Of a stretch of DNA of 64,000 bases, positions 1 through 64,000 are shown piece by piece. Position 1 is the stretch's first letter, and the number at the start of each line of letters is the position of its first letter. Source of the stretch: Hyphomicrobiaceae bacterium (lineage in GTDB: Bacteria; Pseudomonadota; Alphaproteobacteria; Rhizobiales; Hyphomicrobiaceae). Below the pieces are notes generated by a model. That model had not been told where the DNA came from. It was given only the letters and a program-made list of their open reading frames with translations, and ran no database searches. A program made the position numbers and the translations under genes. The DNA lies in the NCBI GenBank assembly GCA_022842785.1, contig JALHOW010000004.1:186001-250000 (forward strand). The letters are read 5' to 3'.

Positions 1-712
1 GTGCAACCGAACCCTCCTCGAGAATGCAGCGCGTGATGTACGCGTACAGCATCGGCGGTATGGGGCGATCGAGAACGACAAAACCCACACGCAGCATCTG
101 GCTGCGCATCACAGCTTCGGCCTCGTCCGGATCTCCCGACTGCAGCAGCTCTACGAATGTGTCGTAGTCGCGCAGGATGTCGTGGAGCGGGAGATAAGGA
201 CGGCCCAAGCGCCGGACATAGATGTTGATCAGGCCATAGAGCGACTGCCACGAGCGGAAGATGAACTCGTTCGACGCCTGGTGGAGAATTTCGTAGAATT
301 CCCAGTGCCCGTCGAAGAAAGTCTTCTCGTCATTGCGATCGGCTGCCGCGCGCATCTTCTCCAGAGGCGCCACGAGCAGCTCAAAAACGGATGCATTACC
401 CTTGGCCGTAACGTAACGCGCCGCCATACCGCCGAGGACAGCTCGCAGGATGATCATGTCCTGCATTTGCTCGGGCGTGGGATCGACGACGAACGCGCCT
501 CGTCCGGGATGGAATTCGACGAGGCCCTCTGATGCGAGGCTCCTCAGTGCCTCGCGCAGCGGACCACGGCTGATCTGGAACTGCTCGGCAAGTCCCGTCT
601 CGACCAGATGTGCGCCGGGTGCCAGTCGACCGGACCAAATCGCCTCCTGAATCAGGCGCTTCGCCATCACGGCGAGCGTCGGCGAACGAACGATTTCCGG
701 CAGTTCCAGCAT
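1..712 (-). CDS. GntR-family regulator with FCD domain, partial at left edge
   Basis: Reading leftward from the ATG at 712 the frame stays open to the window edge, so the C-terminus is missing. About residues 10-75 form a GntR winged helix-turn-helix: after an amphipathic helix comes a stretch reading LAEQFQISRGPLREALRSL, then EGLVEFHPGRGAFV. The remainder is helical with the spacing of an FCD effector-binding domain (for example GHWEFYEILHQASNEFI). FCD regulators usually repress a neighbouring catabolic operon until a carboxylate or sugar-acid ligand binds. The gene is divergent from the dehydrogenase operon at 883, and the gap carries a palindrome fitting its operator. The target and the ligand are inferred. 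Confidence 0.85.
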   Translation of the reverse strand, partial: MLELPEIVRSPTLAVMAKRLIQEAIWSGRLAPGAHLVETGLAEQFQISRGPLREALRSLASEGLVEFHPGRGAFVVDPTPEQMQDMIILRAVLGGMAARYVTAKGNASVFELLVAPLEKMRAAADRNDEKTFFDGHWEFYEILHQASNEFIFRSWQSLYGLINIYVRRLGRPYLPLHDILRDYDTFVELLQSGDPDEAEAVMRSQMLRVGFVVLDRPIPPMLYAYITRCILEEGSVA

Positions 713-760
713 CCAATGCCCCCGCGAGCGACCGGGGAGGAATGGCTGCAATGCGCAAAA

Positions 761-797
761 TTGTCAACAGATCACCGGAATCGGTAAATTGTTGACA
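761..797. promoter_or_regulatory. Candidate GntR operator and promoter between divergent genes
   Basis: TGTCAACA at 762-769 and TGTTGACA at 790-797 are exact inverted copies. The right copy contains TTGACA (792-797), a good -35 hexamer for the rightward operon, although a clear -10 is lacking. The position between the GntR gene and the dehydrogenase operon suggests an autoregulated operator. This is inference from symmetry and location. Confidence 0.45.
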
Positions 798-882
798 GCC
801 GACAATCCGAGGTTAGTGTGAACCGAAATGGCAATAAGAGCGTGCGACGCCGAGGGCGCTGCACGTCGTGAAGGAGGAATGC

Positions 883-1932
883 ATGAAGGGCGTCGTCTTC
901 GCCGGCGATCGGCGCGTGGCGTTTGAGGATTTCGCAGACCCCACTCCCGGACCGGGTGAAGTCGTCCTCGAAATCAAGGCCTCCGGCATGTGCGGGAGCG
1001 ACCTGAAGTTCTACCGGGCGGCTCCTGGCGAGGCTGCGAAGTTGCTCGGCTTTTCGAGCGCGCGCGCCGTCATCGCAGGCCATGAGCCGTGCGGTGTCGT
1101 GGCGGCCGTCGGCAGCGGTGTCAGCGAGCGCGAAGCCCGCGTGGGCCAGCGGGTGATGGTGCATCACTATCGCGGCTGTGGTGTCTGCCCGCACTGCTCG
1201 ACAGGCTGGATGCAGCTCTGCGACGAGGGTGTCGCCGAAGTCTACGGCGCGACCGGGCACGGCGCTCATGCGCCCTACATGAAGGTGCCGGCCCGCACAC
1301 TCGTGAACCTCCCCGATGCGCTGTCATTCGAAACTGGCGCCGCAATCTCATGCGGCACTGGAACGGCGTGGGGCGCGCTCAAGCGCCTGGAGCTCACCGG
1401 TGACCAGACGATCGCGATCTTCGGTCAAGGCCCGGTCGGGCTGTCGGCGACGCAGCTCGCAGCAGCCATGGGCGCCCGCGTCATCGCACTCGATATCAGC
1501 AACGAGCGACTGGCTCGCGCAAAGGAATTCGGCGCGGATGTGCTCGTCAATCCAACGAAGACCAATGCGGTCGATGCGATACGTCAGGTGACGCATGGCC
1601 TCGGTGCGCACGCGTCTCTCGACTCCTCGTCGTCGTCGGAAGCGCGCCGACAAGCCGTTCCATGCGTGCGCACATGGGGCAAGGCGTGCTTTGTCGGCGA
1701 GGGCGGGCAGGTTACGCTGGATGTGAGCCCTGACATGCTGCGCCGGCAGGTTACTGTCATCGGCTCTTGGACGTTCTCGACAGTGGGCCAGGCCGAGTGC
1801 GCAACGTTTATCGCCGATCGCAAGATCAACGTGGACGAACTCTTCACGCACCGCTGGAAACTCGATCAGGCCGATGAAGCCTACCGATTGTTCGATCGGC
1901 AGACCACCGGCAAAGGCGTATTCCTTATGTAG
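883..1932 (+). CDS. Zinc-dependent medium-chain alcohol/polyol dehydrogenase
   Basis: This 349-aa protein is an MDR-superfamily NAD(P)-dependent dehydrogenase. The GroES-like N-terminus has the catalytic-zinc ligands C37 (GMCGSD) and H67-E68 (AGHE). Four cysteines at about 99, 102, 105 and 113 form the structural-zinc lobe. The Rossmann domain carries GQGPVG at 181-186. The ATG at 883 is preferred over a GTG at 868 because AAGGAGGAA at 871-879 is correctly placed for it. It is the first gene of a run with a Baeyer-Villiger monooxygenase and a hydroxy-acid oxidase, which suggests oxidation of a secondary alcohol to the ketone used by the monooxygenase. The substrate cannot be read from sequence; threonine- or sorbitol-dehydrogenase-like activity is an alternative. 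Confidence 0.88.
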   Translation: MKGVVFAGDRRVAFEDFADPTPGPGEVVLEIKASGMCGSDLKFYRAAPGEAAKLLGFSSARAVIAGHEPCGVVAAVGSGVSEREARVGQRVMVHHYRGCGVCPHCSTGWMQLCDEGVAEVYGATGHGAHAPYMKVPARTLVNLPDALSFETGAAISCGTGTAWGALKRLELTGDQTIAIFGQGPVGLSATQLAAAMGARVIALDISNERLARAKEFGADVLVNPTKTNAVDAIRQVTHGLGAHASLDSSSSSEARRQAVPCVRTWGKACFVGEGGQVTLDVSPDMLRRQVTVIGSWTFSTVGQAECATFIADRKINVDELFTHRWKLDQADEAYRLFDRQTTGKGVFLM

Positions 1933-1991
1933 CGCCCCAGCGGGGCAACTCAGGTCATCGACAAAGATCGCGACGCGAAAAGGCAACCAAT

Positions 1992-3614
1992 ATGAGCCAG
2001 GCCACTTCTGCCAAAGAAGCAATCCAACTAGATGTTGCCGTCGTTGGCGCAGGCCTCGGCGGCCTCTACGCCATCCATCGCCTGCGGGGCCTCGGCTTCA
2101 AGACGCGCGCCTTCGAAGCAGGGAGCGGCGTTGGCGGCACATGGTTCTGGAACAAATATCCCGGCGCGCGCTGCGATATCGAGAGCCTCGAGTACTCCTA
2201 CTCGTTCGACGACGATCTGCAGCAGGAGTGGAGCTGGCCTGAGCGCTATTCCACGCAGCCGCAGATCCTGGCCTACATCCAGCATGTCGCAAAGCGCTTC
2301 GATCTGATGCGCGACGTGCAGCTCAATACCCGCATCACCGAAGCGACGTTCAACGGCGATCTCAATCGCTGGACACTTAAGACGTCCAATGGCGAGACGA
2401 TCTCCGCTCGCTTCTGCATCATGGCGACCGGCAATCTTTCGACCCCGCGCGTACCGGACTTCAAGGGCATCGGTGCGTTCGAGGGCAAGTGGTACCACAG
2501 CGGCATGTGGCCCGCAGAAGGCGTCGACTTCACGGGCAAGCGCGTCGGCGTGATCGGCACCGGCTCTTCGGGCATCCAGATGATCCCGCTGATCGCCCAG
2601 CAGGCCAAACACCTCCATGTCTTCCAGCGGACGGCGAATTTCAGTCTGCCGGCGCAGAACGGGCCGATGGATCGCGAGCGTGAGCAGGCTTTCAAGGCCA
2701 ACTACCGCAGCCGGCGGGACGAAGCCCGCCAGACCGGGTTCGGCGTTTCGGGCTATCCGGTGCCCACTCAGTCGGCGCTCGAGGTCTCCGACGATGAGCG
2801 GCGCAAGAAATACGAGATGCTATGGGATCGTGGCGGCAGCATCGGCTTTCTCTCCTGCTATTCGGACTTCCTCGTGAGTGAGGAGGCCAACGAGACGGCT
2901 GCCGCGTTCGTGCGCGAGAAGATCCGCAGCGTCGTGAAAGATTCCAAGACGGCAGCCCTGCTGACACCAACGGATCATCCCATCGGCACCAAGCGGCTCT
3001 GCCTCGATACCGGCTACTACGAGACCTACAATCGGCCGAACGTTTCGCTGGTCGATGTGCGCTCGGCACCGATCCAGGAGATCACGCCGAAAGGCGTGCG
3101 GACCGCCGATCAGGAATACGAGCTCGACGCCATCGCCTTCGCGACCGGCTTCGACGCCATGACAGGTGCGCTGCGCGAGATCGACATTCGTGGTGTCGAT
3201 GGCACGCGCCTCTCGGACAAGTGGATTGGCGGCCCGATGACCTATCTCGGCATCACGGTCGCCGGGTTCCCGAACATGTTCATTGTCACGGGCCCCGGCA
3301 GCCCGGGCGTCAAGAGCCAGATGATTCATTCGATCGAGCAGCATGTCGATTGGGTGTCCGATTTGCTCAAGACAGCGTCCGAGCGTCAGATTCGCCGCAT
3401 TGAAGCTGATACCGACGCGGAGACGAACTGGGTATCGCACGTCAATGAGGTTGCCGACGGCACGCTCTATCCGCGTGCGAATTCCTGGTATGTCGGCGCT
3501 AACATTCCCGGAAAGCCCCGCGTGTTCATGCCGTACGTCGCCGGTGTCGGCGTCTATCGCAAGCTCTGCGACGAGGTTGCCACGGACGGCTATCGAGGCC
3601 TCAAGCTGTCGTAG
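1992..3614 (+). CDS. Flavin-containing Baeyer-Villiger-type monooxygenase
   Basis: This 540-aa protein has two Rossmann motifs, GAGLGG (19-24) for FAD and GTGSSG (189-194) for NADPH. Between them lies the Baeyer-Villiger fingerprint FxGxxxHxxxWP: F163, G165, H169, W173, P174. Length and layout match cyclohexanone/phenylacetone monooxygenases, which insert oxygen next to a ketone carbonyl to give an ester or lactone. It starts 59 bp after the alcohol dehydrogenase and precedes a hydroxy-acid oxidase on the same strand, so a pathway from alcohol to ketone to ester to hydroxy acid is plausible. No esterase is present nearby, so the pathway would need a gene elsewhere. Confidence 0.88.
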   Translation: MSQATSAKEAIQLDVAVVGAGLGGLYAIHRLRGLGFKTRAFEAGSGVGGTWFWNKYPGARCDIESLEYSYSFDDDLQQEWSWPERYSTQPQILAYIQHVAKRFDLMRDVQLNTRITEATFNGDLNRWTLKTSNGETISARFCIMATGNLSTPRVPDFKGIGAFEGKWYHSGMWPAEGVDFTGKRVGVIGTGSSGIQMIPLIAQQAKHLHVFQRTANFSLPAQNGPMDREREQAFKANYRSRRDEARQTGFGVSGYPVPTQSALEVSDDERRKKYEMLWDRGGSIGFLSCYSDFLVSEEANETAAAFVREKIRSVVKDSKTAALLTPTDHPIGTKRLCLDTGYYETYNRPNVSLVDVRSAPIQEITPKGVRTADQEYELDAIAFATGFDAMTGALREIDIRGVDGTRLSDKWIGGPMTYLGITVAGFPNMFIVTGPGSPGVKSQMIHSIEQHVDWVSDLLKTASERQIRRIEADTDAETNWVSHVNEVADGTLYPRANSWYVGANIPGKPRVFMPYVAGVGVYRKLCDEVATDGYRGLKLS

Positions 3615-3693
3615 GGCGGGACGGGAAAGTCCGCGTTAAGACTGCGGCTATCCGACCTTTGCGGAGCGGGATTGCGCGTGCGAGGCTTTGCCT

Positions 3694-4803
3694 ATGACCG
3701 CGCCCCGCATCCCGACACCTGTCCACCTCGCCGACTATGAGTTACTCGCCGAGAAGCGGCTGGCGCCGGGCGCTGCGGCTTATTTCTGCGGCGGTGCGGC
3801 CGACGAGCTGACGCTCCGCTGGAACCGCGAAGCGTTCGACAACCTCGCGCTGATACCCCGCGTGCTCAATGGCGGGGCGGGCGGCAGCGCACGCGTAAAC
3901 CTGTTCGGACGCACATACGCACATCCGATTTTTGTCGCACCCGTCGCGCATCAGGCCCTCGCGCATCCGGATGGCGAACGTGCGACTGCGATGGCCGCCG
4001 CCGCACAAGGCGCAGGCATGGTGCTCAGCACGCTCGCCAGCATCAGCATGGAAGCAGCCGCTGCGGCAGGCGAAACGTGCCGCTGGTTTCAGCTCTACAT
4101 GCAGCCGGAGCGCGAGGACACTCTCCGACTCGTGCGGCGCGCCGAAAATGCCGGCTATGAGGTGCTGGTCCTCACTGTGGATGCGCCGATCAGCGGCGTG
4201 CGCAATCGCGAGCACCGCGCGGGCTTTCGCCTTCCGCCGGAGCTGACACCTGACAACCTGCGCCACCTGAAAAATCCGAACCCGCCTGCGAAGCCAGGCA
4301 TCGACAGCATCGTCTTCGACCATCTCATGTGCCTCGCACCGGGCTGGCAGGATGTCGAATGGCTGCGCGGGATCACGACACTTCCAATTATTCTGAAGGG
4401 CATTTTAGCCGCGGATGACGCTGTGCGAGCGATCGATGCCGGCGCTGCGGGGATCGTGGTCTCGAACCACGGCGGGCGCACACTCGACACGGCACCGGCC
4501 ACAATCGACGTGCTTCCCGAGATTGCCGAGCGTGTCGCCGGGCGCGTACCGCTCCTCGTTGACGGCGGTATTCGGCGCGGCACCGACGTCATCAAAGCAA
4601 TCGCCGCGGGCGCGTCGGCCGTGATGGTCGGGCGTCCAATTGTCCATGGTCTTGCCGTGGACGGCGCCATGGGCGTCGCGCACGTGCTACGGCTTCTGCG
4701 TGATGAGTTCGAGGCTGCGATGGCGCTCACGGGCTGCAAGACGCTCGCCGACATCGGCCCGCATCTTTTGCGCTGGCGCGCGGCTCTTCCTAGCGGATCG
4801 TGA
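3694..4803 (+). CDS. FMN-dependent alpha-hydroxy-acid oxidase/dehydrogenase
   Basis: This 369-aa protein belongs to the glycolate/lactate/mandelate oxidase family of FMN TIM-barrel enzymes. The signature SNHGGR is at about 257-262, with catalytic H259 and substrate-binding R262. K235 (ILKG) and the phosphate-binding DGGIRRGTD follow as expected. No N-terminal cytochrome domain or signal peptide is present, so it is cytoplasmic or peripheral. ATG 3694 follows CGAGG at 3681-3685; a TTG at 3688 is less likely. The last 14 bp overlap the 3' end of the convergent tonB gene. The substrate is unknown; position suggests a 2-hydroxy acid from the upstream oxidations. Confidence 0.88.
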   Translation: MTAPRIPTPVHLADYELLAEKRLAPGAAAYFCGGAADELTLRWNREAFDNLALIPRVLNGGAGGSARVNLFGRTYAHPIFVAPVAHQALAHPDGERATAMAAAAQGAGMVLSTLASISMEAAAAAGETCRWFQLYMQPEREDTLRLVRRAENAGYEVLVLTVDAPISGVRNREHRAGFRLPPELTPDNLRHLKNPNPPAKPGIDSIVFDHLMCLAPGWQDVEWLRGITTLPIILKGILAADDAVRAIDAGAAGIVVSNHGGRTLDTAPATIDVLPEIAERVAGRVPLLVDGGIRRGTDVIKAIAAGASAVMVGRPIVHGLAVDGAMGVAHVLRLLRDEFEAAMALTGCKTLADIGPHLLRWRAALPSGS

Positions 4804-5641
4804 ACTGGATCGGGATCACCAGCTCGAGGACTTCACCGGGGATCTCATCTGGCGGCTGGGGTAGCGGCGAGGCCCGCTTGAGAACAGCCAGAGCCTCGGC
4901 ATCGAGGTGTGTGCTCTGCGAGGCCTTGATCACCTTCGCCGAAAGAACCTGGCCCTTGCGGTCAATTGCAAAGCGGACTTGAACGGCGCCCTGCTGGCCG
5001 GCCTGGCGAGCCTCTGCCGGATAGCGGCGATGGCGACCCAGATGGTTCATAAGCGCCTTCGACCACGACATGGCTTCATCTGAAGGCCGGTCGGTTGTGC
5101 CCTGGCGGCGAGCCGCGGTCTGCGGCGCCGGCGTTGCCGTGGGGGCAGGCGGCGCTCCCTGCTGGACCATGGCCTCCTGAGGCTTGGCCTCTTCGACTTC
5201 GGGCTTCTCGTCCTTCTTCTCTTCTTTGACCTCCACCTTCTCGATAGGCTTTTCTACTTCTTCTTTTTCTTCCTTGACCTCTTCGATCGGCTTCTGGATC
5301 GGCATCGCCAGCTCCGGATCCGGCGCGACTGGGAGCGGGACCTCCTTGGGCGGCGTGACCTCCTGCACTTCCTCCGTCGGCTTTTTCTCGTCGATCTGCG
5401 GCTGTGTGACCTCGGCGGTCGGCCCCGGCAATTCGGCAGCATCGGCCGTTGCCGCAACTGGCAGAGGCGCCAGCTCCAGCATGAAGGCGCCCTCGGCCTC
5501 CTCGACGACCTCCTCAGTCGGCGGCATCAGGTAGGCATAGGCGACGAGCCCCGCATGCAGGCTCATGACGATCAGGGCCGACGCGAGAACGCGCGCCCAC
5601 CACCGCCATCGCGGCTCCAATGCATTGCCATCGAACATCAT
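4790..5641 (-). CDS. tonB: TonB energy-transducing protein
   Basis: About 283 aa. A short cytoplasmic stretch and one membrane segment (ARVLASALIVMSLHAGLVAY) are followed by a long periplasmic linker of Pro, Glu, Lys and Val (EVKEEKEEVEKPIEKVEVK), the typical TonB spacer. The C-terminal 80 residues are a TonB_C domain (YPAEARQAGQQGAVQVRFAI, then LDAEALAVLKRASPLPQPP). Double ATG at 5641/5638 is preferred; an in-frame ATG at 5713 would add 24 unusual residues. It is the last gene on this strand after a siderophore receptor, a PiuC-type dioxygenase and a Sel1 protein, so it probably energises that receptor. No exbB/exbD is in the window. Confidence 0.85.
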   Translation of the reverse strand: MMFDGNALEPRWRWWARVLASALIVMSLHAGLVAYAYLMPPTEEVVEEAEGAFMLELAPLPVAATADAAELPGPTAEVTQPQIDEKKPTEEVQEVTPPKEVPLPVAPDPELAMPIQKPIEEVKEEKEEVEKPIEKVEVKEEKKDEKPEVEEAKPQEAMVQQGAPPAPTATPAPQTAARRQGTTDRPSDEAMSWSKALMNHLGRHRRYPAEARQAGQQGAVQVRFAIDRKGQVLSAKVIKASQSTHLDAEALAVLKRASPLPQPPDEIPGEVLELVIPIQFTIR

Positions 5642-5755
5642 CAGGTTGTGTAGTCCATCGGGAACGCAGTGCGCTTCATATGAGCGCCAAGGTGCGTGCG
5701 CGCACGCCGTCATTTCGACGCATCTTGACTCTTATCGGAAAGAAAAGCCAGCCCT

Positions 5756-6664
5756 TCAGCCCTGCCGCGGCCTTCTGGCACCCGTCAGAGCCCGCAAAGC
5801 CCGGCTCATGGAGCGGCGCCCCCGTGCCAGCACGGTCGGCGTGGCTTTCGGGCGAGGCGACAGCGGGATTTCAGCTGTTGGGACAGCAGCTTCAGTCGGC
5901 ATGGGCCTCGCCTCCGCCCGCTCCAGCGCCATGGCGGAGATATCGCGCAGGCGGGGATCCGCGTGGCCTTGGAGATAGGCACCAAGCTCAGCGCAGAAAT
6001 TACCCGGTGCAGTTTCCACCGAACGACGCAGCCAGCGGACCGCGCCATCCGCATCGCCATCAGCCATCAAATGACGCGCGAGATTGAACGCAGCATGAAA
6101 GCAGCTACGCCTCGCCCCACGGGCATACCAACGCCGCGCGGCACGCGGCTTCGGCGTCCCGCGCCAACCCTCCTCGCAGCCCTGGCCGATAAAGTTGAAG
6201 GCCTTCGCGTTACCGCGCCGCGCCGAGCGCACCAGAAGCGCCAGGATGTCGCCGCTGTCGCCCTCCGCACCATCGCGCGCGAGCATGAGCATGGCGAGGT
6301 TGAAGTTTGCCCAGGCGTGCCCCATCTCGGCGACTGCGCGATAGGCCTGCGCGGCGATACGCGTGTTGCGTGCGGTGCCCCAGCCGAGCTCATGACAGCG
6401 CCCAACCATGTTGATCGCGTCCGCATTGCCGGTGCGCGCCGCGAGCTGGAACCAGCGGAGCGCCGCCTCAGCATCACGCGCCGTCCCATGCCCTTCGAGC
6501 AGCATGTGGCCCCAACCAAGCTGCGCTGAGACCTCGCCATTGGCGGCCGCCTGACGCATACGCGCGGCAAGAAGCGTAGGATCGCCGGCGAGACGCGCTT
6601 CATGTTGAGACGCTGCCTCCCACAGGAAGATGACCTCGCGGGGCTTGGCGTCCTCGCGCATCAC
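5756..6664 (-). CDS. Sel1-like repeat protein
   Basis: This 302-aa protein is built of 36-residue Sel1/TPR-like helical repeats. Several units are legible, for example AQLGWGHMLLEGHGTARDAE, AINMVGRCHELGWGTARNT and KAFNFIGQGCEEGW. No signal peptide is evident, so it is probably cytoplasmic. Its ATG overlaps the stop of the upstream PiuC-like gene by 4 bp (6661-6664), indicating translational coupling. Sel1 proteins are adaptors in complexes; the role here is unknown, but the same gene follows iron-uptake dioxygenase genes in other bacteria and may belong to that system. The C-terminal 60 residues are basic and low in complexity. Confidence 0.8.
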   Translation of the reverse strand: MMREDAKPREVIFLWEAASQHEARLAGDPTLLAARMRQAAANGEVSAQLGWGHMLLEGHGTARDAEAALRWFQLAARTGNADAINMVGRCHELGWGTARNTRIAAQAYRAVAEMGHAWANFNLAMLMLARDGAEGDSGDILALLVRSARRGNAKAFNFIGQGCEEGWRGTPKPRAARRWYARGARRSCFHAAFNLARHLMADGDADGAVRWLRRSVETAPGNFCAELGAYLQGHADPRLRDISAMALERAEARPMPTEAAVPTAEIPLSPRPKATPTVLARGRRSMSRALRALTGARRPRQG

Positions 6665-7341
6665 ATCTCGGACCAGTGCCGAAGCAGGTTGTGGTAGTGC
6701 GCCATCAGCGTGTTGACCGCCGGGTCGTCGTCGGGCAGCAGCGTTCTGGTCCGCATGATCGCGTTGTCGAGATCGTAGAGCATGTGGCGCCGCCAGGTGT
6801 CCTTGACCATCGACTGGGTCCAGAACACCGCGCTCCAGCGGCTGCCGCGCGTGACGGGTGTGACACTGTGCAGGCTCGTTGCCGGATAGACGACCATGTG
6901 ACCCGGCGGCAGCTTCACTTTGTGCGTGCCGTAGGTGTCGTGGACGACGAGCTCGCCGCCGTCATAGTCCTCAGGCGGTGTCAGAAACAGCGTTGACGAC
7001 ACATCCGTCCTGAGACGCTGGCCGTTCGGCAAGGCGCGGATGGAATTGTCGACGTGAGCGCCGAAAGTCATGCCGACATCGTAGCGATTGAACATCGGCG
7101 GGAGCACACGCAACGGCAAGGCCGCGGTCGTGAATGTCGGATTGCGACCGAGCGCGCGCATGATGATCTGGCCGAGATCCTGCGCCTCCGGCGCATCGAG
7201 CGGCACCTGAAGATTGTTCTTCACACTCGAAACCTGGTCGCCCGCCGTGGCGCGACCGTCCTGCCACGCCGTGTTCTCGAGAACGCGACGGATATGCGTG
7301 ACCTCCTCGCGGGTCAGAACATCTGGAATGGTTACAAGCAT
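6661..7341 (-). CDS. piuC: Fe(II)/2-oxoglutarate dioxygenase of the PiuC/YbiX family
   Basis: This 226-aa PKHD-type hydroxylase has the metal motif HxD (GAHVDNS), the distal histidine in SLHSVTPVTRGSRWSAVFW and the Arg eight residues later that binds 2-oxoglutarate. It begins MLVTIPDVLTREEV, as family members do. The ATG at 7341 has GGAGG four to five bases upstream, better than an ATG 42 bp further out. It lies 69 bp after the TonB-dependent receptor gene, an arrangement known from fiu-ybiX in E. coli and piuA-piuC in Pseudomonas. The substrate of this family is not established; a role in siderophore or receptor processing is presumed. Confidence 0.88.
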   Translation of the reverse strand: MLVTIPDVLTREEVTHIRRVLENTAWQDGRATAGDQVSSVKNNLQVPLDAPEAQDLGQIIMRALGRNPTFTTAALPLRVLPPMFNRYDVGMTFGAHVDNSIRALPNGQRLRTDVSSTLFLTPPEDYDGGELVVHDTYGTHKVKLPPGHMVVYPATSLHSVTPVTRGSRWSAVFWTQSMVKDTWRRHMLYDLDNAIMRTRTLLPDDDPAVNTLMAHYHNLLRHWSEM

Positions 7342-7410
7342 CGTGCCTCCAGAAACGCGAAGATTGCCGGGCAAGCCCGGCAATCTCCAAACTCGTCAAT
7401 TCTGCGCCGC

Positions 7411-9891
7411 TCAGTACTTGAAGCTTGCACTCAGCCAATACGTGCGCGGCGGGCCGAGGTCAGCGCGCTGCGCGCTCCAGTTGAGCGACCGCGCATAGAG
7501 CTCGTCGAACACGTTGTCGACGTTGAGCCGCAGCGTGATGTTGTCGGTCAGCTCATACTGCGCCATCAGGTTGACCAGGAAGTAGTCAGGGAGCTTGCCG
7601 GCCTTCCCGTTCGCGATGATGCGAGTCGCGTCGTCAGGCCGACCGACGATGGACTCACCCACGTACTGGAAGCCTGCGCCAGCCGTGAAGCGATCCGTGA
7701 ATTTGTAGGTCGACCAGAGGTTCGCGGTAAACGTTGGCGTAAAGGCAAGCTCATCGCCATCGGTCGAAGTGCGCACTACCCCATTGACCGTGTAATCACT
7801 TGCCGTCTGACTACGATCCACAGCCGCACCGTGCTGCCGCTCGCTGTCGACCAGTGCGAGACCACCAAAGACCTTCCAGCGCTCCGTAAGATTGCCAGCG
7901 ATGGCCAGCTCGAGGCCCTGCACGACCTGCTTACCGTACACGGGTTGGCCGAGAGCATCGACATCACCTGCGAGCACGTTGGCAGCCGAACCCGGATAGG
8001 CCATCTTGTGCTTTTCAGTGCGGAACAGCGCTGCCGCGGTCGTCAAACGGCCTCCGAAGAAGTCCCACTTCACACCGATCTCGTAGTTGTGGAACCGTAC
8101 TGGATCGGCGTCGCGCACAAGACCGGGGAAAGCGTTGTCACCCGTTCGAGAGATATCCGGATTGGAAAGGAACGAGCCCGGCGGCAGAGCCGCGGTGCCA
8201 TACGATATGTAGAAGCTGCCTTCGCGAACCGGCTTGTAGACCAGCCCAAGCTTGCCGCTGAGCGTGGTTGCATCATCGTTGTATCCATCGAAGGCACCAA
8301 CTGGGGCGCCACCTGGATTCCTGCTGTTGATATCAACCTCGTAGCGCTCAACCCGAAGGCCACCAGTCAGCTCCCAATGCCGAGACAGACGGATCGTGTC
8401 ATAGAAGTATGCCGCGACCGTATCCACGTTGACGGCATTGGTCTCGGTCAGGGTGGGAGGCGGAATTGCGCCATAGGTGAATGGGCCGGCATTCGGGCCG
8501 AAGCGCGCTCGCCGGTAAGGATTGGGATCTCGCGGATCGACATCCTCTAGTCGCTGTGCCCCGTAGCGATTGGCGTCCGACTTCTCGCGCGTCAGCTCGA
8601 CACCAGTCGAGATCGAGTGCTCGAAGCCGCCAAAAAGAACGGTGCCGGCAAGATTGCTCTGGGCCGAGAGGCCCGATGTCTCACGGTCGTAGTAATACTG
8701 GCTCGAGTTGAGCAGCCCGACAGTGGGGGCCGTGGTCGAGATCGCCGGACTTCCGAAGATCGTGTATGCAGAATAGTGGTCGAGCCTCGTCCAGCGAACC
8801 TGATTGGTCCACGTGAAGCGGTCAGAAATGTCGTACTCCAACTTCGCAAGCACCGAATCGCCCGTGATACGTTCACGATCGGAAATGTGACCATAGAACG
8901 TGTCCCTTGGCACGCGGATAGGGGCGAGGCCGTGTTCATACGTGCCCTTAATGGAAGCCCCTAGAACACCCCAATCAGGCCGGCCCTTCCGATCAATGTG
9001 CTCGTAGGCGATCGTGAGTCGCGTATCGGTGCCCAGTCCGAATGCAATCGACGGGGCAAATCCCCATGCCTTCGTGTCTGCAAACTCACGACCAGCGATG
9101 CCGCTGTCTTCAATCAGGCCATTCAGACGAACTGCGGTGGTGCCAAAGCGCTGATTTACGTCGAACGTCGCACGACGGCGCATCTCAGAATCGTATTCGT
9201 CGAAGCCGATGCCAACTTCCGCGCGAGCAAAATTCTCCAGGGCAGGCGTTTTTGTTACGATATTGACGTAACCGCCGCCGTTCCCGCGGCCGTTGTCCGC
9301 AGCTGGGCCTTTGAAGACTTCGACGCGCTCAACATTGAATGCATCGCGCGGGAATGTTCCGAGACTCCGAGTGCCGTCGACATAGATGCTACCGCTGGCG
9401 TTGAATCCGCGGATCTGGAAGTTTGAGGCCGAGGTACCGAAGCCATTCTCGCCTGCCTCGAAGCTGATGCCCGGCGTGTTACGCAGGATCTCGGTGAGGT
9501 TGGTCGCCTGACGCTCCTGGATGATCGTGCCGGGGATGACCGTCACCGTTTGCGGCGTATCAAGCAGCGGCGCTGTCTGCTTCCCCGAGCTCGCCGTGGA
9601 CGTCGTATAGCTGCCCGGAATGAGCGACGGATCAATCGGCCCTGCGGGCGGCGCTTCGGCGACCGGCGGCGGTGCCTGCTTCGCCTTGGGTGCGGCCTTG
9701 GCCTTTGCCTTGGCCGGCGCCTTCTTCGTCTCGACGGCGAGTGGCGGCAGCGTCGTCTGGGCAGAGGCGGCCGAGGCCATCAGCATCGATGCAGCGACAC
9801 CGAGCGAGACCTGGGCGACACGCCTCTTATCGGCGGCGTAGAACTCGCCGCCGGTGGTGGTTACGCAATTGCTTCTGTCATTATTCGACAT
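7411..9891 (-). CDS. TonB-dependent siderophore receptor, Fiu/PiuA-like
   Basis: This 826-aa outer-membrane receptor starts MSNNDRSN, with an export signal near residues 23-46 ending ASAASAQ. A low-complexity Ala/Lys/Pro stretch follows (KKAPAKAKAKAAPKAKQAPP). The plug domain shows LLDTPQTVTVIPGTIIQER, ILRNTPGISFEAGENGFG and NFQIRGFNASGSIYVDGTR; the barrel ends with an aromatic residue pattern (YWLSASFKY). Start 9891 follows GGGGGCTGGA. It is the first gene of the minus-strand run receptor-piuC-Sel1-tonB. By analogy with Fiu it probably imports ferric catecholate siderophores or their breakdown products. Iron control is expected, but no clear Fur or Irr box was found. Confidence 0.9.
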   Translation of the reverse strand: MSNNDRSNCVTTTGGEFYAADKRRVAQVSLGVAASMLMASAASAQTTLPPLAVETKKAPAKAKAKAAPKAKQAPPPVAEAPPAGPIDPSLIPGSYTTSTASSGKQTAPLLDTPQTVTVIPGTIIQERQATNLTEILRNTPGISFEAGENGFGTSASNFQIRGFNASGSIYVDGTRSLGTFPRDAFNVERVEVFKGPAADNGRGNGGGYVNIVTKTPALENFARAEVGIGFDEYDSEMRRRATFDVNQRFGTTAVRLNGLIEDSGIAGREFADTKAWGFAPSIAFGLGTDTRLTIAYEHIDRKGRPDWGVLGASIKGTYEHGLAPIRVPRDTFYGHISDRERITGDSVLAKLEYDISDRFTWTNQVRWTRLDHYSAYTIFGSPAISTTAPTVGLLNSSQYYYDRETSGLSAQSNLAGTVLFGGFEHSISTGVELTREKSDANRYGAQRLEDVDPRDPNPYRRARFGPNAGPFTYGAIPPPTLTETNAVNVDTVAAYFYDTIRLSRHWELTGGLRVERYEVDINSRNPGGAPVGAFDGYNDDATTLSGKLGLVYKPVREGSFYISYGTAALPPGSFLSNPDISRTGDNAFPGLVRDADPVRFHNYEIGVKWDFFGGRLTTAAALFRTEKHKMAYPGSAANVLAGDVDALGQPVYGKQVVQGLELAIAGNLTERWKVFGGLALVDSERQHGAAVDRSQTASDYTVNGVVRTSTDGDELAFTPTFTANLWSTYKFTDRFTAGAGFQYVGESIVGRPDDATRIIANGKAGKLPDYFLVNLMAQYELTDNITLRLNVDNVFDELYARSLNWSAQRADLGPPRTYWLSASFKY

Positions 9892-10034
9892 TCCAGCCCC
9901 CGGTGTGCGCAACGGCGCAAAATTCCCCTGATGCCGCCAATCGACCGCATGACTGCGGAATCGGCGCGCGCTCGTGACGTCAGCGTTGGGGGGCTTGGAA
10001 TCGGACCTGGCTGCCTGTGCTCACTGTCCAGTTA

Positions 10035-10063
10035 AGTAGGGTATACTGTACTAGCTGTGTCAA
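10035..10063 (-). promoter_or_regulatory. Weak candidate promoter for the iron-uptake operon
   Basis: Reading leftward, TTGACA (10063-10058) is followed by AT-rich DNA containing TACAGTATACC and TACTTA. The spacing to the best -10 candidates (12 or 19 bp) is poor, so this is tentative. The rest of 9892-10232 shows no clear open frame. Confidence 0.25.
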
Positions 10064-10232
10064 GTTTGCATGGCCCTGGGGAGGACACACCTCTCGCCCC
10101 CCGATGTAATATGGCAACAGCGTTCAGGCCGGAGGAATTTTGAGCGATCGATCAGACGATTGAACCTTTCGGCTCCGCTCCGCGACGAACGGGCAGCACA
10201 CATCGCGGTCCCTGAACCCAAAGGAGCGGAAA

Positions 10233-10505
10233 ATGCCTTGGCGAACACTGATGCTCGGCGCAGCTAGCATCGCGTCACTCGTGACCAGCAACTTGATGAT
10301 GAGCCAGCCCGCGGAGGCGCGGCCTGCCTGCTACTACATCGCGCGTGACCCCGGTGGAAACATGATGGCGGACGGCCACGCCTGGGCTGCAAAGAAGAGC
10401 TGGGCCTGCAATCGCGCCGAGCGACGCTGCAATCGTGAACTCGAGCGCAAGCGCCGCCACGGCAAGGCCGGCCGCGGCAGCTGCCAGCGCGTCACCAACT
10501 ACTGA
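10233..10505 (+). CDS. Small secreted Cys-containing basic protein, unknown
   Basis: This 90-aa protein has a strong ribosome site (AAAGGAGCGGAAA) directly before its ATG. The first about 29 residues are a signal peptide (hydrophobic core MLGAASIASLVTSNLMM, end PAEA). The mature part is about 60 residues, very basic, with four cysteines (ACYY, WACN, RRCN, GSCQ) that could form two disulfides in the periplasm. It is not homologous to anything I recognise. It lies between the iron operon, which it diverges from, and a convergent SDR gene, and is probably a single-gene transcript. Confidence 0.7.
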   Translation: MPWRTLMLGAASIASLVTSNLMMSQPAEARPACYYIARDPGGNMMADGHAWAAKKSWACNRAERRCNRELERKRRHGKAGRGSCQRVTNY

Positions 10506-10514
10506 GAGCACGCA

Positions 10515-11285
10515 TCAATCGGCGGTCCAGCCGCCGTCGATGATCATCGACGTGCCCGTCATCAGCGACGACGCATCGGACGCAAGGTAGACGATCGCGC
10601 CGGTGAGATCGCCGACCTGGCCGAGGCGGCCGAGCTTGATCTTCTTCAGCACCTCGGCGCGGAACTGTTCGCTGGCAAGCATACGTCTCGCCAGCGGCGT
10701 TTCGATGAAGGTCGGGCAGAGCGTGTTCACGCGAACGCCATGCGGCGCAAGATCGACGGCCATGGCGCGCGTCATACCCTCCATGGCCCACTTCGAGGCG
10801 CAGTAAACCGTGCGCGTCGCGGCGCCGACGTGCCCCATCTGCGAGGACACGTTGATGATCGAGCCAGACTGGCCAGTGGCGACCAGCCGCTGCGCCACCG
10901 CCTGCGCGACGAAATAGGCCGCGCGCACATTGAGCGTCATGATCGTGTCGTACTGCGCCTCGGTAACATCGAGAAACGTCACCGGCTGATTGGTGCCGGC
11001 ATTGTTGATCAGAATGGCGTACGGATCGCGCTCTGCGACTGCCGCGCGCACGCCCGCCGTGTCGTTTACGTCGAGTTCGAGTGCGTCGGCGCTGCGGCCA
11101 TCGCCTTTCAGCTTCTCCACTGCGGAATTCAAGTCCGCCGAGGGCCGCGCAGCCAGCGTGACGTGGGCGCCGAACGCAGCCAATGCCTCTGCGGCCGCAA
11201 GCCCGATGCCGCGACTGCCGCCGGTGATGAGTGCCCGTTTACCGGCTAGGTCGAAGGATGGAATGGTCGCGCTGCTTGCCGTCAT
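10515..11285 (-). CDS. Short-chain dehydrogenase/reductase
   Basis: This 256-aa classical SDR shows TGGSRGIG near residue 20 (cofactor), NNAG near residue 95, catalytic Ser in INVSSQMG and YCASK for Tyr/Lys. The C-terminus SLMTGTSMIIDGGWTAD is typical. Its start overlaps the stop of the upstream molybdoenzyme gene by 4 bp, so the two are co-translated. Many relatives oxidise or reduce sugar acids or 3-oxoacyl groups; the substrate here is unknown. NAD versus NADP preference is not clear; the residues after beta-2 (LAARPSAD) could accept NADP. Confidence 0.9.
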   Translation of the reverse strand: MTASSATIPSFDLAGKRALITGGSRGIGLAAAEALAAFGAHVTLAARPSADLNSAVEKLKGDGRSADALELDVNDTAGVRAAVAERDPYAILINNAGTNQPVTFLDVTEAQYDTIMTLNVRAAYFVAQAVAQRLVATGQSGSIINVSSQMGHVGAATRTVYCASKWAMEGMTRAMAVDLAPHGVRVNTLCPTFIETPLARRMLASEQFRAEVLKKIKLGRLGQVGDLTGAIVYLASDASSLMTGTSMIIDGGWTAD

Positions 11286-13597
11286 TGAACTTTCCCTGCC
11301 TTCTCGAGTCGCGGCGGCGCAAAGACGGTGACCTCACCTGGATCGCCGTCGAAACGCTCGATCTCCACGAGGGCGGTGTGCGCGATCGGCCCCTGCCCCA
11401 GCTTCGATGTGCCCTTGTCGGGCGTCAGCATGTTTGGATTGCCGTGCTTGTCGAGCGCGCCGATACGGCCCGGCTCCGTGGGATCGTACCAGGCGCCCGT
11501 CGAAAGTCGGATGACACCCGGCATGACGCCATCCGAGAGTACGGCCGTCGCGAGCGTTGCGCCGCGCTCGTTGAAGACGCGGACGATGTCGTGCTGGGTG
11601 ATCCCGCGCGGCTTCGCATCCTCGGGATGGATGAGCACCGGCTCACGGCCGTTGATCTTGAGCGAAAGGCTCTCGCCCGCGAAATCCATCTGCGAATGCA
11701 GCTTACCTGCCGGCTGGTTCGAGATCATGTGCAGCGGATAGGCCTGCGCCTTGACGGAGCCGAGCCACTCGAGCGGCTCCATCCAAACGGGATGACCGGG
11801 GCAATCGTCATAACCGAAGCCGGCAATGCGCTCGCTGTAGATCTCGATCTTACCGGAAGGCGTCTTCAGTTTCTTCGCGGCCGGCTCGGCGCGGTAATCC
11901 GCGAGCACCGTGTGCGCGGTCGCCGGCACAGGGCTCTCAGCGTGGCCCTGCTCCCAGAAGACATCGAAGTTCGGGAGTTCGACGCTGACCCGGGCCGCAT
12001 CCTGCCGCGCCACTTCATAGATATGGCGCAGCCAGTCCATTTCCTCGCGACCTTCCGTGAAGGACTTCTCCACGCCAACCTTGCGCGCGAGGCCGCGGAA
12101 GATGTCGTAATCGTTGCGCGCCTCGCCGACGGGATCGACAGCCTTCTTCATGGCAATGATGAAGCGATCGCGCGAACTCGCGCCGATGTCATTGCGCTCG
12201 AGTGTCGTCGTTGCGGGCAGCACGATGTCGGCAAAGCGCGCGGTCGACGTCCACCAGGGCTCGTTGACGATGATCGTCTCCGGCCGCCGCCAGGCTTCGA
12301 TGAGGCGGTTCAGGTCCTGGTGATGGTGGAACGGGTTGCCGCCGCACCAATAGATCATGCGTGTGTCGGGATAGACGCGGTTCTCACCGTCGAAGGCATA
12401 GCTCTTGCCCGGATTGAGCAACAGGTCCGAGATGCGCGCGACAGGAATGAAACTTCCCGTCGGATTGCTGCCTGCGGAGAGCGCCGGCGCGGAGTAAACC
12501 GTCACCGGATTGCCTTGGCCATGCATGGAGCCATAACCAAAACCGAAGCCGCCGCCGGGCAGGCCGACCTGCCCAAGGATCGCGCCAAGCACCGCGGTCA
12601 TCCAGAATGTCTGCTCGCCGTGATCACCACGCTGAAGCGAATAGCTCGTCGCGATCATGGTGCGGACGGCCGCCATGCGGCGCGCGAGATTGCGGAGCGT
12701 GTCGGCAGGGATGCCCGTGATCTCCGAGGCCCACTCGGCGGATTTCGGCGTGCCGTCCTCAGTGCCGAGCAGATAGCGCTCGAACTGCTCGAAGCCGACC
12801 GAATAGCGCGCAAGGAAGTCCTTGTCGTGCAGTCCCTCGCTGACGAGCGTATGCGCAAGGCCGATCATCATGGCGACGTCGGTATTGGGCCGGATCGGCA
12901 GCCACGTCGCACGCGCGATCTCGGGCGTATCTTCGCGCACTGGCGTGATCGAGATAATCTCGACCCCATTGTTGGCGAGCCGCTCGAGCCAGGGACCGGC
13001 CGTGTGCTCGCCCGAACCGCCGGGCTCGACCTGCGCATTCTTCGTGCCGCAGCCGCCAAACGCGAGGAACAGCTTCGAGTGCTCCGCGATGCCATCCCAA
13101 GAGGACAGATTGCGGAGCGTGCGATGATCGCCAAGAATGTGCGGCAGGATCGCCAATCCGGCCGCGAGCGAGTAGCTGTGCTTCTGCGCGGTGAACCCGC
13201 CGAAGCAGTTCATGAAACGCTGCAGCTGGGTCTTGGCATGGTGGAAGCGCCCGGCGCTGGACCAGCCATAGGAACCGGCGAAGATGGCCTCGTTGCCGTG
13301 AGCCGCCTTGATGCGCTTGAGCTCGCCCGCGATGATGTCGAGCGCCTCGTCCCAGGGCGCTTCAACGAAAGGCTCGGCACCACGCCCCTCGCCGCCCGCC
13401 TTGTAGCCCTTCTCGAGCCAGCTCTTGCGGATCGCGGGCCGGGCGACGCGCACGCCGTGATAGAGCGCGTCCGGCATTCCGCGCAGGATCGGCGATGGAT
13501 TGACGTCGCGCGCGGCAGGCTCGACATCGACCAGCCGCCCGTCCTCGACGACAGCCGTGAAGGCGCCCCAGTGCGATCCATGCGTGATCTTGTTCAT
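11282..13597 (-). CDS. Molybdopterin oxidoreductase, BisC/TorZ-like
   Basis: This 771-aa protein is a DMSO-reductase-family molybdoenzyme. The stretch AGSYGWSSAGRFHHAKTQLQ is characteristic of the biotin-sulfoxide/TMAO reductase group in which serine ligates molybdenum. NEPWWTSTARFADIVLP and the C-terminal cofactor-binding QPAGKLHSQMD and GVIRLSTGAWYDP also fit. There is no N-terminal [4Fe-4S] cysteine motif and no twin-arginine signal, so it is probably cytoplasmic like BisC, reducing S- or N-oxides such as biotin or methionine sulfoxide. Start 13597 is chosen because HWGAF then falls near residue 10 as in BisC; an ATG at 13639 is possible. It overlaps the downstream SDR by 4 bp. Confidence 0.87.
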   Translation of the reverse strand: MNKITHGSHWGAFTAVVEDGRLVDVEPAARDVNPSPILRGMPDALYHGVRVARPAIRKSWLEKGYKAGGEGRGAEPFVEAPWDEALDIIAGELKRIKAAHGNEAIFAGSYGWSSAGRFHHAKTQLQRFMNCFGGFTAQKHSYSLAAGLAILPHILGDHRTLRNLSSWDGIAEHSKLFLAFGGCGTKNAQVEPGGSGEHTAGPWLERLANNGVEIISITPVREDTPEIARATWLPIRPNTDVAMMIGLAHTLVSEGLHDKDFLARYSVGFEQFERYLLGTEDGTPKSAEWASEITGIPADTLRNLARRMAAVRTMIATSYSLQRGDHGEQTFWMTAVLGAILGQVGLPGGGFGFGYGSMHGQGNPVTVYSAPALSAGSNPTGSFIPVARISDLLLNPGKSYAFDGENRVYPDTRMIYWCGGNPFHHHQDLNRLIEAWRRPETIIVNEPWWTSTARFADIVLPATTTLERNDIGASSRDRFIIAMKKAVDPVGEARNDYDIFRGLARKVGVEKSFTEGREEMDWLRHIYEVARQDAARVSVELPNFDVFWEQGHAESPVPATAHTVLADYRAEPAAKKLKTPSGKIEIYSERIAGFGYDDCPGHPVWMEPLEWLGSVKAQAYPLHMISNQPAGKLHSQMDFAGESLSLKINGREPVLIHPEDAKPRGITQHDIVRVFNERGATLATAVLSDGVMPGVIRLSTGAWYDPTEPGRIGALDKHGNPNMLTPDKGTSKLGQGPIAHTALVEIERFDGDPGEVTVFAPPRLEKAGKVQ

Positions 13598-13758
13598 GTG
13601 CTGCGCATCCTGTTGGCCGGCATCTCCGGCGCCGGACATCCGACCATAGGGCTATGCTGCAGTCGCGCGTCTGTCCAGCGCCGGAAATGCATAAGCGCTT
13701 GAGTTGGCGGCACCCCATGACATGATGCCCCTCAACAATGACCACCGGGGAGCCAAAC

Positions 13759-15183
13759 ATGCTCGATATCATCATCCGCGGCGGGGACGTCGTCACGCCC
13801 GAGGGTGTGTCCAAGGCCGATGTCGGCATCAAGGGCGAGACCATCGCGGCAATCGCGGCCCCCGATGTACTCGGCGCCAACGCTGGCCGGATCATCGACG
13901 CCACGGGCCGGATCGTCATGCCGGGCGGGGTGGACCCACACGTACACATGCAGCATCCATTCGCGACGCCGGAGGGGCCGACATACTATACGCGCGGGCC
14001 GGATCACGTCGGCATGGCCGCCCTTTATGGCGGCACCACGACGCTGCTCGACTTCGCCTATGTCGACTCGGCCGGCACTGTGGAGGCGGGCATAGAGGCC
14101 CGCGACGCCCAGTTCAAGGGCACGGCATCGTGCGACTGGGCCTACCATCTCATGCTGCAGAGCGAGCCGCCGGAGGCGGTTGTGCGGGGGTTGGGTGAGG
14201 CCATCCAGGCCGGATACCCGACGATCAAGATTTTCACGACCAATATCGTGCCCCACCGCAAGGATCGCATGGTCGATCTCGGCGACATGTGGGAGGTCTT
14301 CAAGGTCATTGCCAACGAGGGTGGCCTGGGCGTCATTCACGCCGAGGACAACGACCTCGTCATGCATATGTACGCCAAGCTCATCCGCGAGGGCCGCACG
14401 GGCTTCGAGAACATGGCAGAGGTGCACAGCCAGCTCTCGGAGGACATCAGCTTCCGCCGCGTGATCCGGCTCGCCGAAAGCGTACCCGGCTGCGCGCTCT
14501 ACATGATGCACGTTTCGGCGGGCACGGGCGTCACGGCCATCCGTGAGGCGCGCGCGAAGGGCCTGCCCATCTACGGCGAAAGCCTGCACCAGTACATGCT
14601 CTATACCGAAGAGGACTACAAACGGCCCAACGGCCAGATCTACCATACATACCCCTCGCTCAAGACCGAGGCGGACCGGCAGGCACTGTGGGCCGGCACG
14701 CTCGATGGTGCGATCAACTGCGTCGCCACCGATGATCTCTGCTGCACGCTTCGCGAAAAGACGCTTGGGCGGCGCATCGACGACACGACCGGTGGCAACT
14801 CAGGCGTCGAGCCGCGTCTCGCCGTCATGTACACCGAGATGGTCACCCGTCGTGGCTACTCGCTCTCGCGCTACGTCGATCTCGTCTCGACGAACGCCGC
14901 GAAGATCATGGGCCTCTATCCGCGCAAAGGTGCGATAGCCGTCGGCAGCGATGCCGACATTACTATCCTCGACCCCACACGGCGAGGAAACATCACGGCA
15001 GCCGAACTCCATCAGACTGACTTCACGCCGTGGGAGGGCCACGAGATCAATGCCTGGCCCGTGCTCACCATGCTGCGCGGCACGGTAAAGGTCGAGGATG
15101 GGCGCTACCTCGGCAAGCCGGGTGACGGGCAATACTTGAAGCGCAAGATCCCGAGCGAGATCATCGCGGGGCCGATGCTTTGA
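13759..15183 (+). CDS. hydA: Dihydropyrimidinase / D-hydantoinase
   Basis: This 474-aa amidohydrolase has the metal-binding VDPHVHM near residue 60, the lysine that is usually carboxylated in the stretch PTIKIFTT, histidines in MHVSAGTG and the late Asp in CVATDDLC. This matches the cyclic-amidohydrolase (dihydropyrimidinase/hydantoinase) family, which opens dihydrouracil or 5-substituted hydantoins. ATG 13759 follows GGGGAG at good distance; an ATG at 13738 is in frame but less well placed. Its stop overlaps the start of a 104-aa unknown gene, followed by a COG0523 GTPase, so the three form one operon. Physiological substrate is unproven. Confidence 0.88.
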   Translation: MLDIIIRGGDVVTPEGVSKADVGIKGETIAAIAAPDVLGANAGRIIDATGRIVMPGGVDPHVHMQHPFATPEGPTYYTRGPDHVGMAALYGGTTTLLDFAYVDSAGTVEAGIEARDAQFKGTASCDWAYHLMLQSEPPEAVVRGLGEAIQAGYPTIKIFTTNIVPHRKDRMVDLGDMWEVFKVIANEGGLGVIHAEDNDLVMHMYAKLIREGRTGFENMAEVHSQLSEDISFRRVIRLAESVPGCALYMMHVSAGTGVTAIREARAKGLPIYGESLHQYMLYTEEDYKRPNGQIYHTYPSLKTEADRQALWAGTLDGAINCVATDDLCCTLREKTLGRRIDDTTGGNSGVEPRLAVMYTEMVTRRGYSLSRYVDLVSTNAAKIMGLYPRKGAIAVGSDADITILDPTRRGNITAAELHQTDFTPWEGHEINAWPVLTMLRGTVKVEDGRYLGKPGDGQYLKRKIPSEIIAGPML

Positions 15184-15494
15184 ACAGCAATGAACCAGAT
15201 CAGATGATGGTGGCTCTGGCGCGGCTTCTTGCGTCGAGCCTCACGCTCTGGAAGCGTCACGGCTCCGTGCGGCGCGATACAAGAGACGCCATCGTTGTCG
15301 AGGCGGACGGGCACGTGGCACACATTGTCCGCGCCGCACCCGGCATTCCGTTTCGCTGGTCCATCACCATCGACGGTCGTGAGCGGGTTGCAGGGTCCGT
15401 CAGCGGCCTCCTTCGTATGCTTCGCTCGAGTCTCGATCCCGACTTCCGACCGAGCCGCGTGCGCATTGCGCCGATCGAGATCACACCGCCATGA
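15180..15494 (+). CDS. Uncharacterised 104-aa protein between hydantoinase and COG0523 GTPase
   Basis: The frame begins with TTG at 15180 overlapping the preceding stop (TTGA) and ends overlapping the next ATG (ATGA), a strong sign of a real, coupled gene. In-frame ATGs at 15204/15207 are alternatives. The protein is soluble, without signal or membrane segment; its middle (IVVEADGHVAHIVRAAPGIPFRWSITIDG) looks like a small beta-sheet and it has no cysteines. I do not recognise the family. Location suggests a role linked to the zinc-dependent hydantoinase or its metal loading. Confidence 0.72.
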   Translation: MNSNEPDQMMVALARLLASSLTLWKRHGSVRRDTRDAIVVEADGHVAHIVRAAPGIPFRWSITIDGRERVAGSVSGLLRMLRSSLDPDFRPSRVRIAPIEITPP

Positions 15495-16459
15495 TCCCCG
15501 TCACCGTCCTGACCGGCTTTCTCGGCAGCGGTAAGACGACGCTCCTGGCCCACCTCCTCAAGTCGCCGAAACTCGCGCGCACGGCCGTCATCATCAATGA
15601 GTTCGGCGCCGTCGGCATCGACCACGATCTCGTCGAGGCTGGCGAGGAGAGCTTCGTACAGCTCGAGACGGGTTGTCTATGCTGCTCGATCCGCGGCGAT
15701 CTCGAAGCTACGATAGCCGACCTCATCGCTCGCCGAGCGGGCGGGACTGTTCCTCCGTTCGAGCGCATTGTCATCGAGACGAGTGGCCTCGCCGATCCGG
15801 CCCCCATCCTGAATGCGATCATGAGCGAGGGCGTGCGCGGTTCTGGCATCACCCTCGGTCGCATCGTGACGACGGTCGACGCTGTCAACGGGCTCACCAC
15901 ACTTGCGCGCGAGCCACAATCCGTCCGGCAGGTCGCCGTCGCCGATCATCTGATCCTGACGAAGACGGATCTTGCCACCCCAGATGCCGGCCTGGCTGCC
16001 AGAATTGCCGCCCTCAATGGGAGGGCTCCCGTCTCGGAAGTTCTGTTCGGCAACATCGATGCCGATGACCTTCTCGATGCCGCGCCTCATGCTCTCGACA
16101 ATCTTCATTTGGATGCCGGACACGTGCACGGCGAGGACGTCCAGTGCATTGTCGTCCGCCGCGATCGTCCCATGCGCGCGCTGACACTCACACTGTTGCT
16201 CGAAGCCCTTGCTGATCACGTCGGCCCCGAGCTCTTGCGCCTCAAGGGCATCGTCAACATCGCCGAACGTCCGGATCGCCCCGCGGTCATTCATGGCGTG
16301 CAGCATGTTTTTCATGCACCGATCTGGCTCGACAAATGGCCTTCCGCGGACAGGAACACGCGCCTCGTTCTCATCGGGCGTGGACTTGCCAGACCATGGA
16401 TCGAGCATCTCATCGCGGCGATCGACGCAGAGCTCGCTGAATTGACGACAAGGGCGTGA
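15491..16459 (+). CDS. COG0523 (CobW/Zng1-like) GTPase, putative zinc metallochaperone
   Basis: This 322-aa protein has the Walker A GFLGSGKT (9-16), the family metal motif CxCC (C62, C64, C65), the switch-like ETSGLADPAP and the guanine-specificity motif LTKTDLA. The C-terminal CobW_C domain follows (QCIVVRRDRPMRALTLTLLL). COG0523 proteins use GTP to hand metal, often zinc, to client enzymes. It is translationally coupled to the upstream 104-aa gene and the metal-dependent dihydropyrimidinase, so the hydantoinase is the obvious candidate client. That pairing is inference; no Zur site was found upstream. Confidence 0.9.
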   Translation: MIPVTVLTGFLGSGKTTLLAHLLKSPKLARTAVIINEFGAVGIDHDLVEAGEESFVQLETGCLCCSIRGDLEATIADLIARRAGGTVPPFERIVIETSGLADPAPILNAIMSEGVRGSGITLGRIVTTVDAVNGLTTLAREPQSVRQVAVADHLILTKTDLATPDAGLAARIAALNGRAPVSEVLFGNIDADDLLDAAPHALDNLHLDAGHVHGEDVQCIVVRRDRPMRALTLTLLLEALADHVGPELLRLKGIVNIAERPDRPAVIHGVQHVFHAPIWLDKWPSADRNTRLVLIGRGLARPWIEHLIAAIDAELAELTTRA

Positions 16460-16610
16460 TTCAGCTCGGTGTTTCTCACGTCATTGTGTTTGGATGTGAG
16501 GCGCGCTGGTCATACTTCGCGTCATATGGTGTTGTTACAGAATTGATCTTCGAGGCTGGGCCATTCCATCGGCCATGTCGCCTTAGCGAGGACCGAGGAC
16601 CATCAGACGC

Positions 16611-18785
16611 ATGAGCGGATTGTTCGATCGCAAGAGCTGGCTGCGGCCCGCCCTCTGGGTGTCGACATTCCTTGCTCTCGTGTGGAGTGCCGCCGGCGCG
16701 ATGGCGCTCGAAAGCGCAGTCGTCAAAAGCCCGCGCACTGCAGTCACCTTGGTCAGCGACGTTGCCTCCGTGGCCCCCGGCGAGACATTCCGCATCGGCC
16801 TCCGCCATAGGCTTTCTCCGAACTGGTACACGTACTGGAAGAATTCGGGTGACGCCGGCTCGCCGCCTGAGATCCGGCTCGACCTGCCGGAAGGCGCGAC
16901 GGCCGGCGACATCAACTGGCCCGGCCCGGATCGCATCTCCGCCGGTCCGGTCATGAGCTACGGCTACAAGCGAGAGATCGTCTATCCCATCCAGGTGACG
17001 GTGCCGCGCGATGCGAAGCCCGGCGATACGCTGTCCCTCGGCGCCGACGCCGAATGGCTCGTGTGCGAGAAAGAGTGCATCCCCGAAGCAGGGAAGTTCA
17101 GCCTCGATATCCCGATCACCGGCTCCACGACGCCAGCGAGTGACGACGTGCGCGCGGCATTCGCGATTGCCGATGAGCGCCGACCCATTCCCGGTCCGTG
17201 GTCAACGCGCCTTGTGACTGAAGGCGAAGCCCTGGCACTGACTGTCCAGGGGGCGGACCTTGCGCAGGCCGCCGTCAAGAGCGCCTACTTCTATCCAGCG
17301 TCCTGGGGCGTCGCGGATCACGCCGCCCCACAGCAGCTCTCGCTCTCCGACGGCACGCTCACACTCGCACTGACGAAGGGTCAGACGTTCAATCCCGAAG
17401 CCAAGGCTGACGGCCTCCTCGCGGTGACCGACGGCGGCGGCGTGACGCGCTGGTTCGAGATCAACCCGGAAGTCAGTTCCGCGGCGACGAGTGGCGCGAT
17501 GTCACCGGGATCGCTCATCGAGAACCTGCCGCTGTGGCAGACCGCGCTGTTCGCCTTCCTCGGCGGCATGATCCTCAACCTCATGCCCTGCGTCTTCCCC
17601 GTGCTCGCGATCAAGGCCACGGCCATCGCAAAGCTCTCGGGCGGGGAACTTCGCGAAGTGCGCCTCGCGAGCGCGTTCTACACACTCGGTGTGCTCGTGG
17701 CGTTTGCGGCCCTTGCAGCCGCGCTCTTAGCAGTGCGCGCCGGTGGGACATCTGTCGGTTGGGGCTTTCAGTTCCAGTCACCGCTATTCGTCGCCGGCAT
17801 GAGCTGGCTGCTGCTCGCGATTGGCCTCAATCTGTCGGGCGTTTTCGAGATCGGCCTCGGCGTCGGTGGTACGGGCCAGAGCCTCGCTCAGAAGTCAGGC
17901 CATACCGGCAGCTTCTTCACCGGCCTCCTTGCCGTCGTGGTGGCAACACCCTGCACGGCTCCCTTCATGGGCGCCGCCATCGGCACCGCGCTGAGCGCTC
18001 CCGTCTACATCTGCCTCCTGATTTTCCTCGCCATGGGCCTCGGCCTCGCAGCCCCCTATGCGCTCCTCGGCATCTTCCCAAGCCTAGCCCGCGCGCTGCC
18101 GCGACCCGGCCCGTGGATGGTGCGCCTGCGTCAGGCCATGGCCTTCCCGATGTACGCCTCGGCCGCTTGGCTCGTCTGGGTGCTCTCGCAGCAGGCGGGC
18201 GACTTCGGCGTCCTGATCGCGCTGTCCGGTGCACTGCTCGTTGCACTCGCCGCATGGACGTATGGCATCGCGCAGCACAGCATGGGGCGCGGTTGGATAT
18301 CGCGGGGCTTTGCCGCCGCCGCGGTCATCGCGACGTTCGGTCTTCTCTTGCAGCTCGACGGCGCGACGACACCGGGCGTCGTAGCGCGGACACCGACGAG
18401 CGAAGCTGCCAACTATGAGCCCTTCACCAGCGCGCGCCTCGAAGAACTGCGCAAGGAAGGCAAACCCGTTTTCGTCAACATGACAGCGGCATGGTGCATC
18501 ACGTGCCTCGTCAATGAGCGCACGACGCTTTCGACGGAGGCCATTCAGCGCGCCTTCCGCGATCGTGGCATCACGTACCTCAAAGGCGACTGGACCAATC
18601 GCAACGCGGAGATCGGCGCCTATCTGCGCGCGTTCAACCGCGACGGCCTGCCCTTCTATGCGTTTTATCCCGCCGGGGGGCGCGACCCGGTGGTGCTCCC
18701 GCCCGTACTGACCGAAGCGATCGTGGTCGGCGAGCTCGAGCGCGCCAGCAAATCAGCTTCCGTAGTCCCACAATCCATCCGATGA
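16611..18785 (+). CDS. DsbD/ScsB-type transmembrane thiol-disulfide reductase
   Basis: This 724-aa protein has a signal peptide (first about 32 residues), a periplasmic DsbD-alpha-like domain with the cysteine pair VCEKEC near residue 150, a membrane domain of about eight helices (NLMPCVFPVLAIKA and ATPCTAPFMGAAIG hold the two conserved cysteines) and a C-terminal thioredoxin domain with WCITC. It moves electrons from cytoplasmic thioredoxin to periplasmic partners. The stop overlaps an ATG by 4 bp and a redoxin gene follows, a likely electron acceptor. The long N-terminal domain is more like ScsB than E. coli DsbD. Confidence 0.88.
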   Translation: MSGLFDRKSWLRPALWVSTFLALVWSAAGAMALESAVVKSPRTAVTLVSDVASVAPGETFRIGLRHRLSPNWYTYWKNSGDAGSPPEIRLDLPEGATAGDINWPGPDRISAGPVMSYGYKREIVYPIQVTVPRDAKPGDTLSLGADAEWLVCEKECIPEAGKFSLDIPITGSTTPASDDVRAAFAIADERRPIPGPWSTRLVTEGEALALTVQGADLAQAAVKSAYFYPASWGVADHAAPQQLSLSDGTLTLALTKGQTFNPEAKADGLLAVTDGGGVTRWFEINPEVSSAATSGAMSPGSLIENLPLWQTALFAFLGGMILNLMPCVFPVLAIKATAIAKLSGGELREVRLASAFYTLGVLVAFAALAAALLAVRAGGTSVGWGFQFQSPLFVAGMSWLLLAIGLNLSGVFEIGLGVGGTGQSLAQKSGHTGSFFTGLLAVVVATPCTAPFMGAAIGTALSAPVYICLLIFLAMGLGLAAPYALLGIFPSLARALPRPGPWMVRLRQAMAFPMYASAAWLVWVLSQQAGDFGVLIALSGALLVALAAWTYGIAQHSMGRGWISRGFAAAAVIATFGLLLQLDGATTPGVVARTPTSEAANYEPFTSARLEELRKEGKPVFVNMTAAWCITCLVNERTTLSTEAIQRAFRDRGITYLKGDWTNRNAEIGAYLRAFNRDGLPFYAFYPAGGRDPVVLPPVLTEAIVVGELERASKSASVVPQSIR

Positions 18786-18799
18786 GTAGGAGGTTTGGA

Positions 18800-19486
18800 A
18801 TGACGTTTGACAGATCAAAGGAGAAGCTCGTGGACCTGCCCTTCGACCGTCGCACGCTGATGCTCGGCACATCTGCTGGCCTCACCATGGTAGCAGCCGG
18901 CGGCCTGACCATGCTTTCGAGCCGCCCCGCACACGCCGCCCCGCAAGTCGGCAAACCCGCACCAGACTTCACTGCTGTCGACAGCAATGGCAAGACGCAC
19001 AAGCTGTCGGAGCTGCGCGGAAAGCTCGTCGCGCTCGAGTGGACGAACCATGACTGCCCGTACGTGCGCAAGCACTACAATGCCGGCAACATGCAGGCGA
19101 TCCAGAAGCAGGCCGCCGATGCCGGCATCGTGTGGCTGACCGTGATCTCGTCGCCACCCGGCGAGCAGGGCAATGTCACGCCCGAGAAGGCGAATGAACT
19201 GACGCAAACGCGGAAGGCCTCGCCGGCTGCCGTGCTCATCGATCCGAAGGGCGAGGTCGGCCGCGCCTATGACGCACGCGTGACCCCGCACATGTTCCTC
19301 ATCAATGCAGAAGGGACGCTCGTCTACATGGGCGGCATCGACTCGATCCCCTCGACGCGTGCCGACGACATCGAGAAGGCGACGCCTTACTTCCGCGATG
19401 CGATCACGGCCGCCGTCAAGGGTGAGCCCGTGAAGAACGCCGTCACGCGTCCGTACGGCTGCACGGTGAAGTACACGACGTCCTGA
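18800..19486 (+). CDS. Exported thioredoxin-fold redoxin (AhpC/TSA-like)
   Basis: This 228-aa protein starts at the ATG at 18800, which has AGGAGG six bases upstream; an ATG at 18782 overlapping the preceding stop is less favoured. A hydrophobic segment near residues 20-48 ends RPAHA, giving export to the periplasm; the RR at about 17-18 is a possible Tat motif. The mature domain has VGKPAPDFTAVDSNG and the active-site region NHDCPYVRKHY, with one cysteine and no CxxC. Position just after a ScsB-type reductase suggests a peroxiredoxin-like acceptor of its electrons. Its reaction is not known. Confidence 0.82.
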   Translation: MTFDRSKEKLVDLPFDRRTLMLGTSAGLTMVAAGGLTMLSSRPAHAAPQVGKPAPDFTAVDSNGKTHKLSELRGKLVALEWTNHDCPYVRKHYNAGNMQAIQKQAADAGIVWLTVISSPPGEQGNVTPEKANELTQTRKASPAAVLIDPKGEVGRAYDARVTPHMFLINAEGTLVYMGGIDSIPSTRADDIEKATPYFRDAITAAVKGEPVKNAVTRPYGCTVKYTTS

Positions 19487-19498
19487 GGCGACAATATA

Positions 19499-19524
19499 GG
19501 GGGCGGGAACAAATGCCCGCCCCC
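19499..19524 (+). terminator. Hairpin terminator after the redoxin gene
   Basis: GGGGGCGGG (19499-19507) and CCCGCCCCC (19516-19524) form a perfect 9-bp stem with an 8-nt loop just after the redoxin stop. There is only a weak T stretch (CACTTT) downstream, so it may be a partial or factor-assisted terminator. Confidence 0.55.
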
Positions 19525-19560
19525 GGCACTTTAGGCCCTGAAGGGTAGAGGGCTTCGAGA

Positions 19561-20625
19561 ATGACGCGTGCACCGCACCTGAGCCGCCGCGAGTTTGCTG
19601 CGCTAGTGGCCGGAGTTGCCCTGCCTGTGGGTGTTCCTGCATTCGCCGGCGCGACCTCGACAGCAAGTGGGTCGGGGATCGCCATGCGCAAAGCGGCGGT
19701 TGCCCTGGTATTCGGCGTGCGCACTGAATTGCGCGATCGGCTCACATTCTCCTTCGGCGCGCCCGAGCGTCATCGCTGGACGTACGTACCCGGCCGCCGC
19801 GACGGTCTCACACTTGACGACATGACGAGCGCCGAGCGCGAGCCTGCCATGGCGCTGCTCGCCGCGTCGCTCAGCCGCTCGGGCCTCGAGAAGGCGACGG
19901 GCGTGATGAAGCTCGCTGCCGTGCTCAAGGACTTGCGCAGCTTCGGCCGAGGCGCTGGCGCGTACGCATTCGCCGTGTTCGGGGATCCGGAGAAAGATGG
20001 CCCCTGGGGCTGGCGCGTCGAGGGCCATCATCTCTCGCTGAATTTTACAGCGTTGGGCGATCGGGTGATCTCGGCGACGCCGCACTGCGTGTGCGCCGAT
20101 CCCATGGTGGTGACCGAGGGCCTGCACTCAGGCCTCGCACCTATCGAGCGCGAGGACTACATCGGCCGCGATCTCGTGCGAAACCTCGATGAAGAGCAGC
20201 TCGCGCGCACGCGCCGCGCCGGCGACGTGCCGAACAACGTGCGCGCAGGACCGCAGCGTGCCGAGGTCGCAGCGGAACCTGGCGGCATTGCCTTTCCCGA
20301 GCTGAGCGACGAAACGCAGCGCCACCTCATGCTCGGCATTGCCGAAACCTACATCTCGAATTTACCGCATGATCTCGCGCACGCGCACATGGCGCGGCTT
20401 GAAGGCGCGGCGCGCGATACCTTTCGCTTCGAGTGGGCGGGCGGCTTCGGAACGAACGACCTGCACTATTATCGCCTGCACGGCCCTACGCTCTCGATCG
20501 AGTATGCGACGCGCCAGCTCGCGAGCCACGTGCACACACTCTGGCGCGAACCTGGGAATGACTTCGGCCGTGCGGCGCTGGCTGCTGCCGGCGAGCAGCA
20601 TCCCCTTCCGCCCGAGAGTGCCTGA
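19561..20625 (+). CDS. DUF3500 domain protein with Tat-like signal
   Basis: This 354-aa protein begins with SRREFAALVAG, a twin-arginine-type export signal followed by a hydrophobic stretch ending AFAGA. The body fits DUF3500: WGWRVEGHHLSLNFTALG in the middle, FEWAGG and IEYATRQL plus HVHTLWREPGNDFG near the end. The function of the family is unknown; the many histidines could bind metal. It is alone on this strand, between the redoxin terminator and a convergent gene only 5 bp away. Confidence 0.8.
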   Translation: MTRAPHLSRREFAALVAGVALPVGVPAFAGATSTASGSGIAMRKAAVALVFGVRTELRDRLTFSFGAPERHRWTYVPGRRDGLTLDDMTSAEREPAMALLAASLSRSGLEKATGVMKLAAVLKDLRSFGRGAGAYAFAVFGDPEKDGPWGWRVEGHHLSLNFTALGDRVISATPHCVCADPMVVTEGLHSGLAPIEREDYIGRDLVRNLDEEQLARTRRAGDVPNNVRAGPQRAEVAAEPGGIAFPELSDETQRHLMLGIAETYISNLPHDLAHAHMARLEGAARDTFRFEWAGGFGTNDLHYYRLHGPTLSIEYATRQLASHVHTLWREPGNDFGRAALAAAGEQHPLPPESA

Positions 20626-20630
20626 AGACT

Positions 20631-21452
20631 TCAGCTCTTCTCGCGGTTGTCGCGCGCGGTACCGATCTCGATCGCGCCACGCGCAGCCATCTCCGCTTCG
20701 ACGAGGATCAGATAGCGGCGCAGGTCACGGATGTCGTCGAGCAGGGGTTCTGCTCGCCTATCCGCCACGATGTGCTGAAAGAGATTGTGCCGCTGGGCAC
20801 CGGGCGCATCCGCGGTGGCTGTGATCTCGCTCGATACCCGCTGCTCGATGCGATCGAACTTCCGCGCGAGCATCATGAACGCGCCGATACCGCCGCGGCG
20901 CTTCCAGCTGCTGCCGTATGCCCGCTCCTTTTCTTCGATGTTCGCGACGTCACCATCCGCGAGCACCTGAAGCTGATCGAGATAGCCGCGTCCGCTGTCC
21001 TCGGCATTCGCCGCCTCGCGCGCGGCGATCTCGGCCTCGGCCAGCATGAGATAGCGGCGCAGATCGCGCACATCGTCGATGAAGCCGTCACTCTTCGTGT
21101 CAGCCGCGATGTGCTCGAAGATGTCGTAGGGCGTGGCGCTCAACGAGCCCGCAACGTCGTCGCGACTGGTTGCGAGGCGCTTCTCGACGCGATCCCACTT
21201 GCGCGCGAGCATGTTGAAGGTATCGACGCCACCGCGACGCTTCCAGCTGTTGCCGTAGGACTTCTCGGCATTCTTGAGACCACGCACGTCGCTCTCGGCA
21301 ACGGCGCGCAAGTGATCGAGATAGGACGGACCGCTATCAGCGCTGCTCTCTCCGGCGTCATCGAGCAGAGCCGCCAGTCGCTTCAGCGTCGCGAGATCAC
21401 TGGCTGCGATCCGATCGAGCAGAGCCTTGCGCTGCACATCGTCACTCGTCAC
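20631..21452 (-). CDS. Duplicated Nmad1/DUF1599-like protein (nucleotide-modification associated)
   Basis: This 273-aa protein is two copies of one about 105-residue unit. Copy 1 (about 44-145) and copy 2 (about 157-259) share YLD-L-ADV..., YG-SWKRRGG, MLARK-DR-E, F-HI-AD and DD-RDLRRYL-L-EAE. The SWKRRGG/MLARKxDR pattern resembles Nmad1 (DUF1599), a domain reported with DNA base-hypermodification genes in phages. GTG start with AAGAGG upstream. It begins 10 bp after the thymidylate-synthase-like gene and is the last of the three-gene operon. Assignment to Nmad1 is from memory; enzymatic role unknown. Confidence 0.65.
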   Translation of the reverse strand: MTSDDVQRKALLDRIAASDLATLKRLAALLDDAGESSADSGPSYLDHLRAVAESDVRGLKNAEKSYGNSWKRRGGVDTFNMLARKWDRVEKRLATSRDDVAGSLSATPYDIFEHIAADTKSDGFIDDVRDLRRYLMLAEAEIAAREAANAEDSGRGYLDQLQVLADGDVANIEEKERAYGSSWKRRGGIGAFMMLARKFDRIEQRVSSEITATADAPGAQRHNLFQHIVADRRAEPLLDDIRDLRRYLILVEAEMAARGAIEIGTARDNREKS

Positions 21453-21462
21453 GACCGACCTC

Positions 21463-22521
21463 TTATTCCGCGGCGACGCTCACGCGCGCCTGCCAGCGCC
21501 GCTCGAGCCACTCGCGTGCGGCGCGCTGCCAGTCCGTGGCCGCGCAGCGATCGACCCAGGCAAGTGCCGCCGCGCGATCCTTGCGCTTGTAGGCGAACCA
21601 GCTGTTATGGATCGGTGTCGCAACGCGCATGAAATAGGGATTGCGCTCATCGCCGCGCGCCATCGCGGCATCCCACTGCTCGAGGGTCAGTGCATCTGGC
21701 GGATTGTCGAGCCAGTGGAAGAGATCCGCGTCGAAGTTTTCAGGATCGCCGACGAGCGGATAGACGGCGACCGCGCCCAGCGCATAAGGATCACCATCGT
21801 CCTCGAAGCGGTCGCCGATGCCGCTGATCTTCGACCACGTGTCCTCGTACGCGTGATAGCTGTCGCTCATCTGGCGATAGACGCCCGCCTCGACGCCGAT
21901 CCGCGCCGCCATGTATTCGAGCAGGATCGAGAAGTGCACGGCATTGGCGCCGTAGCAGCCCCAGATGATGTCGTTCGAGCGGTTCGAGACGGTCATGTTC
22001 AACTTACCGGCGCGCACCTTGAACATCGCCTGCGTGTTGCAGGCGAGATCCTTGCTCGCGACGCCGAGATCGGCTTCCGCATCCCAGATCTGCAGGACTG
22101 CGCGGCGGCTGTCGGGATCCTTGCGCAGAAGCTCGACGATGGTCGTGAGTTGATCGCGATAAGGCCGCCCATAGGCCTTCGATAGATCGAACTGCTGGCG
22201 CCAGCGATAGCCGTAGGCGGCGTTGAACACGACGCCGTCGTCGGAGTAGGTGGCCATGCGCTGATTGAAACGCGCGAGCCACGCGACGTCATTGCGCCCA
22301 GCCAGCATCCAAAGCGCTTCCAGCAGATGGAAGTACGGGTTCGCGTCGCGCACGCCATCGAAGAGCACGCGCTCGAGCGGTCGCTCGTAAACCGTGCAGA
22401 CGGGCTCGGGGTACTCGATGGTGCTACCCGCGCGACTCGCCTGAACGAGCCCGCCTTGCTTCATGAGCTCGGCACCCTTGACGACCGCGTCATTCACATT
22501 CCGGGCTTGGACGACCTTCAT
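21463..22521 (-). CDS. Thymidylate-synthase-family protein (possible deoxyuridylate hydroxymethylase)
   Basis: This 352-aa protein has the thymidylate-synthase core but is distant from ThyA. Aligned by eye it keeps W71, the phosphate-binding pair R139-R140 (DPDSRR), the nucleophile C161 (DLACNT instead of the usual PCH), R181-S182, D184, an Asn near 193 and H223/Y225. The Cys-His pair of ThyA is Cys-Asn. The Asn suggests uracil rather than cytosine as base. Relatives in phages make 5-hydroxymethyl-dUMP as the first step to hypermodified thymine. Its start overlaps the upstream hypermodification-like gene by 4 bp. Whether it methylates or hydroxymethylates is unknown. Confidence 0.75.
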   Translation of the reverse strand: MKVVQARNVNDAVVKGAELMKQGGLVQASRAGSTIEYPEPVCTVYERPLERVLFDGVRDANPYFHLLEALWMLAGRNDVAWLARFNQRMATYSDDGVVFNAAYGYRWRQQFDLSKAYGRPYRDQLTTIVELLRKDPDSRRAVLQIWDAEADLGVASKDLACNTQAMFKVRAGKLNMTVSNRSNDIIWGCYGANAVHFSILLEYMAARIGVEAGVYRQMSDSYHAYEDTWSKISGIGDRFEDDGDPYALGAVAVYPLVGDPENFDADLFHWLDNPPDALTLEQWDAAMARGDERNPYFMRVATPIHNSWFAYKRKDRAAALAWVDRCAATDWQRAAREWLERRWQARVSVAAE

Positions 22522-23450
22522 GCGGCAACACCCTCATACTTGGCCCTGGGGCGGCCCTCTCCGTTGGCGACTCGGAGATACTTGTCCGTCTCGCAGAGCG
22601 AATGCTCGACCTCGCGAAGCTCGAGCGGCGGGACGAAGTCCGGCAGGCACGTTCTCGACATCTCGAGCAGCTCGCGCATTTCCTCGAGCGCCTGCGTCTG
22701 CGTCAGAGACTTCTTATATGGGCGACCGTGCAGGCGGTGCAATCCGCGGATCGCCCCCGGCCCGGCCACCGCCCATGTGTTGATGTCCGGTGCATTGCGC
22801 AAATAGCGCGTGTGGCGAAGATCAGTCACCACCTCGTAGGCCATGAAGTCCCCCCAGCCGCGGAACTGGCGCAACCACGTGTGCACCTCCTGCATGGTGG
22901 GTTGCCGGCCGTTGGCAAACATGGCGTCGAACTCATGACGCGCGTCCCAAAGCGCGCCCACGACGATATGCGCCGTGTACTCAGGCTTTGCCATGCCGGC
23001 GAACTCGCCCGACGGCGCACTGATCATGTAGGCGCCCGTATAGACCTTCTCACCACGCGCCTTGCGCGCTTCGAGCGCCGCGCGGATGGCCTTGGCATCG
23101 TACGTACGCTCGGGAAACCCGACCTCCTCGAGCGTCTCCGGCCAGTTCACCTGGCGCGCGAGGCACATCGAAATCCAAAGCTGCGGGTTGTCTGCATAGG
23201 GCTCACGCCATTTCTCGCGCACCCACACGGTGACCTTGTCGAGCTCGCGAAAAACATTGCAGAAGCTGTATGTCTGCAAGATCTCGTCCTGCGTCCACGG
23301 GGCTTTCTCGCCTGCGGCCTTCTTGAGATAAATGCGATGGCGTTCGGTGATCCAATCCCAAAAGGGCTGTGCGTTCAGTGCCACGATGCGCTCGCTCTCG
23401 AGTGTTGTGTGCGGCCTGTCCGCGTCCCCGAACACTACGGAGACCAGCAA
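22518..23450 (-). CDS. Putative DNA base hypermodification protein (HMUDK-helical / aGPT-PPlase-like)
   Basis: Up to 310 aa, beginning at TTG 23450 or more probably further in, for example GTG 23384, since homology-like sequence starts at about residue 27. Segments FWDWITERHRIYLKK, PWTQDEILQTYSFCNVFREL, FRGWGDFMAYEVVTDLRHT, GPGAIRGLHRLHG and EVEHSLCETDKYLRVANGEG are those I associate with the helical domain of 5-hmdU DNA kinases and the alpha-glutamyl/putrescinyl-thymine pyrophosphorylase (amino acid:DNA transferase) families of hypermodifying phages. There is no P-loop, so it is not the kinase. First gene of an operon with the thymidylate-synthase homologue and the Nmad1-like gene. Confidence 0.65.
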   Translation of the reverse strand: MLVSVVFGDADRPHTTLESERIVALNAQPFWDWITERHRIYLKKAAGEKAPWTQDEILQTYSFCNVFRELDKVTVWVREKWREPYADNPQLWISMCLARQVNWPETLEEVGFPERTYDAKAIRAALEARKARGEKVYTGAYMISAPSGEFAGMAKPEYTAHIVVGALWDARHEFDAMFANGRQPTMQEVHTWLRQFRGWGDFMAYEVVTDLRHTRYLRNAPDINTWAVAGPGAIRGLHRLHGRPYKKSLTQTQALEEMRELLEMSRTCLPDFVPPLELREVEHSLCETDKYLRVANGEGRPRAKYEGVAA

Positions 23451-23586
23451 CAGGCAGACTCGCTTTGAAGACTCTAGGCCGCGCTCATGACATTGACCAC
23501 CGCACTTGGGGGCTTATGCACCTTTAGCGTCGGCCCGACCTGAACGGCACGTCATTCCTCTGCTTCGGGGCCCTGCTTCCGTCCAC

Positions 23587-24216
23587 TCAGGCTTCACGCT
23601 TGGCAGCGTCTTCGGCAATCTCTCGCACTCGCTTGAGATCCGCGAGCGCATTGTCCTTCAGCCGCGGGTTACGGAGGATGGCGGCCGGATGGTAGGTGGC
23701 GATCGTCGGAATGCTTCTGTATTCGAGGATCTGCCCGCGCAGCTTGGCCATGGGCTCCTTGCCCGGCAGCAGCCAGCGTGTCGCGTGCAGCCCGAGCGCA
23801 CAGAGCACGCGCGGCCTCAATGTCTCAAGCTGTGCGCGCAAGAAAGGTGCGCATGTCGCCACTTCCTCGGGACGCGGATCACGGTTCTGCGGCGGCCGGC
23901 ATTTCACGACATTGCAGATGTAGACGTCATCGCGTACGATGCCCGTCTCGGTGAGCAGGCGATCCAAAAGCTGCCCGGACCTGCCGACAAAAGGCAATCC
24001 TTGCGCATCCTCATTCGCGCCCGGCGCCTCACCGATGATGACGATGCCGGCGCGTGCACTACCCGAGCCGAACACGACCTTGGTGCGCGTCTCGGCCAAT
24101 ACGCAGGCCGTGCAGCGCGCAGCCTTGGCCGCAATGGGCTTCAGGGCAGTCTCGACCGCCGACACGGCATCATCCGAGCGAAGCGCGGTGAAGGGCTGCG
24201 GCGGTCGACTTTCCAC
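23587..24216 (-). CDS. Family-4 (Fe-S) uracil-DNA glycosylase
   Basis: This 209-aa protein has the GEAPGANED active-site motif (62-70), the second motif YHPAAILRNP near residue 175 and the four cysteines C35, C38, C106 and C122 that hold a [4Fe-4S] cluster in thermophile/alphaproteobacterial type-4 uracil-DNA glycosylases. It removes uracil from DNA. It begins 11 bp after the recA stop, so it is likely co-transcribed with recA. It is also followed on the same strand by a thymine-modification-like gene set, 136 bp on. Confidence 0.9.
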   Translation of the reverse strand: MESRPPQPFTALRSDDAVSAVETALKPIAAKAARCTACVLAETRTKVVFGSGSARAGIVIIGEAPGANEDAQGLPFVGRSGQLLDRLLTETGIVRDDVYICNVVKCRPPQNRDPRPEEVATCAPFLRAQLETLRPRVLCALGLHATRWLLPGKEPMAKLRGQILEYRSIPTIATYHPAAILRNPRLKDNALADLKRVREIAEDAAKREA

Positions 24217-24227
24217 GAGAGCTATAC

Positions 24228-25394
24228 CTAGCGCCGCGCGCCGCGAGCACCCTTGCGCGCCGCCGTCGCGTCCTCCGGATCAGGCAGCACGCCATCGGCG
24301 TCCGGTACCTCGGTGAGACCATCGGGATCGGGATCGTCAGTGGGCTCGGCCTGCAGCATCTGGTCGACGAGCAGTCCCGCGTTCTGGCGTATCGCGGCCT
24401 CGATCTCGGCAGCGACCTTGGGATTGTCCTTGAGAAACGTCTTGGCGTTCTCGCGGCCCTGGCCGATGCGGGTCCCCTTGAAGGATATCCAGGCGCCCGC
24501 CTTCTCGATGATGCCCGCCTTGACACCGAGATCGACAAGCTCGCCGGTCTTGGAGATGCCCTGACCGTACATGATGTCGAACTCGACCTGCTTGAAGGGC
24601 GGCGCGACCTTGTTCTTGACGATCTTGACCCGGGTCTGGTTGCCGACCGGCTCGTCACGCTCCTTGATCTGGCCAATGCGGCGGATGTCGAGGCGGACAG
24701 AGGAATAGAACTTGAGCGCGTTGCCGCCGGTTGTCGTCTCCGGATTGCCGAACATGACGCCGATCTTCATTCGGATCTGATTGATGAAGATCACCATGCA
24801 GCGCGACTTGGAGATGGTGCCGGTAAGCTTGCGCAGCGCCTGGCTCATAAGGCGCGCCTGCAAGCCGGGGAGACTGTCCCCCATCTCGCCTTCGAGCTCG
24901 GCCTTGGGAGTCAGTGCGGCGACCGAATCGACAACCAGCACATCGACGGCACCCGAGCGGACGAGCGTGTCGACGATCTCGAGCGCCTGCTCGCCCGAAT
25001 CCGGCTGCGAAATGAGGAGGTCCTCGACCTTCACACCAAGTTTGCGCGCGTAGACCGGGTCGACAGCGTGCTCGGCATCGACGAAGGCGCAGATGCCGCC
25101 GCGCCGCTGCGACTCCGCTACGACATGCAACGCCAGCGTCGTCTTGCCGGAGCTTTCGGGGCCGAAGATCTCGACGACGCGACCGCGCGGCAGGCCACCG
25201 ATCCCGAGGGCGATATCGAGCCCCAGTGAGCCGGTCGAGACCGCCTCCACATCGATGGACTTGTCGGTCGCACCGAGACGCATGATCGACCCTTTGCCGA
25301 ACTGCTTCTCGATGTGCGCCAGCGCTGCGTCCAGCGCCTTGTGCTTGTCCATATCGTCCCCCTCGACGACGCGTAAATGTCCAGCCGCCATGAT
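24228..25394 (-). CDS. recA: Recombinase RecA
   Basis: This 388-aa protein is RecA, the ATP-dependent strand-exchange protein and SOS co-protease. Visible are Walker A GPESSGKT, Walker [11 protein letters not shown]-type sequence, the DNA-binding loop 2 region [22 protein letters not shown] and the acidic C-terminus (DDPDPDG). The start at 25394 ([13 protein letters not shown]) matches alphaproteobacterial RecA, with AAGGGA upstream; in-frame codons further out are not used. Downstream lies the uracil-DNA glycosylase 11 bp away. The control region is short because a transposon sits 148 bp upstream. Confidence 0.97.
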
Positions 25395-25491
25395 GCCGTT
25401 TCCCTTATTCCACGAGTTGCAGATTCGAGCAATTAACCCTTCATGTACCATTTTTGTTCTCATTCCGCAAGCTGCGCTCACTACTTTGAAA

Positions 25492-25516
25492 GAACATCGA
25501 GAACGGACGAGTGTTC
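25492..25516. promoter_or_regulatory. GAAC/GTTC repeats in the recA control region (atypical SOS box?)
   Basis: GAAC occurs at 25492-25495 and 25501-25504, and GTTC at 25513-25516. The alphaproteobacterial SOS box is GTTC-N7-GTTC (period 11). Here the direct copies have period 9 and the outer pair is an inverted GAAC-N8-GTTC. A LexA site is therefore possible but not canonical. Confidence 0.3.
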
Positions 25517-25533
25517 CAGCAATGTTTTCGTTG

Positions 25534-25542
25534 CGCGGGCCA
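25534..25542. repeat. Left target-site duplication of the transposon
   Basis: CGCGGGCCA lies directly outside the left inverted repeat. The matching 9-mer directly outside the right end, 29769-29777, is GGCGGGCCA, identical in eight of nine bases. Such 8-10-bp duplications are the hallmark of IS1-type insertion. Confidence 0.75.
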
Positions 25543-25563
25543 GGTGGTGTCTCAGTTTGAAAT
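25543..25563. repeat. Left terminal inverted repeat of the transposon
   Basis: The inner 17 bases, GTGTCTCAGTTTGAAAT (25547-25563), are an exact reverse complement of 29748-29764; the outer four bases match except one (GGTG versus GGTA). The first passenger gene ends two bases inside it. Confidence 0.9.
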
Positions 25564-25564
25564 T

Positions 25565-26287
25565 TCAGAAGACAGCTTTGGGCGGCGGGGCAATGTTGGG
25601 CCATCGTTCAGCAATAGTCGCGCAGGCGGCTAGCATGTTGGTGTAGCGTCGCACAGCGTCTCCCGGTGCCGCGTAGGACAACCCGGCGTAAGCGTCGATT
25701 GTTATGCAAAGCCTCTGTTCAGGATCGGCCATGTCCTCGCGGGTGGCGCCCAAGTACCCAAACACGAACGCCGCCTGCCAAAGCGCGGCCTCGGCGTTGG
25801 CAGCTTTGCCCTTGGCGTATCGCAGAACACCGGCACCAACACGGATCTTGTTGGTTCGCGTGACGCGACGGAGGCGGAATTGAATGTCTGGGTTGATCTT
25901 GACGCCGTTAGCATTGAGTGGAACGGCGGGCCCTGGAGCCAATCGCTCCGCGTCTGGAAACTCGATCGTGTCTTGGATGTCGGCGAACCGCTCGATGTAG
26001 TCGGCGTTGTGATCAAAGAGGTCTCGGTCAAAGTCATCGTCGGCCATTCGCCCGCGCAATTCGTCGGCGGCATCGCGAAGCGGCGAGGTGTCATCGCGGC
26101 CAGCACGAATGAATTTGGACACGGCCAGCTTGGCCTCAGTGTGCTGCATGACGCGGGCAATGGGGCGGAACTTCGAGTCTCGGACGATCGTTCTCTGTCT
26201 GACCTGCGAAGCGATCATGTACTCGGCCAAATCGCGGGCTGAGATTGTTGGGTTCTTAACGAGTCGGTGTGTCTTCTTCTCTGACAT
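25565..26287 (-). CDS. Transposon passenger, hypothetical 240-aa protein
   Basis: No family is recognised. The protein is soluble and charged, without signal peptide or membrane segment. The N-terminus ([27 protein letters not shown]) and the middle [27 protein letters not shown] look helical, and the C-terminal part is alpha-helical with several aromatics. It lies directly inside the left end of the transposon and diverges from a 75-aa gene at 26311. Its lower-GC codon use agrees with transfer. A role as an element-specific regulator or as cargo is possible but unsupported. Confidence 0.6.
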
Positions 26288-26310
26288 GGATGCCGCTCCG
26301 GAGCAGTAAT

Positions 26311-26538
26311 ATGGATGATCTGTACTTCAGCGCGCCCATCGACAACGAAAGGACGCTTTGTCTGGCGCCGATAACTGAGCGCCGCAGGGCAATGTCTTCT
26401 CAGCAAATTGACGACCCGAGCGGGTACTTCTTGTACGAACTCACTGGTTCCGGCGAATCGGCGCGCGTCGAAATAATCGCGCGGATTTTATCAGAAGACG
26501 CGGTTCACCGCTTACGCGATATGCTCAAGCTGGATTAG
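26311..26538 (+). CDS. Transposon passenger, hypothetical 75-aa protein
   Basis: The ATG at 26311 has GGAG seven bases upstream. The protein (MDDLYFSAPIDNER..., then YFLYELTG and VEIIARILSEDAVHRLRDML) has a beta-rich start and a helical end and no recognisable motif. It is the only rightward gene in the element; its last 14 bp overlap the 3' end of the convergent transposase gene. Divergent promoters with the 240-aa gene fit in the 23-bp gap plus its 5' parts. Confidence 0.55.
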   Translation: MDDLYFSAPIDNERTLCLAPITERRRAMSSQQIDDPSGYFLYELTGSGESARVEIIARILSEDAVHRLRDMLKLD

Positions 26539-27412
26539 CTGGGGCTTTCTTCTTGTACGTCTTCGGGCGGCCCGGCTTCGGCGCTGCGGCATCTATCAGC
26601 GCAACAACATCCTCAAAGCTCATGAGTGCCGTGGTGATGCCAGCGGCCATGGCGGGCGTCGTGCGCAGCGTCTTATGGATGCGGATCCAGTTGTACCAAA
26701 CCGTGTAGAGCGCGACCATGTTGACGTGGCTGTCGAACTTCTTCGAGAAGGCATTCGTCAGGCGCGTGAAGCGGCGGTTGTGCATCCGCAGCGTGAGGTT
26801 CGAGCGCTCCACGTAGCTGGTGCTAATGTCCTCGGGGCGCGGGCGGCCACTGATGCGAACCTTCGTGGCGCCGACGCACTCCGGCGGGCTGTAGCGGCGG
26901 TCGCCGTCCGGTGCGGGGCCGTACTTCTTGACGAGCTGGGCATAGTCGACAAAGCCGCCGAATGCTGCGTCGACCGCGTCGACATAGACCCGAAGACCAT
27001 CGGACGTAACTTGCGTGCGGCGCCCGATGCGGGCCGACACGTCGCGCATGAAAACGTGTGCGCTGTGCGCATCCCGATCGCCAACAAGCCAGCTCACAAT
27101 CAGCTTGCTGTCAGCATCCAGCGCCGTCCACGTCCATACATCGCCAGCGAAATCAACGGGCGCCTTCATCGTCGCGACGTTCTTCTGCTTGGCGGCGCAG
27201 AAGGACCAGATTTCATCGACCTGCACCCGGCGCGAGCGGAGGTCGCGGACCTTCTCATCGTGGAAGGTCATGCAGACCTTGCCCGCGTCCTCAAGGATCT
27301 TGGCGACCGTATTGATCGACACGTCGCAGACCCGAGAGATTGAACGCATCGAAGACCCCTCGCAGAGCATGGAGAGGATTTGGACACGCTTATGGGTGGG
27401 CAGCTTGTTCAT
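26525..27412 (-). CDS. IS1-type DDE transposase
   Basis: This 295-aa protein has an N-terminal helix-turn-helix (RSISRVCDVSINTVAKILED), the first catalytic Asp in VQVDEIWSF, the second in TSDGLRVYVDAVDAAFG, and the late Glu region STSYVERSNLTLRMHNRRF. The sequences DYAQLVKKYG and RLTNAFSKK are hallmarks of a widespread IS1-related transposase group. The start at 27412 (MNKLPTHKRVQIL) matches relatives; a frame extension to 27451 exists. It is in one reading frame, with no IS1-style frameshift. It lies within the 4.2-kb element defined by inverted ends, so it is likely its mobilising enzyme. Confidence 0.85.
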   Translation of the reverse strand: MNKLPTHKRVQILSMLCEGSSMRSISRVCDVSINTVAKILEDAGKVCMTFHDEKVRDLRSRRVQVDEIWSFCAAKQKNVATMKAPVDFAGDVWTWTALDADSKLIVSWLVGDRDAHSAHVFMRDVSARIGRRTQVTSDGLRVYVDAVDAAFGGFVDYAQLVKKYGPAPDGDRRYSPPECVGATKVRISGRPRPEDISTSYVERSNLTLRMHNRRFTRLTNAFSKKFDSHVNMVALYTVWYNWIRIHKTLRTTPAMAAGITTALMSFEDVVALIDAAAPKPGRPKTYKKKAPANPA

Positions 27413-27457
27413 GCCCACAATATATGACACCTTATGCTTAGCGTCAAGCATGAGAGT

Positions 27458-28540
27458 TCATTTTAGTACTGTGAATTTTCGCGGCCTGGGCAGTTCCTCG
27501 TCAGCGAGGCCATAAAATTCTTTAAGTTCAGATGGATGCACGCAGAATAGCTTCGCAATCTCCATTACGGTGTAACCAAGAGCGGTGAGGTGAACTTCGA
27601 AAACTCGCCGCAAAATTTCTGGCATTTCAATTGGGATATCGAGCTCGGGTGGCTCTCGAAGCCTGTAACCGCGAGCGCTGATCTGCTTCCATAAATATGT
27701 ATATTGATGTTCGGAGACCGCCTTTTGCCGACGCGACTCCATCAAGAGCGCTGCCATTGAAACCCGCCATTCGGGCTTCAGAGCTGCCAGAACAGAAAGA
27801 TCAATTTTCTTCCCTACAAAATAGGGGCGTATATCATTCGGTGGCATCAGAAGAGCCACAGCAAAAGCGTTCGCTTCTTGCTCCATGTCAGGCGTCGGGA
27901 ACCTGTGCATGATCAGATGCCCGATCTCATGAGCTAGCGTGAACCTGAGGCGATCGCCCGGTTGTTCGCTATTCAAGACAATGAGAGGCGGCATCCCCGG
28001 CACCGCAAAGGTGACGCCGCTGATGGACGCACCGTGAAGTGAGGAATGACATACGATGATGCCAGCCTTCTCCGCCAGTGAAGTCAGATTTTGCAGGGGC
28101 CCCGATGGCACTCGCCAGTGCGCCCGCACAAGGCCGGCAATGGCCGCAGGACTTTGATACTCCTCAATGTCCAAGCGGGGCAGTTGGTTAGTGTTGGCAA
28201 TTTCTGCGCCTTCGAGCAATCGGCGCATGTGCATCACTCTTAGATTGAGTTCTGCAACGACGGCATCCATCTCGCGTGCCAGAACATCGGACTTGCGGCG
28301 CCACATAGGATGAACGCTTACCGGAGCGCCATAAACAGGGTCTCGTTGACCAAAGAACTCGACGGGGAGTCGATACGCTGCGGAAGCTTTCGCGGCGAGA
28401 TCATCGCGAAATTCGACAACGCCATTCTCGGTGCGAGACAGCAACGATTGATCCATGCCGAGACGCTTGGCGGCGTCGGTTTGGTTGAATCCACGTAGCT
28501 GCCGCGCAAGGCGCAGCATGTCGCTATTAAGTAGCATCAC
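27458..28540 (-). CDS. XRE helix-turn-helix and ImmA/IrrE metalloprotease protein
   Basis: This 360-aa protein joins an N-terminal XRE HTH (residues about 8-62: MLRLARQLRGFNQTDAAKRLG, then MDQSLLSRTENG) to an ImmA/IrrE (COG2856) zinc-protease domain with HEIGH near residue 205 and the third ligand Glu downstream in MEQEANAFAVALLMP. Such proteins act as antitoxins or as repressors cleaved under stress, as in ImmR/ImmA and the CapH/CapP regulators. It is 2 bp after a 200-aa gene, so they are an operon, carried inside the transposon. The partner's function is unknown. Confidence 0.87.
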   Translation of the reverse strand: MMLLNSDMLRLARQLRGFNQTDAAKRLGMDQSLLSRTENGVVEFRDDLAAKASAAYRLPVEFFGQRDPVYGAPVSVHPMWRRKSDVLAREMDAVVAELNLRVMHMRRLLEGAEIANTNQLPRLDIEEYQSPAAIAGLVRAHWRVPSGPLQNLTSLAEKAGIIVCHSSLHGASISGVTFAVPGMPPLIVLNSEQPGDRLRFTLAHEIGHLIMHRFPTPDMEQEANAFAVALLMPPNDIRPYFVGKKIDLSVLAALKPEWRVSMAALLMESRRQKAVSEHQYTYLWKQISARGYRLREPPELDIPIEMPEILRRVFEVHLTALGYTVMEIAKLFCVHPSELKEFYGLADEELPRPRKFTVLK

Positions 28541-28542
28541 AC

Positions 28543-29145
28543 CTACTGCTTATCGTCAGATGCTTCGTCGGCTTTGGGCTGGCGAGGAACAACGACGGGC
28601 GGATTGGTGTCTGGTGAAACGGGCGCCGTCGGGAACGGAATAACATCCGCAGCTGGCGCAGCCCTGTCGAGCGGATAAGCCCAGAGCCGGGATCTTTGGT
28701 TGCGTGCCACGACGGCGACTTCTGAAAGATCGATACCCAGGTCATTCAAGCTGTAACAGACCTCAACCTTCATGATCTCGGGGACTAGGCCGGGGATCTC
28801 GCGATGCGGATCAATGAAATCAAGAACGGCTTGGGTAAGGATATTGGAGCCGACGCCTTTGGCGTTACCTTTTTTGAAGCGCAATAGCACCTCATCCTTG
28901 AATAGAAACTGAACCGTCTGCTTTTTTGCGATGACGTGAATGTTAGGGTCGTCGGCGAATTCCTCGAGAGCGCGTCGCGCTATGAAATCAAAAACGATGA
29001 CCGCGCGGACGCGTGGTAGGAACACCCATTTGGCCTTGCCAGGAGTGTCCAGCCATTCCTTCCAAGCGTCATCCACCACGCGCCGAAGACGGGTATGGAA
29101 GTCTTGAAGTACTGAACGGACCTCATCTTCTGTCGGCGCGGGCAT
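28543..29145 (-). CDS. Transposon passenger, 200-aa partner of the XRE-ImmA/IrrE protein
   Basis: No family is recognised with certainty. The first 150 residues are a compact alpha/beta domain (VRAVIVFDFIARRALEEFAD, VQFLFKDEVLLRFKKGNAKG, KVEVCYSLNDLGIDLSEVAVVARNQRSRLW), and the last 40 are a Pro/Asp-rich, disordered tail. Proteins of this size often precede XRE-ImmA/IrrE genes, and the two may form a toxin-antitoxin-like or defence pair; I infer that from arrangement only. The gap to the downstream gene is 2 bp. Confidence 0.6.
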   Translation of the reverse strand: MPAPTEDEVRSVLQDFHTRLRRVVDDAWKEWLDTPGKAKWVFLPRVRAVIVFDFIARRALEEFADDPNIHVIAKKQTVQFLFKDEVLLRFKKGNAKGVGSNILTQAVLDFIDPHREIPGLVPEIMKVEVCYSLNDLGIDLSEVAVVARNQRSRLWAYPLDRAAPAADVIPFPTAPVSPDTNPPVVVPRQPKADEASDDKQ

Positions 29146-29217
29146 TTGGCAGCTCCCTCAAATCTCCTGCGAGGATGCCCGATCATTTTCCCAAATGCAA
29201 TGAAAATTATGCAAATG

Positions 29218-29454
29218 CTATGATTTTCCCCACCTCTTCTTCGCTGCTTTCCTTGCAATTTCAATGCGCTGCTCTGCGGTCATCTTGGCCGCCCGCGCCT
29301 TACCCCCGCGTCGTCCTAGTGACTGAGCGGCTTTATCCTTGCCGTCGTCGATTGCCTCGATTTCCTCGTCTTCTCCGGTCGCTATCCGCATCACTTTCAC
29401 AGCGTTGCCGATAACGTCAGAGGGGCGCTTACGGCCTTTGGGGTCCTTAGCCAT
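29218..29454 (-). CDS. Transposon passenger, small basic protein (78 aa)
   Basis: ATG at 29454 has GGAGAAGGA upstream. The C-terminal half (LGRRGGKARAAKMTAEQRIE, then ARKAAKKRW) is strongly basic, like small nucleic-acid-binding proteins; the N-terminal half is acidic at its end (TGEDEEIEAIDDGK). The start overlaps the upstream 81-aa gene by 8 bp, so the two are co-translated. Similar pairs of small genes occur on plasmids and islands of Rhizobiales; the function is unknown. Confidence 0.6.
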   Translation of the reverse strand: MAKDPKGRKRPSDVIGNAVKVMRIATGEDEEIEAIDDGKDKAAQSLGRRGGKARAAKMTAEQRIEIARKAAKKRWGKS

Positions 29455-29692
29455 GGAGTTCCTTCTCCAGTTTGGCAGTGAGGGCATCCAGCCGGGCGAT
29501 CGCGTCCTTTATCTGCTCGACGGTCTTTGGGGTGATATCCACGCCATTCCGGCGCACGGTCAGCGTGCCTGACGAAAAGAGTTCGAGCTGCTTCTGCTGC
29601 TCTTCTCGTTCGCGCGCTATGAACCCGAGGAAGTCGAGCTTCAAGTCATAGAGTGATTTCACCCGGCGCCTCCGTTGCTTATCGCTAAGCAT
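29447..29692 (-). CDS. Transposon passenger, small helical protein (81 aa)
   Basis: The protein is a mostly helical, charged 81-residue chain (RRRRVKSLYDLKLDFLGFIA and AIARLDALTAKLEKELHG), probably a coiled-coil. It ends in the overlap with the 78-aa basic protein and lies about 55 bp inside the right end of the transposon, so it is the outermost cargo gene. No function is recognised. Confidence 0.6.
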   Translation of the reverse strand: MLSDKQRRRRVKSLYDLKLDFLGFIAREREEQQKQLELFSSGTLTVRRNGVDITPKTVEQIKDAIARLDALTAKLEKELHG

Positions 29693-29747
29693 AGCACGGA
29701 AATGGCCCCTCAGGACACCCTAGTCAACCCCGACACCTATTCCTCGG

Positions 29748-29768
29748 ATTTCAAACTGAGACACTACC
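29748..29768. repeat. Right terminal inverted repeat of the transposon
   Basis: Reverse complement of the left end, with 17 consecutive identical bases (29748-29764) and one mismatch in the outer four. The flanking nine bases 29769-29777 complete the target duplication. The remaining DNA up to 29971 has no supportable gene. Confidence 0.9.
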
Positions 29769-29971
29769 GGCGGGCCATTCACAGGCCCAGCGACGCATTT
29801 GATGTGAGACTGCGGGACGCCTGTAATGCTGAATGAAGCGTTAAGTCGCTCCGCACAATTTGAAACAAATGCACCGCCTCGCCTTTGCGGTGATTTCGCC
29901 TCTTCAAGGTAAACATGGAGACTTGAGAACCAAGGCTCAGCCCGGCGGGCGAGCCCGAGAGGTTGAGTGCC

Positions 29972-30292
29972 ATGTTTTTGATCCGGATGGCGTTCTGGGT
30001 GGGGCTTATCGTGCTGCTGCTGCCCTCCGACAAGGAGCGCCAGGCCCAGCTCTACAAGACGGCTACCGAGGCCGTGCACCGCGCCGCGACTTTCTGCGAT
30101 CGCAATGCTGCGCTTTGCAAGCAGAGCGCGAAGCACTGGGTGGTCTTCCGCACCAAGCTCGAGTTCGGCACCAAGCTGGTGTTCGACATGGCGGCCGAAC
30201 GATTGCTCGGTGTTCAGCCCGCGGTTCACAAGCCAAGCGAGGACGGCGCAGGCCCGCAGCAGTCACCGAAGAGCGGACGCGTCGGCGCCTGA
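29972..30292 (+). CDS. DUF5330 protein
   Basis: This 106-aa protein begins MFLIRMAFWVGLIVLLLPSD, a single N-terminal membrane segment, followed by a soluble helical part with two cysteines (FCDRNAALCKQ) and a Pro/Ser-rich tail. This matches DUF5330, small membrane proteins common in Hyphomicrobiales with unknown function. GAGAGG lies nine bases before the ATG. It is the first gene beyond the transposon and was probably the original upstream neighbour of the recA region. Confidence 0.75.
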   Translation: MFLIRMAFWVGLIVLLLPSDKERQAQLYKTATEAVHRAATFCDRNAALCKQSAKHWVVFRTKLEFGTKLVFDMAAERLLGVQPAVHKPSEDGAGPQQSPKSGRVGA

Positions 30293-30350
30293 GGCAGATG
30301 ACTGAGCTGCAACGCCCGCAAAATGCGTCTCGGATGTGCGATTGGTCTCG

Positions 30351-30857
30351 CTAGCGCGAGTGACGCGGGTTGAAGATATCTTCCCGGTCCAGCGGCTTAG
30401 TCCCCGTCGAATCCCACCAGCCAGCCGACTGCGGCAGTGCGGGTTTTTTCGGCGATCGGAAGTCACCTGCGAGCTGCTTCGTCAGCGCTGTGCTGACCTC
30501 ACGCGTGCGCTGCTCGGAGCAGTATTCCTCGGGGCTCGAGATCTGCTTCGAGACCGTGGCATGCGTGAAATCATAGGATTGGCCGAGCTTGGTCATCTGC
30601 TCAGGCGTGGCTCCGGAGGCAGCCTCTGACGCGAGGTACGATTCACGCAGTCTGGTCGGATTGAAGTTGTAACCGCACTTGCTTGCGCGGGCAGAGATGG
30701 ACGCCGCGTGCAGCGCGCGCTCTGTCGGCTCATCGACCTGGGGCTTCGCCGCCGGGGTGCCGAGAAGCGAGGCTGTCGTCAACCCGCCACCGCCAGAGCA
30801 CGCCGAAAGCGTACTCACCAGCAACGCTGCCGCGCCGAGCGTCCAGATCCGGGTCAT
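30351..30857 (-). CDS. Hypothetical lipoprotein
   Basis: This 168-aa protein starts at ATG 30857 after GGGGGAAG and has a lipoprotein signal ending in the lipobox LSAC (Cys 20). The mature part has a few cysteines (SKCGYNFN, EYCSEQR) and ends in a Pro-rich tail. No domain is recognised. It converges on the DUF5330 gene with a 58-bp gap. Confidence 0.72.
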   Translation of the reverse strand: MTRIWTLGAAALLVSTLSACSGGGGLTTASLLGTPAAKPQVDEPTERALHAASISARASKCGYNFNPTRLRESYLASEAASGATPEQMTKLGQSYDFTHATVSKQISSPEEYCSEQRTREVSTALTKQLAGDFRSPKKPALPQSAGWWDSTGTKPLDREDIFNPRHSR

Positions 30858-30945
30858 GCGTCTTCCCCCACAGGAATCGTCCCTGTGCGTGTCTAGCATG
30901 TGCCATCGATGCAGCCAAATGATGGCATGCGTTCAGTGCCGCGGG

Positions 30946-31200
30946 CTGCTTGAAAGGGGCGCTATCGCCCTCAACCGCGGTGCTATGCCCGCGGCGGCCA
31001 TGCGGACAGGTTAGAGTGCGGGATCGTGGCTGCTGGAAAGGGCGCTATCGCCTTCCATCATAGTGCTATGCCCGCGGCGGCCGCACCGACAGCTCAGAGT
31101 GTGGGATCGCAGGCTGCCGGAAAGGGGTGCTGCCGCCTTCTGCCGTGGTGCGTCACGCCAAAGGCGCGAAGTCCCGCGGCGGCCATGCGGGCACGTTGGA
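30946..31200. repeat. Three imperfect 84-bp tandem repeats
   Basis: Three units begin at 30946, 31030 and 31114, each with CTGC-(T/C)-GGAAAGGG, then GCTATCGCC or a variant, then CCCGCGGCGGCC. Units 1 and 2 are both 84 bp; the third is diverged in its middle. The block is in the 430-bp space between the lipoprotein gene and the CnbZ-like gene, with no supportable gene; stop codons interrupt the longest frames or they lack ribosome sites. Confidence 0.75.
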
Positions 31201-31288
31201 ATTTGACGCAGCCGGCTCGTTTCGCGAGTGGGGATTTCGCCCCACGCCCCAATCGGGGGACACCCCCGAACCCCCGTCTTCTATTGAC

Positions 31289-32041
31289 TTAAACCACTCG
31301 CTCGACGGCGATACCGCGGCAGTCCATCTCGAATTCGAGATCGACGACGGGAGGACGTGCGAAGTGCCACGTGAGGCCGCGCGTGGCCGCACCGCGCCGC
31401 ACGATCTCGCTCGCGAGGAACGGGTGGGGGTCGTGGACGGTGTAGAGCTGCGACGCCGTCGTATCCGCCCACTTGAAGCCGAGCAGTGCCATGCGTCGCT
31501 CCATCTCGCCGAGCACGTACTGCGCCTTCTCCTTCATCGCACTGGGTGAAGTGTCGCCGAGGCGCACGGTGTGGTCGCGGTAGTTACCCTTGCCCTCAGC
31601 GGACTCTCCGCTGCCAGCAACGTGGAACGACGGTGCAGCGCTTGCATCCGGAACCGTGAAGACGAAAGCGTGGAAAGAGGGGCCTGCCGGCTTCTCGATT
31701 TCGGGACAGACGTTGGATCGCGCGACAGGGTTCGTGCGCGATGCCGGATCGAAGATGCCCCACTCGGCGAGCGTGCCGACATACGTCTCGTTGAAGGCGC
31801 GGAAAGTCTCTTCGGTGAAGGGCTCCGGCGAGCGCAGCTCGCAAGCGGCAAAAGATGTCAGCGGGCGGCCGGCACGCTTGATCAACTCGGCGATGCGCGC
31901 GAAGCCCTGCTTCAGCGGTACCGGGTTCTTGAACATGACCCGCTCGAGGCGATAACCCGGCTCGGCGGCGACGCCGCCCGAATACTGGAATACGGCCGGG
32001 ATATAACGATAGTTGCCGGGGCCGAAGGGGGCAGTGCCCAT
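31289..32041 (-). CDS. Putative aminomuconate-deaminase-like protein (CnbZ/RidA-fold-like)
   Basis: This 250-aa protein begins MGTAPFGPGNYRYIPAVFQYSGG after GGAG. Distinct segments are ELIKRAGRPLTSFAACELRSPEPF, NVCPEIEKPAGPSFHAFVFT and QLYTVHDPHPF. They resemble the CnbZ-type 2-amino-5-chloromuconate deaminase family, but I cannot confirm this. The preceding gene on the same strand is a hydratase of the 2-oxopent-4-enoate/oxalocrotonate type, which fits a meta-cleavage route for an aminated aromatic ring. The gap between them is 64 bp. Confidence 0.45.
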   Translation of the reverse strand: MGTAPFGPGNYRYIPAVFQYSGGVAAEPGYRLERVMFKNPVPLKQGFARIAELIKRAGRPLTSFAACELRSPEPFTEETFRAFNETYVGTLAEWGIFDPASRTNPVARSNVCPEIEKPAGPSFHAFVFTVPDASAAPSFHVAGSGESAEGKGNYRDHTVRLGDTSPSAMKEKAQYVLGEMERRMALLGFKWADTTASQLYTVHDPHPFLASEIVRRGAATRGLTWHFARPPVVDLEFEMDCRGIAVERVV

Positions 32042-32105
32042 AGTGACGTCTCCATTCCTTAGTTTGTTGTTCGTTGTCAGCGCGCCTGTCTGCGAGCGGG
32101 GCTCA

Positions 32106-32873
32106 TCATGGCACGAATTGAAGCTCAACAGCGCCAAGCCCGTCGAAGTGCACGCCGCATGTGTCATCGGGTTTCAGATAGCGCAAGCCTGTGCAGGAAC
32201 CGCACGTGATGAACTGCCCCGCGCTGACGCCACCAGCCGTGCGCATCATCTCGACGAACGCGACCGCGACGCCGAGCGGATCACCGATCGGATGTCCGCC
32301 GATCTGCTCCAGGACGGTCTCGCTGTTCACGGTGAGGTTGACTTTCAGCTTGCTGAGATCGAGCGCGCGCCAGTCCGCGAGCGATGCGCCGAAGACGAAG
32401 CCACCATTGCTGATACAGTCGGCGAGCTTGTCTTGCGGCGACATGGCATCCGGATTGGCATAGCGGCTGCTCACCACTTCGATCGCGGCGCAAGCATCGA
32501 CCGCAGCGGCGACTTCATCACGCGTGTACGATGTGGCACGCGGCGGCAGATCATGACGGAAACGGAAGGCGACTTCCCCTTCCACGCCACACTGCGGTGC
32601 CTCGGACACCGGAAACCTGGCTGGCGACGTGCGCGTGTTGGCGGCATAGATCGGCGCGCGCAGGCCATGGGAATTCGGATCGCCGGCAACGGGCGCATTG
32701 GCCTTGTAGGCGCGAACCTCATCGCGCAGGAGCGCTGTCACCGCATCCTGGATGGCATGAGCGTCCGCCGCACTCTTCGGCCGGCAGGCCTCGGGTAGCC
32801 CGTCGATGCGCGTGCTCGCCCCCCGCGCAGCAGCCAGCAGGGAGGCAGCCTCGGCAATGCGAACCGGATCCAT
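32106..32873 (-). CDS. 2-oxopent-4-enoate hydratase / oxalocrotonate decarboxylase-type enzyme
   Basis: This 255-aa protein belongs to the fumarylacetoacetate-hydrolase superfamily, MhpD/DmpH type. Visible are VEGEVAFRFRHDLPPRA (Glu-x-Glu metal site), the second acidic residue in AAIEVVSSRY, FVFGASLADW and GVSAGQFITCGSCTG. It acts on enoates of meta-cleavage pathways for aromatic compounds. ATG 32873 follows AGGAAC. The neighbour downstream looks like an aminomuconate deaminase. No ring-cleaving dioxygenase is in this window. Confidence 0.8.
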   Translation of the reverse strand: MDPVRIAEAASLLAAARGASTRIDGLPEACRPKSAADAHAIQDAVTALLRDEVRAYKANAPVAGDPNSHGLRAPIYAANTRTSPARFPVSEAPQCGVEGEVAFRFRHDLPPRATSYTRDEVAAAVDACAAIEVVSSRYANPDAMSPQDKLADCISNGGFVFGASLADWRALDLSKLKVNLTVNSETVLEQIGGHPIGDPLGVAVAFVEMMRTAGGVSAGQFITCGSCTGLRYLKPDDTCGVHFDGLGAVELQFVP

Positions 32874-32960
32874 GGAGCGTTCCTCGCGCGACTTTTGTTG
32901 GCGCCATCGTAGAGGAAAAAAGCTCCGGGAACAGGCCCCGGCACGCTGAAGAGCGCTCCC

Positions 32961-32994
32961 CAAATCAAAACGGCCCGGACTTTCATCCGGGCCG
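32961..32994 (-). terminator. Rho-independent terminator of tsf
   Basis: Downstream of tsf on the minus strand, CGGCCCGGA (32971-32979) pairs exactly with TCCGGGCCG (32986-32994) around a 6-nt loop, followed by TTTTGATTTG in the transcript (complement of 32961-32970). Confidence 0.85.
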
Positions 32995-33017
32995 TCAGCT
33001 GAAAATTGGAGTGGCGC

Positions 33018-33959
33018 TCAGTTCGACTTCGAGAGAGCGGCGACTTCGGCCGCGAAGTCGGTCGTCTTCTTCTCGATGCCTTCACCAAGGGCATAGCGGA
33101 TGAAGCCTTCGACCTTGATGGGGCCGCCGACCGCCTTCTCCTCGCCCTTGAGGTACTGGGCAACGGTGATCTTGCCGTCGCCACCGGGGCCCATGAAGAC
33201 CTGCTCGGTGAGCACGACCTGGCCGAAGAACTCCTTGCGCAGGCGGCCCTCGACCATCTTGTCGACGATCTCCTTGGGCTTACCCGTCGCGAGGGCCTGC
33301 TCGGCGTAGACCGCGCGCTCGCGCTCGACGATGGCCTTGTCCAGCGACTCGACGCTCGCGGCCTGCGGGTTGGCGGCGGCTACGTGCAGCGCAATCTGGC
33401 GGCCGATTTCGGCAAGCTTGGCCTTGTCACCGCTCGCGCTCAGCGCCACGAGCACGCCGATGCGGCCGACGTTGTCGGCAACACGGTTGTGGACGTAGCT
33501 CGCGACAACGCCATTCGACGCTGAGAGCGAAGCCGTGCGGCGCACGCTCATGTTCTCGCCGATCGTTGCAATCGCTTCCTTCACCTGCTCGTCAACGGAA
33601 TGGCTCTTGCCGGGATAGGGCGTCGCAAGCAGCTTCGCGAGATCGCCATCGGTATTCATGGCCAGCACCGCAATCTGGCGCACGATCGACTGGAAGGTCT
33701 CGTTGCGGGCGACGAAATCCGTCTCCGAGTTGACCTCGACGAGCGCACCCTTGCTGCCCTCGAGAGCCACGCCGACGAGACCGTCCGCAGCCACGCGATC
33801 GGCTTTCTTGGCAGCCTTGGAGAGGCCCTTCTTGCGCAGCCAATCGATCGCCTGCTCGATGTCGCCGCCCGTCTCGGTCAGCGCCGTCTTGCAGTCCATC
33901 ATGCCTGCGCCGGTCTTGTCGCGCAGCTCCTTGACCATGCTGGCGGTCACGTTTGCCAT
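33018..33959 (-). CDS. tsf: Elongation factor Ts
   Basis: This 313-aa protein is EF-Ts, the guanine-nucleotide exchange factor for EF-Tu. It starts MANVTASMVKELRDKTGAGM, with the TDFVARN core motif (VNSETDFVARNETF) and KIVDKMVEGRLRKEF toward the end. It follows rpsB on the same strand with a 137-bp gap containing two hairpins and ends at an intrinsic terminator. pyrH and frr, which often follow in other bacteria, are not in this window. Confidence 0.97.
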   Translation of the reverse strand: MANVTASMVKELRDKTGAGMMDCKTALTETGGDIEQAIDWLRKKGLSKAAKKADRVAADGLVGVALEGSKGALVEVNSETDFVARNETFQSIVRQIAVLAMNTDGDLAKLLATPYPGKSHSVDEQVKEAIATIGENMSVRRTASLSASNGVVASYVHNRVADNVGRIGVLVALSASGDKAKLAEIGRQIALHVAAANPQAASVESLDKAIVERERAVYAEQALATGKPKEIVDKMVEGRLRKEFFGQVVLTEQVFMGPGGDGKITVAQYLKGEEKAVGGPIKVEGFIRYALGEGIEKKTTDFAAEVAALSKSN

Positions 33960-34020
33960 TGGCTGTCCTGTCTTGGTTCGGGCGATGCGAGCGCAGGCCC
34001 GGCACCGCCTAACAAAATGC

Positions 34021-34045
34021 GCACGCCGCGCAACTGGCGGCGTGC
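34021..34045 (-). terminator. Hairpin between rpsB and tsf, T-rich tail
   Basis: GCACGCCGC (34021-34029) pairs with GCGGCGTGC (34037-34045) around 7 nt; the transcript then reads GCATTTTGTT. It may partly terminate transcription before tsf, adjusting the rpsB to tsf ratio. Confidence 0.5.
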
Positions 34046-34067
34046 ATCCTGTCGCCTATATAGTTGG

Positions 34068-34089
34068 CCCGTCGCACGGTTGCGACGGG
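34068..34089 (-). terminator. Hairpin right after the rpsB stop
   Basis: CCCGTCGCA (34068-34076) and TGCGACGGG (34081-34089) form a perfect 9-bp stem around CGGT, seven bases past the rpsB stop. No T-run follows, so it may be an RNA-stabilising or processing hairpin instead. Confidence 0.45.
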
Positions 34090-34096
34090 CGGAACA

Positions 34097-35092
34097 TCAG
34101 GCCGCCGCGGCGTCGACGAACTTCTTGGCCTGCGCCACCCAGTTGTCGCGGGCGACCCGGCCATTCAGCTTGAGCGCGCCATCGAGCGCGGCGGTGCCGT
34201 TCGCGTCGAGGTCCGCGATCTGCCAGAAATGGTAGACGCCGAGATCGTTGAGGCTCTGCTCGAGCTTCGGGCTGATGCCGCTGATGCGCTTGAGATCGTC
34301 CGCCTCACCGCGCGGTGCATCGATGCCGACGAACGCAGGCGCGTCGGGAATATCCTCCTCGGGGGGAGTCTCGGAGGCGCCAATGTCGATGCCTGCTGAG
34401 CCCTGGCCCCGACCGAGACCATCGAGCGCAGCGCGCGCGATGAGATCGCAATAGAGCGTGATTGCACGACCGGCGTCGTCGTTGCCGGGGATCGGGAAGT
34501 CGATGCCGTCCGGATCGCAGTTCGTATCGACGACCGCGACGATCGGGATCTTGAGCTTCCGCGCTTCCTTGATCGCGATGTCTTCCTTGTTCGTGTCGAT
34601 CACGAACAGGAGGTCAGGAAGACCGCCCATGTCACGGATGCCGCCGAGGCCCTGGTTGAGCTTGTCGCGCTCGCGCGTGAGGTTGAGCAGCTCCTTCTTG
34701 GTGCGGCCCTGCGTCTCGCCGCCCAGCATGTCGTCGAGCTGGCGCAGACGCCGGATCGACTGCGAAATCGTCTTCCAGTTGGTCAGCGTGCCGCCGAGCC
34801 AGCGGTGATTGATGTAGTACTGCGCCGAGCGCTTGGCGCTATCGGCAATGGCCTCGCCGGCCTGCCGCTTGGTGCCGACGAAGAGCACGCGGCCGCCCTT
34901 GGCCACGACGTCGCTCACCGCAACCAGCGCCTGATGAAGGAGCGGCACGGTCTGCGCGAGATCGACGATGTGGATGTTGTTGCGGGCGCCAAAGATGAAG
35001 GGCGCCATTTTCGGGTTCCAGCGGTGGCTCTGGTGACCGAAGTGCACGCCAGCTTCGAGGAGCTGACGCATATTGAATGCAGGCAGGGCCAT
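34097..35092 (-). CDS. rpsB: 30S ribosomal protein S2, with C-terminal extension
   Basis: This 331-aa S2 starts [20 protein letters not shown] with AGGAAG upstream; conserved segments are [20 protein letters not shown] and [24 protein letters not shown]. The last about 75 residues are an added helical domain ([30 protein letters not shown]) resembling a helix-hairpin-helix module. Such long S2 proteins are usual in Bradyrhizobium and relatives. E. coli S2 has 241 residues. It heads the rpsB-tsf operon. The leader contains a GC hairpin with CTTTTGC near 35171-35196 that might attenuate. Confidence 0.95.
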
Positions 35093-35170
35093 GCGACTTA
35101 ACTTCCTGTTTTCCGGTTGATCCTCCGCCCACCTGAGAAGGCCCTGCTTGTGCCGCAATGGACAAGCAAA

Positions 35171-35197
35171 AGGCCCACCGGAGCGTCGACCCGGGCT
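35171..35197 (-). promoter_or_regulatory. Possible leader hairpin upstream of rpsB
   Basis: In the rpsB transcript GCCCGG (35197-35191 region) can pair with the CCGG and GGGC further on (35180-35173), followed by CTTTTGC. This could be an attenuator or an S2-binding structure. Evidence is weak. Confidence 0.25.
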
Positions 35198-35386
35198 TTC
35201 GATCGGGTGCGGCGCAATAGGTGTGCGTGTGAGATGGCGGCTGTTTAGCCCGGGCAGCGGGATTTGGCAACCCCCCGCTCAGATAGCTCCGGCGGCGTCA
35301 AGCCTGATGAAAATGCGGGCATTATTCTCACGTGACTCCGAACCGGTCTTTGAATAGAGAAGCGCAAACCCCGTCCGAGCCGCTCC

Positions 35387-36073
35387 GTGAACCAGACCGC
35401 CCGAAACCACATCGTCGACCCGACTGTCAGGACCACGACCCTGACGGATATCGCCTATTCACGCCTCGAGGAGATGATCGCGACGCTGCTCCTGGCGCCC
35501 GGCGAGTTCCTCTCCGAGCAGGTGCTGGCAGAGACCGTCGGCCTCGGCCGCACGCCGATTCGCGAGGCACTTCAGCGCCTTGCACGCGAGGGCCTCGTCA
35601 CGATCCTGCCTCGCCGAGGCGTCCAGGTCACGCCGATCGACTCCGAGGAGCAGCTCCTCGTGATCGAGGTGCGCCGCGAGATCGAGCGGCTGATCAGCCG
35701 CAATGCGGCTGCGCGGGCGACGACCGAGCAGCGCACGGCCTTCGCAGCGATCGCCGACGGGCTCGATCGTGCCGGTCGCGCAAGCGATGCGCTGGAGTTT
35801 CTGCGCCTCGACCGCGAACTCAATCTTCTCATGCTGGACGCGGCACACAACACGTTCGCCGTGCGCACCATGCAGCTCCTGGCGGGCCTGTCGCGGCGCT
35901 TCTGGTACCAGCATCATCGCGATGCCGCCGACCTGCCGCTCTGCGCGCGCCTCCATGCGGCGCAGGCGCGGGCGGTTGCAGCCGCCAAACCGGAGGCCGC
36001 AGCCGCAGCCTCCGACACCCTCATGGACTACGTCGCGACGTTCACCAAGGCAGCGCAGCCGGCCGCCTCCTAA
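35387..36073 (+). CDS. GntR-family regulator with FCD-type domain
   Basis: This 228-aa protein has a GntR winged helix (residues about 18-85: YSRLEEMIATLLLAPGEFLS, LAETVGLGRTPIREALQRL, EGLVTILPRRGVQVTPID) and a helical C-terminal FCD-like domain. GTG start at 35387 with a weak ribosome site. It is divergent from rpsB and converges, 9 bp apart, with a hypothetical gene. No obvious catabolic partner is adjacent, so its target is unknown. Confidence 0.85.
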   Translation: MNQTARNHIVDPTVRTTTLTDIAYSRLEEMIATLLLAPGEFLSEQVLAETVGLGRTPIREALQRLAREGLVTILPRRGVQVTPIDSEEQLLVIEVRREIERLISRNAAARATTEQRTAFAAIADGLDRAGRASDALEFLRLDRELNLLMLDAAHNTFAVRTMQLLAGLSRRFWYQHHRDAADLPLCARLHAAQARAVAAAKPEAAAAASDTLMDYVATFTKAAQPAAS

Positions 36074-36082
36074 CGCCGATCC

Positions 36083-36442
36083 TCAGGCTGCCGCGGCCGC
36101 CCGCATGCGCTCGATGACCTCGACGCGTGTGATCTCGTCGTAGATCGAGATGATATCGAGCAGTGTGGCGTCCACATCCTCGTCGGACATGGCGTTGATG
36201 GTGGTGAAGACGGCCGAGCGCGTCGGCACATTGTGCGTGCCCTGCAGCCGGCGCGCGAGACGCGCGATCCAATCCCTGAGTTCGGCGTCGTCAATCTGGC
36301 GACCCAACTCGGCGACCCTTAGAAGCTGCCGCTCGGCCACGGCGAGCAAGCGCTGGCGCGGCGTTGCGCACCGTGTAGCCAGCTCGAGCACAGCTTCATG
36401 AAGCTGCTCCCAGCACGCTACGACTGCCCCTGGTCTGTTCAT
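36083..36442 (-). CDS. Hypothetical helical 119-aa protein
   Basis: ATG 36442 with GGAAGGG upstream. The protein is alpha-helical and acidic, with WEQLHEAVLELATRCATPRQ and SDEDVDATLLDIISIYDEIT. No motif is recognised. It is between a convergent GntR gene and the propionyl-CoA synthetase gene. A 190-bp upstream gap (36443-36634) shows no gene. Confidence 0.55.
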   Translation of the reverse strand: MNRPGAVVACWEQLHEAVLELATRCATPRQRLLAVAERQLLRVAELGRQIDDAELRDWIARLARRLQGTHNVPTRSAVFTTINAMSDEDVDATLLDIISIYDEITRVEVIERMRAAAAA

Positions 36443-36634
36443 GAGCAATCCCTTCCTCGGACGGTGCGCCGACCCCGCCATACGCAGTGTCACATCGACG
36501 TGCGGCGCATGGAATATTGCCGAAACGGAAACAGAGTTGCGCAAACAGATATCGGGATTTCTTCTCAGCGAAGAAGCACCTGATCCGATTTGCGATAATT
36601 GGAAACACCCCGCATCGACCAGCGCAGCGTCCCG

Positions 36635-38554
36635 CTAGGCCGATCTATTCTTGCTGATCATGCCCCGCGTGCTCATGACCCCGGTGATTTCGTCGAGAAT
36701 GACAGGGTCGTCGATGGTTGCCGGCATTTTCCACGGCTCGCCATCGGCAATCGACCGCATGGTGCCGCGCAGGATCTTGCCCGAGCGGGTCTTCGGCAGG
36801 CGCGGCACGGTCATGACCTGCTTGAAGGCAGCCACCGGCCCGATCTCGTTGCGCACGAGCTTGACGACCTCGGATTCGATCTCCTTCGCGTCGCGGTTCA
36901 CACCGGCATTGAGCACGATGAAGCCCATGGGAATCTGCCCCTTGAGCGGATCGGCGACACCGATCACCGCGCACTCGCCGACATCCTTGTGCTTGGCGAC
37001 GACCTCTTCCATCTGGCCCGTCGATAGGCGGTGGCCGGCGACGTTGATCACGTCGTCCGTTCGCGCCATGACGAACACATAGCCGTCCTGGTCGATATAG
37101 CCGGCGTCTGACGTCGTGTAGTAGCCCTTGAACTCGGAGAGATAGCTCGATCGGAAACGAGTATCGTTGTTCCAGAGCGTCGGCAGGCAGCTTGGCGGCA
37201 GCGGCAGGCGGACAGCGAGCGTACCGGTCTCACCACGCCGGACCTCGTTCCCTTCCGGATCGAGGACCTGCAGGTCATAGCCCGGCATGGGCACTGTCGG
37301 TGATCCGTACTTCACCGGCAATGTGCCGAGCCCGACGGGATTGCCGGCGATCGCCCAGCCCGTTTCCGTCTGCCACCAGTGATCGAGCACCGGCACCTTC
37401 AGGTGCTGCTCGGCCCATTTGATGGTCTCGGGATCGGCGCGCTCGCCCGCGAGGAAGAGCGTGCGGAACTTGCTTAGGTCATACTTCTTGATGAACTCGC
37501 CGCTCGGATCGTCGCGCTTGATGGCGCGGAAGGCGGTCGGCGCGGTGAACATCGCCGCGACCTTGTGCTCGGAGATGACGCGCCAGAAAGCGCCGGCGTC
37601 GGGTGTGCCGACCGGCTTGCCCTCGTACAGGATGCTAGTCGCGCCATGCAGCAGCGGCGCGTAAACGATGTAGCTGTGGCCCACTACCCAGCCGACATCG
37701 GAAGCCGACCAGAAAACCTCACCCGGATCGATGCCGTAGTGATTTTTCATGGTCCACTTGAGCGCGACCATGTGACCGCCGTTGTCGCGCACGACGCCCT
37801 TCGGCGCGCCGGTCGTGCCCGAGGTGTAGAGGATGTAGAGGGGATCCGTCGCGGCGACGGTCACGCAGTCGGCCTTGCGCCCGTTCTTCTTCGCGTCGTC
37901 GATGAGCGCCGCCCAGTCGTGATCACGGCCCTCGATGAGCGACGCCTTCTCCATGGGCCGCTGAAGAATGATGCAATTCTTCGGCTTGTGGGCCGCGAGC
38001 TCGATGGCCTTGTCGAGGAGCGGCTTGTAGGGAATGACGCGGGCGGTCTCGATACCGCAACTCGCCGTCAGCACGGCCACGGGCTGGCAATCGTCGAAAC
38101 GCGTCGCAAGCTCGTTTGCAGCAAAGCCGCCGAAGACGACGGAATGAATGGCGCCGATGCGGGCACAGGCGAGCATGGCGATCGCTGCTTCCGGAATCAT
38201 CGGCATGTAGACGATGACCCGGTCGCCCTTCTGGACGCCGAGATCCTGGAGGACAGCGCCGAGCGTCGCGACCTCTTCGGTCAACTCCGCGTAGGTGTAC
38301 GCCTTGACGGTCTGGGTTACGGGGCTGTCGTAGATCAGCGCCTTCTGCTTGCCGCGGCCGGCGGCGACATGGCGGTCGAGGCAGTTGTAGGCCGTGTTGC
38401 ATTCCGCGCCGACGAACCAGCGGCCATATTCGCCGAGATGTGGATCGAAGACCTTGTCTGCGGGCTTTACCCAGTCGATCTCTTCCGCCGCATCACCCCA
38501 GAATTTCGCCGGGCAGCGTTTCCAGTCGGCATAAACTTTTGCGTAGCGGCTCAC
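36635..38554 (-). CDS. prpE: Propionyl-CoA synthetase-type acyl-CoA ligase
   Basis: This 639-aa AMP-forming ligase has ILYTSGTTGAPKGVV (ATP site), HWWQTETGW and GYYTTSDAGYIDQDGYVFVMARTDDVINVAGHRLSTG (A8-A9 region), and the acetylatable lysine region PKTRSGKILRGTMR. Length and the TLRN-lacking start resemble PrpE rather than acetyl-CoA synthetase (about 650 aa). GTG at 38554 is chosen because GGGAGGG lies just upstream; an ATG at 38644 would add 30 unusual residues. It activates propionate, and possibly acetate, to the CoA ester. Substrate choice is by similarity only. Confidence 0.88.
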   Translation of the reverse strand: MSRYAKVYADWKRCPAKFWGDAAEEIDWVKPADKVFDPHLGEYGRWFVGAECNTAYNCLDRHVAAGRGKQKALIYDSPVTQTVKAYTYAELTEEVATLGAVLQDLGVQKGDRVIVYMPMIPEAAIAMLACARIGAIHSVVFGGFAANELATRFDDCQPVAVLTASCGIETARVIPYKPLLDKAIELAAHKPKNCIILQRPMEKASLIEGRDHDWAALIDDAKKNGRKADCVTVAATDPLYILYTSGTTGAPKGVVRDNGGHMVALKWTMKNHYGIDPGEVFWSASDVGWVVGHSYIVYAPLLHGATSILYEGKPVGTPDAGAFWRVISEHKVAAMFTAPTAFRAIKRDDPSGEFIKKYDLSKFRTLFLAGERADPETIKWAEQHLKVPVLDHWWQTETGWAIAGNPVGLGTLPVKYGSPTVPMPGYDLQVLDPEGNEVRRGETGTLAVRLPLPPSCLPTLWNNDTRFRSSYLSEFKGYYTTSDAGYIDQDGYVFVMARTDDVINVAGHRLSTGQMEEVVAKHKDVGECAVIGVADPLKGQIPMGFIVLNAGVNRDAKEIESEVVKLVRNEIGPVAAFKQVMTVPRLPKTRSGKILRGTMRSIADGEPWKMPATIDDPVILDEITGVMSTRGMISKNRSA

Positions 38555-38664
38555 TGTGAAGCCCTCCCAGTGAATTTCTTCAGCATGATCTATCTTTTCA
38601 CCACTGTTACGCCGCCCATCGCAACCGGAAAGGCGCGTTGGCATGGGCGCAGCCGGAATGGCCG

Positions 38665-39174
38665 CTATGAGCCAGCGGCAACCATGCCGTGGAACTTTGC
38701 GAGTGCACCTGCCTCGAGCTCGACAGCCAGCAGGCGGGCGGGATCGACCGGACCGGGCAACCTTATTTGCCCCGGCGGCACCGGCGCGAAGCCGAAGCGG
38801 CCGTAGTAGGCCATGTCGCCAACGAGCAGGACAACCAGTTCACCACCGGCCCGACCCGCATCAAGCGTTTCAGCCACCAGACGGCGCGCGTATCCCCGGC
38901 CAGCAAGCTCGGGCTCCACGGCGAGCGGCCCGAGCAGGAGCGCGCCCGGCTGGCCGCCGATGCTGATCGGCGTCATGCGCACCGCCGCGATGAGCCGGTC
39001 ACCCATGAGCGCGACGAGGCAATAGGGCGAGAGATCAGGCGCGGCCTCACGCACGCGGTAGGCGGTTCGCGCGAAGCGACCCGGGCTGAAGGCGCGCGCC
39101 TGAAGCGCCGCGATAGCCGGGAGGTCCGCTGGCAGGGCCGGCCGTGTCTCGACGGCAAACGCATCACTGGTCAT
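38665..39174 (-). CDS. GNAT-family N-acetyltransferase (YhbS-like)
   Basis: This 169-aa protein has a GNAT fold: ARTAYRVREAAPDLSPYCLV, the acetyl-CoA loop in ELAGRGYARRLVAET, and VLLVGDMAYYGRFGFAPV, as in YhbS/COG3153. The start at 39174 is the first that gives a complete fold; an extended frame to 39363 is low in complexity and lacks support. Acceptor unknown. It is followed, on the same strand, by the ligase and preceded by another GNAT. Confidence 0.8.
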   Translation of the reverse strand: MTSDAFAVETRPALPADLPAIAALQARAFSPGRFARTAYRVREAAPDLSPYCLVALMGDRLIAAVRMTPISIGGQPGALLLGPLAVEPELAGRGYARRLVAETLDAGRAGGELVVLLVGDMAYYGRFGFAPVPPGQIRLPGPVDPARLLAVELEAGALAKFHGMVAAGS

Positions 39175-39359
39175 CAGATTACGAACCCCAATGCGTGGTG
39201 ACGCGAGATCCCGCAGATAATAAAGCGCGCCCCGACCGGCAGCCGGCAGAGGCGCGAGGGGAATGCACCTAGCCCCAGCGCCCCGTGGCGTCAATCCGCA
39301 AAGGCGCATGGGGCATCTTGATTTAAGTCCGGCTCCGGGCCACGAACGGGCGCCGTATG

Positions 39360-39887
39360 TCATAGCGGCTTGGTGAAATAGTACCGCCGAATGCCGCCAC
39401 CCAGCGTTTTGTTGCTGGCGGACAGCGCGACTTCCTCGCGCACCAATTGATATCCGGCACTGCGATAGAGCGACAGCGCATCATCCTGCAGCTCGGATGT
39501 GCTCAAATCCATGGCGGGACGGTTCCGCCGCCGGCACTCGTCCTCTGCATGGCGCAGCATCATGCGCGCAATGCCACGACGCCGGGCATCGGGGTCGACG
39601 TACATGCGCCGCAACTCCATGGCGGACCCGGACGACGGTTCCAGCCCAAACATCCCAATAAGCCGGCCGCCCTCGACAGCGACCCAGAAACCGCCGTCTC
39701 TTTCGCGATAGTATGCCTCGATGCGGTCGATCTCCTCCCCGAGCGACCGGGCGATGTAGCCCTCGAATACCTCCTTCATGTCCGGAGGTGCCAGAAGGCG
39801 GTTGACCTTGACAAACAGGTCCCGGACTTGGGCGGCATCAGGCGCGGTGAAGGCGCGAATTTCGATTCCGGTGGTCAATTGAGGCAC
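39360..39887 (-). CDS. GNAT-family N-acetyltransferase
   Basis: This 175-aa protein has a GNAT fold: FWVAVEGGRLIGMFGLEP, MYVDPDARRRGIARMMLRHA (acetyl-CoA binding) and ALSLYRSAGYQLVREEVAL. GTG at 39887 is the longest start; the site is weak. The acceptor is unknown. The next gene downstream on this strand is the YhbS-like acetyltransferase, separated by 185 bp with no gene. Confidence 0.8.
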   Translation of the reverse strand: MPQLTTGIEIRAFTAPDAAQVRDLFVKVNRLLAPPDMKEVFEGYIARSLGEEIDRIEAYYRERDGGFWVAVEGGRLIGMFGLEPSSGSAMELRRMYVDPDARRRGIARMMLRHAEDECRRRNRPAMDLSTSELQDDALSLYRSAGYQLVREEVALSASNKTLGGGIRRYYFTKPL

Positions 39888-40006
39888 CCTTTCGTGGCTG
39901 GGACGCTATAGAGATCAGACCGGCATCGGGAACAGGACTAGAAACCGAGATATCGTCCTGCAATCCAGTCAACGGACTGGACCCGCGCACAATCGAAAAG
40001 CGCGTT

Positions 40007-40438
40007 GTGCTTGCAGGCCGTGCACACGAGCTGTTATGCAGCCCGCTACACGATCACGAGGATGCTCACCACGTGTACAACTGCACGAAGTGCCCCGGAT
40101 TCTGCTGCTCCTATCCGGTGATCGCCATCACGAAGCGCGACGTCGAGCGACTGGCGCGCCATCACGAGCTCAGCTTTGACACGGCGGTCAAACGCTTCAC
40201 CAAGAGCGCGCACGGTCACAAGTATCTCATGAGGCGCAAGGCCGACCCGCACTTCGGCAAGATCTGCCGCTTCTTCGATACCGAGGCGCGGCGCTGCACG
40301 ATCTATCATGCGCGCCCCTCGACGTGCCGCGCCTATCCGGGCCCGGGGCGCTGCGGCTACTACGATTTCCTGAGCTTCGAGCGTCGCATCCAGGAAGATC
40401 CCGATCGCGTCGCGACGACGGACCACAAGGAAAACTAG
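40007..40438 (+). CDS. YkgJ-family cysteine-cluster protein
   Basis: This 143-aa protein has CTKCPGFCC near residue 25, then CRFFDTEARRCTIYHARPSTC and PGRCGYYDF, the cysteine set of the YkgJ/UPF0153 family that is thought to bind zinc or an Fe-S cluster. Start at 40007 is a GTG with no strong ribosome site. Function unknown. It converges with an acyl-CoA dehydrogenase, with a structured 215-bp gap. Confidence 0.82.
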   Translation: MLAGRAHELLCSPLHDHEDAHHVYNCTKCPGFCCSYPVIAITKRDVERLARHHELSFDTAVKRFTKSAHGHKYLMRRKADPHFGKICRFFDTEARRCTIYHARPSTCRAYPGPGRCGYYDFLSFERRIQEDPDRVATTDHKEN

Positions 40439-40453
40439 TTTCCTTGTTCTTTG

Positions 40454-40649
40454 TTTCGCGGTCCGCGACGCCTTCGGCTACCGCGGCCGCGGGGCCACCT
40501 CTCCGGTTGGCATTCTCACTTCGCGGCCTTCGGCCGCCACATAAGGGTAGCGCATATTCCTGGTGGGCGCTCGAAGAGCGCGAGGTAAGATTGCGCCCGC
40601 GAGGCAGCGGCCGCGGCGCCGGTAGGCGAAGCCGTCGGCGTCCGCGAAA
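40454..40649. repeat. Long imperfect palindromic intergenic element (REP/RIME-like)
   Basis: The outer arms 40454-40490 and 40607-40649 are inverted, starting TTTCGCGG and sharing CGACG, CTTCG, CTACC and GCGGCCGC with a few mismatches. Inside are two perfect hairpins: GCGGCC-TTC-GGCCGC (40523-40537) and GCGCTC-GAA-GAGCGC (40567-40581). It sits exactly between two convergent genes, and I suspect a dispersed repeat that also serves as bidirectional terminator. Confidence 0.55.
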
Positions 40650-40653
40650 GAAA

Positions 40654-41823
40654 TCAATACGACTTCGGAAGCCCCAGCTGCCGCTCGGCGACGTGCGAGA
40701 GAATGAGCTCGCGAGAGACGGGCGCAATACGCGCGATCATGATCTCGCGCAGATACCGCTCGACGTGGAACTCCTTCGCGTAGCCCATGCCGCCATGGGT
40801 CATGATCGCGGTCTCGCAAGCCTCGAAGCCAGCTTCGCCCGCCAAATACTTCGCCGAGTTCGCCTCGATGCCACAAGGCAGGCCGCGGTCGTAGAGCGAG
40901 GCCGCCTTGAAGACCATGAGGTTCGCCGCCTCGAGGTTCATCCAGCAGCGCGCGAGCGGATGCTGGATGCCTTGGTTCTTGCCGATAGGGCGGCCGAACA
41001 CGACGCGGTCCTTCGCGTATTGCGTGGCACGCTCGATGGCTACACGACCGAGACCTACGGCCTCCGAGGCGATCAGGATGCGCTCGGGATTCATGCCGTG
41101 CAGGATGTATTGGAAGCCTTTGCCTTCCTCGCCGATGCGATCCTCGACCGGGATGTGGAAGCCGTCGAAGAAGACCTGGTTGGAGTCGACAGCCTTGCGA
41201 CCCATCTTCTCGATCTCGCGCACCTCGACGGTCTTGCGGTCGATTGTCGTGTAGAAAAGCGAGAGACCTTCGGTCGGCTTCTTGACCTCCTCGAGCGGTG
41301 TGGTGCGCGCGAGCAGCAGCATTTTCTCGGCGACCTGGGCCGTCGAAATCCAGATCTTGGCGCCGTGAACCTTGTAGCCTGAGTTTCCGTCGCGCACGGC
41401 CCGCGTCTTGAGGCGCGTCGTATCGAGACCGACATTCGGCTCGGTAACGGCGAAGCAGCTCTTCTCCTTGCCGGCGATGAGCGGCGGCAGCATCCGCTGC
41501 TTCTGCTCCTCGTTGCCGAAGACGATGACCGGGTTGAGCCCGAAGATGTTCATGTGAATCGCAGACGCGCCCTGCATGCCGGCGCCGGATTCCGCGATGG
41601 CCTGCATCATGATTGCGGCCTCGGTGATGCCGAGACCAGCGCCGCCATATTGCTCCGGCATGGCAATGCCGAGCCACCCATCGGCCGCCAGCGCCTGATG
41701 CAGCTCAATGGGGAAGCCGCCGTGGCGGTCCTTCTCGAGCCAGTAGCTGTCGCCGAGCCGCGCGCAGATCCTGAGGATCGCGTCGCGGATGCCCTGCTGC
41801 TCCTCGGTGAGGGAGAAGTCCAT
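40654..41823 (-). CDS. Acyl-CoA dehydrogenase
   Basis: This 389-aa flavoenzyme has the family motifs CFAVTEPNVGLDTTRLKT, SGYKVHGAKIWIST, GKNQGIQHPLARCWM and a late SCETAIMTHGGMGYAKEF-like region in the C-terminal domain, with no obvious signal. It oxidises an acyl-CoA to the 2-enoyl-CoA, passing electrons to ETF. It begins 29 bp after the CaiB/BaiF gene stop on the same strand, so the two form an operon. Substrate unknown; a methyl-branched acid is plausible because of the neighbouring racemase-type gene. Confidence 0.9.
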   Translation of the reverse strand: MDFSLTEEQQGIRDAILRICARLGDSYWLEKDRHGGFPIELHQALAADGWLGIAMPEQYGGAGLGITEAAIMMQAIAESGAGMQGASAIHMNIFGLNPVIVFGNEEQKQRMLPPLIAGKEKSCFAVTEPNVGLDTTRLKTRAVRDGNSGYKVHGAKIWISTAQVAEKMLLLARTTPLEEVKKPTEGLSLFYTTIDRKTVEVREIEKMGRKAVDSNQVFFDGFHIPVEDRIGEEGKGFQYILHGMNPERILIASEAVGLGRVAIERATQYAKDRVVFGRPIGKNQGIQHPLARCWMNLEAANLMVFKAASLYDRGLPCGIEANSAKYLAGEAGFEACETAIMTHGGMGYAKEFHVERYLREIMIARIAPVSRELILSHVAERQLGLPKSY

Positions 41824-41852
41824 TCGAGTGTTTCCTGCTTGTTGTTCTTGTA

Positions 41853-43007
41853 TCAGCGAGGCGTGCTGACGACGCCCGTCTCGATGAAAGCAGCAATCTC
41901 GCTCGGTGAGTAGCCCGCCGCCTTCAATACAGCCTCACTATCCGTACCTGCAGCCTTGGGAGATCCGGCGATCTCAGGCGGCGTTCGGCTGAAACGCGGC
42001 CCGGGTGCCGGCTGCACGACGCCATCACGCTCGACAAAGGTCGCGCGGGCGGCATTGTGCGGGTGGGCGCCAACTTCCTTCATGGCGAGGACAGGGGCGA
42101 AGCAGGCATCACTGTCCGCGAAGATGGCGCTCCACTCGTCGCGCGTCTTCGTTTTGAAGACATCCGCATAGCGCTTGGCAAGCTCCGGCCAGCGGGCGCG
42201 ATCATACTGCTTCGGAAGATCCTCGCCTGCGATACCAAGGCGCTCCAGCAGGTCGGCATAGAAGCGCTTCTCGATCGAACCAATCGAAACCCACTTGCCG
42301 TCCTTGGTCTCATAGACGCCGTACCAGGGCGCGCCCGTGTCGAGGATGTTCTCGCCGCGCTCGTCCTTCCACATGTCGCTGCCGAGGAAGCCGTAGATCC
42401 CAGCCATGAGCAGGGAGGCGCCGTCGACCATGGCCGCATCCACGACCTGCCCTTTACCGGAGGTGCGCGCTTCAAGAATGCCGCAGAGCACGCCGAAGGC
42501 CAGCAGCATCCCGCCGCCGCCGAAGTCGCCGACAAGATTGAGCGGTGGAATGGGCGGGCCATCCTTCTGGCCGATGGCATGGAGGGCGCCGGATAGCGCG
42601 ATGTAGTTGATGTCGTGGCCGGCGCGCGGCGCCATAGGCCCGTCCTGGCCGAAACCCGTCATGCGACCGAACACGAGGCGCGGGTTAACCTCCCAGAGGA
42701 CCTGCGGGCCGAGGCCAAGCCGCTCCATGACACCCGGCCGGAAACCCTCGATCAGGCCGTCCGCATCCTTGACTAGCCGCTTAACGATATCGCGCCCGGC
42801 TTCGCTCTTCACGTCCACGGCGACAGTCTGGCGGCCGCGGTGAAGCACCTCGAAGCGCGGTTCACGGCCTGGAAGGCCGAGGTCGGCGCCGTCGGAGCGG
42901 TCGACGCGGATGACTTCCGCGCCCATGTCCGAAAGCATCATGCCGCAGAATGGGGCGGGCCCGATGCCGGCCATTTCGATGATACGGACACCTTTCAGCG
43001 GCCCCAT
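41853..43007 (-). CDS. CaiB/BaiF (family III) CoA-transferase, racemase-like
   Basis: This 384-aa protein starts MGPLKGVRIIEMAGIGPAPF, with DMGAEVIRVDRSDG, LGPQVLWEVNPRLVFGRMTG and GHDINYIALSGALHAIG. This is the alpha-methylacyl-CoA-racemase/formyl-CoA-transferase fold; MTGFGQDGP and the SGALHAIG motif favour alpha-methylacyl-CoA racemase. It is upstream of an acyl-CoA dehydrogenase, so the pair probably degrades a branched acyl-CoA. Exact reaction unknown. Confidence 0.88.
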   Translation of the reverse strand: MGPLKGVRIIEMAGIGPAPFCGMMLSDMGAEVIRVDRSDGADLGLPGREPRFEVLHRGRQTVAVDVKSEAGRDIVKRLVKDADGLIEGFRPGVMERLGLGPQVLWEVNPRLVFGRMTGFGQDGPMAPRAGHDINYIALSGALHAIGQKDGPPIPPLNLVGDFGGGGMLLAFGVLCGILEARTSGKGQVVDAAMVDGASLLMAGIYGFLGSDMWKDERGENILDTGAPWYGVYETKDGKWVSIGSIEKRFYADLLERLGIAGEDLPKQYDRARWPELAKRYADVFKTKTRDEWSAIFADSDACFAPVLAMKEVGAHPHNAARATFVERDGVVQPAPGPRFSRTPPEIAGSPKAAGTDSEAVLKAAGYSPSEIAAFIETGVVSTPR

Positions 43008-43169
43008 GCGTCGTCTCCTCCCTTGCCTTTGCTTCGCCGGCGCAATGCCGGCGGACGGCCTTCGTAAACGATTGTCGTGGTCGTCTTAACCGTTCGGTCA
43101 CTTTAGCCCAAGCCCGTAATCCTTCAGCAAGACTCCTCTGGTTGGATCGGCGTTCAGTAAGGGTGAGCC

Positions 43170-45518
43170 GTGGGGAGTTTGCGTCCGGTGCCCAACCGCA
43201 ACGACAATAACGGCGAGGCAACACCATCGCCCGGGTCTGAAGTTGTGTCTGAGAGCCGGACACGGCACCGTCATTCCTATGGCGAGCCGACGCTGAATAT
43301 TCACGACGGCTCGATCGTGCTGCGCAAGCTCGCGCGCTTGCTGCAACGCCCGGGCGTCGCTGAGCGCATCGCATCGCGCGCACTGCGCGACCGGAAACGC
43401 CGGCGGCTCGCCGAAGCGGGCCATATCAGCGAGGCGCACCCCGGCCTCGAACGCCTCAAAGATCTCGAGTGGGAGCTGCGCGACAACGAAGGGCGCTACC
43501 GCGATCTTCTCGACCGCCAGAGCCACGTCATCAGCCGCGCCGACATGGACGGCCGGTTGACGTTCGTGAACCGGTCGTTCTGCCGGACCTTCGGCGTCGA
43601 CGCCGAGGACGTCCTCGGCACGACCTTCGCGCCGGCTGTCGTCGGCGGCAACGGCTGGCCGACGGCTGCGAGCGCGCACGCGACCGTGACGCCGCCCTTC
43701 GAGCTCAGAATCCTCACACCGATCGGGCCGCGCTGGTTCGCATTCGAACAGCAGACGGCGCCGACCATCGACGGCCTCGGCATCGAGATCCAGCGCGTCG
43801 GACGCGACATCACCGATCAGCGCCGCATCGAGCAGGAGTTGGAGACGGCACGCGATGCCGCCGAAACGGCGAACCGCGCGAAGTCCCGCTTCCTCGCGAC
43901 CATGAGCCACGAAATCCGCACCCCCATGAACGGCATCCTCGGGATGTCGGCCTTGCTTGCGGAGACACCGCTCAGCGCCGACCAGCGCACATATGCACGC
44001 GCCATCGAGGAATCGGCGCGCACGCTGCTCTCGCTCATCGATGAGATCCTCGACTTCTCGCGCATCGAAGCCGGCAAGCTCGAGATCGCAGCCGAACCCT
44101 TCGAGCTCGATCAGTGCATTGAATCGGCCGTCGAACTCCTCCAGCCCAAGGCGAGCGAGAAGAAGCTCGACCTCGCGTGGTGGATCGAGCCTTCATTGCC
44201 CAAGCTCGTGATCGGCGATGCCATGCGGCTGCGCCAGATCCTGCTGAACCTCATCGGCAACGCCATCAAGTTCACCGATCGGGGCGGCATCGCTGTGCGG
44301 GTCAACGGCGAGATGGAGCCGTCAGGCGCCGCTGTTCGGCTGTCGATCCGCATCACGGATACGGGCATCGGCATTGCCGAGAGCACGCTGCCAGCGCTCT
44401 TCAGCGAGTTCGAGCAGACCGATGAAGCCGTGCGCCGCCAGCGCGGTGGCACCGGTCTCGGCCTTGCAATCTCACGGCGCCTCGCACGAGGCATGGCCGG
44501 CGATATCACGGTGACGAGCGCGCTCGGCATCGGCTCGACGTTCACGCTGAGCCTTTCGGCTGGTGTCATGCCGCTGAGCCGACCTGTACTCGACGTGCCG
44601 GCGCGCGCGGGCGAGCCGCAAGTCATCCTCGTGGCTCTGGATGGGCCCGTCGAGCGGCGCATCGTGGCCGAGGTGCTGCGGTCGCTCGGCTTCGATGCCG
44701 TCGAGAGCAGCATTGCCGATGCCCATCGCCTGATGCGCGGGCCGCGCGGGCCTGCCCGGCGCTTCAGCACGCTGCTGATCGGCGGGGAAAGTGGTGTCGA
44801 GACGGCACGCCATCTGCTCGAGACGCTGCGCGATGGCGACAAGAGCGCGGTGCGTGGCGTAGTGCTGATCGAGCCGTCGAGCCGTCCCTCGCTGCCAGCC
44901 TTCAAGGCCAGCGGCTTCGATGCCTATCTCGTCCGTCCCGTCCGACCCTCGTCGATCGTCACACAGGTCATCACGCGCACGAGCGCGCCGCGCACGACAA
45001 CGACACTGCCGCAGCGCGATCGACCCAGCGCCGACAACACTGATGGCGAGCACAGCGGCATCCGCGTGCTGCTCGCCGAGGACAATGACATCAACGCGCT
45101 GCTCGCCACACGCATGATCGAGCGCTCGGGTTGCCGCGTCGAGCGCGTTACCAATGGCCGCGAGGCCGTCGAGGCGCTGCGGGCGACAATCGACGGCAGC
45201 GCGCCGGACTTCGACCTCGTATTCATGGACGTGCTCATGCCGGAGATCGACGGTCTCGAGGCGACGCGGCTCATCAAGGACATGTTCGACGACACGGGAC
45301 ATCGCCGCCCGCCGATCGTCGCGCTCACGGCCAATGCCTTCAGCGAGGATCGCAAGCGCTGCCTCGACGGCGGCATGGACGACTATCTCGCAAAGCCCTT
45401 CGAGCGCGACGATCTCGATCTCGTTCTCACCAACTGGTGCGGCGGGGCGCCACACCTTGAGCCCGACGGCGCGCTTGATGCTGTCGTCGATACGCCCGCC
45501 ACAGGCACGGCCGCTTAG
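43170..45518 (+). CDS. Hybrid histidine kinase (PAS, HisKA, HATPase, two receivers)
   Basis: This 782-aa protein has a PAS domain (about 112-215), HisKA with phospho-acceptor H247 ([11 protein letters not shown]), HATPase ([29 protein letters not shown]) and a C-terminal receiver (LLAEDNDIN... [12 protein letters not shown]... ALTANAF... KPF). A degenerate receiver-like segment ([20 protein letters not shown]... VRPVRPSS) lies between. No membrane segment is seen. GTG at 43170 is the longest frame; a shorter start is possible. The partner regulator is not adjacent; another hybrid kinase follows 150 bp on. Confidence 0.88.
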
Positions 45519-45523
45519 CGCTA

Positions 45524-45554
45524 CTCGCTCCCGAGGACGTTGTAAGGGAGCGAG
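45524..45554 (+). terminator. Hairpin after the first hybrid kinase gene
   Basis: CTCGCTCCC (45524-45532) pairs exactly with GGGAGCGAG (45546-45554) across a 13-nt loop just after the stop. There is no T-run, so it may be a partial or factor-dependent terminator. Confidence 0.4.
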
Positions 45555-45668
45555 GAAAGCGCGGGGCCTATCCTTGCAGTCATCGACCGGGCTTGGTAGC
45601 CAGGGAGAACCGTCCTTTGGGGCGGCGGTGGTGCCGACGGTCACAAACCGGGCTGCAGAAAACGCGAC

Positions 45669-47609
45669 ATGAACTCCACTCTCAATGACGCGGCGCGTCT
45701 CAGGGCCATCCTCGATTCGGCGGTCTCCGCGATCGTCACCATCGACGCGCGCGGCATCGTCCAAGGCGCCAATCCCGCCGTCGAGCGCATGTTCGGATAC
45801 ACCGAGGCAGAGCTGATCGGCCGCAATGTGTCGATGCTCATGCCGAAGGATCTGGCTGACGCGCACGACGGCTTCATCGCGCGCCACCTGTCCACGGGTG
45901 AGCGGCGCATCATCGGCATCGGCCGCGAGGTCGTCGGCCAGCACAAGGACGGGTCCAGCGTACCGGTCCACCTCTCCGTCGGGAAGTTCGCGGACGGGGG
46001 CGTCGACTATTTCACCGGCATCATGGTCGACCTTCGCCAGCAGCGGCTGACGGAACGCCAGCTCGCGCGCGAAGAGGCGCTCTTCCACTCGATTTTCGAC
46101 AGCATTCCGGATGCTTTCGTCGTCACCGACATGGATCGCAGGATCCAAGTGGCGAACCCGGCCTTCGCCCGCATCTTCGGCTATGAAGCAGCCTTGATCG
46201 TCGGCAAACCGATCGGCGTGCTCTTCGACGACGCCGATGAGGCGGCGCAGCACACATCCACCGCGCCATCGCTGGAGCGCCAGCTACAGCAGCCGCAGGC
46301 CCCCATCATCGCAAATTTCCGCCGCAGCAACGGCGAGCGCTTTCCGGGCGAGGCCGTCTGGTCGGAGGTGCGCGACGGCGCCAATCTCGGCGTCGGCTAT
46401 GTTGCTCTCGTGCGTGACGTCACCCGCGAACTCAAGCGCGAGACCGCGACCCGGACGGCCCAGCGCCTCGAAGCCATCGGCCAGCTCACCGGCGGCATCG
46501 CCCACGACTTCAACAATCTCCTGACGGTAATCGTCGGCAATCTCGAGCTGTTGGAGCCGCGCCTTTCCGACAATGGCCAGCTCGAGCTTCTTCGTGAGGT
46601 CAAGGAAGCCGCCGAAAAGGGCGCGCAGCTCACCGACCACCTGCTCACGTTTGCACGCCGCCAGCGCCTGGAAAGCCAGAAGATCTCGCTCAACAGCATG
46701 GTCACGGCGGTGGCGGACCTGCTGCGCCGCACGATCGGCGCGAATATCGTCCTCGACGTCATACCGGCGGCCAATCTCTGGATGACGCGCGCTGACCCGG
46801 GACTGATCGAGACCGCGATCGTCAACCTCGTGATCAACGCGCGCGACGCCATGCCGGTCGGCGGCCGCATCGTCGTCGAAACGCGCAATGTGACACTCGA
46901 CGCCGCCGGTACCGAGCTGATCCCCGGCTTGCCCGTCGGCCAGTACGTCGTGCTGTTGGTGACCGACAACGGCCACGGCATGTCCCCCGAGGTTGCGGAG
47001 CGGGCCTTCGAGCCATTCTTCACGACCAAGGGGCCGGGCAAAGGCAGCGGGCTAGGTCTCGCCTCGGTCTATGGGTTTGCCCGCCAGTCCGGCGGCCACG
47101 CGACGCTTTACAGCGAGGTCGGCAAAGGAACGACGGTGCGCATCTACCTGCCGCGCGCCGATGCGGACGACGACGCCGTGCCGTCTCCCCGCCGGGAGGA
47201 GCCGTTGCCGCTCGGGCGCGGCGAGATGGTGCTGGCCGTCGAGGACGATGCGAATGTGCGTCGTCTCACCATCCAACGGCTCACCGCGCTCGGCTACGAG
47301 GTGGAAGCGGTCGGCGATGCGAACAAGGCGCTCAAGGCGATCGCGGATGGCCTCAGGCCGGCGGTCGTCTTCACCGACTACATGATGCCCGGTGGCATAT
47401 CAGGCCTGGAGCTCGCGCAGCGCCTGCGCGCCACTCACCCGGAAATCGCGGTGCTGTTGACGACCGGCTATGCAGGCGGCCTGATCGATGCTGGCGAAAT
47501 CGACGTGCTGCGCATCAAGGTGCTGATGAAGCCCTATCGCCAGGTGAAACTCGCTCAGGCGATCCGTGAGGCCATCGACGGAAGCGCGGATCGACCGCGC
47601 GCGAAATAG
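45669..47609 (+). CDS. FixL-like hybrid histidine kinase with predicted haem PAS
   Basis: This 646-aa soluble protein has two PAS domains, HisKA with histidine in GGIAHDFNNLL, HATPase (IVNLVINARDAMPVGG, DNGHGMS, GKGSGLGLASVYGF) and a C-terminal receiver (FTDYMMPGG). The first PAS closely follows FixL: H66 (AHDGFI), R72 and R86 (IIGIGREV) have the same spacing (6 and 14) as the haem ligand H200, R206 and R220 of Bradyrhizobium FixL, and HLSVG follows. It may therefore sense oxygen. Known FixL is not a hybrid with this receiver. The response regulator is unknown; output may go to a phosphotransfer protein elsewhere. Confidence 0.85.
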   Translation: MNSTLNDAARLRAILDSAVSAIVTIDARGIVQGANPAVERMFGYTEAELIGRNVSMLMPKDLADAHDGFIARHLSTGERRIIGIGREVVGQHKDGSSVPVHLSVGKFADGGVDYFTGIMVDLRQQRLTERQLAREEALFHSIFDSIPDAFVVTDMDRRIQVANPAFARIFGYEAALIVGKPIGVLFDDADEAAQHTSTAPSLERQLQQPQAPIIANFRRSNGERFPGEAVWSEVRDGANLGVGYVALVRDVTRELKRETATRTAQRLEAIGQLTGGIAHDFNNLLTVIVGNLELLEPRLSDNGQLELLREVKEAAEKGAQLTDHLLTFARRQRLESQKISLNSMVTAVADLLRRTIGANIVLDVIPAANLWMTRADPGLIETAIVNLVINARDAMPVGGRIVVETRNVTLDAAGTELIPGLPVGQYVVLLVTDNGHGMSPEVAERAFEPFFTTKGPGKGSGLGLASVYGFARQSGGHATLYSEVGKGTTVRIYLPRADADDDAVPSPRREEPLPLGRGEMVLAVEDDANVRRLTIQRLTALGYEVEAVGDANKALKAIADGLRPAVVFTDYMMPGGISGLELAQRLRATHPEIAVLLTTGYAGGLIDAGEIDVLRIKVLMKPYRQVKLAQAIREAIDGSADRPRAK

Positions 47610-47616
47610 CGCTCGA

Positions 47617-47633
47617 GGACCGACGAACGGTCC
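47617..47633 (+). terminator. Hairpin after the FixL-like kinase gene
   Basis: GGACCG (47617-47622) and CGGTCC (47628-47633) form a short perfect stem eight bases past the stop. It lacks a T-run. Weak evidence. Confidence 0.3.
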
Positions 47634-47718
47634 ACGGCGTCAGAACTGCCGATAGAAATGATTATCCGGCCATCCCCATGGGGACGGTATGCGACGAAAC
47701 CTGATCGACCAACGGGCT

Positions 47719-47811
47719 TCAGTGGACCTGCATCAATAGAAACAGGCCGACCCCCATAGCAGGGCCAAGCAGCGCCGATACGATCACCATGATCATGGGC
47801 TTGACTAACAT
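47719..47811 (-). CDS. Possible 30-aa membrane miniprotein
   Basis: A short open frame on the minus strand starts at ATG 47811 with GGGG seven bases upstream and encodes 30 residues (MLVKPMIMVIVSALLGPAMG, then VGLFLLMQVH). It is almost one continuous hydrophobic segment, so a single-pass membrane peptide is likely. It lies in the 600-bp gap between the kinase and the protease genes, the rest of which (47880-48221) shows no gene. It could be a chance frame. Confidence 0.35.
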   Translation of the reverse strand: MLVKPMIMVIVSALLGPAMGVGLFLLMQVH

Positions 47812-48221
47812 GACACACCCCGCACACCGGCATCCGCACGATGCCGACTCACCGCAACACAACCTCTTGCCCCGCCCTGACAAGACGTTCTGTTGCCTAA
47901 GATATATACAGCATCATCCCAATTTATGCACCTGTCTTCTTGACTCATTCAAACTCTGTGGATAAGGGCGCGCGCCCTGGGCGGGCAAGCGGCATGCGTC
48001 GCGGCACGTAAACATTGGAACCGTAATAATTTTTCCGCTGCCCTTAAGTGCACATCTGAGCAAAAGACGACGACTCACTGGAGGCATGGACACAGACAGT
48101 CTGTGCGCCGCAATAAGCCCCATTTGTGCGGGTGCTGCCAAAGCCACCACAGGTCGCGAAGCCCTCGGTCTTCTGCTAGGTTGAACCGTATCGAGATGAA
48201 CGCGGAAGGATCACGCTGCTC

Positions 48222-49343
48222 ATGATGGGTTGGTCCATATCGCTCGGCCGCATTGCTGGCACCGAGGTCCGCATCCACCTGACCTTCTTCCTGCTGCTGG
48301 CCTGGTTCGGGCTGGTTGCCGGCGCCCAGGGCGGAGCGGCGGCCGGCTTTGCCGCCGTCGGCTTCATCGTCGCCATCTTCGCCTGTGTGCTCGCGCACGA
48401 GTACGGCCACGTCCTGATGGCGCGGCGGTTCGGCATTGGCACCAAGGACATCATCCTGCTGCCGATCGGCGGCGTCGCCAGCATCGAGAAGATGCCGGAC
48501 AACCCCACTCAGGAGCTGCTGATCGCGCTGGCCGGCCCGGCGGTGAATGTTGCCATCGCCTTCGTCCTATTCGCCTTCTTCGGCGCCCACCTCCCGGGCA
48601 GTCAAGCCGACCCCGCCGCCCTCCAGAACATCGACTTCATCTCGCGGCTGGCGCTCATCAACATCATGCTGGTCGTGTTCAACTTGCTCCCGGCCTTCCC
48701 CATGGACGGCGGGCGGGCGCTCAAAGCCCTGCTCTCCTATAAACTCGACAAGGTCACGGCGACGCGGATCGCAGCCCGCATCGGACAGGCGGCCGCGTTC
48801 GGCCTCGGATTTCTCGGACTGTTCGGCAATCCGCTGCTGATCTTCATCGCGCTCTTCGTGTTTCTCGCCGCAAGCCACGAGACCTATGCCGTGGAACTCG
48901 GCGATGCGACCAAGCGCGCGAGCATGCGCGACGCGACGATTACCTCCTTCACCCATCTCGAGACGAATGCCAGCGTCAGTGACGCCGTTAGCGCGCTGCT
49001 GGGCACGCCACAGCGCGAATTCCCGATCACCGACGGGGCCGGCCGCCTGCGCGGCGTGCTGACCCGCGACGGCATGATCCAGGCGCTCTCGACCAGTGGC
49101 CCCGATACGCCGGTGATCGAGGTCATGGAGCGTGATGTTCCGACTATCAACTACCGCGCGCCGCTCTCGGAAGCGGCCGAACTCCTGCATTCGAGCGGCA
49201 AGCCACTGGTCGGCGTCATCGACGACAGCGAAAAAGTCATCGGCATCATCACTCTCGAAAATCTCGCCGAATTCATGCTCGTCGACCGCGCGAGCCAGGG
49301 CTGGCGTCGAGCCAGTGGCGGGGATGTCAGGAGTGTTCGCTGA
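48222..49343 (+). CDS. Site-2-type (M50) zinc metalloprotease with CBS domains
   Basis: This 373-aa membrane protein has about six hydrophobic segments, the zinc motif HEYGH at 59-63 and the second active-site element NLLPAFPMDGGRAL near residue 150. From about 245 the C-terminus carries two CBS repeats (SVSDAVSALLGTPQREFPIT and GVIDDSEKVIGIITLENL). Members cleave membrane-anchored regulators; CBS domains usually sense nucleotides. Start: tandem ATG at 48222/48225 after GGAAGGATC. The target is unknown. Confidence 0.9.
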   Translation: MMGWSISLGRIAGTEVRIHLTFFLLLAWFGLVAGAQGGAAAGFAAVGFIVAIFACVLAHEYGHVLMARRFGIGTKDIILLPIGGVASIEKMPDNPTQELLIALAGPAVNVAIAFVLFAFFGAHLPGSQADPAALQNIDFISRLALINIMLVVFNLLPAFPMDGGRALKALLSYKLDKVTATRIAARIGQAAAFGLGFLGLFGNPLLIFIALFVFLAASHETYAVELGDATKRASMRDATITSFTHLETNASVSDAVSALLGTPQREFPITDGAGRLRGVLTRDGMIQALSTSGPDTPVIEVMERDVPTINYRAPLSEAAELLHSSGKPLVGVIDDSEKVIGIITLENLAEFMLVDRASQGWRRASGGDVRSVR

Positions 49344-49428
49344 GGCCGACGATTCCCGTTCCATCCGGCGCGGCGCTCTGGCAGGCTCCCGCCGCCCATC
49401 CCGGACGCAACCCTTCGAGTCCTCGACG

Positions 49429-50097
49429 ATGCCACCCGCGAGAAAGCCACCACTCCTCATCATCGAGACGGACGACCATGTCCGCGCAGGCGTTCGCGCG
49501 CTGCGACGCAAGTGCCCCATCCTGCGCCATGCCCACGATTTTGCCGGTGACCCGCCGCTGCGCCGCAGAGAGGCCGGCTTCGAAGGCCTCGCCCGCATCA
49601 TCGTCGGGCAACAGCTCTCGATCGCCAGCGCCGCAGCCATCTGGGGACGGTTCGAGGAGGCGCTGCGCCCCCTGAGTGCACACAAGGTTCTCAAGGCGCC
49701 GGACGAGGTGCTCCGGGCGGCCGGCCTCTCGGGTGGCAAGGTGAGGACGCTTCGCGCGATCTCGGCGGCGGTCAAATCAGGGGCGCTCGACCTCGACGCG
49801 TTGGAGACGGCGCCGGAAGCGATCGTGCACGAAAGCCTCCGCCAGGTGAACGGCATCGGGCCCTGGACGGCCGACATCTACCTCATGTTCTGTCTCGGGC
49901 GAGCCGATGCCTTCGCACCAGGCGATCTGGCGCTGCAGATCGCGGCGGCGATCGCGGCAAAGCAGGGCGAGCGGCTGACACTTGCCGAGCTCGAGGAAAT
50001 GGCTGAACGCTGGCGGCCCTGGCGGGGGGTGGCGGCGCGTCTGCTGTGGGCCTACTACGCCGCCGTCAAGGCGCAGAAGTCCGGCGCGCCGGTGTAA
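49429..50097 (+). CDS. DNA-3-methyladenine glycosylase II (AlkA-like)
   Basis: This 222-aa HhH-GPD glycosylase has GLARIIVGQQLSIASAAAIW, the hairpin LRQVNGIGPWTADIYLMFCL and the catalytic Asp in ADAFAPGDLALQ, as in AlkA-type 3-methyladenine DNA glycosylases. It lacks the N-terminal Ada domain. ATG 49429 is the first start giving a complete fold; an earlier in-frame start would overlap the protease gene. It repairs alkylated bases. Confidence 0.85.
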   Translation: MPPARKPPLLIIETDDHVRAGVRALRRKCPILRHAHDFAGDPPLRRREAGFEGLARIIVGQQLSIASAAAIWGRFEEALRPLSAHKVLKAPDEVLRAAGLSGGKVRTLRAISAAVKSGALDLDALETAPEAIVHESLRQVNGIGPWTADIYLMFCLGRADAFAPGDLALQIAAAIAAKQGERLTLAELEEMAERWRPWRGVAARLLWAYYAAVKAQKSGAPV

Positions 50098-50209
50098 CTT
50101 TACGCATGTGAGTTGCATGTGAGGCGTGCAAAGGCCCACGGGCGCCGTTGTCCGAAGGCCGCGCAGGCTGTAGACGGGTGCCACGCTCAAGCGCCTGGAG
50201 GCGCAGTCC

Positions 50210-51586
50210 ATGAAGGTACTCGTCTGCGGCGCCGGCCAAGTCGGCTACGGCATTGCCGAGCAGCTCTCTGCCGAGGGCAACGACGTCACCATGATCGACG
50301 TCCGCCCCGACCTCGTCCAGAAGGTCAACGACACGCTCGATGCCCGCGCCTACGTCGGCAATGGCGCGCATCCCGACGTGCTCGAACGGGCGGGCGCCCG
50401 CGATTGCGACATGATCATCGCGGTCACGCTCCACGACGAGATCAACATGGTCGCGGCCCAGGTCGCGGGTACTCTTTTCGATGTGCCGACGAAGATCGCG
50501 CGCGTGCGCTCGCAGACCTACCTCAGCAAGGAATGGTCGAAGCTCTTCACGCGCGGTGGCATGGGCATCGACGTCATCATCTCGCCCGAGCGCGAGGTCG
50601 GCGAGATGGTGCTGCGGCGGCTCTCACTGCCGGGCGCCTTCGATACGGTGAGCTTCGTCGATGGCGCCGTGACGTCCATCGGACTTACCTGCGACAGCGA
50701 CTGCCCGGTTCTCGACACACCCTTGCGCCAGCTCTCAGAGCTCTTCCCCGATCTCCCTGCCATCGTGGTCGCGATACAGCGGAAGGGCGAGATCATCATC
50801 CCGCATAGCGACGACCAGATCCTCGAGGGCGACGATATCTACGTCGTGACGCCTTCAAATCAGGTCGCACGCACACTCAGCATCTTCGGACAGGCCGAGG
50901 CGCCGACGCGCCGCGTGGTGATCGCGGGGGGCGGCAATGTCGGTCTCTATGTCGCGCGCGAGCTCGAGCGCCGCCACTCGGGCGTCCGGGTCAAGATGAT
51001 CGAAGCCAGCCGCGCACGCGCCATCGAGATCGCCGATCACCTAGAGCGCACGGTGGTCCTGCACGGCAATGCACTGTCCGAGGCGATCCTGCGTGAGGCG
51101 GAGATCACAAGCGCCGATACGATCGTGGCGCTCACGAACGATGATCAGGTAAATATCCTCGCGTGCGCACTCGCGAAGCAGCTTGGTGCGGCGCGCAGCC
51201 TTTGTCTTGTCAACAGCTCCGGTTATGCGAGCGTGATTCGCTCGTTCGACATCGACTCCGAGATCAATCCACGTGTCGTCACCGTCAGCCGCATCCTCCA
51301 GCACGTACGCCGCGGACGCATCCTCTCCGTGCACAGCGTTGCCAACGGCGACGGCGAGCTCATGGAGGCGGAAGCGCTGGAAACAGCCCCCATCATCGGC
51401 AAGGCCCTCAAGGACCTGCCTCAGCTCGAAGGTGTGCGCGTCGGCGCCATCGTCAGGGGCGGCAAGGTCATCATTCCCGACGGAGACACGCAGATCCAGG
51501 TCAAGGACCATGTGGTCCTCTTTGCGACCGCAGACAGCGTGCGCGATGTCGAGCAGCTCTTCCGTGTTTCCATCGAGTTCTTCTGA
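50210..51586 (+). CDS. trkA: Trk potassium uptake system peripheral protein TrkA
   Basis: This 458-aa protein consists of two RCK units. Each has a Rossmann nucleotide site, GAGQVGYGIAEQL (7-19) and GGGNVGLYVARELE near residue 240, followed by a TrkA_C domain. It gates the TrkH/TrkG potassium channel in response to NAD(H) or ATP. No trkH is in the window. It precedes a D-amino-acid aminotransferase gene by 39 bp, the order found in many alphaproteobacteria. Confidence 0.94.
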   Translation: MKVLVCGAGQVGYGIAEQLSAEGNDVTMIDVRPDLVQKVNDTLDARAYVGNGAHPDVLERAGARDCDMIIAVTLHDEINMVAAQVAGTLFDVPTKIARVRSQTYLSKEWSKLFTRGGMGIDVIISPEREVGEMVLRRLSLPGAFDTVSFVDGAVTSIGLTCDSDCPVLDTPLRQLSELFPDLPAIVVAIQRKGEIIIPHSDDQILEGDDIYVVTPSNQVARTLSIFGQAEAPTRRVVIAGGGNVGLYVARELERRHSGVRVKMIEASRARAIEIADHLERTVVLHGNALSEAILREAEITSADTIVALTNDDQVNILACALAKQLGAARSLCLVNSSGYASVIRSFDIDSEINPRVVTVSRILQHVRRGRILSVHSVANGDGELMEAEALETAPIIGKALKDLPQLEGVRVGAIVRGGKVIIPDGDTQIQVKDHVVLFATADSVRDVEQLFRVSIEFF

Positions 51587-51625
51587 GCGCCAAGGCGCTT
51601 CCCCAACAAAGCATCCGGAGGTCTG

Positions 51626-52489
51626 ATGACCCGCACCGTCTATGTGAACGGCCGCTACCTGCCCTATGCCGAAGCGGCGATCCATCCGGAGGACCGCGGC
51701 AACCAGTTCGCCGACGCCGTATACGAGGTCATCGAGGTGCGCGAAGGCCGGCTGGTCGACGAGACGCGTCATATCGCTCGCCTCGCGCGCTCGCTCGGCG
51801 CACTCACCATTCCGGAGCCGATGAGCGGTGCGGCCTGGTCGCGCGTGCTGCGGGAAACCATCCGCCGCAACCGCGTGCACAACGGCCTCGTCTATCTCCA
51901 GGTCTCTCGCGGCGTCGCCCGGCGCGATTTCTTCTTCCCCGCGCCGGATACCCTGCCGACCGTGATCTGCCTCGCGCGACGCATCTCCCCATTGAAGGGC
52001 GAGGCGCAGGCGGCGAAAGGCATCGCCATTCAAAGCACGCCGGACGTTCGCTGGGCGAACTGCGACATCAAGACAGTCATGCTCCTCCCGGCCACTATGG
52101 CCAAGCAGCGCGCCAAGGAAGGCGGCGCCAACGACGCCTGGTTCGTCGACGCCGAGGGCTACGTCACCGAGGGCGCCTCCGCCAACGCGTGGATCGTCGA
52201 CCGCGACGGCAAGCTCGTCACGCGCGCACTGGACAAGTCCATTCTGCCTGGGATCACGCGCACGACGCTGCTCGATGTCCTTGCGCGCGAAGGCATTTCC
52301 GTAGTCGAGCGCCCGTTCACCATCGAGGAGGCCCAAGGGGCCCGCGAAGCCTTCATCACCTCGGCGACGAGTATCGTCATGCCGGTCGTGTCGATCGACG
52401 GCCGGCCCGTCGGCAATGGCGCGCCAGGGCTGCTCGCACTCAAGCTCAGGGCCGAGTTCCACAACGTCGCCGAGCGGGCATCAGTCTGA
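51626..52489 (+). CDS. dat: D-amino-acid aminotransferase (class IV PLP)
   Basis: This 287-aa protein is a fold-IV aminotransferase like DAT. Seen are HPEDRGNQFADAVYEVIEV, YLQVSRGVARRDFFFP, the PLP lysine in WANCDIKTVMLLP, EGASANAWIV and ILPGITRTTLLDVLAREG. It interconverts D-amino acids and 2-oxo acids, supplying D-glutamate or D-alanine. ATG at 51626 after CCGGAGGTCTG. It is 39 bp after trkA. In many relatives hfq and hflX follow; here an M20 amidohydrolase does. Confidence 0.9.
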   Translation: MTRTVYVNGRYLPYAEAAIHPEDRGNQFADAVYEVIEVREGRLVDETRHIARLARSLGALTIPEPMSGAAWSRVLRETIRRNRVHNGLVYLQVSRGVARRDFFFPAPDTLPTVICLARRISPLKGEAQAAKGIAIQSTPDVRWANCDIKTVMLLPATMAKQRAKEGGANDAWFVDAEGYVTEGASANAWIVDRDGKLVTRALDKSILPGITRTTLLDVLAREGISVVERPFTIEEAQGAREAFITSATSIVMPVVSIDGRPVGNGAPGLLALKLRAEFHNVAERASV

Positions 52490-52541
52490 GGCGGCTGGGC
52501 GACGTAGGATAGGCCGGTAGCCCGCAATGCACGCCATGACG

Positions 52542-52573
52542 TTGACCGCCGCGACATGAAAGCGTTTCATGTC
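52542..52573 (+). promoter_or_regulatory. Palindrome overlapping a possible promoter of the amidohydrolase
   Basis: GACATGAAA (52553-52561) and TTTCATGTC (52565-52573) are exact inverted copies, 3 bp apart, between a -35-like TTGACC (52542-52547) and the gene start. A repressor operator is a reasonable inference; the spacing to a -10 (TTTCAT) is 17 bp. Confidence 0.4.
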
Positions 52574-52620
52574 CGCCCACAATCCTTCTCTCTCGTTCAC
52601 GCCAACACTCGAGGACCTCC

Positions 52621-53787
52621 ATGCCCGTCATCAATCGCGTCTCGGCACTCAAGGAAGAGATCACCGAATGGCGCCGTGACATCCACGCGCATCCGGAGAT
52701 CCTCTACGAGGTCCATCGCACCGCAGCCCTGGTGAAAGACAAGCTCATCGAGTTCGGCTGCGACGAGGTGGTGCCGGGCATCGGCCGTACCGGCGTCGTC
52801 GGGGTCATTCGCGGGAAGACGAACAAATCCGGCCGTGCGATCGGAATGCGCGCGGACATGGACGCACTCCCCATGCAGGAGCTGACCGGACTGCCTTATG
52901 CCTCGAAGATCCCTGGCGCCATGCATGCCTGCGGACATGACGGGCACACCGCCATGCTGCTCGGTGCCGCCAAGTACCTTGCGGAGACGCGCAACTTCGA
53001 CGGCACAGCGGTCGTCATCTTTCAGCCTGCCGAAGAAGGCGGCGCCGGCGGCAAGGCCATGGTCGACGACGGCATGATGGACCGCTTCGGCGTGACCGAG
53101 GTTTACGGGATGCATACCGCCCCCGGCCTCCCGGTCGGCCACTTCGCCACGCGTCCCGGCCCGTTGCTGGCTGCTTCCGACCGTATCGACATTTCCATCG
53201 AAGGCGTCGGCACGCACGCTGCCAAGCCGCATCTCGGTATCGATCCCGTCGCTATCGGCTGCCAGCTTCACGCCGCGCTGCAGACGATCGTCTCGCGGAA
53301 CGTCGATCCGGTGCATTCCGCCGTCGTATCCGTGACCATGTTCCATGCCGGCGATGCGATGAACGTCATTCCGCAGACGGCGAAGCTCGCCGGCACCGTG
53401 CGGACGCTCAAGGAGGAGGTGCGCCAGATGGTCAAGCGGCGCATCGCGGAAATCTGCGAGGGCATCGCCAAGACCTACAACGCCAAGATCGAGCTCGACT
53501 ACTGGGACGGCTATCCGGTGTGCGTCAATCACGAGGCGCAGACGCGTTTCGCGGCCGGGGTCGCACGCGAGATTTCCGGCGACGCCGCCGTAAACGACGA
53601 AGCGCCGCCCGTGCTCGGCGGCGAGGACTTCGCCTACATGCTCGAAGCCCGGCCGGGCGCCTTTGTCTTCATCGGCAATGGGAATACGGCGGGTGTCCAT
53701 CATCCCGCCTATGATTTCAACGACGAGGCGATCCCTGTCGGCGTCTCGTACTGGGCCCGCCTCGTCGAGACTTCCATGCCGGCCTGA
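52621..53787 (+). CDS. M20 amidohydrolase, hippurate-hydrolase type
   Basis: This 388-aa M20D peptidase-family enzyme starts MPVINRVSALKEEITEWRRD, with IHAHPEILYEVHRT, RADMDALPMQE, ACGHDGHTAMLLG (metal ligands), QPAEEGGAGG and LGGEDFAYMLEARPG. Family members deacylate N-acyl amino acids (hippurate, N-acetyl-amino acids, indole-acetyl amino acids). No signal peptide. ATG follows GAGGACCTCC. It ends with a terminator. The specific substrate is unknown. Confidence 0.9.
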   Translation: MPVINRVSALKEEITEWRRDIHAHPEILYEVHRTAALVKDKLIEFGCDEVVPGIGRTGVVGVIRGKTNKSGRAIGMRADMDALPMQELTGLPYASKIPGAMHACGHDGHTAMLLGAAKYLAETRNFDGTAVVIFQPAEEGGAGGKAMVDDGMMDRFGVTEVYGMHTAPGLPVGHFATRPGPLLAASDRIDISIEGVGTHAAKPHLGIDPVAIGCQLHAALQTIVSRNVDPVHSAVVSVTMFHAGDAMNVIPQTAKLAGTVRTLKEEVRQMVKRRIAEICEGIAKTYNAKIELDYWDGYPVCVNHEAQTRFAAGVAREISGDAAVNDEAPPVLGGEDFAYMLEARPGAFVFIGNGNTAGVHHPAYDFNDEAIPVGVSYWARLVETSMPA

Positions 53788-53854
53788 GTCGGGTTTGGCG
53801 GTAACAACCGCCACGCCATCAGCGCTGCCACCCAAGTCTAGCTCTTCCATCAAG

Positions 53855-53881
53855 CCGGTCGCCCAAGGCGGCCGGTTTTTT
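53855..53881 (+). terminator. Rho-independent terminator of the amidohydrolase gene
   Basis: CCGGTCGCC (53855-53863) pairs with GGCGGCCGG (53867-53875) including one U-G pair, followed by six T. The strongest terminator after a single gene in this window. Confidence 0.88.
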
Positions 53882-53971
53882 GTTGCGCGCCCGTAGCATC
53901 GTTGCTGATCGCGCTCGCCCTTTTCAGCCGTCGTCGCCCCGTGTGCCGCACTCGCGCACGACGCACACACT

Positions 53972-54002
53972 GTTGCAGAAAATCCACCTAAGGTTGCTGA
54001 AA
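53972..54002 (+). promoter_or_regulatory. Direct repeat in the porin upstream region
   Basis: GTTGC[A/T]GAAA occurs at 53972-53981 and 53993-54002, exactly 21 bp apart (two helix turns), a spacing typical of tandem regulator sites. The rest of the 460-bp region before the porin has no supportable gene. No obvious -10/-35 pair was located. Confidence 0.35.
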
Positions 54003-54359
54003 GTCTGAATACACACGCAATGCATTTGCGCGGACCGTGCACTTCCCCTATCACACAACTACAAGTTGCGGCGACGGTGAGTCCTCCAGTCGAGGTCTCA
54101 TTAGTGATCCGCCGAGGCGCGGTTGCAACCCGCGTCGAGGCAGGTCGCAAGCGCAGGAAGCAAGCCCAGTGCTCATCTGGTCCTGCCGCGGGCCGCGTGT
54201 GAAGTCGAGTTCCGCGTTTATTTCCAACGTGTTCCCTCGTGACGGCGCGTGCTTGAGGCGCGCGCGTGCGGCCTCGAAGGAGCGCGATCCACAACCAGCC
54301 GCCGGGCTGCGCACTCTGCTTCCGCGCTGGAAGCATCGGGAAAAATGGAGATCAGACAA

Positions 54360-55736
54360 ATGAATGGGGGATCGATGACGACACTCAGTCGCGTTTCGAT
54401 GGCCGCCGCCGCTGCGCTGCTCATGGGTTTGAGCCCAGCGGCGGCTGCGGACCTTGGTGGTAACTGTTGCGCGGATCTCGAGGAGCGGGTTGCCGAGCTC
54501 GAGGCGACAACCGCCCGCAAGGGCAACCGGAAGGTCTCGCTCACCATCTCGGGCCAGATTTCGCAGCAGCTCATGTTCTGGGATGACGGCTTCCAGAGCG
54601 ATATGTACGTGACCAGCCCGACATCGTCAGCCTCGCGCTGGCGCATGACAGGTTCTGCCAAGATCTCGCCCGAGATCACGGCGGGCTTCCTCTACGAGTT
54701 CGAGGCCTTCGGTAGCAGCTCGTCCTCTGTGAACCAGCGGATGGGCTCCGGTATCGCCGGCCTGCCTTCTGCAACGGCAAACAGTGGCCAGACCTTCGGT
54801 GACGATGGTGGCGCGAGCCACACCAACCTTCGCGAGGCTCTGGCCTGGATCGAGCACACCCGCCTCGGCCGTGTGACCATTGGCCATGGCTCGAGCGCTG
54901 CGAACAACATCATCCTGATCGATCTGTCCGGCAAGGGCATGGCGGCGTCGAATGACGTCCGTCTGCACTCGGCAGGCTTCGTGATTGCTCAGGGCAATGG
55001 CTCCTACTCGGGCGCCACGTGGGGGAACTTCTTCCAGGGCGGTTCGGGCGACTGGCTGAACGAGCGCAACGAGCACATTGCGTACCGCACGCCGACGATC
55101 GCGGGCTTCACGCTGGGCGCGTCGTTCGGCGAGGACAACTACTGGGATGCGGCGCTGCGCTACGCTGGCGAGTTCAATGGCATCCGCATTGCCGGTGGTA
55201 TCGGATACAGTGTTCGCAGTGAGTACGATGGTCCGGCGGGTGATCTTGTTTGCACCACGAACTGCGACAAGAGGCTGAAGCAGCTCGCCGGCTCGCTCTC
55301 TATCCGGCACATGCCGACTGGCCTGTTCTTCACGGGCGCAGCCGGTGAGCGCGACATGGAGAACGATGAGACGACTGTAGGCGATACGACATTCACCTAC
55401 GATTTCAGCTCGCGGTTCTACTACCTGTCGGGTGGTATCGCGCGCAACTTCCTCGGGATTGGCGATACGGTCCTGTACGGTGAGTACAGCGAGTGGAGGG
55501 GCGCTGCCCAGGATCTTGCGATCGCGACCAATGGTGTGGGCGGTGGCACGTTCATCGGCTCGTCTGCCGACAAGCTGCAGCACTGGGGCGTCGGCATCGT
55601 CCAGCACGTCGATGCGGCCGCGATGGAGTTCTGGCTTAGCTACAAGAACTACTCGCTCGACTCTGCGCAGTTCAGTGCAGTTCGCGGTGCCGAGGATCTC
55701 CACCTCATTACTGCAGGCACGCGCATCCGCTTCTGA
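54360..55736 (+). CDS. Outer-membrane porin (Porin_2 type)
   Basis: This 458-aa protein has a signal peptide (LLMGLSPAAAA end), then DLGGNCCADLEERVAELEAT, a short coiled-coil, and KVSLTISGQISQQLMFWDDG, the first strand of the alphaproteobacterial porin_2 barrel. Strands alternate with glycine- and serine-rich loops, and it ends in the aromatic terminal strand HLITAGTRIRF. GGAG nine bases upstream of ATG 54360; ATG 54375 is also possible. General diffusion of small solutes is expected. The 300-bp leader is long. Codons favour the host's preferred set, as in highly expressed genes. Confidence 0.88.
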   Translation: MNGGSMTTLSRVSMAAAAALLMGLSPAAAADLGGNCCADLEERVAELEATTARKGNRKVSLTISGQISQQLMFWDDGFQSDMYVTSPTSSASRWRMTGSAKISPEITAGFLYEFEAFGSSSSSVNQRMGSGIAGLPSATANSGQTFGDDGGASHTNLREALAWIEHTRLGRVTIGHGSSAANNIILIDLSGKGMAASNDVRLHSAGFVIAQGNGSYSGATWGNFFQGGSGDWLNERNEHIAYRTPTIAGFTLGASFGEDNYWDAALRYAGEFNGIRIAGGIGYSVRSEYDGPAGDLVCTTNCDKRLKQLAGSLSIRHMPTGLFFTGAAGERDMENDETTVGDTTFTYDFSSRFYYLSGGIARNFLGIGDTVLYGEYSEWRGAAQDLAIATNGVGGGTFIGSSADKLQHWGVGIVQHVDAAAMEFWLSYKNYSLDSAQFSAVRGAEDLHLITAGTRIRF

Positions 55737-55764
55737 TCAGCCCTGCAAGGCTGGCATAAAACGC

Positions 55765-55790
55765 AAAGGGCCGCCCACGGGCGGCCCTTT
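55765..55790. terminator. Bidirectional terminator between porin and DUF2065 gene
   Basis: AAAGGGCCGCCC (55765-55776) and GGGCGGCCCTTT (55779-55790) are exact inverted copies. T-rich tracts occur on both sides, so it can serve both convergent genes. Confidence 0.8.
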
Positions 55791-55800
55791 CATTACGTCC

Positions 55801-55986
55801 TCATCCCCGCACCAGCCACACGATCGCTACGCCCATGGCGATCGCGACCACGCCGGAAATGCGCACCACCGGTTCGGGCGATTCGGCCATCGCTTGCAGC
55901 AGCCGCGCGCCCATGCCGGGGAATGCGGCCCACAGCAGGCCCTCGATGACGAGAACCAAACCGAGGGCCGCAACGAGATCGCTCAT
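55801..55986 (-). CDS. DUF2065 small membrane protein (YjeT-like)
   Basis: This 61-aa protein has two membrane segments (LVAALGLVLVIEGLLWAAFP and VVAIAMGVAIVWLV) and matches DUF2065, which usually follows hflC. Its start overlaps the hflC stop by 4 bp. It has no known biochemical role; linkage suggests the HflKC complex. Confidence 0.85.
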   Translation of the reverse strand: MSDLVAALGLVLVIEGLLWAAFPGMGARLLQAMAESPEPVVRISGVVAIAMGVAIVWLVRG

Positions 55987-56891
55987 CGCTGCCCAGTCGT
56001 TTGCGGCGGCGCAAGCGCTCCGCTGCCCGTCGCACTATTGAAGTAGCGGAAGAACTCGCTGTCCGGCGACAGAACCATCCGCGTATCACCCGACTTGATG
56101 CCCTGCTCGTAGGCCTGCATGGACCGATAGAACGAGAAGAAAGCGGGATCCCGGTTGAACACCTCGGCGAAGATGCGGTTGCGCTCGGCATCGCCTTCGC
56201 CCCGCATCTGGTCAGCCTTGCGGCGGGCCTCGGCGCGGATGGTGATCGAGTCGCGATCCGCATCAGCCTGGATCTTGTTGGCTGCGGCGCGGCCTTCGGC
56301 GCGAAGTTCCTCCGCCTCCTTGAAGCGGTCGGCCTTCATGCGATCATAGACGCTCTGAAGGTTCTTCTCGGGGAGATCAGCGCGCTTGATCCGAACGTCG
56401 ACAACTTCAAGGCCGAACTCCTGACCCTGCTTGTTCACCTCGATCGCGATCTGCTTCATCAGCTCTTCGCGCTTGTTACGCACGATGTCGATGAAGCTCG
56501 CCGAACCGAGCACGCGGCGAAGGGTCGACTGCACGATCGGGCCGAAGCGCTGCGGCACATAATACTCGCTCGTGACCGCCTGATAGAACTTCAGCGGATC
56601 CTTGATGCGATAGCGTGCGAAGGCATCGACCAGAAGCAGCTTCTGGTCCGCGGCTGGCACCTCCTGCGGTGTCATGTCGAGGTCGAGAATTCGCTTATCG
56701 AAGTACTCGACCGTCTCGACGACCGGAATCTTCCAGTGCAGGCCGGCCTGGTTGATGATCCGCTTCGGCTTGCCGAACTCGAGGACGAGAGCCTGCTCGT
56801 TCTGGTGCACGATGAAGAGCGCGAAGTACGCGAGCAGGCCCGCACCGACGATAAGCGCGATCAGGAAAGAGAAAATGGCGCGCATGGTCAC
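55983..56891 (-). CDS. hflC: HflC, FtsH-modulating band-7 protein
   Basis: This 302-aa protein has one N-terminal membrane segment (ALIVGAGLLAYFALFIVHQ) then a SPFH/band-7 domain (EQALVLEFGKPKRIINQAGL, LRRVLGSASFIDIVRNKRE) and a helical coiled-coil. With HflK it forms the periplasmic vault regulating the FtsH protease. It overlaps hflK by 4 bp and DUF2065 by 4 bp. Confidence 0.92.
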   Translation of the reverse strand: MTMRAIFSFLIALIVGAGLLAYFALFIVHQNEQALVLEFGKPKRIINQAGLHWKIPVVETVEYFDKRILDLDMTPQEVPAADQKLLLVDAFARYRIKDPLKFYQAVTSEYYVPQRFGPIVQSTLRRVLGSASFIDIVRNKREELMKQIAIEVNKQGQEFGLEVVDVRIKRADLPEKNLQSVYDRMKADRFKEAEELRAEGRAAANKIQADADRDSITIRAEARRKADQMRGEGDAERNRIFAEVFNRDPAFFSFYRSMQAYEQGIKSGDTRMVLSPDSEFFRYFNSATGSGALAPPQTTGQR

Positions 56892-58018
56892 TTCGCTCCC
56901 TGAGGTTGCGGCTTGCGCTGCAGTTGATCAAGGGGCAGGTACGGCACCACGCCCGAACCGGCCTTGCTGTCGAGGATGATCTTGTCGGCACCGCCGAGCA
57001 CACGCTCCATCGTCTCGAGATAGAGCCGCTCACGCGTTACCTGAGGCGCCTTCTGGTACTCGGCGAGCACCGCTCCGAAGCGCGACGCCTGACCGATGGC
57101 CTCTTCGACCGTCTGCTTCTTGTAGCCTTCAGCCTCGGCAATGATCCGGTCAGCCGCGCCGCGCGCCTCGGGAACGATCTTGCTGGCGTAAGCCTGCGCC
57201 TGATTCTTGAGCGTCTCGAGATCGATCTTGGCCGCCTGGACGTCACGGAACGAGTCACCCACGGATTGCGGCGGGAAGACGCGCTGCAGCGAGACTTCGT
57301 CGACGATGATACCGGACTCGTAGCTGTTCAGAGTATCCTGCATCAGCTTCTGAACGGCGGTGCGCACACTGCCGAGCTCTGTGGTCAGGATGCGCTCGAA
57401 GTCGGTCTTGCCGACGACCTCGCGCATGGCGCTCTCGGCCACGTCTTTGACAGTCTGCTCGGGATTCTGAATGCGGAACAGATACTTCTCGGCATCCTGA
57501 ATGCGCCAGATGACGACGAAAGGCACCTCGACGACGTTCTCGTCGCCCGTCAGCATACCGCTTTCCTCAGGCACATTGGTCGTGCCCGTGCTGCCACGAC
57601 GAACGACGCTCGAGCGGAAACCCACCTCGATGGTGTTCTTGCGCGTCACCTTGGGGAGACGCACCTCCTCGATGGGGTAGGGCATCCGGAAATGCAGGCC
57701 CGGCGGCTCCTGGCGAACGAACTCGCCGAAGCGAAGGACGACGCCGAGCTCATCGGGCTGGACGCGGAACGTGAATGCGTAGAACCCAGCCACCGCAATG
57801 CCGATTGCTGCGAGCAGGACGAGCAACGGCCCTGGAATGCCCGAACCCGGCATGACTTGCTTGAGGCGGTCCTGACTGCGCCGCAGAAGCTCTTCAAGGT
57901 CAGGCTGCTGGCCGCCACCGCCGCCGCTGCCGCCAGACGGGCCCTGGCCCCAGGGGCCGCCACCGCCGCCGCCCCCTTTCCAACCGCCGCCCCCGCCACC
58001 TTGATTGCTCCACGGCAT
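56888..58018 (-). CDS. hflK: HflK, FtsH-modulating band-7 protein
   Basis: This 376-aa protein begins MPWSNQGGGGGGWKGGGGGG, a glycine-rich cytoplasmic tail typical of HflK, then a membrane segment (GPLLVLLAAIGIAVAGFYAF) and the band-7 domain (DELGVVLRFGEFVRQEPPGL). ATG at 58018 after AAGGGCG; a longer frame to 58096 is not preferred. First gene of hflK-hflC-DUF2065, divergent from lysC. The 374-bp gap (58019-58392) has no gene or motif I recognise. Confidence 0.92.
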   Translation of the reverse strand: MPWSNQGGGGGGWKGGGGGGGPWGQGPSGGSGGGGGQQPDLEELLRRSQDRLKQVMPGSGIPGPLLVLLAAIGIAVAGFYAFTFRVQPDELGVVLRFGEFVRQEPPGLHFRMPYPIEEVRLPKVTRKNTIEVGFRSSVVRRGSTGTTNVPEESGMLTGDENVVEVPFVVIWRIQDAEKYLFRIQNPEQTVKDVAESAMREVVGKTDFERILTTELGSVRTAVQKLMQDTLNSYESGIIVDEVSLQRVFPPQSVGDSFRDVQAAKIDLETLKNQAQAYASKIVPEARGAADRIIAEAEGYKKQTVEEAIGQASRFGAVLAEYQKAPQVTRERLYLETMERVLGGADKIILDSKAGSGVVPYLPLDQLQRKPQPQGAK

Positions 58019-58392
58019 TACCACGCCCTTCTTCGATTGTTGTTGGGAGATATGCAGACGCCGGACGAAACGGCCCTGCTCGGCCTCATCCGGCATCCTG
58101 CTGTCTATATAGGTCGCAACCGCTTATAGGCCATTCCTTCCGCATTTCGCAAATTACGAGGTGGTCATATTGCCGAGGCACGCTCAGACCGCGTCAGGCA
58201 TCGAGCCATGGTTGCGACAGCCGGTCTGGCCGAGTATGAGTACGCCGCGCTTCGCCGCCACCGGCTTTCGTCGCCGATGGCCGGATGCGCGTCGAAACCC
58301 GGACGGTCCGACCGTCCGATACTCAATTTAGGCAGTGGGACACCTCAGGACAACCTGTGGCTGTCGAGCGAGCGGACCGCACCGGGAAAACC

Positions 58393-59655
58393 ATGACGAC
58401 GATCGTTATGAAGTTCGGGGGCACCTCGGTCGCCAATGTCGAGCGCATCCGGAACGTAGCCCAGCACGTCAAGCGTGAGGTCGACGCCGGCAACCAAGTC
58501 GCCGTGGTCGTCTCGGCCATGTCGGGGACGACGAACCAGCTCGTCGGCTGGGTCCGCGAAACGGCGCTGCTGCACGATGCGCGCGAGTACGACGCCATTG
58601 TCGCCTCGGGCGAGAACATCACGGCAGGCCTCCTCGCGATTGCCCTCCAGTCCATCGGTATCCAGGCCCGCTCATGGCAGGGCTGGCAGGTACCCATACT
58701 GACGGACGCCGCGCACGGCTCGGCGCGCATCACGGATATTCCCGGCGAGAAACTGCGCGAGCGCCTCGCCTCAGGTGAGGTTGCTGTCGTCACTGGCTTC
58801 CAGGGCATCGAGCCCAGCCGCAATCGCATTGCCACACTGGGCCGGGGCGGCTCGGATACGAGCGCGGTTGCCATTGCTGTCGCCCTGAAGGCGGATCTTT
58901 GCGACATCTACACGGACGTGGACGGGGTCTACACGACCGACCCGCGCGTCGTGCCCAAAGCGCGCCGTCTGTCGCGCATCTCCTACGAGGAGATGCTGGA
59001 AATGGCCTCGCTCGGCTCCAAGGTGCTCCAAACGCGCTCCGTCGAGCTCGCGATGGTCCATCGGATGCGCACGCGCGTCCTTTCGAGCTTTACTTCACCC
59101 GACGAGATCCCGGCCGCTCATCCGGACACCTGGCACGAGATCGGCACGATCGTTTGCGACGAGGATGAAATCGTGGAACAGCAAGTCGTCAGCGGAATCG
59201 CCTTCTCACGCGACGAAGCCAAGATCACGCTCCGCCAGATCGCCGACCGGCCCGGCGTGGCAGCCGCGATCTTCGGGCCTCTCGCCGATGCCAACATCAA
59301 CGTCGACATGATCGTGCAGAACCTGTCCACGGACGGGAAAAGCACGGATATGACCTTCACCGTGCTGCAGACCGATCTCCCACGCTCGCTCGAAGTCGTG
59401 AAGAGTGCCGCGCGGGATATCGGCCATTTCGACATCGAAAGCTCGGGCGAGGTGGTCAAGGTCTCGGTGATCGGCATCGGCATGCGCAGCCATGCTGGCG
59501 TTGCCGCACGCATGTTCAAAGCGCTCGCCGAGAAGGGGATCAACATCCAGGCGATCTCGACCTCGGAAATCAAGATCAGCGTCTTGATCGACCGCGCTTA
59601 TTCCGAGCTTGCCGTACGCACGCTCCATTCGCTCTACGGCCTCGACGCCGAATAG
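58393..59655 (+). CDS. lysC: Aspartate kinase
   Basis: This 420-aa protein starts MTTIVMKFGGTSVANVERI. The kinase domain shows KFGGTS, the phosphate region GRGGSDTSAVAIA and the aspartate-binding TDVDGVYTTDPR; two ACT domains near the C-terminus (SRDEAKITLRQIADRPGVAAA and VSVIGIGMRSHAGVAARMF) bind lysine or threonine for feedback. It makes aspartyl phosphate for lysine, threonine, methionine and diaminopimelate. It is followed by ptsP after 265 bp, an order common in Hyphomicrobiales. Confidence 0.95.
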   Translation: MTTIVMKFGGTSVANVERIRNVAQHVKREVDAGNQVAVVVSAMSGTTNQLVGWVRETALLHDAREYDAIVASGENITAGLLAIALQSIGIQARSWQGWQVPILTDAAHGSARITDIPGEKLRERLASGEVAVVTGFQGIEPSRNRIATLGRGGSDTSAVAIAVALKADLCDIYTDVDGVYTTDPRVVPKARRLSRISYEEMLEMASLGSKVLQTRSVELAMVHRMRTRVLSSFTSPDEIPAAHPDTWHEIGTIVCDEDEIVEQQVVSGIAFSRDEAKITLRQIADRPGVAAAIFGPLADANINVDMIVQNLSTDGKSTDMTFTVLQTDLPRSLEVVKSAARDIGHFDIESSGEVVKVSVIGIGMRSHAGVAARMFKALAEKGINIQAISTSEIKISVLIDRAYSELAVRTLHSLYGLDAE

Positions 59656-59920
59656 GCGGCGGACGGACAAGGCCACGGAGCGGCGGCCGCGGCACGATCG
59701 CCGCCGGCCCAAAGAATCGAGAAGGCAGCACAAGCCCATGCCTTGGGTCATCCTGCCTGATCTTCAGGATCGCGAGTTCAGGACGAACGTCGCATATTCT
59801 CGGTGCGCGAGACGTCGTCACAATAAGCAATAGGCTCGACAGAGCCTGATCGGGTAGGAATGTCGCTTGAGGCGGTCCGCCAGGACCGTGCACGGCGTGG
59901 CGTGGGAATGCAGGGCCGAA

Positions 59921-62215
59921 ATGGCGAAGGCACCCTTCCAGGATGATCATGGGCCGCCCTCCGAGCCGGGGCTGCGGATCATTCTGCGTCGTCTGCGCGA
60001 GATCATCGAGGAGCCGGGTGACGGCCAGAGCCGCCTCGACAAGATCGTCCGCCAGATCGCCGGTCTCATGGTGGCCGAGGTCTGCTCGATCTACCTGAAG
60101 CGCCAGGATGGCAGCCTCGAGCTGTTCGCGACCGAGGGCCTCAATCCGTCTGCCGTCCACCGCACGTTCATGAAGCGGGGCGAGGGCCTCGTTGGGCGCT
60201 GCGCCGAGATGGCCGTGCCCATCAACGAGCCGGACGCGCAGGGCCATCCGGCCTTCTCCTATCGCCCGGAAACCGGCGAGGAAATCTACCACTCGTTCCT
60301 GTCGGTGCCGATCCTGAGAAGCGGCGACGTGCTCGGCGTGCTCACGGTCCAGAACAAGACGCCGCGCGAGTACTCCGACGAGGACGTCGAGATCCTCCAG
60401 ACGACCGCCATGGTGCTCGCCGAGCAACTCGTCTCGGCCGGCATTCCCGGCGCCAACATGGCCATCGAGTTCAGCCGCCGCGTCGGCCACGTAGCCAAGG
60501 GCCAGTCGATCTCCGACGGCATCGCGCTCGGCCACGCCGTGTTGCATCAGCCGCGCGTTGTGGTGACCCGCCTCACGTCCGATGACCCTGCCGCCGAAGC
60601 TGTTCGCCTCGAGCTGGCCATTGCCGAGCTCAAGGCAACCGTCGACGAAATGCTCGGTGCCGGCGACCTCGCGCGCGAAGGCGAGCACAAGGACATTCTC
60701 GAAGCGTACCGCATGTTCGCGAATGATCGCGGCTGGCAGCGGCGCCTCAAGGAAGCGATCACGTCGGGGCTGACGGCGGAAGCCGCCGTCGAGCGCGTAC
60801 AGAACGAAACGCGGGCGCGGATGCTGCGTCAGCGCGATCCCTACTGGCGCGATCGCGTACGCGACCTCGAAGATCTCTCGGACCGCCTGCTGCGCATTCT
60901 GGCAACACCGAATGCGGGCGGCAGCGCCGTCGACAAACAACTACCGCACGACGCGATCGTCATCGCGCGCAACATGGGCGCGGCCGATCTCCTCGACTAC
61001 GATCGCACGCGACTGCGCGGCCTCGTCATCGAGGAAGGCGGCGGGCAGAGCCATGTCGCGATCGTTGCACGTGCTCTCGGTATCGTGGCCATAACGGATG
61101 TGCGCCGGGTGATCGAGCGTATCGACGCCGGCGATCCCGTCATCGTCGACGGCAACACGGGCGAGATGTTCGTGCGTCCGACGAGTGACGTGATCCAGGC
61201 CTATTCCGACAAGGTGCGCTTCCGCGCACGTCAGCAACGCCAGTACCGCTCGCTCGTCGGCCGCCCCGCTGTCACCAAGGATGGCGCGCAGATCTCGCTG
61301 CAGATGAACGCAGGCCTTCCCGACGATCTCGTGCATCTCGAGCAGTCGGGCGCCGAGGGCATCGGCCTCTTCCGCACCGAGCTGCAGTTCATGATCACGG
61401 CGACGTTCCCGCGCGGCGACCGCCAGACGCAGGTCTATCGCGCCGTGATCGAAGGGGCCGGCGGCCGCCCCATCACCTTCCGCACGCTCGATATCGGTGG
61501 TGACAAGGTCTTGCCCTACATGCGCCAGCACGCCGAGGACAACCCGGCGCTCGGCTGGCGCGGCATTCGCATGGGCCTCGACCGCACCGCGCTCCTGCGC
61601 ACGCAGCTCCGCGCAATGCTCCGTGCCGCCGAAGGTGCCGAGTTGCGCGTGATGATCCCGATGGTCTCCGAGCCCGGCGAGATCATCGCCGCGCGCGCCG
61701 TCCTCGATCGCGAGATCGATCTCCTGCGCCGCCGCAGTGGTGTGGAGCCGCCTCGCGTGCAGTTCGGCATCATGATCGAGGTGCCGTCGCTGCTGTTCGA
61801 CCTGGATCAGGTGCTGCCGCTGGTCGACTTCGCATCCGTCGGCAGCAACGACCTCATGCAGTACTTCTTCGCGTCCGACCGCGGTAACCCGAAGGTCTCC
61901 GCGCGCTTCGACGTGCTCGCACCCTCGTTTCTGCGGGCGTTGAAGGGCGTAACGGAGGCGGGCAGACGCCTCGGCGTGCCCGTTGCGCTCTGTGGCGAGA
62001 TCGGCGGGCGGCCGCTCGAGGCCATGGCGCTCATCGGCGCCGGCTTCCGCACGCTATCCATGGCGCCGGCCAGTATCGGTCCGGTCAAAAGCATGGTGCT
62101 CGGCCTTCATGCCGCACGCACCGAGCAGGCCGTCTCCGATCTGATCGCCAAGGGCGGGCGCAGCATCCGTGACGGGCTTGCAGCGTTCGCGGTAAGCGAA
62201 GGCATAGAAATCTAG
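59921..62215 (+). CDS. ptsP: Phosphoenolpyruvate-protein phosphotransferase PtsP (EI-Ntr)
   Basis: This 764-aa protein has an N-terminal GAF domain (about 30-170), then the PTS Enzyme I core: the phospho-histidine loop GGGQSHVAIVARALG, the PEP-binding region IGLFRTELQFM, GLRMGL-like RGIRMGLDRT and CGEIGG near the C-terminus. It is EI of the nitrogen PTS, phosphorylating NPr; GAF senses glutamine or other signals. ATG 59921 is preferred over TTG 59867. PtsO/PtsN are not in the window. The enoyl-CoA hydratase gene follows 18 bp on. Confidence 0.93.
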   Translation: MAKAPFQDDHGPPSEPGLRIILRRLREIIEEPGDGQSRLDKIVRQIAGLMVAEVCSIYLKRQDGSLELFATEGLNPSAVHRTFMKRGEGLVGRCAEMAVPINEPDAQGHPAFSYRPETGEEIYHSFLSVPILRSGDVLGVLTVQNKTPREYSDEDVEILQTTAMVLAEQLVSAGIPGANMAIEFSRRVGHVAKGQSISDGIALGHAVLHQPRVVVTRLTSDDPAAEAVRLELAIAELKATVDEMLGAGDLAREGEHKDILEAYRMFANDRGWQRRLKEAITSGLTAEAAVERVQNETRARMLRQRDPYWRDRVRDLEDLSDRLLRILATPNAGGSAVDKQLPHDAIVIARNMGAADLLDYDRTRLRGLVIEEGGGQSHVAIVARALGIVAITDVRRVIERIDAGDPVIVDGNTGEMFVRPTSDVIQAYSDKVRFRARQQRQYRSLVGRPAVTKDGAQISLQMNAGLPDDLVHLEQSGAEGIGLFRTELQFMITATFPRGDRQTQVYRAVIEGAGGRPITFRTLDIGGDKVLPYMRQHAEDNPALGWRGIRMGLDRTALLRTQLRAMLRAAEGAELRVMIPMVSEPGEIIAARAVLDREIDLLRRRSGVEPPRVQFGIMIEVPSLLFDLDQVLPLVDFASVGSNDLMQYFFASDRGNPKVSARFDVLAPSFLRALKGVTEAGRRLGVPVALCGEIGGRPLEAMALIGAGFRTLSMAPASIGPVKSMVLGLHAARTEQAVSDLIAKGGRSIRDGLAAFAVSEGIEI

Positions 62216-62233
62216 GGAATCGAGGAAGCAATC

Positions 62234-63034
62234 ATGAGCGAGCCGCGCGATATCGACGTCAGCGTCGCCGACGAAATCCAGGTCATTCGTTTCACCCGGC
62301 CGGACAAGAAGAACGCTTTCACGGGCGGCATGTACGACGCCATGTCCGAGGCGCTGGACCGCGGCGAGAAAGACGACGGCATCATCGCGTATGTCTTCAT
62401 CGGCTCGGGCGGCATCTTCAATGCCGGCAACGACATCAACGACTTCATCCGCCGCTCCAAAGCCGGCAGCGGCGACGGCATCCCGACGCCCTCGCTGAGC
62501 TTCATCCGGCGCCTGCCCAAGGTGACGAAGCCCATGATCGCGGCCGTGGACGGCCTCGCAATTGGTATCGGCACGACCATGCTCTTCCACTGCGATCTCG
62601 TCTATGCGAGCCCGACGGCGAGCCTCCGAACGCCATTCCTCGACCTCGGCCTGGTCCCGGAAGCGGCATCGAGCCTCACGGCTGTCATGCGCATGGGCAA
62701 TGCCCGCGCATTCGAGTTGCTATGTCTTGGCGAACCCTTCAATGCCGAGCGCGCGAAGGAAGCCGGGATCGTCAATGCCGTGGTTCCGGCTGCCGAGCTT
62801 GAAGCAACCGCCATGAAGGCGGCCCGCCGCCTCGCGAGCAAGCCGCGCGGCGCCCTGCTCGCGGCACGCCGCCTCATGCGAGGCGATCCGTCTGCGCTCA
62901 GCGCCCAGATCGAGGCCGAATCCGAGGTCTTCAAGACCTGCATGGGCAGTGCCGAGGCGCAGGAGGCCTTCGCCGCCTTCTTCGAGAAGCGCCCGCCCGA
63001 TTTCGCCAAGGCACGCGCAAAGGCCAAGGGCTGA
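62234..63034 (+). CDS. Enoyl-CoA hydratase/isomerase family protein
   Basis: This 266-aa crotonase has VIRFTRPDKKNAFTGGMYDA, GGIFNAGNDINDF (oxyanion-hole loop) and KPMIAAVDGLAIGIGTTMLF. The active-site Glu pair is only partly clear: LVPEAASSLTAVMRMG keeps one Glu, so hydration or isomerisation is possible. It starts 18 bp after ptsP on the same strand with GAGGAAG upstream. The substrate is unknown. Confidence 0.86.
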   Translation: MSEPRDIDVSVADEIQVIRFTRPDKKNAFTGGMYDAMSEALDRGEKDDGIIAYVFIGSGGIFNAGNDINDFIRRSKAGSGDGIPTPSLSFIRRLPKVTKPMIAAVDGLAIGIGTTMLFHCDLVYASPTASLRTPFLDLGLVPEAASSLTAVMRMGNARAFELLCLGEPFNAERAKEAGIVNAVVPAAELEATAMKAARRLASKPRGALLAARRLMRGDPSALSAQIEAESEVFKTCMGSAEAQEAFAAFFEKRPPDFAKARAKAKG

Positions 63035-63081
63035 CAGGCTCCGCACCGCATCTGCCGCAATCGAGCTGATAGAGTGGCGGC

Positions 63082-64000
63082 ATGGAGTTTTCGAAGCGCC
63101 ATATCGGACTGCTGGGACTTTGCATCCTCGCACTGGCTCTGCTCGCGTCGGCGCCACAGGCTGGCGCGAACTGGCTGACGCGTATTCTCAAGCACGCCGA
63201 TGACGGCGTCCCGAGCCGTACTGGCAAGCGTCTCCCGGCACTTGATGAAGCGGGCGCGCATCTGAAGACGCTGCCGGCCGCACGGCGCTCTCGGGCCGTG
63301 GCCGCCGAGCTGACGGACGAGGATCACTGGCGCCTGCGCAATGCCGAAGGCGAGACGTTTACGGCAGCGACGCCTGAAGAACTCAGCCGCGGGCTGCGTG
63401 TGCTCGCACCTCTGACCGAGGAGGCGTCGAAGCACGTCATCCTCCTGACCGGCGATACACTCTTCAAGGACAGGACCAAGCTCAAGGCACTGCCCGCCGA
63501 CGCCGAGTTCGACGCACTCATCGAAAGCCGCGTCCATAAGCTCGTGCGGCGCGTCGTCGACGGCGTCGAGCGCTACAGCCTCGATGTCGGCAATGGCGTA
63601 CATGTGCCGATCCGCGACCGCGCACAAGTGCACGAGATGCTTTGGCAAATCGCGCGGCCGGTCGATCTCTCGGGGCTCCGCGTACTGGCGCTCGAACCGG
63701 GCGCGATGGGTCTCCTCAAGCGCACACGGCCGGCCGATCCGGCCCCGGGACGTGTCGCCGTCGAAACAGTCGATCCCGAGCGGTTGCCGCATATGCTGAG
63801 CGCCGTCGCCCGCGGCACGATCGTGATCAGCGGCCGCATGAAGGGTGGAGCGCTGCACTACCGGGCGTCGAGCGGTCCGGAGCGAACGCTCATGCTCGAC
63901 GAACTGCGGAAGGCCGCAGCGGCACATGACGTCAATGTGGTGGTCATCGAGAGCGCTAGTGCGCGCCAGCCCGGCACACGCAACTGGTTCTGGCAGCGTG
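63082..64000 (+). CDS. Exported hypothetical protein, partial at right edge
   Basis: The frame opens at ATG 63082 and continues to the window edge (306 codons). It has a signal peptide (MEFSKRHIGLLGLCILALAL, end APQAGA) and then a periplasmic alpha/beta region with HVILLTGDTLFKDR and GALHYRASSGPERTLMLDEL. I recognise no family. It follows the enoyl-CoA hydratase by 47 bp. Confidence 0.7.
   Translation, partial: MEFSKRHIGLLGLCILALALLASAPQAGANWLTRILKHADDGVPSRTGKRLPALDEAGAHLKTLPAARRSRAVAAELTDEDHWRLRNAEGETFTAATPEELSRGLRVLAPLTEEASKHVILLTGDTLFKDRTKLKALPADAEFDALIESRVHKLVRRVVDGVERYSLDVGNGVHVPIRDRAQVHEMLWQIARPVDLSGLRVLALEPGAMGLLKRTRPADPAPGRVAVETVDPERLPHMLSAVARGTIVISGRMKGGALHYRASSGPERTLMLDELRKAAAAHDVNVVVIESASARQPGTRNWFWQR

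Follow-up and report, generated by a model that had tools for sequence, protein, structure and literature searches.

What is a set of phage-type genes for modifying thymine doing on a bacterial chromosome? The question arises from a 64,000-nucleotide stretch of a Hyphomicrobiaceae genome (the window; contig JALHOW010000004.1, positions 186,001 to 250,000). The original prediction read three genes in it as components of the phage pathways that convert dUMP to hydroxymethyl-dU and then decorate it in DNA. That interpretation is partly supported by the analysis below, which also covers the distribution of the genes, their phage counterparts and the fate of thyA.

Layout and setting of the operon

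The trio consists of three minus-strand ORFs (23450-22518, 22521-21463 and 21452-20631). Genes 1 and 2 overlap by 4 bp (22518-22521) and gene 3 follows after a 10-bp gap (21453-21462), the arrangement originally described. The operon and its surroundings are as follows:

19561 to 20625, plus strand: DUF3500 gene (PF12006, 2.5e-73), convergent flank, outside the operon
20631 to 21452, minus strand: gene 3 (p273), 273 aa from a GTG start, two fused tandem copies of an all-helical protein that phages carry as a single unit
21463 to 22521, minus strand: gene 2, thymidylate-synthase (TS)-fold protein, predicted deoxyuridylate 5-hydroxymethylase, 352 aa (phrog_5131, 9e-114)
22518 to 23384, minus strand: gene 1 (hel), HMUDK_hel/aGPT-PPlase1-type protein, probably 288 aa (PF18723, phrog_2396)
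23385 to 23586, minus strand: 202-bp intergenic stretch separating UDG from gene 1, from its position the likely site of the operon promoter
23587 to 24216, minus strand: family-4 uracil-DNA glycosylase (UDG; TIGR00758, 5e-64), flank, probably outside the operon
24228 to 25604, minus strand: recA (TIGR02012, 6.5e-171), flank, outside the operon

A sigma-70 consensus scan of 20500-23700 returned no promoter-like site. The site is chromosomal, as had been proposed: the operon has host-like GC (0.63-0.65), its direct neighbours are recA, the family-4 UDG and the DUF3500 gene, and no phage structural gene occurs among the ten proteins scanned around it. An IS1-like transposase sits past recA.

The same three genes occur in the same order in 6 distinct genomes and three chromosomal settings, which confirms that the operon is real and beyond chance and bears out the expected co-occurrence in relatives. 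Four of these cassette genomes belong to one genus, where the locus is found in 4 of 5 genomes and is syntenic in the loci compared; a Hyphomonadaceae MAG (G402) represents a separate lineage. The UDG flank is syntenic in three loci (L010, L011 and L013), and tblastn of two cassette loci (L012 and L015) gave no UDG match. In Hyphomicrobium sp. CS1BSMeth3 (L010), hel, TS and p273 share 94, 93 and 86% identity with their counterparts in the window. Genes in the fetched loci were called as mechanical ORFs and interpreted by eye, unless a family search is cited. In the wider survey, p273 was found in 1 of 385 genomes of the class, namely the window's own (G000), and HMUDK_hel in 4 of 397 genomes of the order including G000, the other three being a distant subfamily with 25-27% identity. 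Plasmids gave no p273 match; TS matches were obtained in 23 plasmid records, all less than 60% identical and 22 of the 23 covering less than 80%.

The hel-TS-unit trio is a phage module. Two viral contigs (L110 and L121) have the same gene order and the same 4-bp hel-TS overlap. The viral searches were seeded with the window's peptides, and the sets analysed were the 80 best of 168 and the 80 best of 196 stretches, some contigs being common to both. Among viral loci retrieved with gene 3 that span 12 kb or more (n = 46), 28 carried the trio without any of five other modification profiles and 17 carried it with a glycosyltransferase. Of those found with gene 1 (n = 47), 38 had the trio plus a glycosyltransferase and none the trio only; the glycosyltransferase of one locus (L088) is of the TAGT family.

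The three proteins

Gene 1 matched Pfam HMUDK_hel at 5.1e-55 (187 bits against a curated cut-off of 25) and phrog_2396 at 5.5e-70, and it is 43-49% identical to its phage matches (the 40 listed of 106), in agreement with its predicted HMUDK/aGPT-PPlase-like identity. The Pfam match is restricted to the helical domain; the P-loop kinase domain was not matched. An ADDT profile, proposed as a further check, gave nothing: neither PF18724 nor PF18746 (ADDT/aGPT-PPlase3) matched at E up to 0.1, using a library that detects both in locus L181. The predicted 310-aa extent corresponds to a real ORF reaching 23450, but the protein probably starts at the GTG at 23384, giving 288 aa, because all four genus sequences compared retain this GTG and the open frames of L012 and L013 begin there and no earlier. 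When the AF2 model of hel (pLDDT 92) was searched with Foldseek, HhH DNA glycosylases took 29 of the 50 rows listed (95 in total), none of them significant (best E 0.28, prob 0.63), and a sequence search of the PDB found nothing at E up to 1. In L015, a hel of another clade stands beside a TS of the cassette clade and a p273 with 66% identity, suggesting that hel is kept even if exchanged.

For gene 2, the proposed thymidylate-synthase homology was recovered (PF00303, 2e-20). The three genes do correspond, as proposed, to components of the phage route from dUMP to hydroxymethyl-dU. In profile scoring for gene 2, the hydroxymethylase MilA, also its best PDB relative, reached 111 bits and the best ThyA 72 bits. 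All NCBIfam thymidylate synthase models that matched it did so below cut-off, its identity to three ThyA proteins of the family is 24-25%, and it groups with viral sequences. Its active site suggests that it makes hydroxymethyl-dUMP. The main published hydroxymethylase mark, an Asp (or Glu) at the third position ahead of the catalytic Cys (PMC6400193), is present as Asp158 before Cys161 in 6 of 6 cassette rows (motif DLACN in all); Asp also occupies this position in all 142 viral rows, part of which stem from the same contigs, and in none of 22 ThyA rows, which are gapped at this alignment column. Those ThyA rows are the 22 of 23 canonical loci recovered by a motif filter; within the motif, 21 of them have Leu at Cys-3 and none has Asp, the regex having matched the wrong place in one row. 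Asn193, which by hand mapping corresponds to N177 of E. coli ThyA, is kept in all 6 cassette and 142 viral rows, pointing to dUMP rather than dCMP as the substrate. The position of E. coli Trp83, likewise mapped by hand, is Tyr (Tyr92) in 6 of 6 cassette rows, and the C-terminus is unrelated to that of ThyA and lacks its tail. The published mark also includes a Ser/Thr near the catalytic Tyr (Ser94 in T4); gene 2 has Ala101 and Ala102 there instead. Directly before the nucleophile, the 6 cassette rows and only these have Ala, where all 142 viral rows have Pro; this cassette-only substitution may reflect a change in the chemistry of the enzyme. Trp80 was dropped as a hydroxymethylase marker, T4 dCMP hydroxymethylase (dCH) keeping a Trp at position 82 (PMC6400193; the equation of 82 with W80 is our own mapping).

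Gene 3 had been described as duplicated and Nmad1-like. The first half of this description is right: 54 of 109 aligned residues are identical between the halves of the protein, and a single unit is present in all 150 matching phage or viral ORFs (phrog_22490, 1.9e-11). The second half is unsupported, since none of the Pfam families reached its cut-off with gene 3 (best E 0.038) and PF07659 (DUF1599, which we take to be one family with Nmad1) was absent from the 385 genomes, G000 included; among 16 members of the gene 3 family the best Pfam E was 0.021, to an unrelated family. A fold search with the AF2 model (pLDDT 80) gave a best E of 0.35 and placed trypanosome dUTPases at ranks 2, 4, 9 and 10 (E 0.48 or worse), none significant, and a sequence search of the PDB returned nothing at E up to 1.

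Loss of thyA and the possible role of the trio

De novo thymidylate in cells is known to come from ThyA or ThyX. Canonical ThyA was found in 0 of the 6 distinct cassette genomes, a count that takes in two genomes of no stated completeness (G402 and G406), and in 21 of 21 cassette-free relatives searched. The census comprised 35 entries, of which 9 represent the 6 cassette genomes, 20 are family members, one is the genus-mate G398, and 5 contain hel or hel+TS loci of other kinds. ThyX was absent from 5 of the 6 cassette genomes, and G406 encodes a divergent ThyX-like protein (26.1 bits in a whole-ORF scan, Pfam cut-off 24.8). In the window's own genome, 98.97% complete, gene 2 was the one PF00303 match and PF02511 had none. 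In the three cassette genomes examined (G000, G397 and G399) thyA is missing from its ancestral place at the syntenic SspB-CAAX site, where it is present in G398; this genome is 87% complete, which makes its lack of the cassette less sure. G274 and G368 each have a further PF00303 match, which belongs to a different island and not to the trio cassette.

The dN/dS values are 0.028-0.047 for hel, 0.067-0.084 for gene 2 and 0.085-0.099 for p273, compared with 0.048-0.057 for recA (partial) and 0.108-0.177 for other flanking genes, indicating strong purifying selection on all three genes that is, for hel, at least as strong as on recA. These sequence comparisons show that the trio is conserved together and constrained, that no genome found to have the trio yielded a canonical ThyA, and that thyA has gone from its former location in G000, G397 and G399, the three inspected for it.

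Because the usual thymine enzyme is seemingly lost and a viral three-gene set is carried, altered thymine may be a component of the cell's DNA or an intermediate in making it. The reading we favour, at roughly even chances, is that a domesticated phage trio making 5-hydroxymethyl-dUMP has taken the place of thyA and now provides the pyrimidine that pairs with A in the cell's DNA. The phage module (hel, TS-fold and unit genes) would have been taken onto the chromosome, and gene 2 would convert dUMP and methylene-THF to 5-hydroxymethyl-dUMP. Cellular kinases would raise this product to the triphosphate, which a polymerase would insert opposite A. Gene 1, whose fold may resemble that of base-flipping HhH glycosylases, would act on hydroxymethyluracil in DNA, either in editing or in partial conversion to thymine, and gene 3 would assist at the nucleotide level, perhaps as an all-alpha dNTP pyrophosphatase removing dUTP or competing dTTP. 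These roles for hel and p273 may hold; they draw on the non-significant fold matches (best E 0.28 and 0.35). The outcome would be a chromosome with hydroxymethyluracil for part or all of its thymine, or thymine made by way of hydroxymethyluracil. Three outcomes may be considered: hydroxymethyluracil is kept in DNA, it is converted to thymine, or gene 2 has come to produce dTMP. The boldest form is more doubtful, though conceivable: the chromosome would naturally consist of A, C, G and 5-hydroxymethyluracil, the trio having replaced ThyA in a Hyphomicrobium-like clade and separately in a Hyphomonadaceae lineage, with hydroxymethyluracil replacing most thymine or serving as its precursor inside DNA and hel handling it.

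DHFR is present in 6 of 6 cassette genomes and absent from G408-G410, which have ThyX and no canonical ThyA. Its retention does not decide between DHF and THF chemistry and counts mildly against the hydroxymethylase reading: it is as expected for a true DHF-making synthase, and DHFR is also needed for new folate. Gene 2 may have reverted to an ordinary thymidylate synthase that makes dTMP directly, so that thyA could be lost, with hel (glycosylase-like repair) and p273 (a pool cleaner) as accessories, for example in removing a hydroxymethyluracil by-product. We regard this as possible but unlikely. It is the simplest account of the loss of thyA and agrees with DHFR in all six genomes and with the Pro to Ala change beside the nucleophile. 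It leaves aside that Asp158 is kept in 6 of 6, the corresponding Asp of T4 dCH driving hydroxylation (PMC6400193), that Trp83 is Tyr in all six and that the ThyA tail is absent; the constraint on hel is also tighter than expected of an accessory role.

A full hypermodification or defence system, in which hydroxymethyl-dU in host DNA would be decorated by enzymes encoded elsewhere for marking or against phages, is improbable. Homologues of hel and TS do sit in phage hypermodification loci, but profiles for aGPT-PPlase2 (two sequences), rSAM and PLP (one M6 sequence each) and glycosyltransferase matched nothing in the window or the five cassette loci. The same holds for the 5-hmdU kinase (a two-sequence profile), as had been foreseen, and M6 gp054 had no match in the whole G000 genome in a search run without a positive control. 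The kinase was not found in these searches, as the suggestion of a partial pathway supposed, but with 28 of the 46 viral loci found with gene 3 trio-only, the trio need not be a broken pathway. As to defence, the domains that DefensePredictor work newly validated in E. coli defence units include a 5-hydroxymethyluracil kinase and a thymidylate synthase, not necessarily within one unit (PMC13092281), and a related island in G368 combines TS, aGPT-PPlase3/ADDT and a PD-Lambda-2_B-like gene, with a similar one in G274. The trio's sole PADLOC match is a weak one of gene 3 to CARF_HEPN (E 0.0037, 14 bits), its locus is unlike a typical defence island in being syntenic, slowly evolving and present in 4 of 5 genus genomes, and defence would leave the loss of thyA unexplained. 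That the trio is a phage relic or passenger without current role, in cells living on salvaged thymidine after an unrelated loss of thyA, is very improbable: gene 2 does group with viral sequences, but the ORFs are intact with dN/dS of 0.03-0.10 in all three genes, and ThyA is absent from all six cassette genomes, the separate Hyphomonadaceae lineage included.

Comparison with known systems

A third, phage-derived set stands in the place of ThyA in whole species. We found no report, among open-licence PMC papers, of cells in which a hydroxymethylase replaces ThyA or ThyX. If gene 2 makes hydroxymethyl-dUMP, the lineage would be the counterpart in nature, and in a cell, of the engineered 5hmU E. 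coli, and its cassette would define a small set of phage genes with which life on hydroxymethyluracil is possible. Even if it makes dTMP, an essential enzyme would have been replaced non-orthologously by a phage operon. What hel (aGPT-PPlase1) and the small unit protein do also comes within reach of simple complementation.

Like ThyA and ThyX, the cassette would fill the slot of thymidylate supply, and it occurs where ThyA is absent; gene 2 differs from ThyA in lacking the C-terminal tail and Trp83 and in coming with two other constrained genes. T4 dCH and MilA share with gene 2 the TS fold and the Asp at Cys-3 (a comparison covering these two and not SPO1 dUH), whereas Asn193 replaces the Asp of dCMP-type enzymes. 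Unlike T4 dCH, MilA and SPO1 dUH, gene 2, with its predicted activity, is cellular and the sole ThyA-fold match in its own genome. The M6/YuA-type cluster (Yuavirus; 5-NedU) has homologous hel (gp055, 43-45%) and TS (gp058, 47%) genes; it further contains gp051-gp054, which encode transferase, PLP, rSAM and kinase proteins, and a 15-kb stretch of it showed no p273 unit, whereas the cassette is chromosomal and has three genes. Pelagiphages of the HTVC023P type carry the same gene pair as the cassette, TS and aG/PT-PPlase1, near PolA, with a proposed role in restriction protection (PMC9599517). Unlike the cassette, that system is a phage's, with a single-copy unit gene and no cellular enzyme replaced. 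A precedent is the E. coli of Mehta 2016, in which, as described in PMC7435384, thyA, deoA and trmA were disrupted and an SPO1-type pathway added, giving about 75% 5hmU for T. There too thyA was removed and a hydroxymethylase route supplied; that strain is a laboratory construct, and the cassette belongs to a natural lineage known here from its genes.

The operon and its distribution in bacteria

As originally predicted, the three genes are same-strand ORFs, with a 4-bp overlap between the first two and a 10-bp gap before the third:

22518–23450, minus strand, gene 1 (hel), 310 aa
21463–22521, minus strand, gene 2 (thymidylate-synthase (TS) fold), 352 aa
20631–21452, minus strand, gene 3 (p273), 273 aa

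Because the GTG codon at 23384 was kept in all four genus sequences compared, gene 1 more likely starts there, giving 288 aa. Profile searches bore out the HMUDK-like assignment of gene 1 (Pfam HMUDK_hel, 5.1e-55; also phrog_2396) and the thymidylate-synthase homology of gene 2 (Thymidylat_synt, 1.9e-20; phrog_5131, 9.3e-114). Gene 3, matching phrog_22490 and phrog_27321, had been called duplicated Nmad1-like. The duplication held, with 54/109 aligned residues identical between the halves; the Nmad1 label was not supported, as no Pfam match passed the cut-off and none to PF07659 was found. In Foldseek searches with AF2 models, HhH DNA glycosylases made up 29 of the 50 rows listed for gene 1 (pLDDT 92; none significant, best E 0.28), and all-alpha dUTPases took ranks 2, 4, 9 and 10 for gene 3 (pLDDT 80; no significant match). 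From these models we infer possible glycosylase-like and dUTPase-like roles, respectively.

Gene 1 was present in four of five genomes of the genus, the three besides the window's own at 93–97%, and TS and p273 adjoined it in these genomes, in line with the predicted co-occurrence. The order recA-UDG-hel-TS-p273-DUF3500 was kept in three congeneric loci (L010, L011 and L013; L011 ends within DUF3500). Compared with three congeners, dN/dS was 0.028–0.047 for hel and 0.085–0.099 for p273, with recA (partial) at 0.048–0.057 and UDG at 0.108–0.131; DUF3500, tlpA and dsbD gave 0.127–0.177 against two congeners. This sequence constraint shows that hel and p273 matter.

A genome-contig scan yielded 12 loci. 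The trio lies in different chromosomal settings in a Hyphomonadaceae MAG (L012; hel/TS/p273 72/69/62% identical) and an Alphaproteobacteria MAG (L015; 46/78/66%), the latter, in G406, with a dCTP deaminase-like gene directly downstream (L015:10856–11650; PF22769, 2.4e-15). Only hel and TS occur in L014 and L018/L019, whose ORFs look phage-like, clearly so in L018; hel without TS or p273 occurs in L016, L017 and L020. L018 and L019, two contigs of an Anaerolinea MAG, carry sequence close to phage M6 (hel, TS, polymerase, ribonucleotide reductase) and are perhaps a binned phage. In the TS tree, the six cassette rows grouped as a single clade (100/97) amid viral sequences. Five did so in the hel tree (100/99); the L015 hel fell elsewhere, so it was exchanged, not lost. 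The cassette is rare: of 385 class genomes, just one had gene 3, namely that of the window itself.

A lower-GC stretch of the window (25565–29145; 0.56–0.57 over 26–30 kb) holds an IS1-like transposase, an XRE/M78 gene (PADLOC RmrA, 3e-53), a phrog_15813 protein and a 240-aa protein, none with a tblastn match in L010 or L013.

Thymidylate synthases in cassette genomes

In the window's genome (98.97% complete), the sole PF00303 match was gene 2 (74 bits), and PF02511 (ThyX) had no match. Nine of the 35 handles surveyed for ThyA represent six distinct cassette genomes; these carried no canonical ThyA, only the cassette TS (71–78 bits; completeness unstated for the two MAGs, G402 and G406). Canonical ThyA (412–433 bits) was found in each of the 20 further family members covered by the search and in the genus-mate G398 (87% complete); these 21 lacked the cassette, with a distant hel in G152. 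PF02511 was empty in five of the six cassette genomes; G406 has a divergent ThyX-like ORF (L056:1060–2139; 26.1 bits, cut-off 24.8, whole-ORF scan) and is thus not a clean case. The clean evidence therefore comes from four species of a single genus plus a separate lineage. ThyA or ThyX was kept in G405 and G407–G410, which carry hel alone or hel and TS without p273.

In G398, thyA follows SspB and two CAAX genes. It is missing from this site in the three cassette genomes examined (G397, G399 and G000, the window's own), where the order aldolase-SDR-SspB-CAAX leads on to a GNAT gene and cysS. In all five genus genomes (L059, L061, L057, L074 and L063), the thyA-keeping one included, folA is located away from this site, distant on the same contig in three and on different contigs in two; in many family members the two genes are about 1 kb apart or less. 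From these sequence comparisons, the simplest account of the combined observations is that a phage operon took the place of thyA.

Active site and suggested product of gene 2

Gene 2 keeps the TS-fold catalytic residues Glu68, Tyr103, Arg139, Arg140, Cys161, Arg181, Asp184, His223 and Tyr225, and Asn193, which marks dUMP. Asp at catalytic Cys-3 (Leu in TS) is described as activating water for a hydroxymethyl product, assisted by a Ser/Thr partner (PMC6400193). Asp158 was present in 6/6 cassette rows, 142/142 viral rows and 0/22 ThyA rows; gene 2 had neither the Ser/Thr partner nor the ThyA tail and Trp83. Ala replaces Pro before Cys in cassette rows alone. Among the matches listed, the CMP hydroxymethylase MilA fitted the profile better (111 bits) than any ThyA (best 72 bits). 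The active site suggests hydroxymethyl-dUMP as the product. Retention of DHFR in all six cassette genomes is neutral to mildly unfavourable to this reading; alternatively, gene 2 may now produce dTMP.

Were hydroxymethyl-dUMP the product, a cell without another source would have hydroxymethyluracil in its DNA, or would convert it there to thymine. Such replacement is tolerable in principle: engineered E. coli with thyA, deoA and trmA disrupted is reported to have reached ~75% 5hmU for T (Mehta 2016, as described in PMC7435384). The nucleotide pool of phage phiW-14 is described as having hydroxymethyl-dUTP instead of dTTP, with later changes made within DNA (PMC5977210).

Defence is a less likely role, even though a 5-hydroxymethyluracil kinase and a thymidylate synthase are listed with the newly validated domains of a study on defence in E. 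coli (PMC13092281). Two family members (L181:3950–7137 in G368; L182:337–3353 in G274) hold an island of TS-fold, aGPT-PPlase3/ADDT and PD-Lambda-2_B-like XRE/M78 genes, assigned by family searches in L181 and by ORF likeness in L182; an integrase-like ORF adjoins it in L181. Both retain canonical ThyA, and the island is possibly a related defence system.

Phage relatives of the operon

Among the matches listed, the closest annotated relatives of gene 1 were in Stenotrophomonas and Pseudomonas phages and those of gene 2 in M6/YuA-type Pseudomonas phages, all <60% identical. Viral loci, drawn from the best 80 of 168 stretches with a gene-3 relative and the best 80 of 196 with a gene-1 relative, were scored for five additional profiles (glycosyltransferase, kinase, aGPT-PPlase2, rSAM and PLP). 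Loci of at least 12 kb numbered 46 in the gene-3 set and 47 in the gene-1 set. In the former, hel and TS accompanied the unit in 45; 28 of these had none of the five profiles and 17 added a glycosyltransferase. In the latter, no locus was trio-only; 38 combined hel, glycosyltransferase, TS and unit, and four had kinase and aGPT-PPlase2.

The glycosyltransferase gene of viral contig L088 (6980–7804; PF20691, 2e-20, TET-associated) sits between hel and the TS-fold gene, with similar ORFs in L089, L119 and L148, suggesting glycosylated hydroxymethyl-dU DNA. In trio-only viral contigs L110 and L121, gene order is as in the cassette and hel and TS overlap by 4 bp. A methyltransferase-like gene directly precedes hel in L110 (5215–6054; PF08241, 1.5e-5, the family search covering this contig), L121 (3638–4477) and a further trio-only contig, L094 (4760–5599).

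Pelagiphages are described as pairing TS with aG/PT-PPlase1 near PolA, in passages that make no mention of gene 3 (PMC9599517). In M6, the homologues of genes 1 and 2 are embedded in a longer cluster, and Pseudanabaena phage Pam3 carries a single-unit gene-3 relative within such a cluster. Across the viral loci and these two phages, each of the 150 ORFs with a unit-profile match holds one unit, so that within the rows seen the fused duplicate is confined to bacteria.
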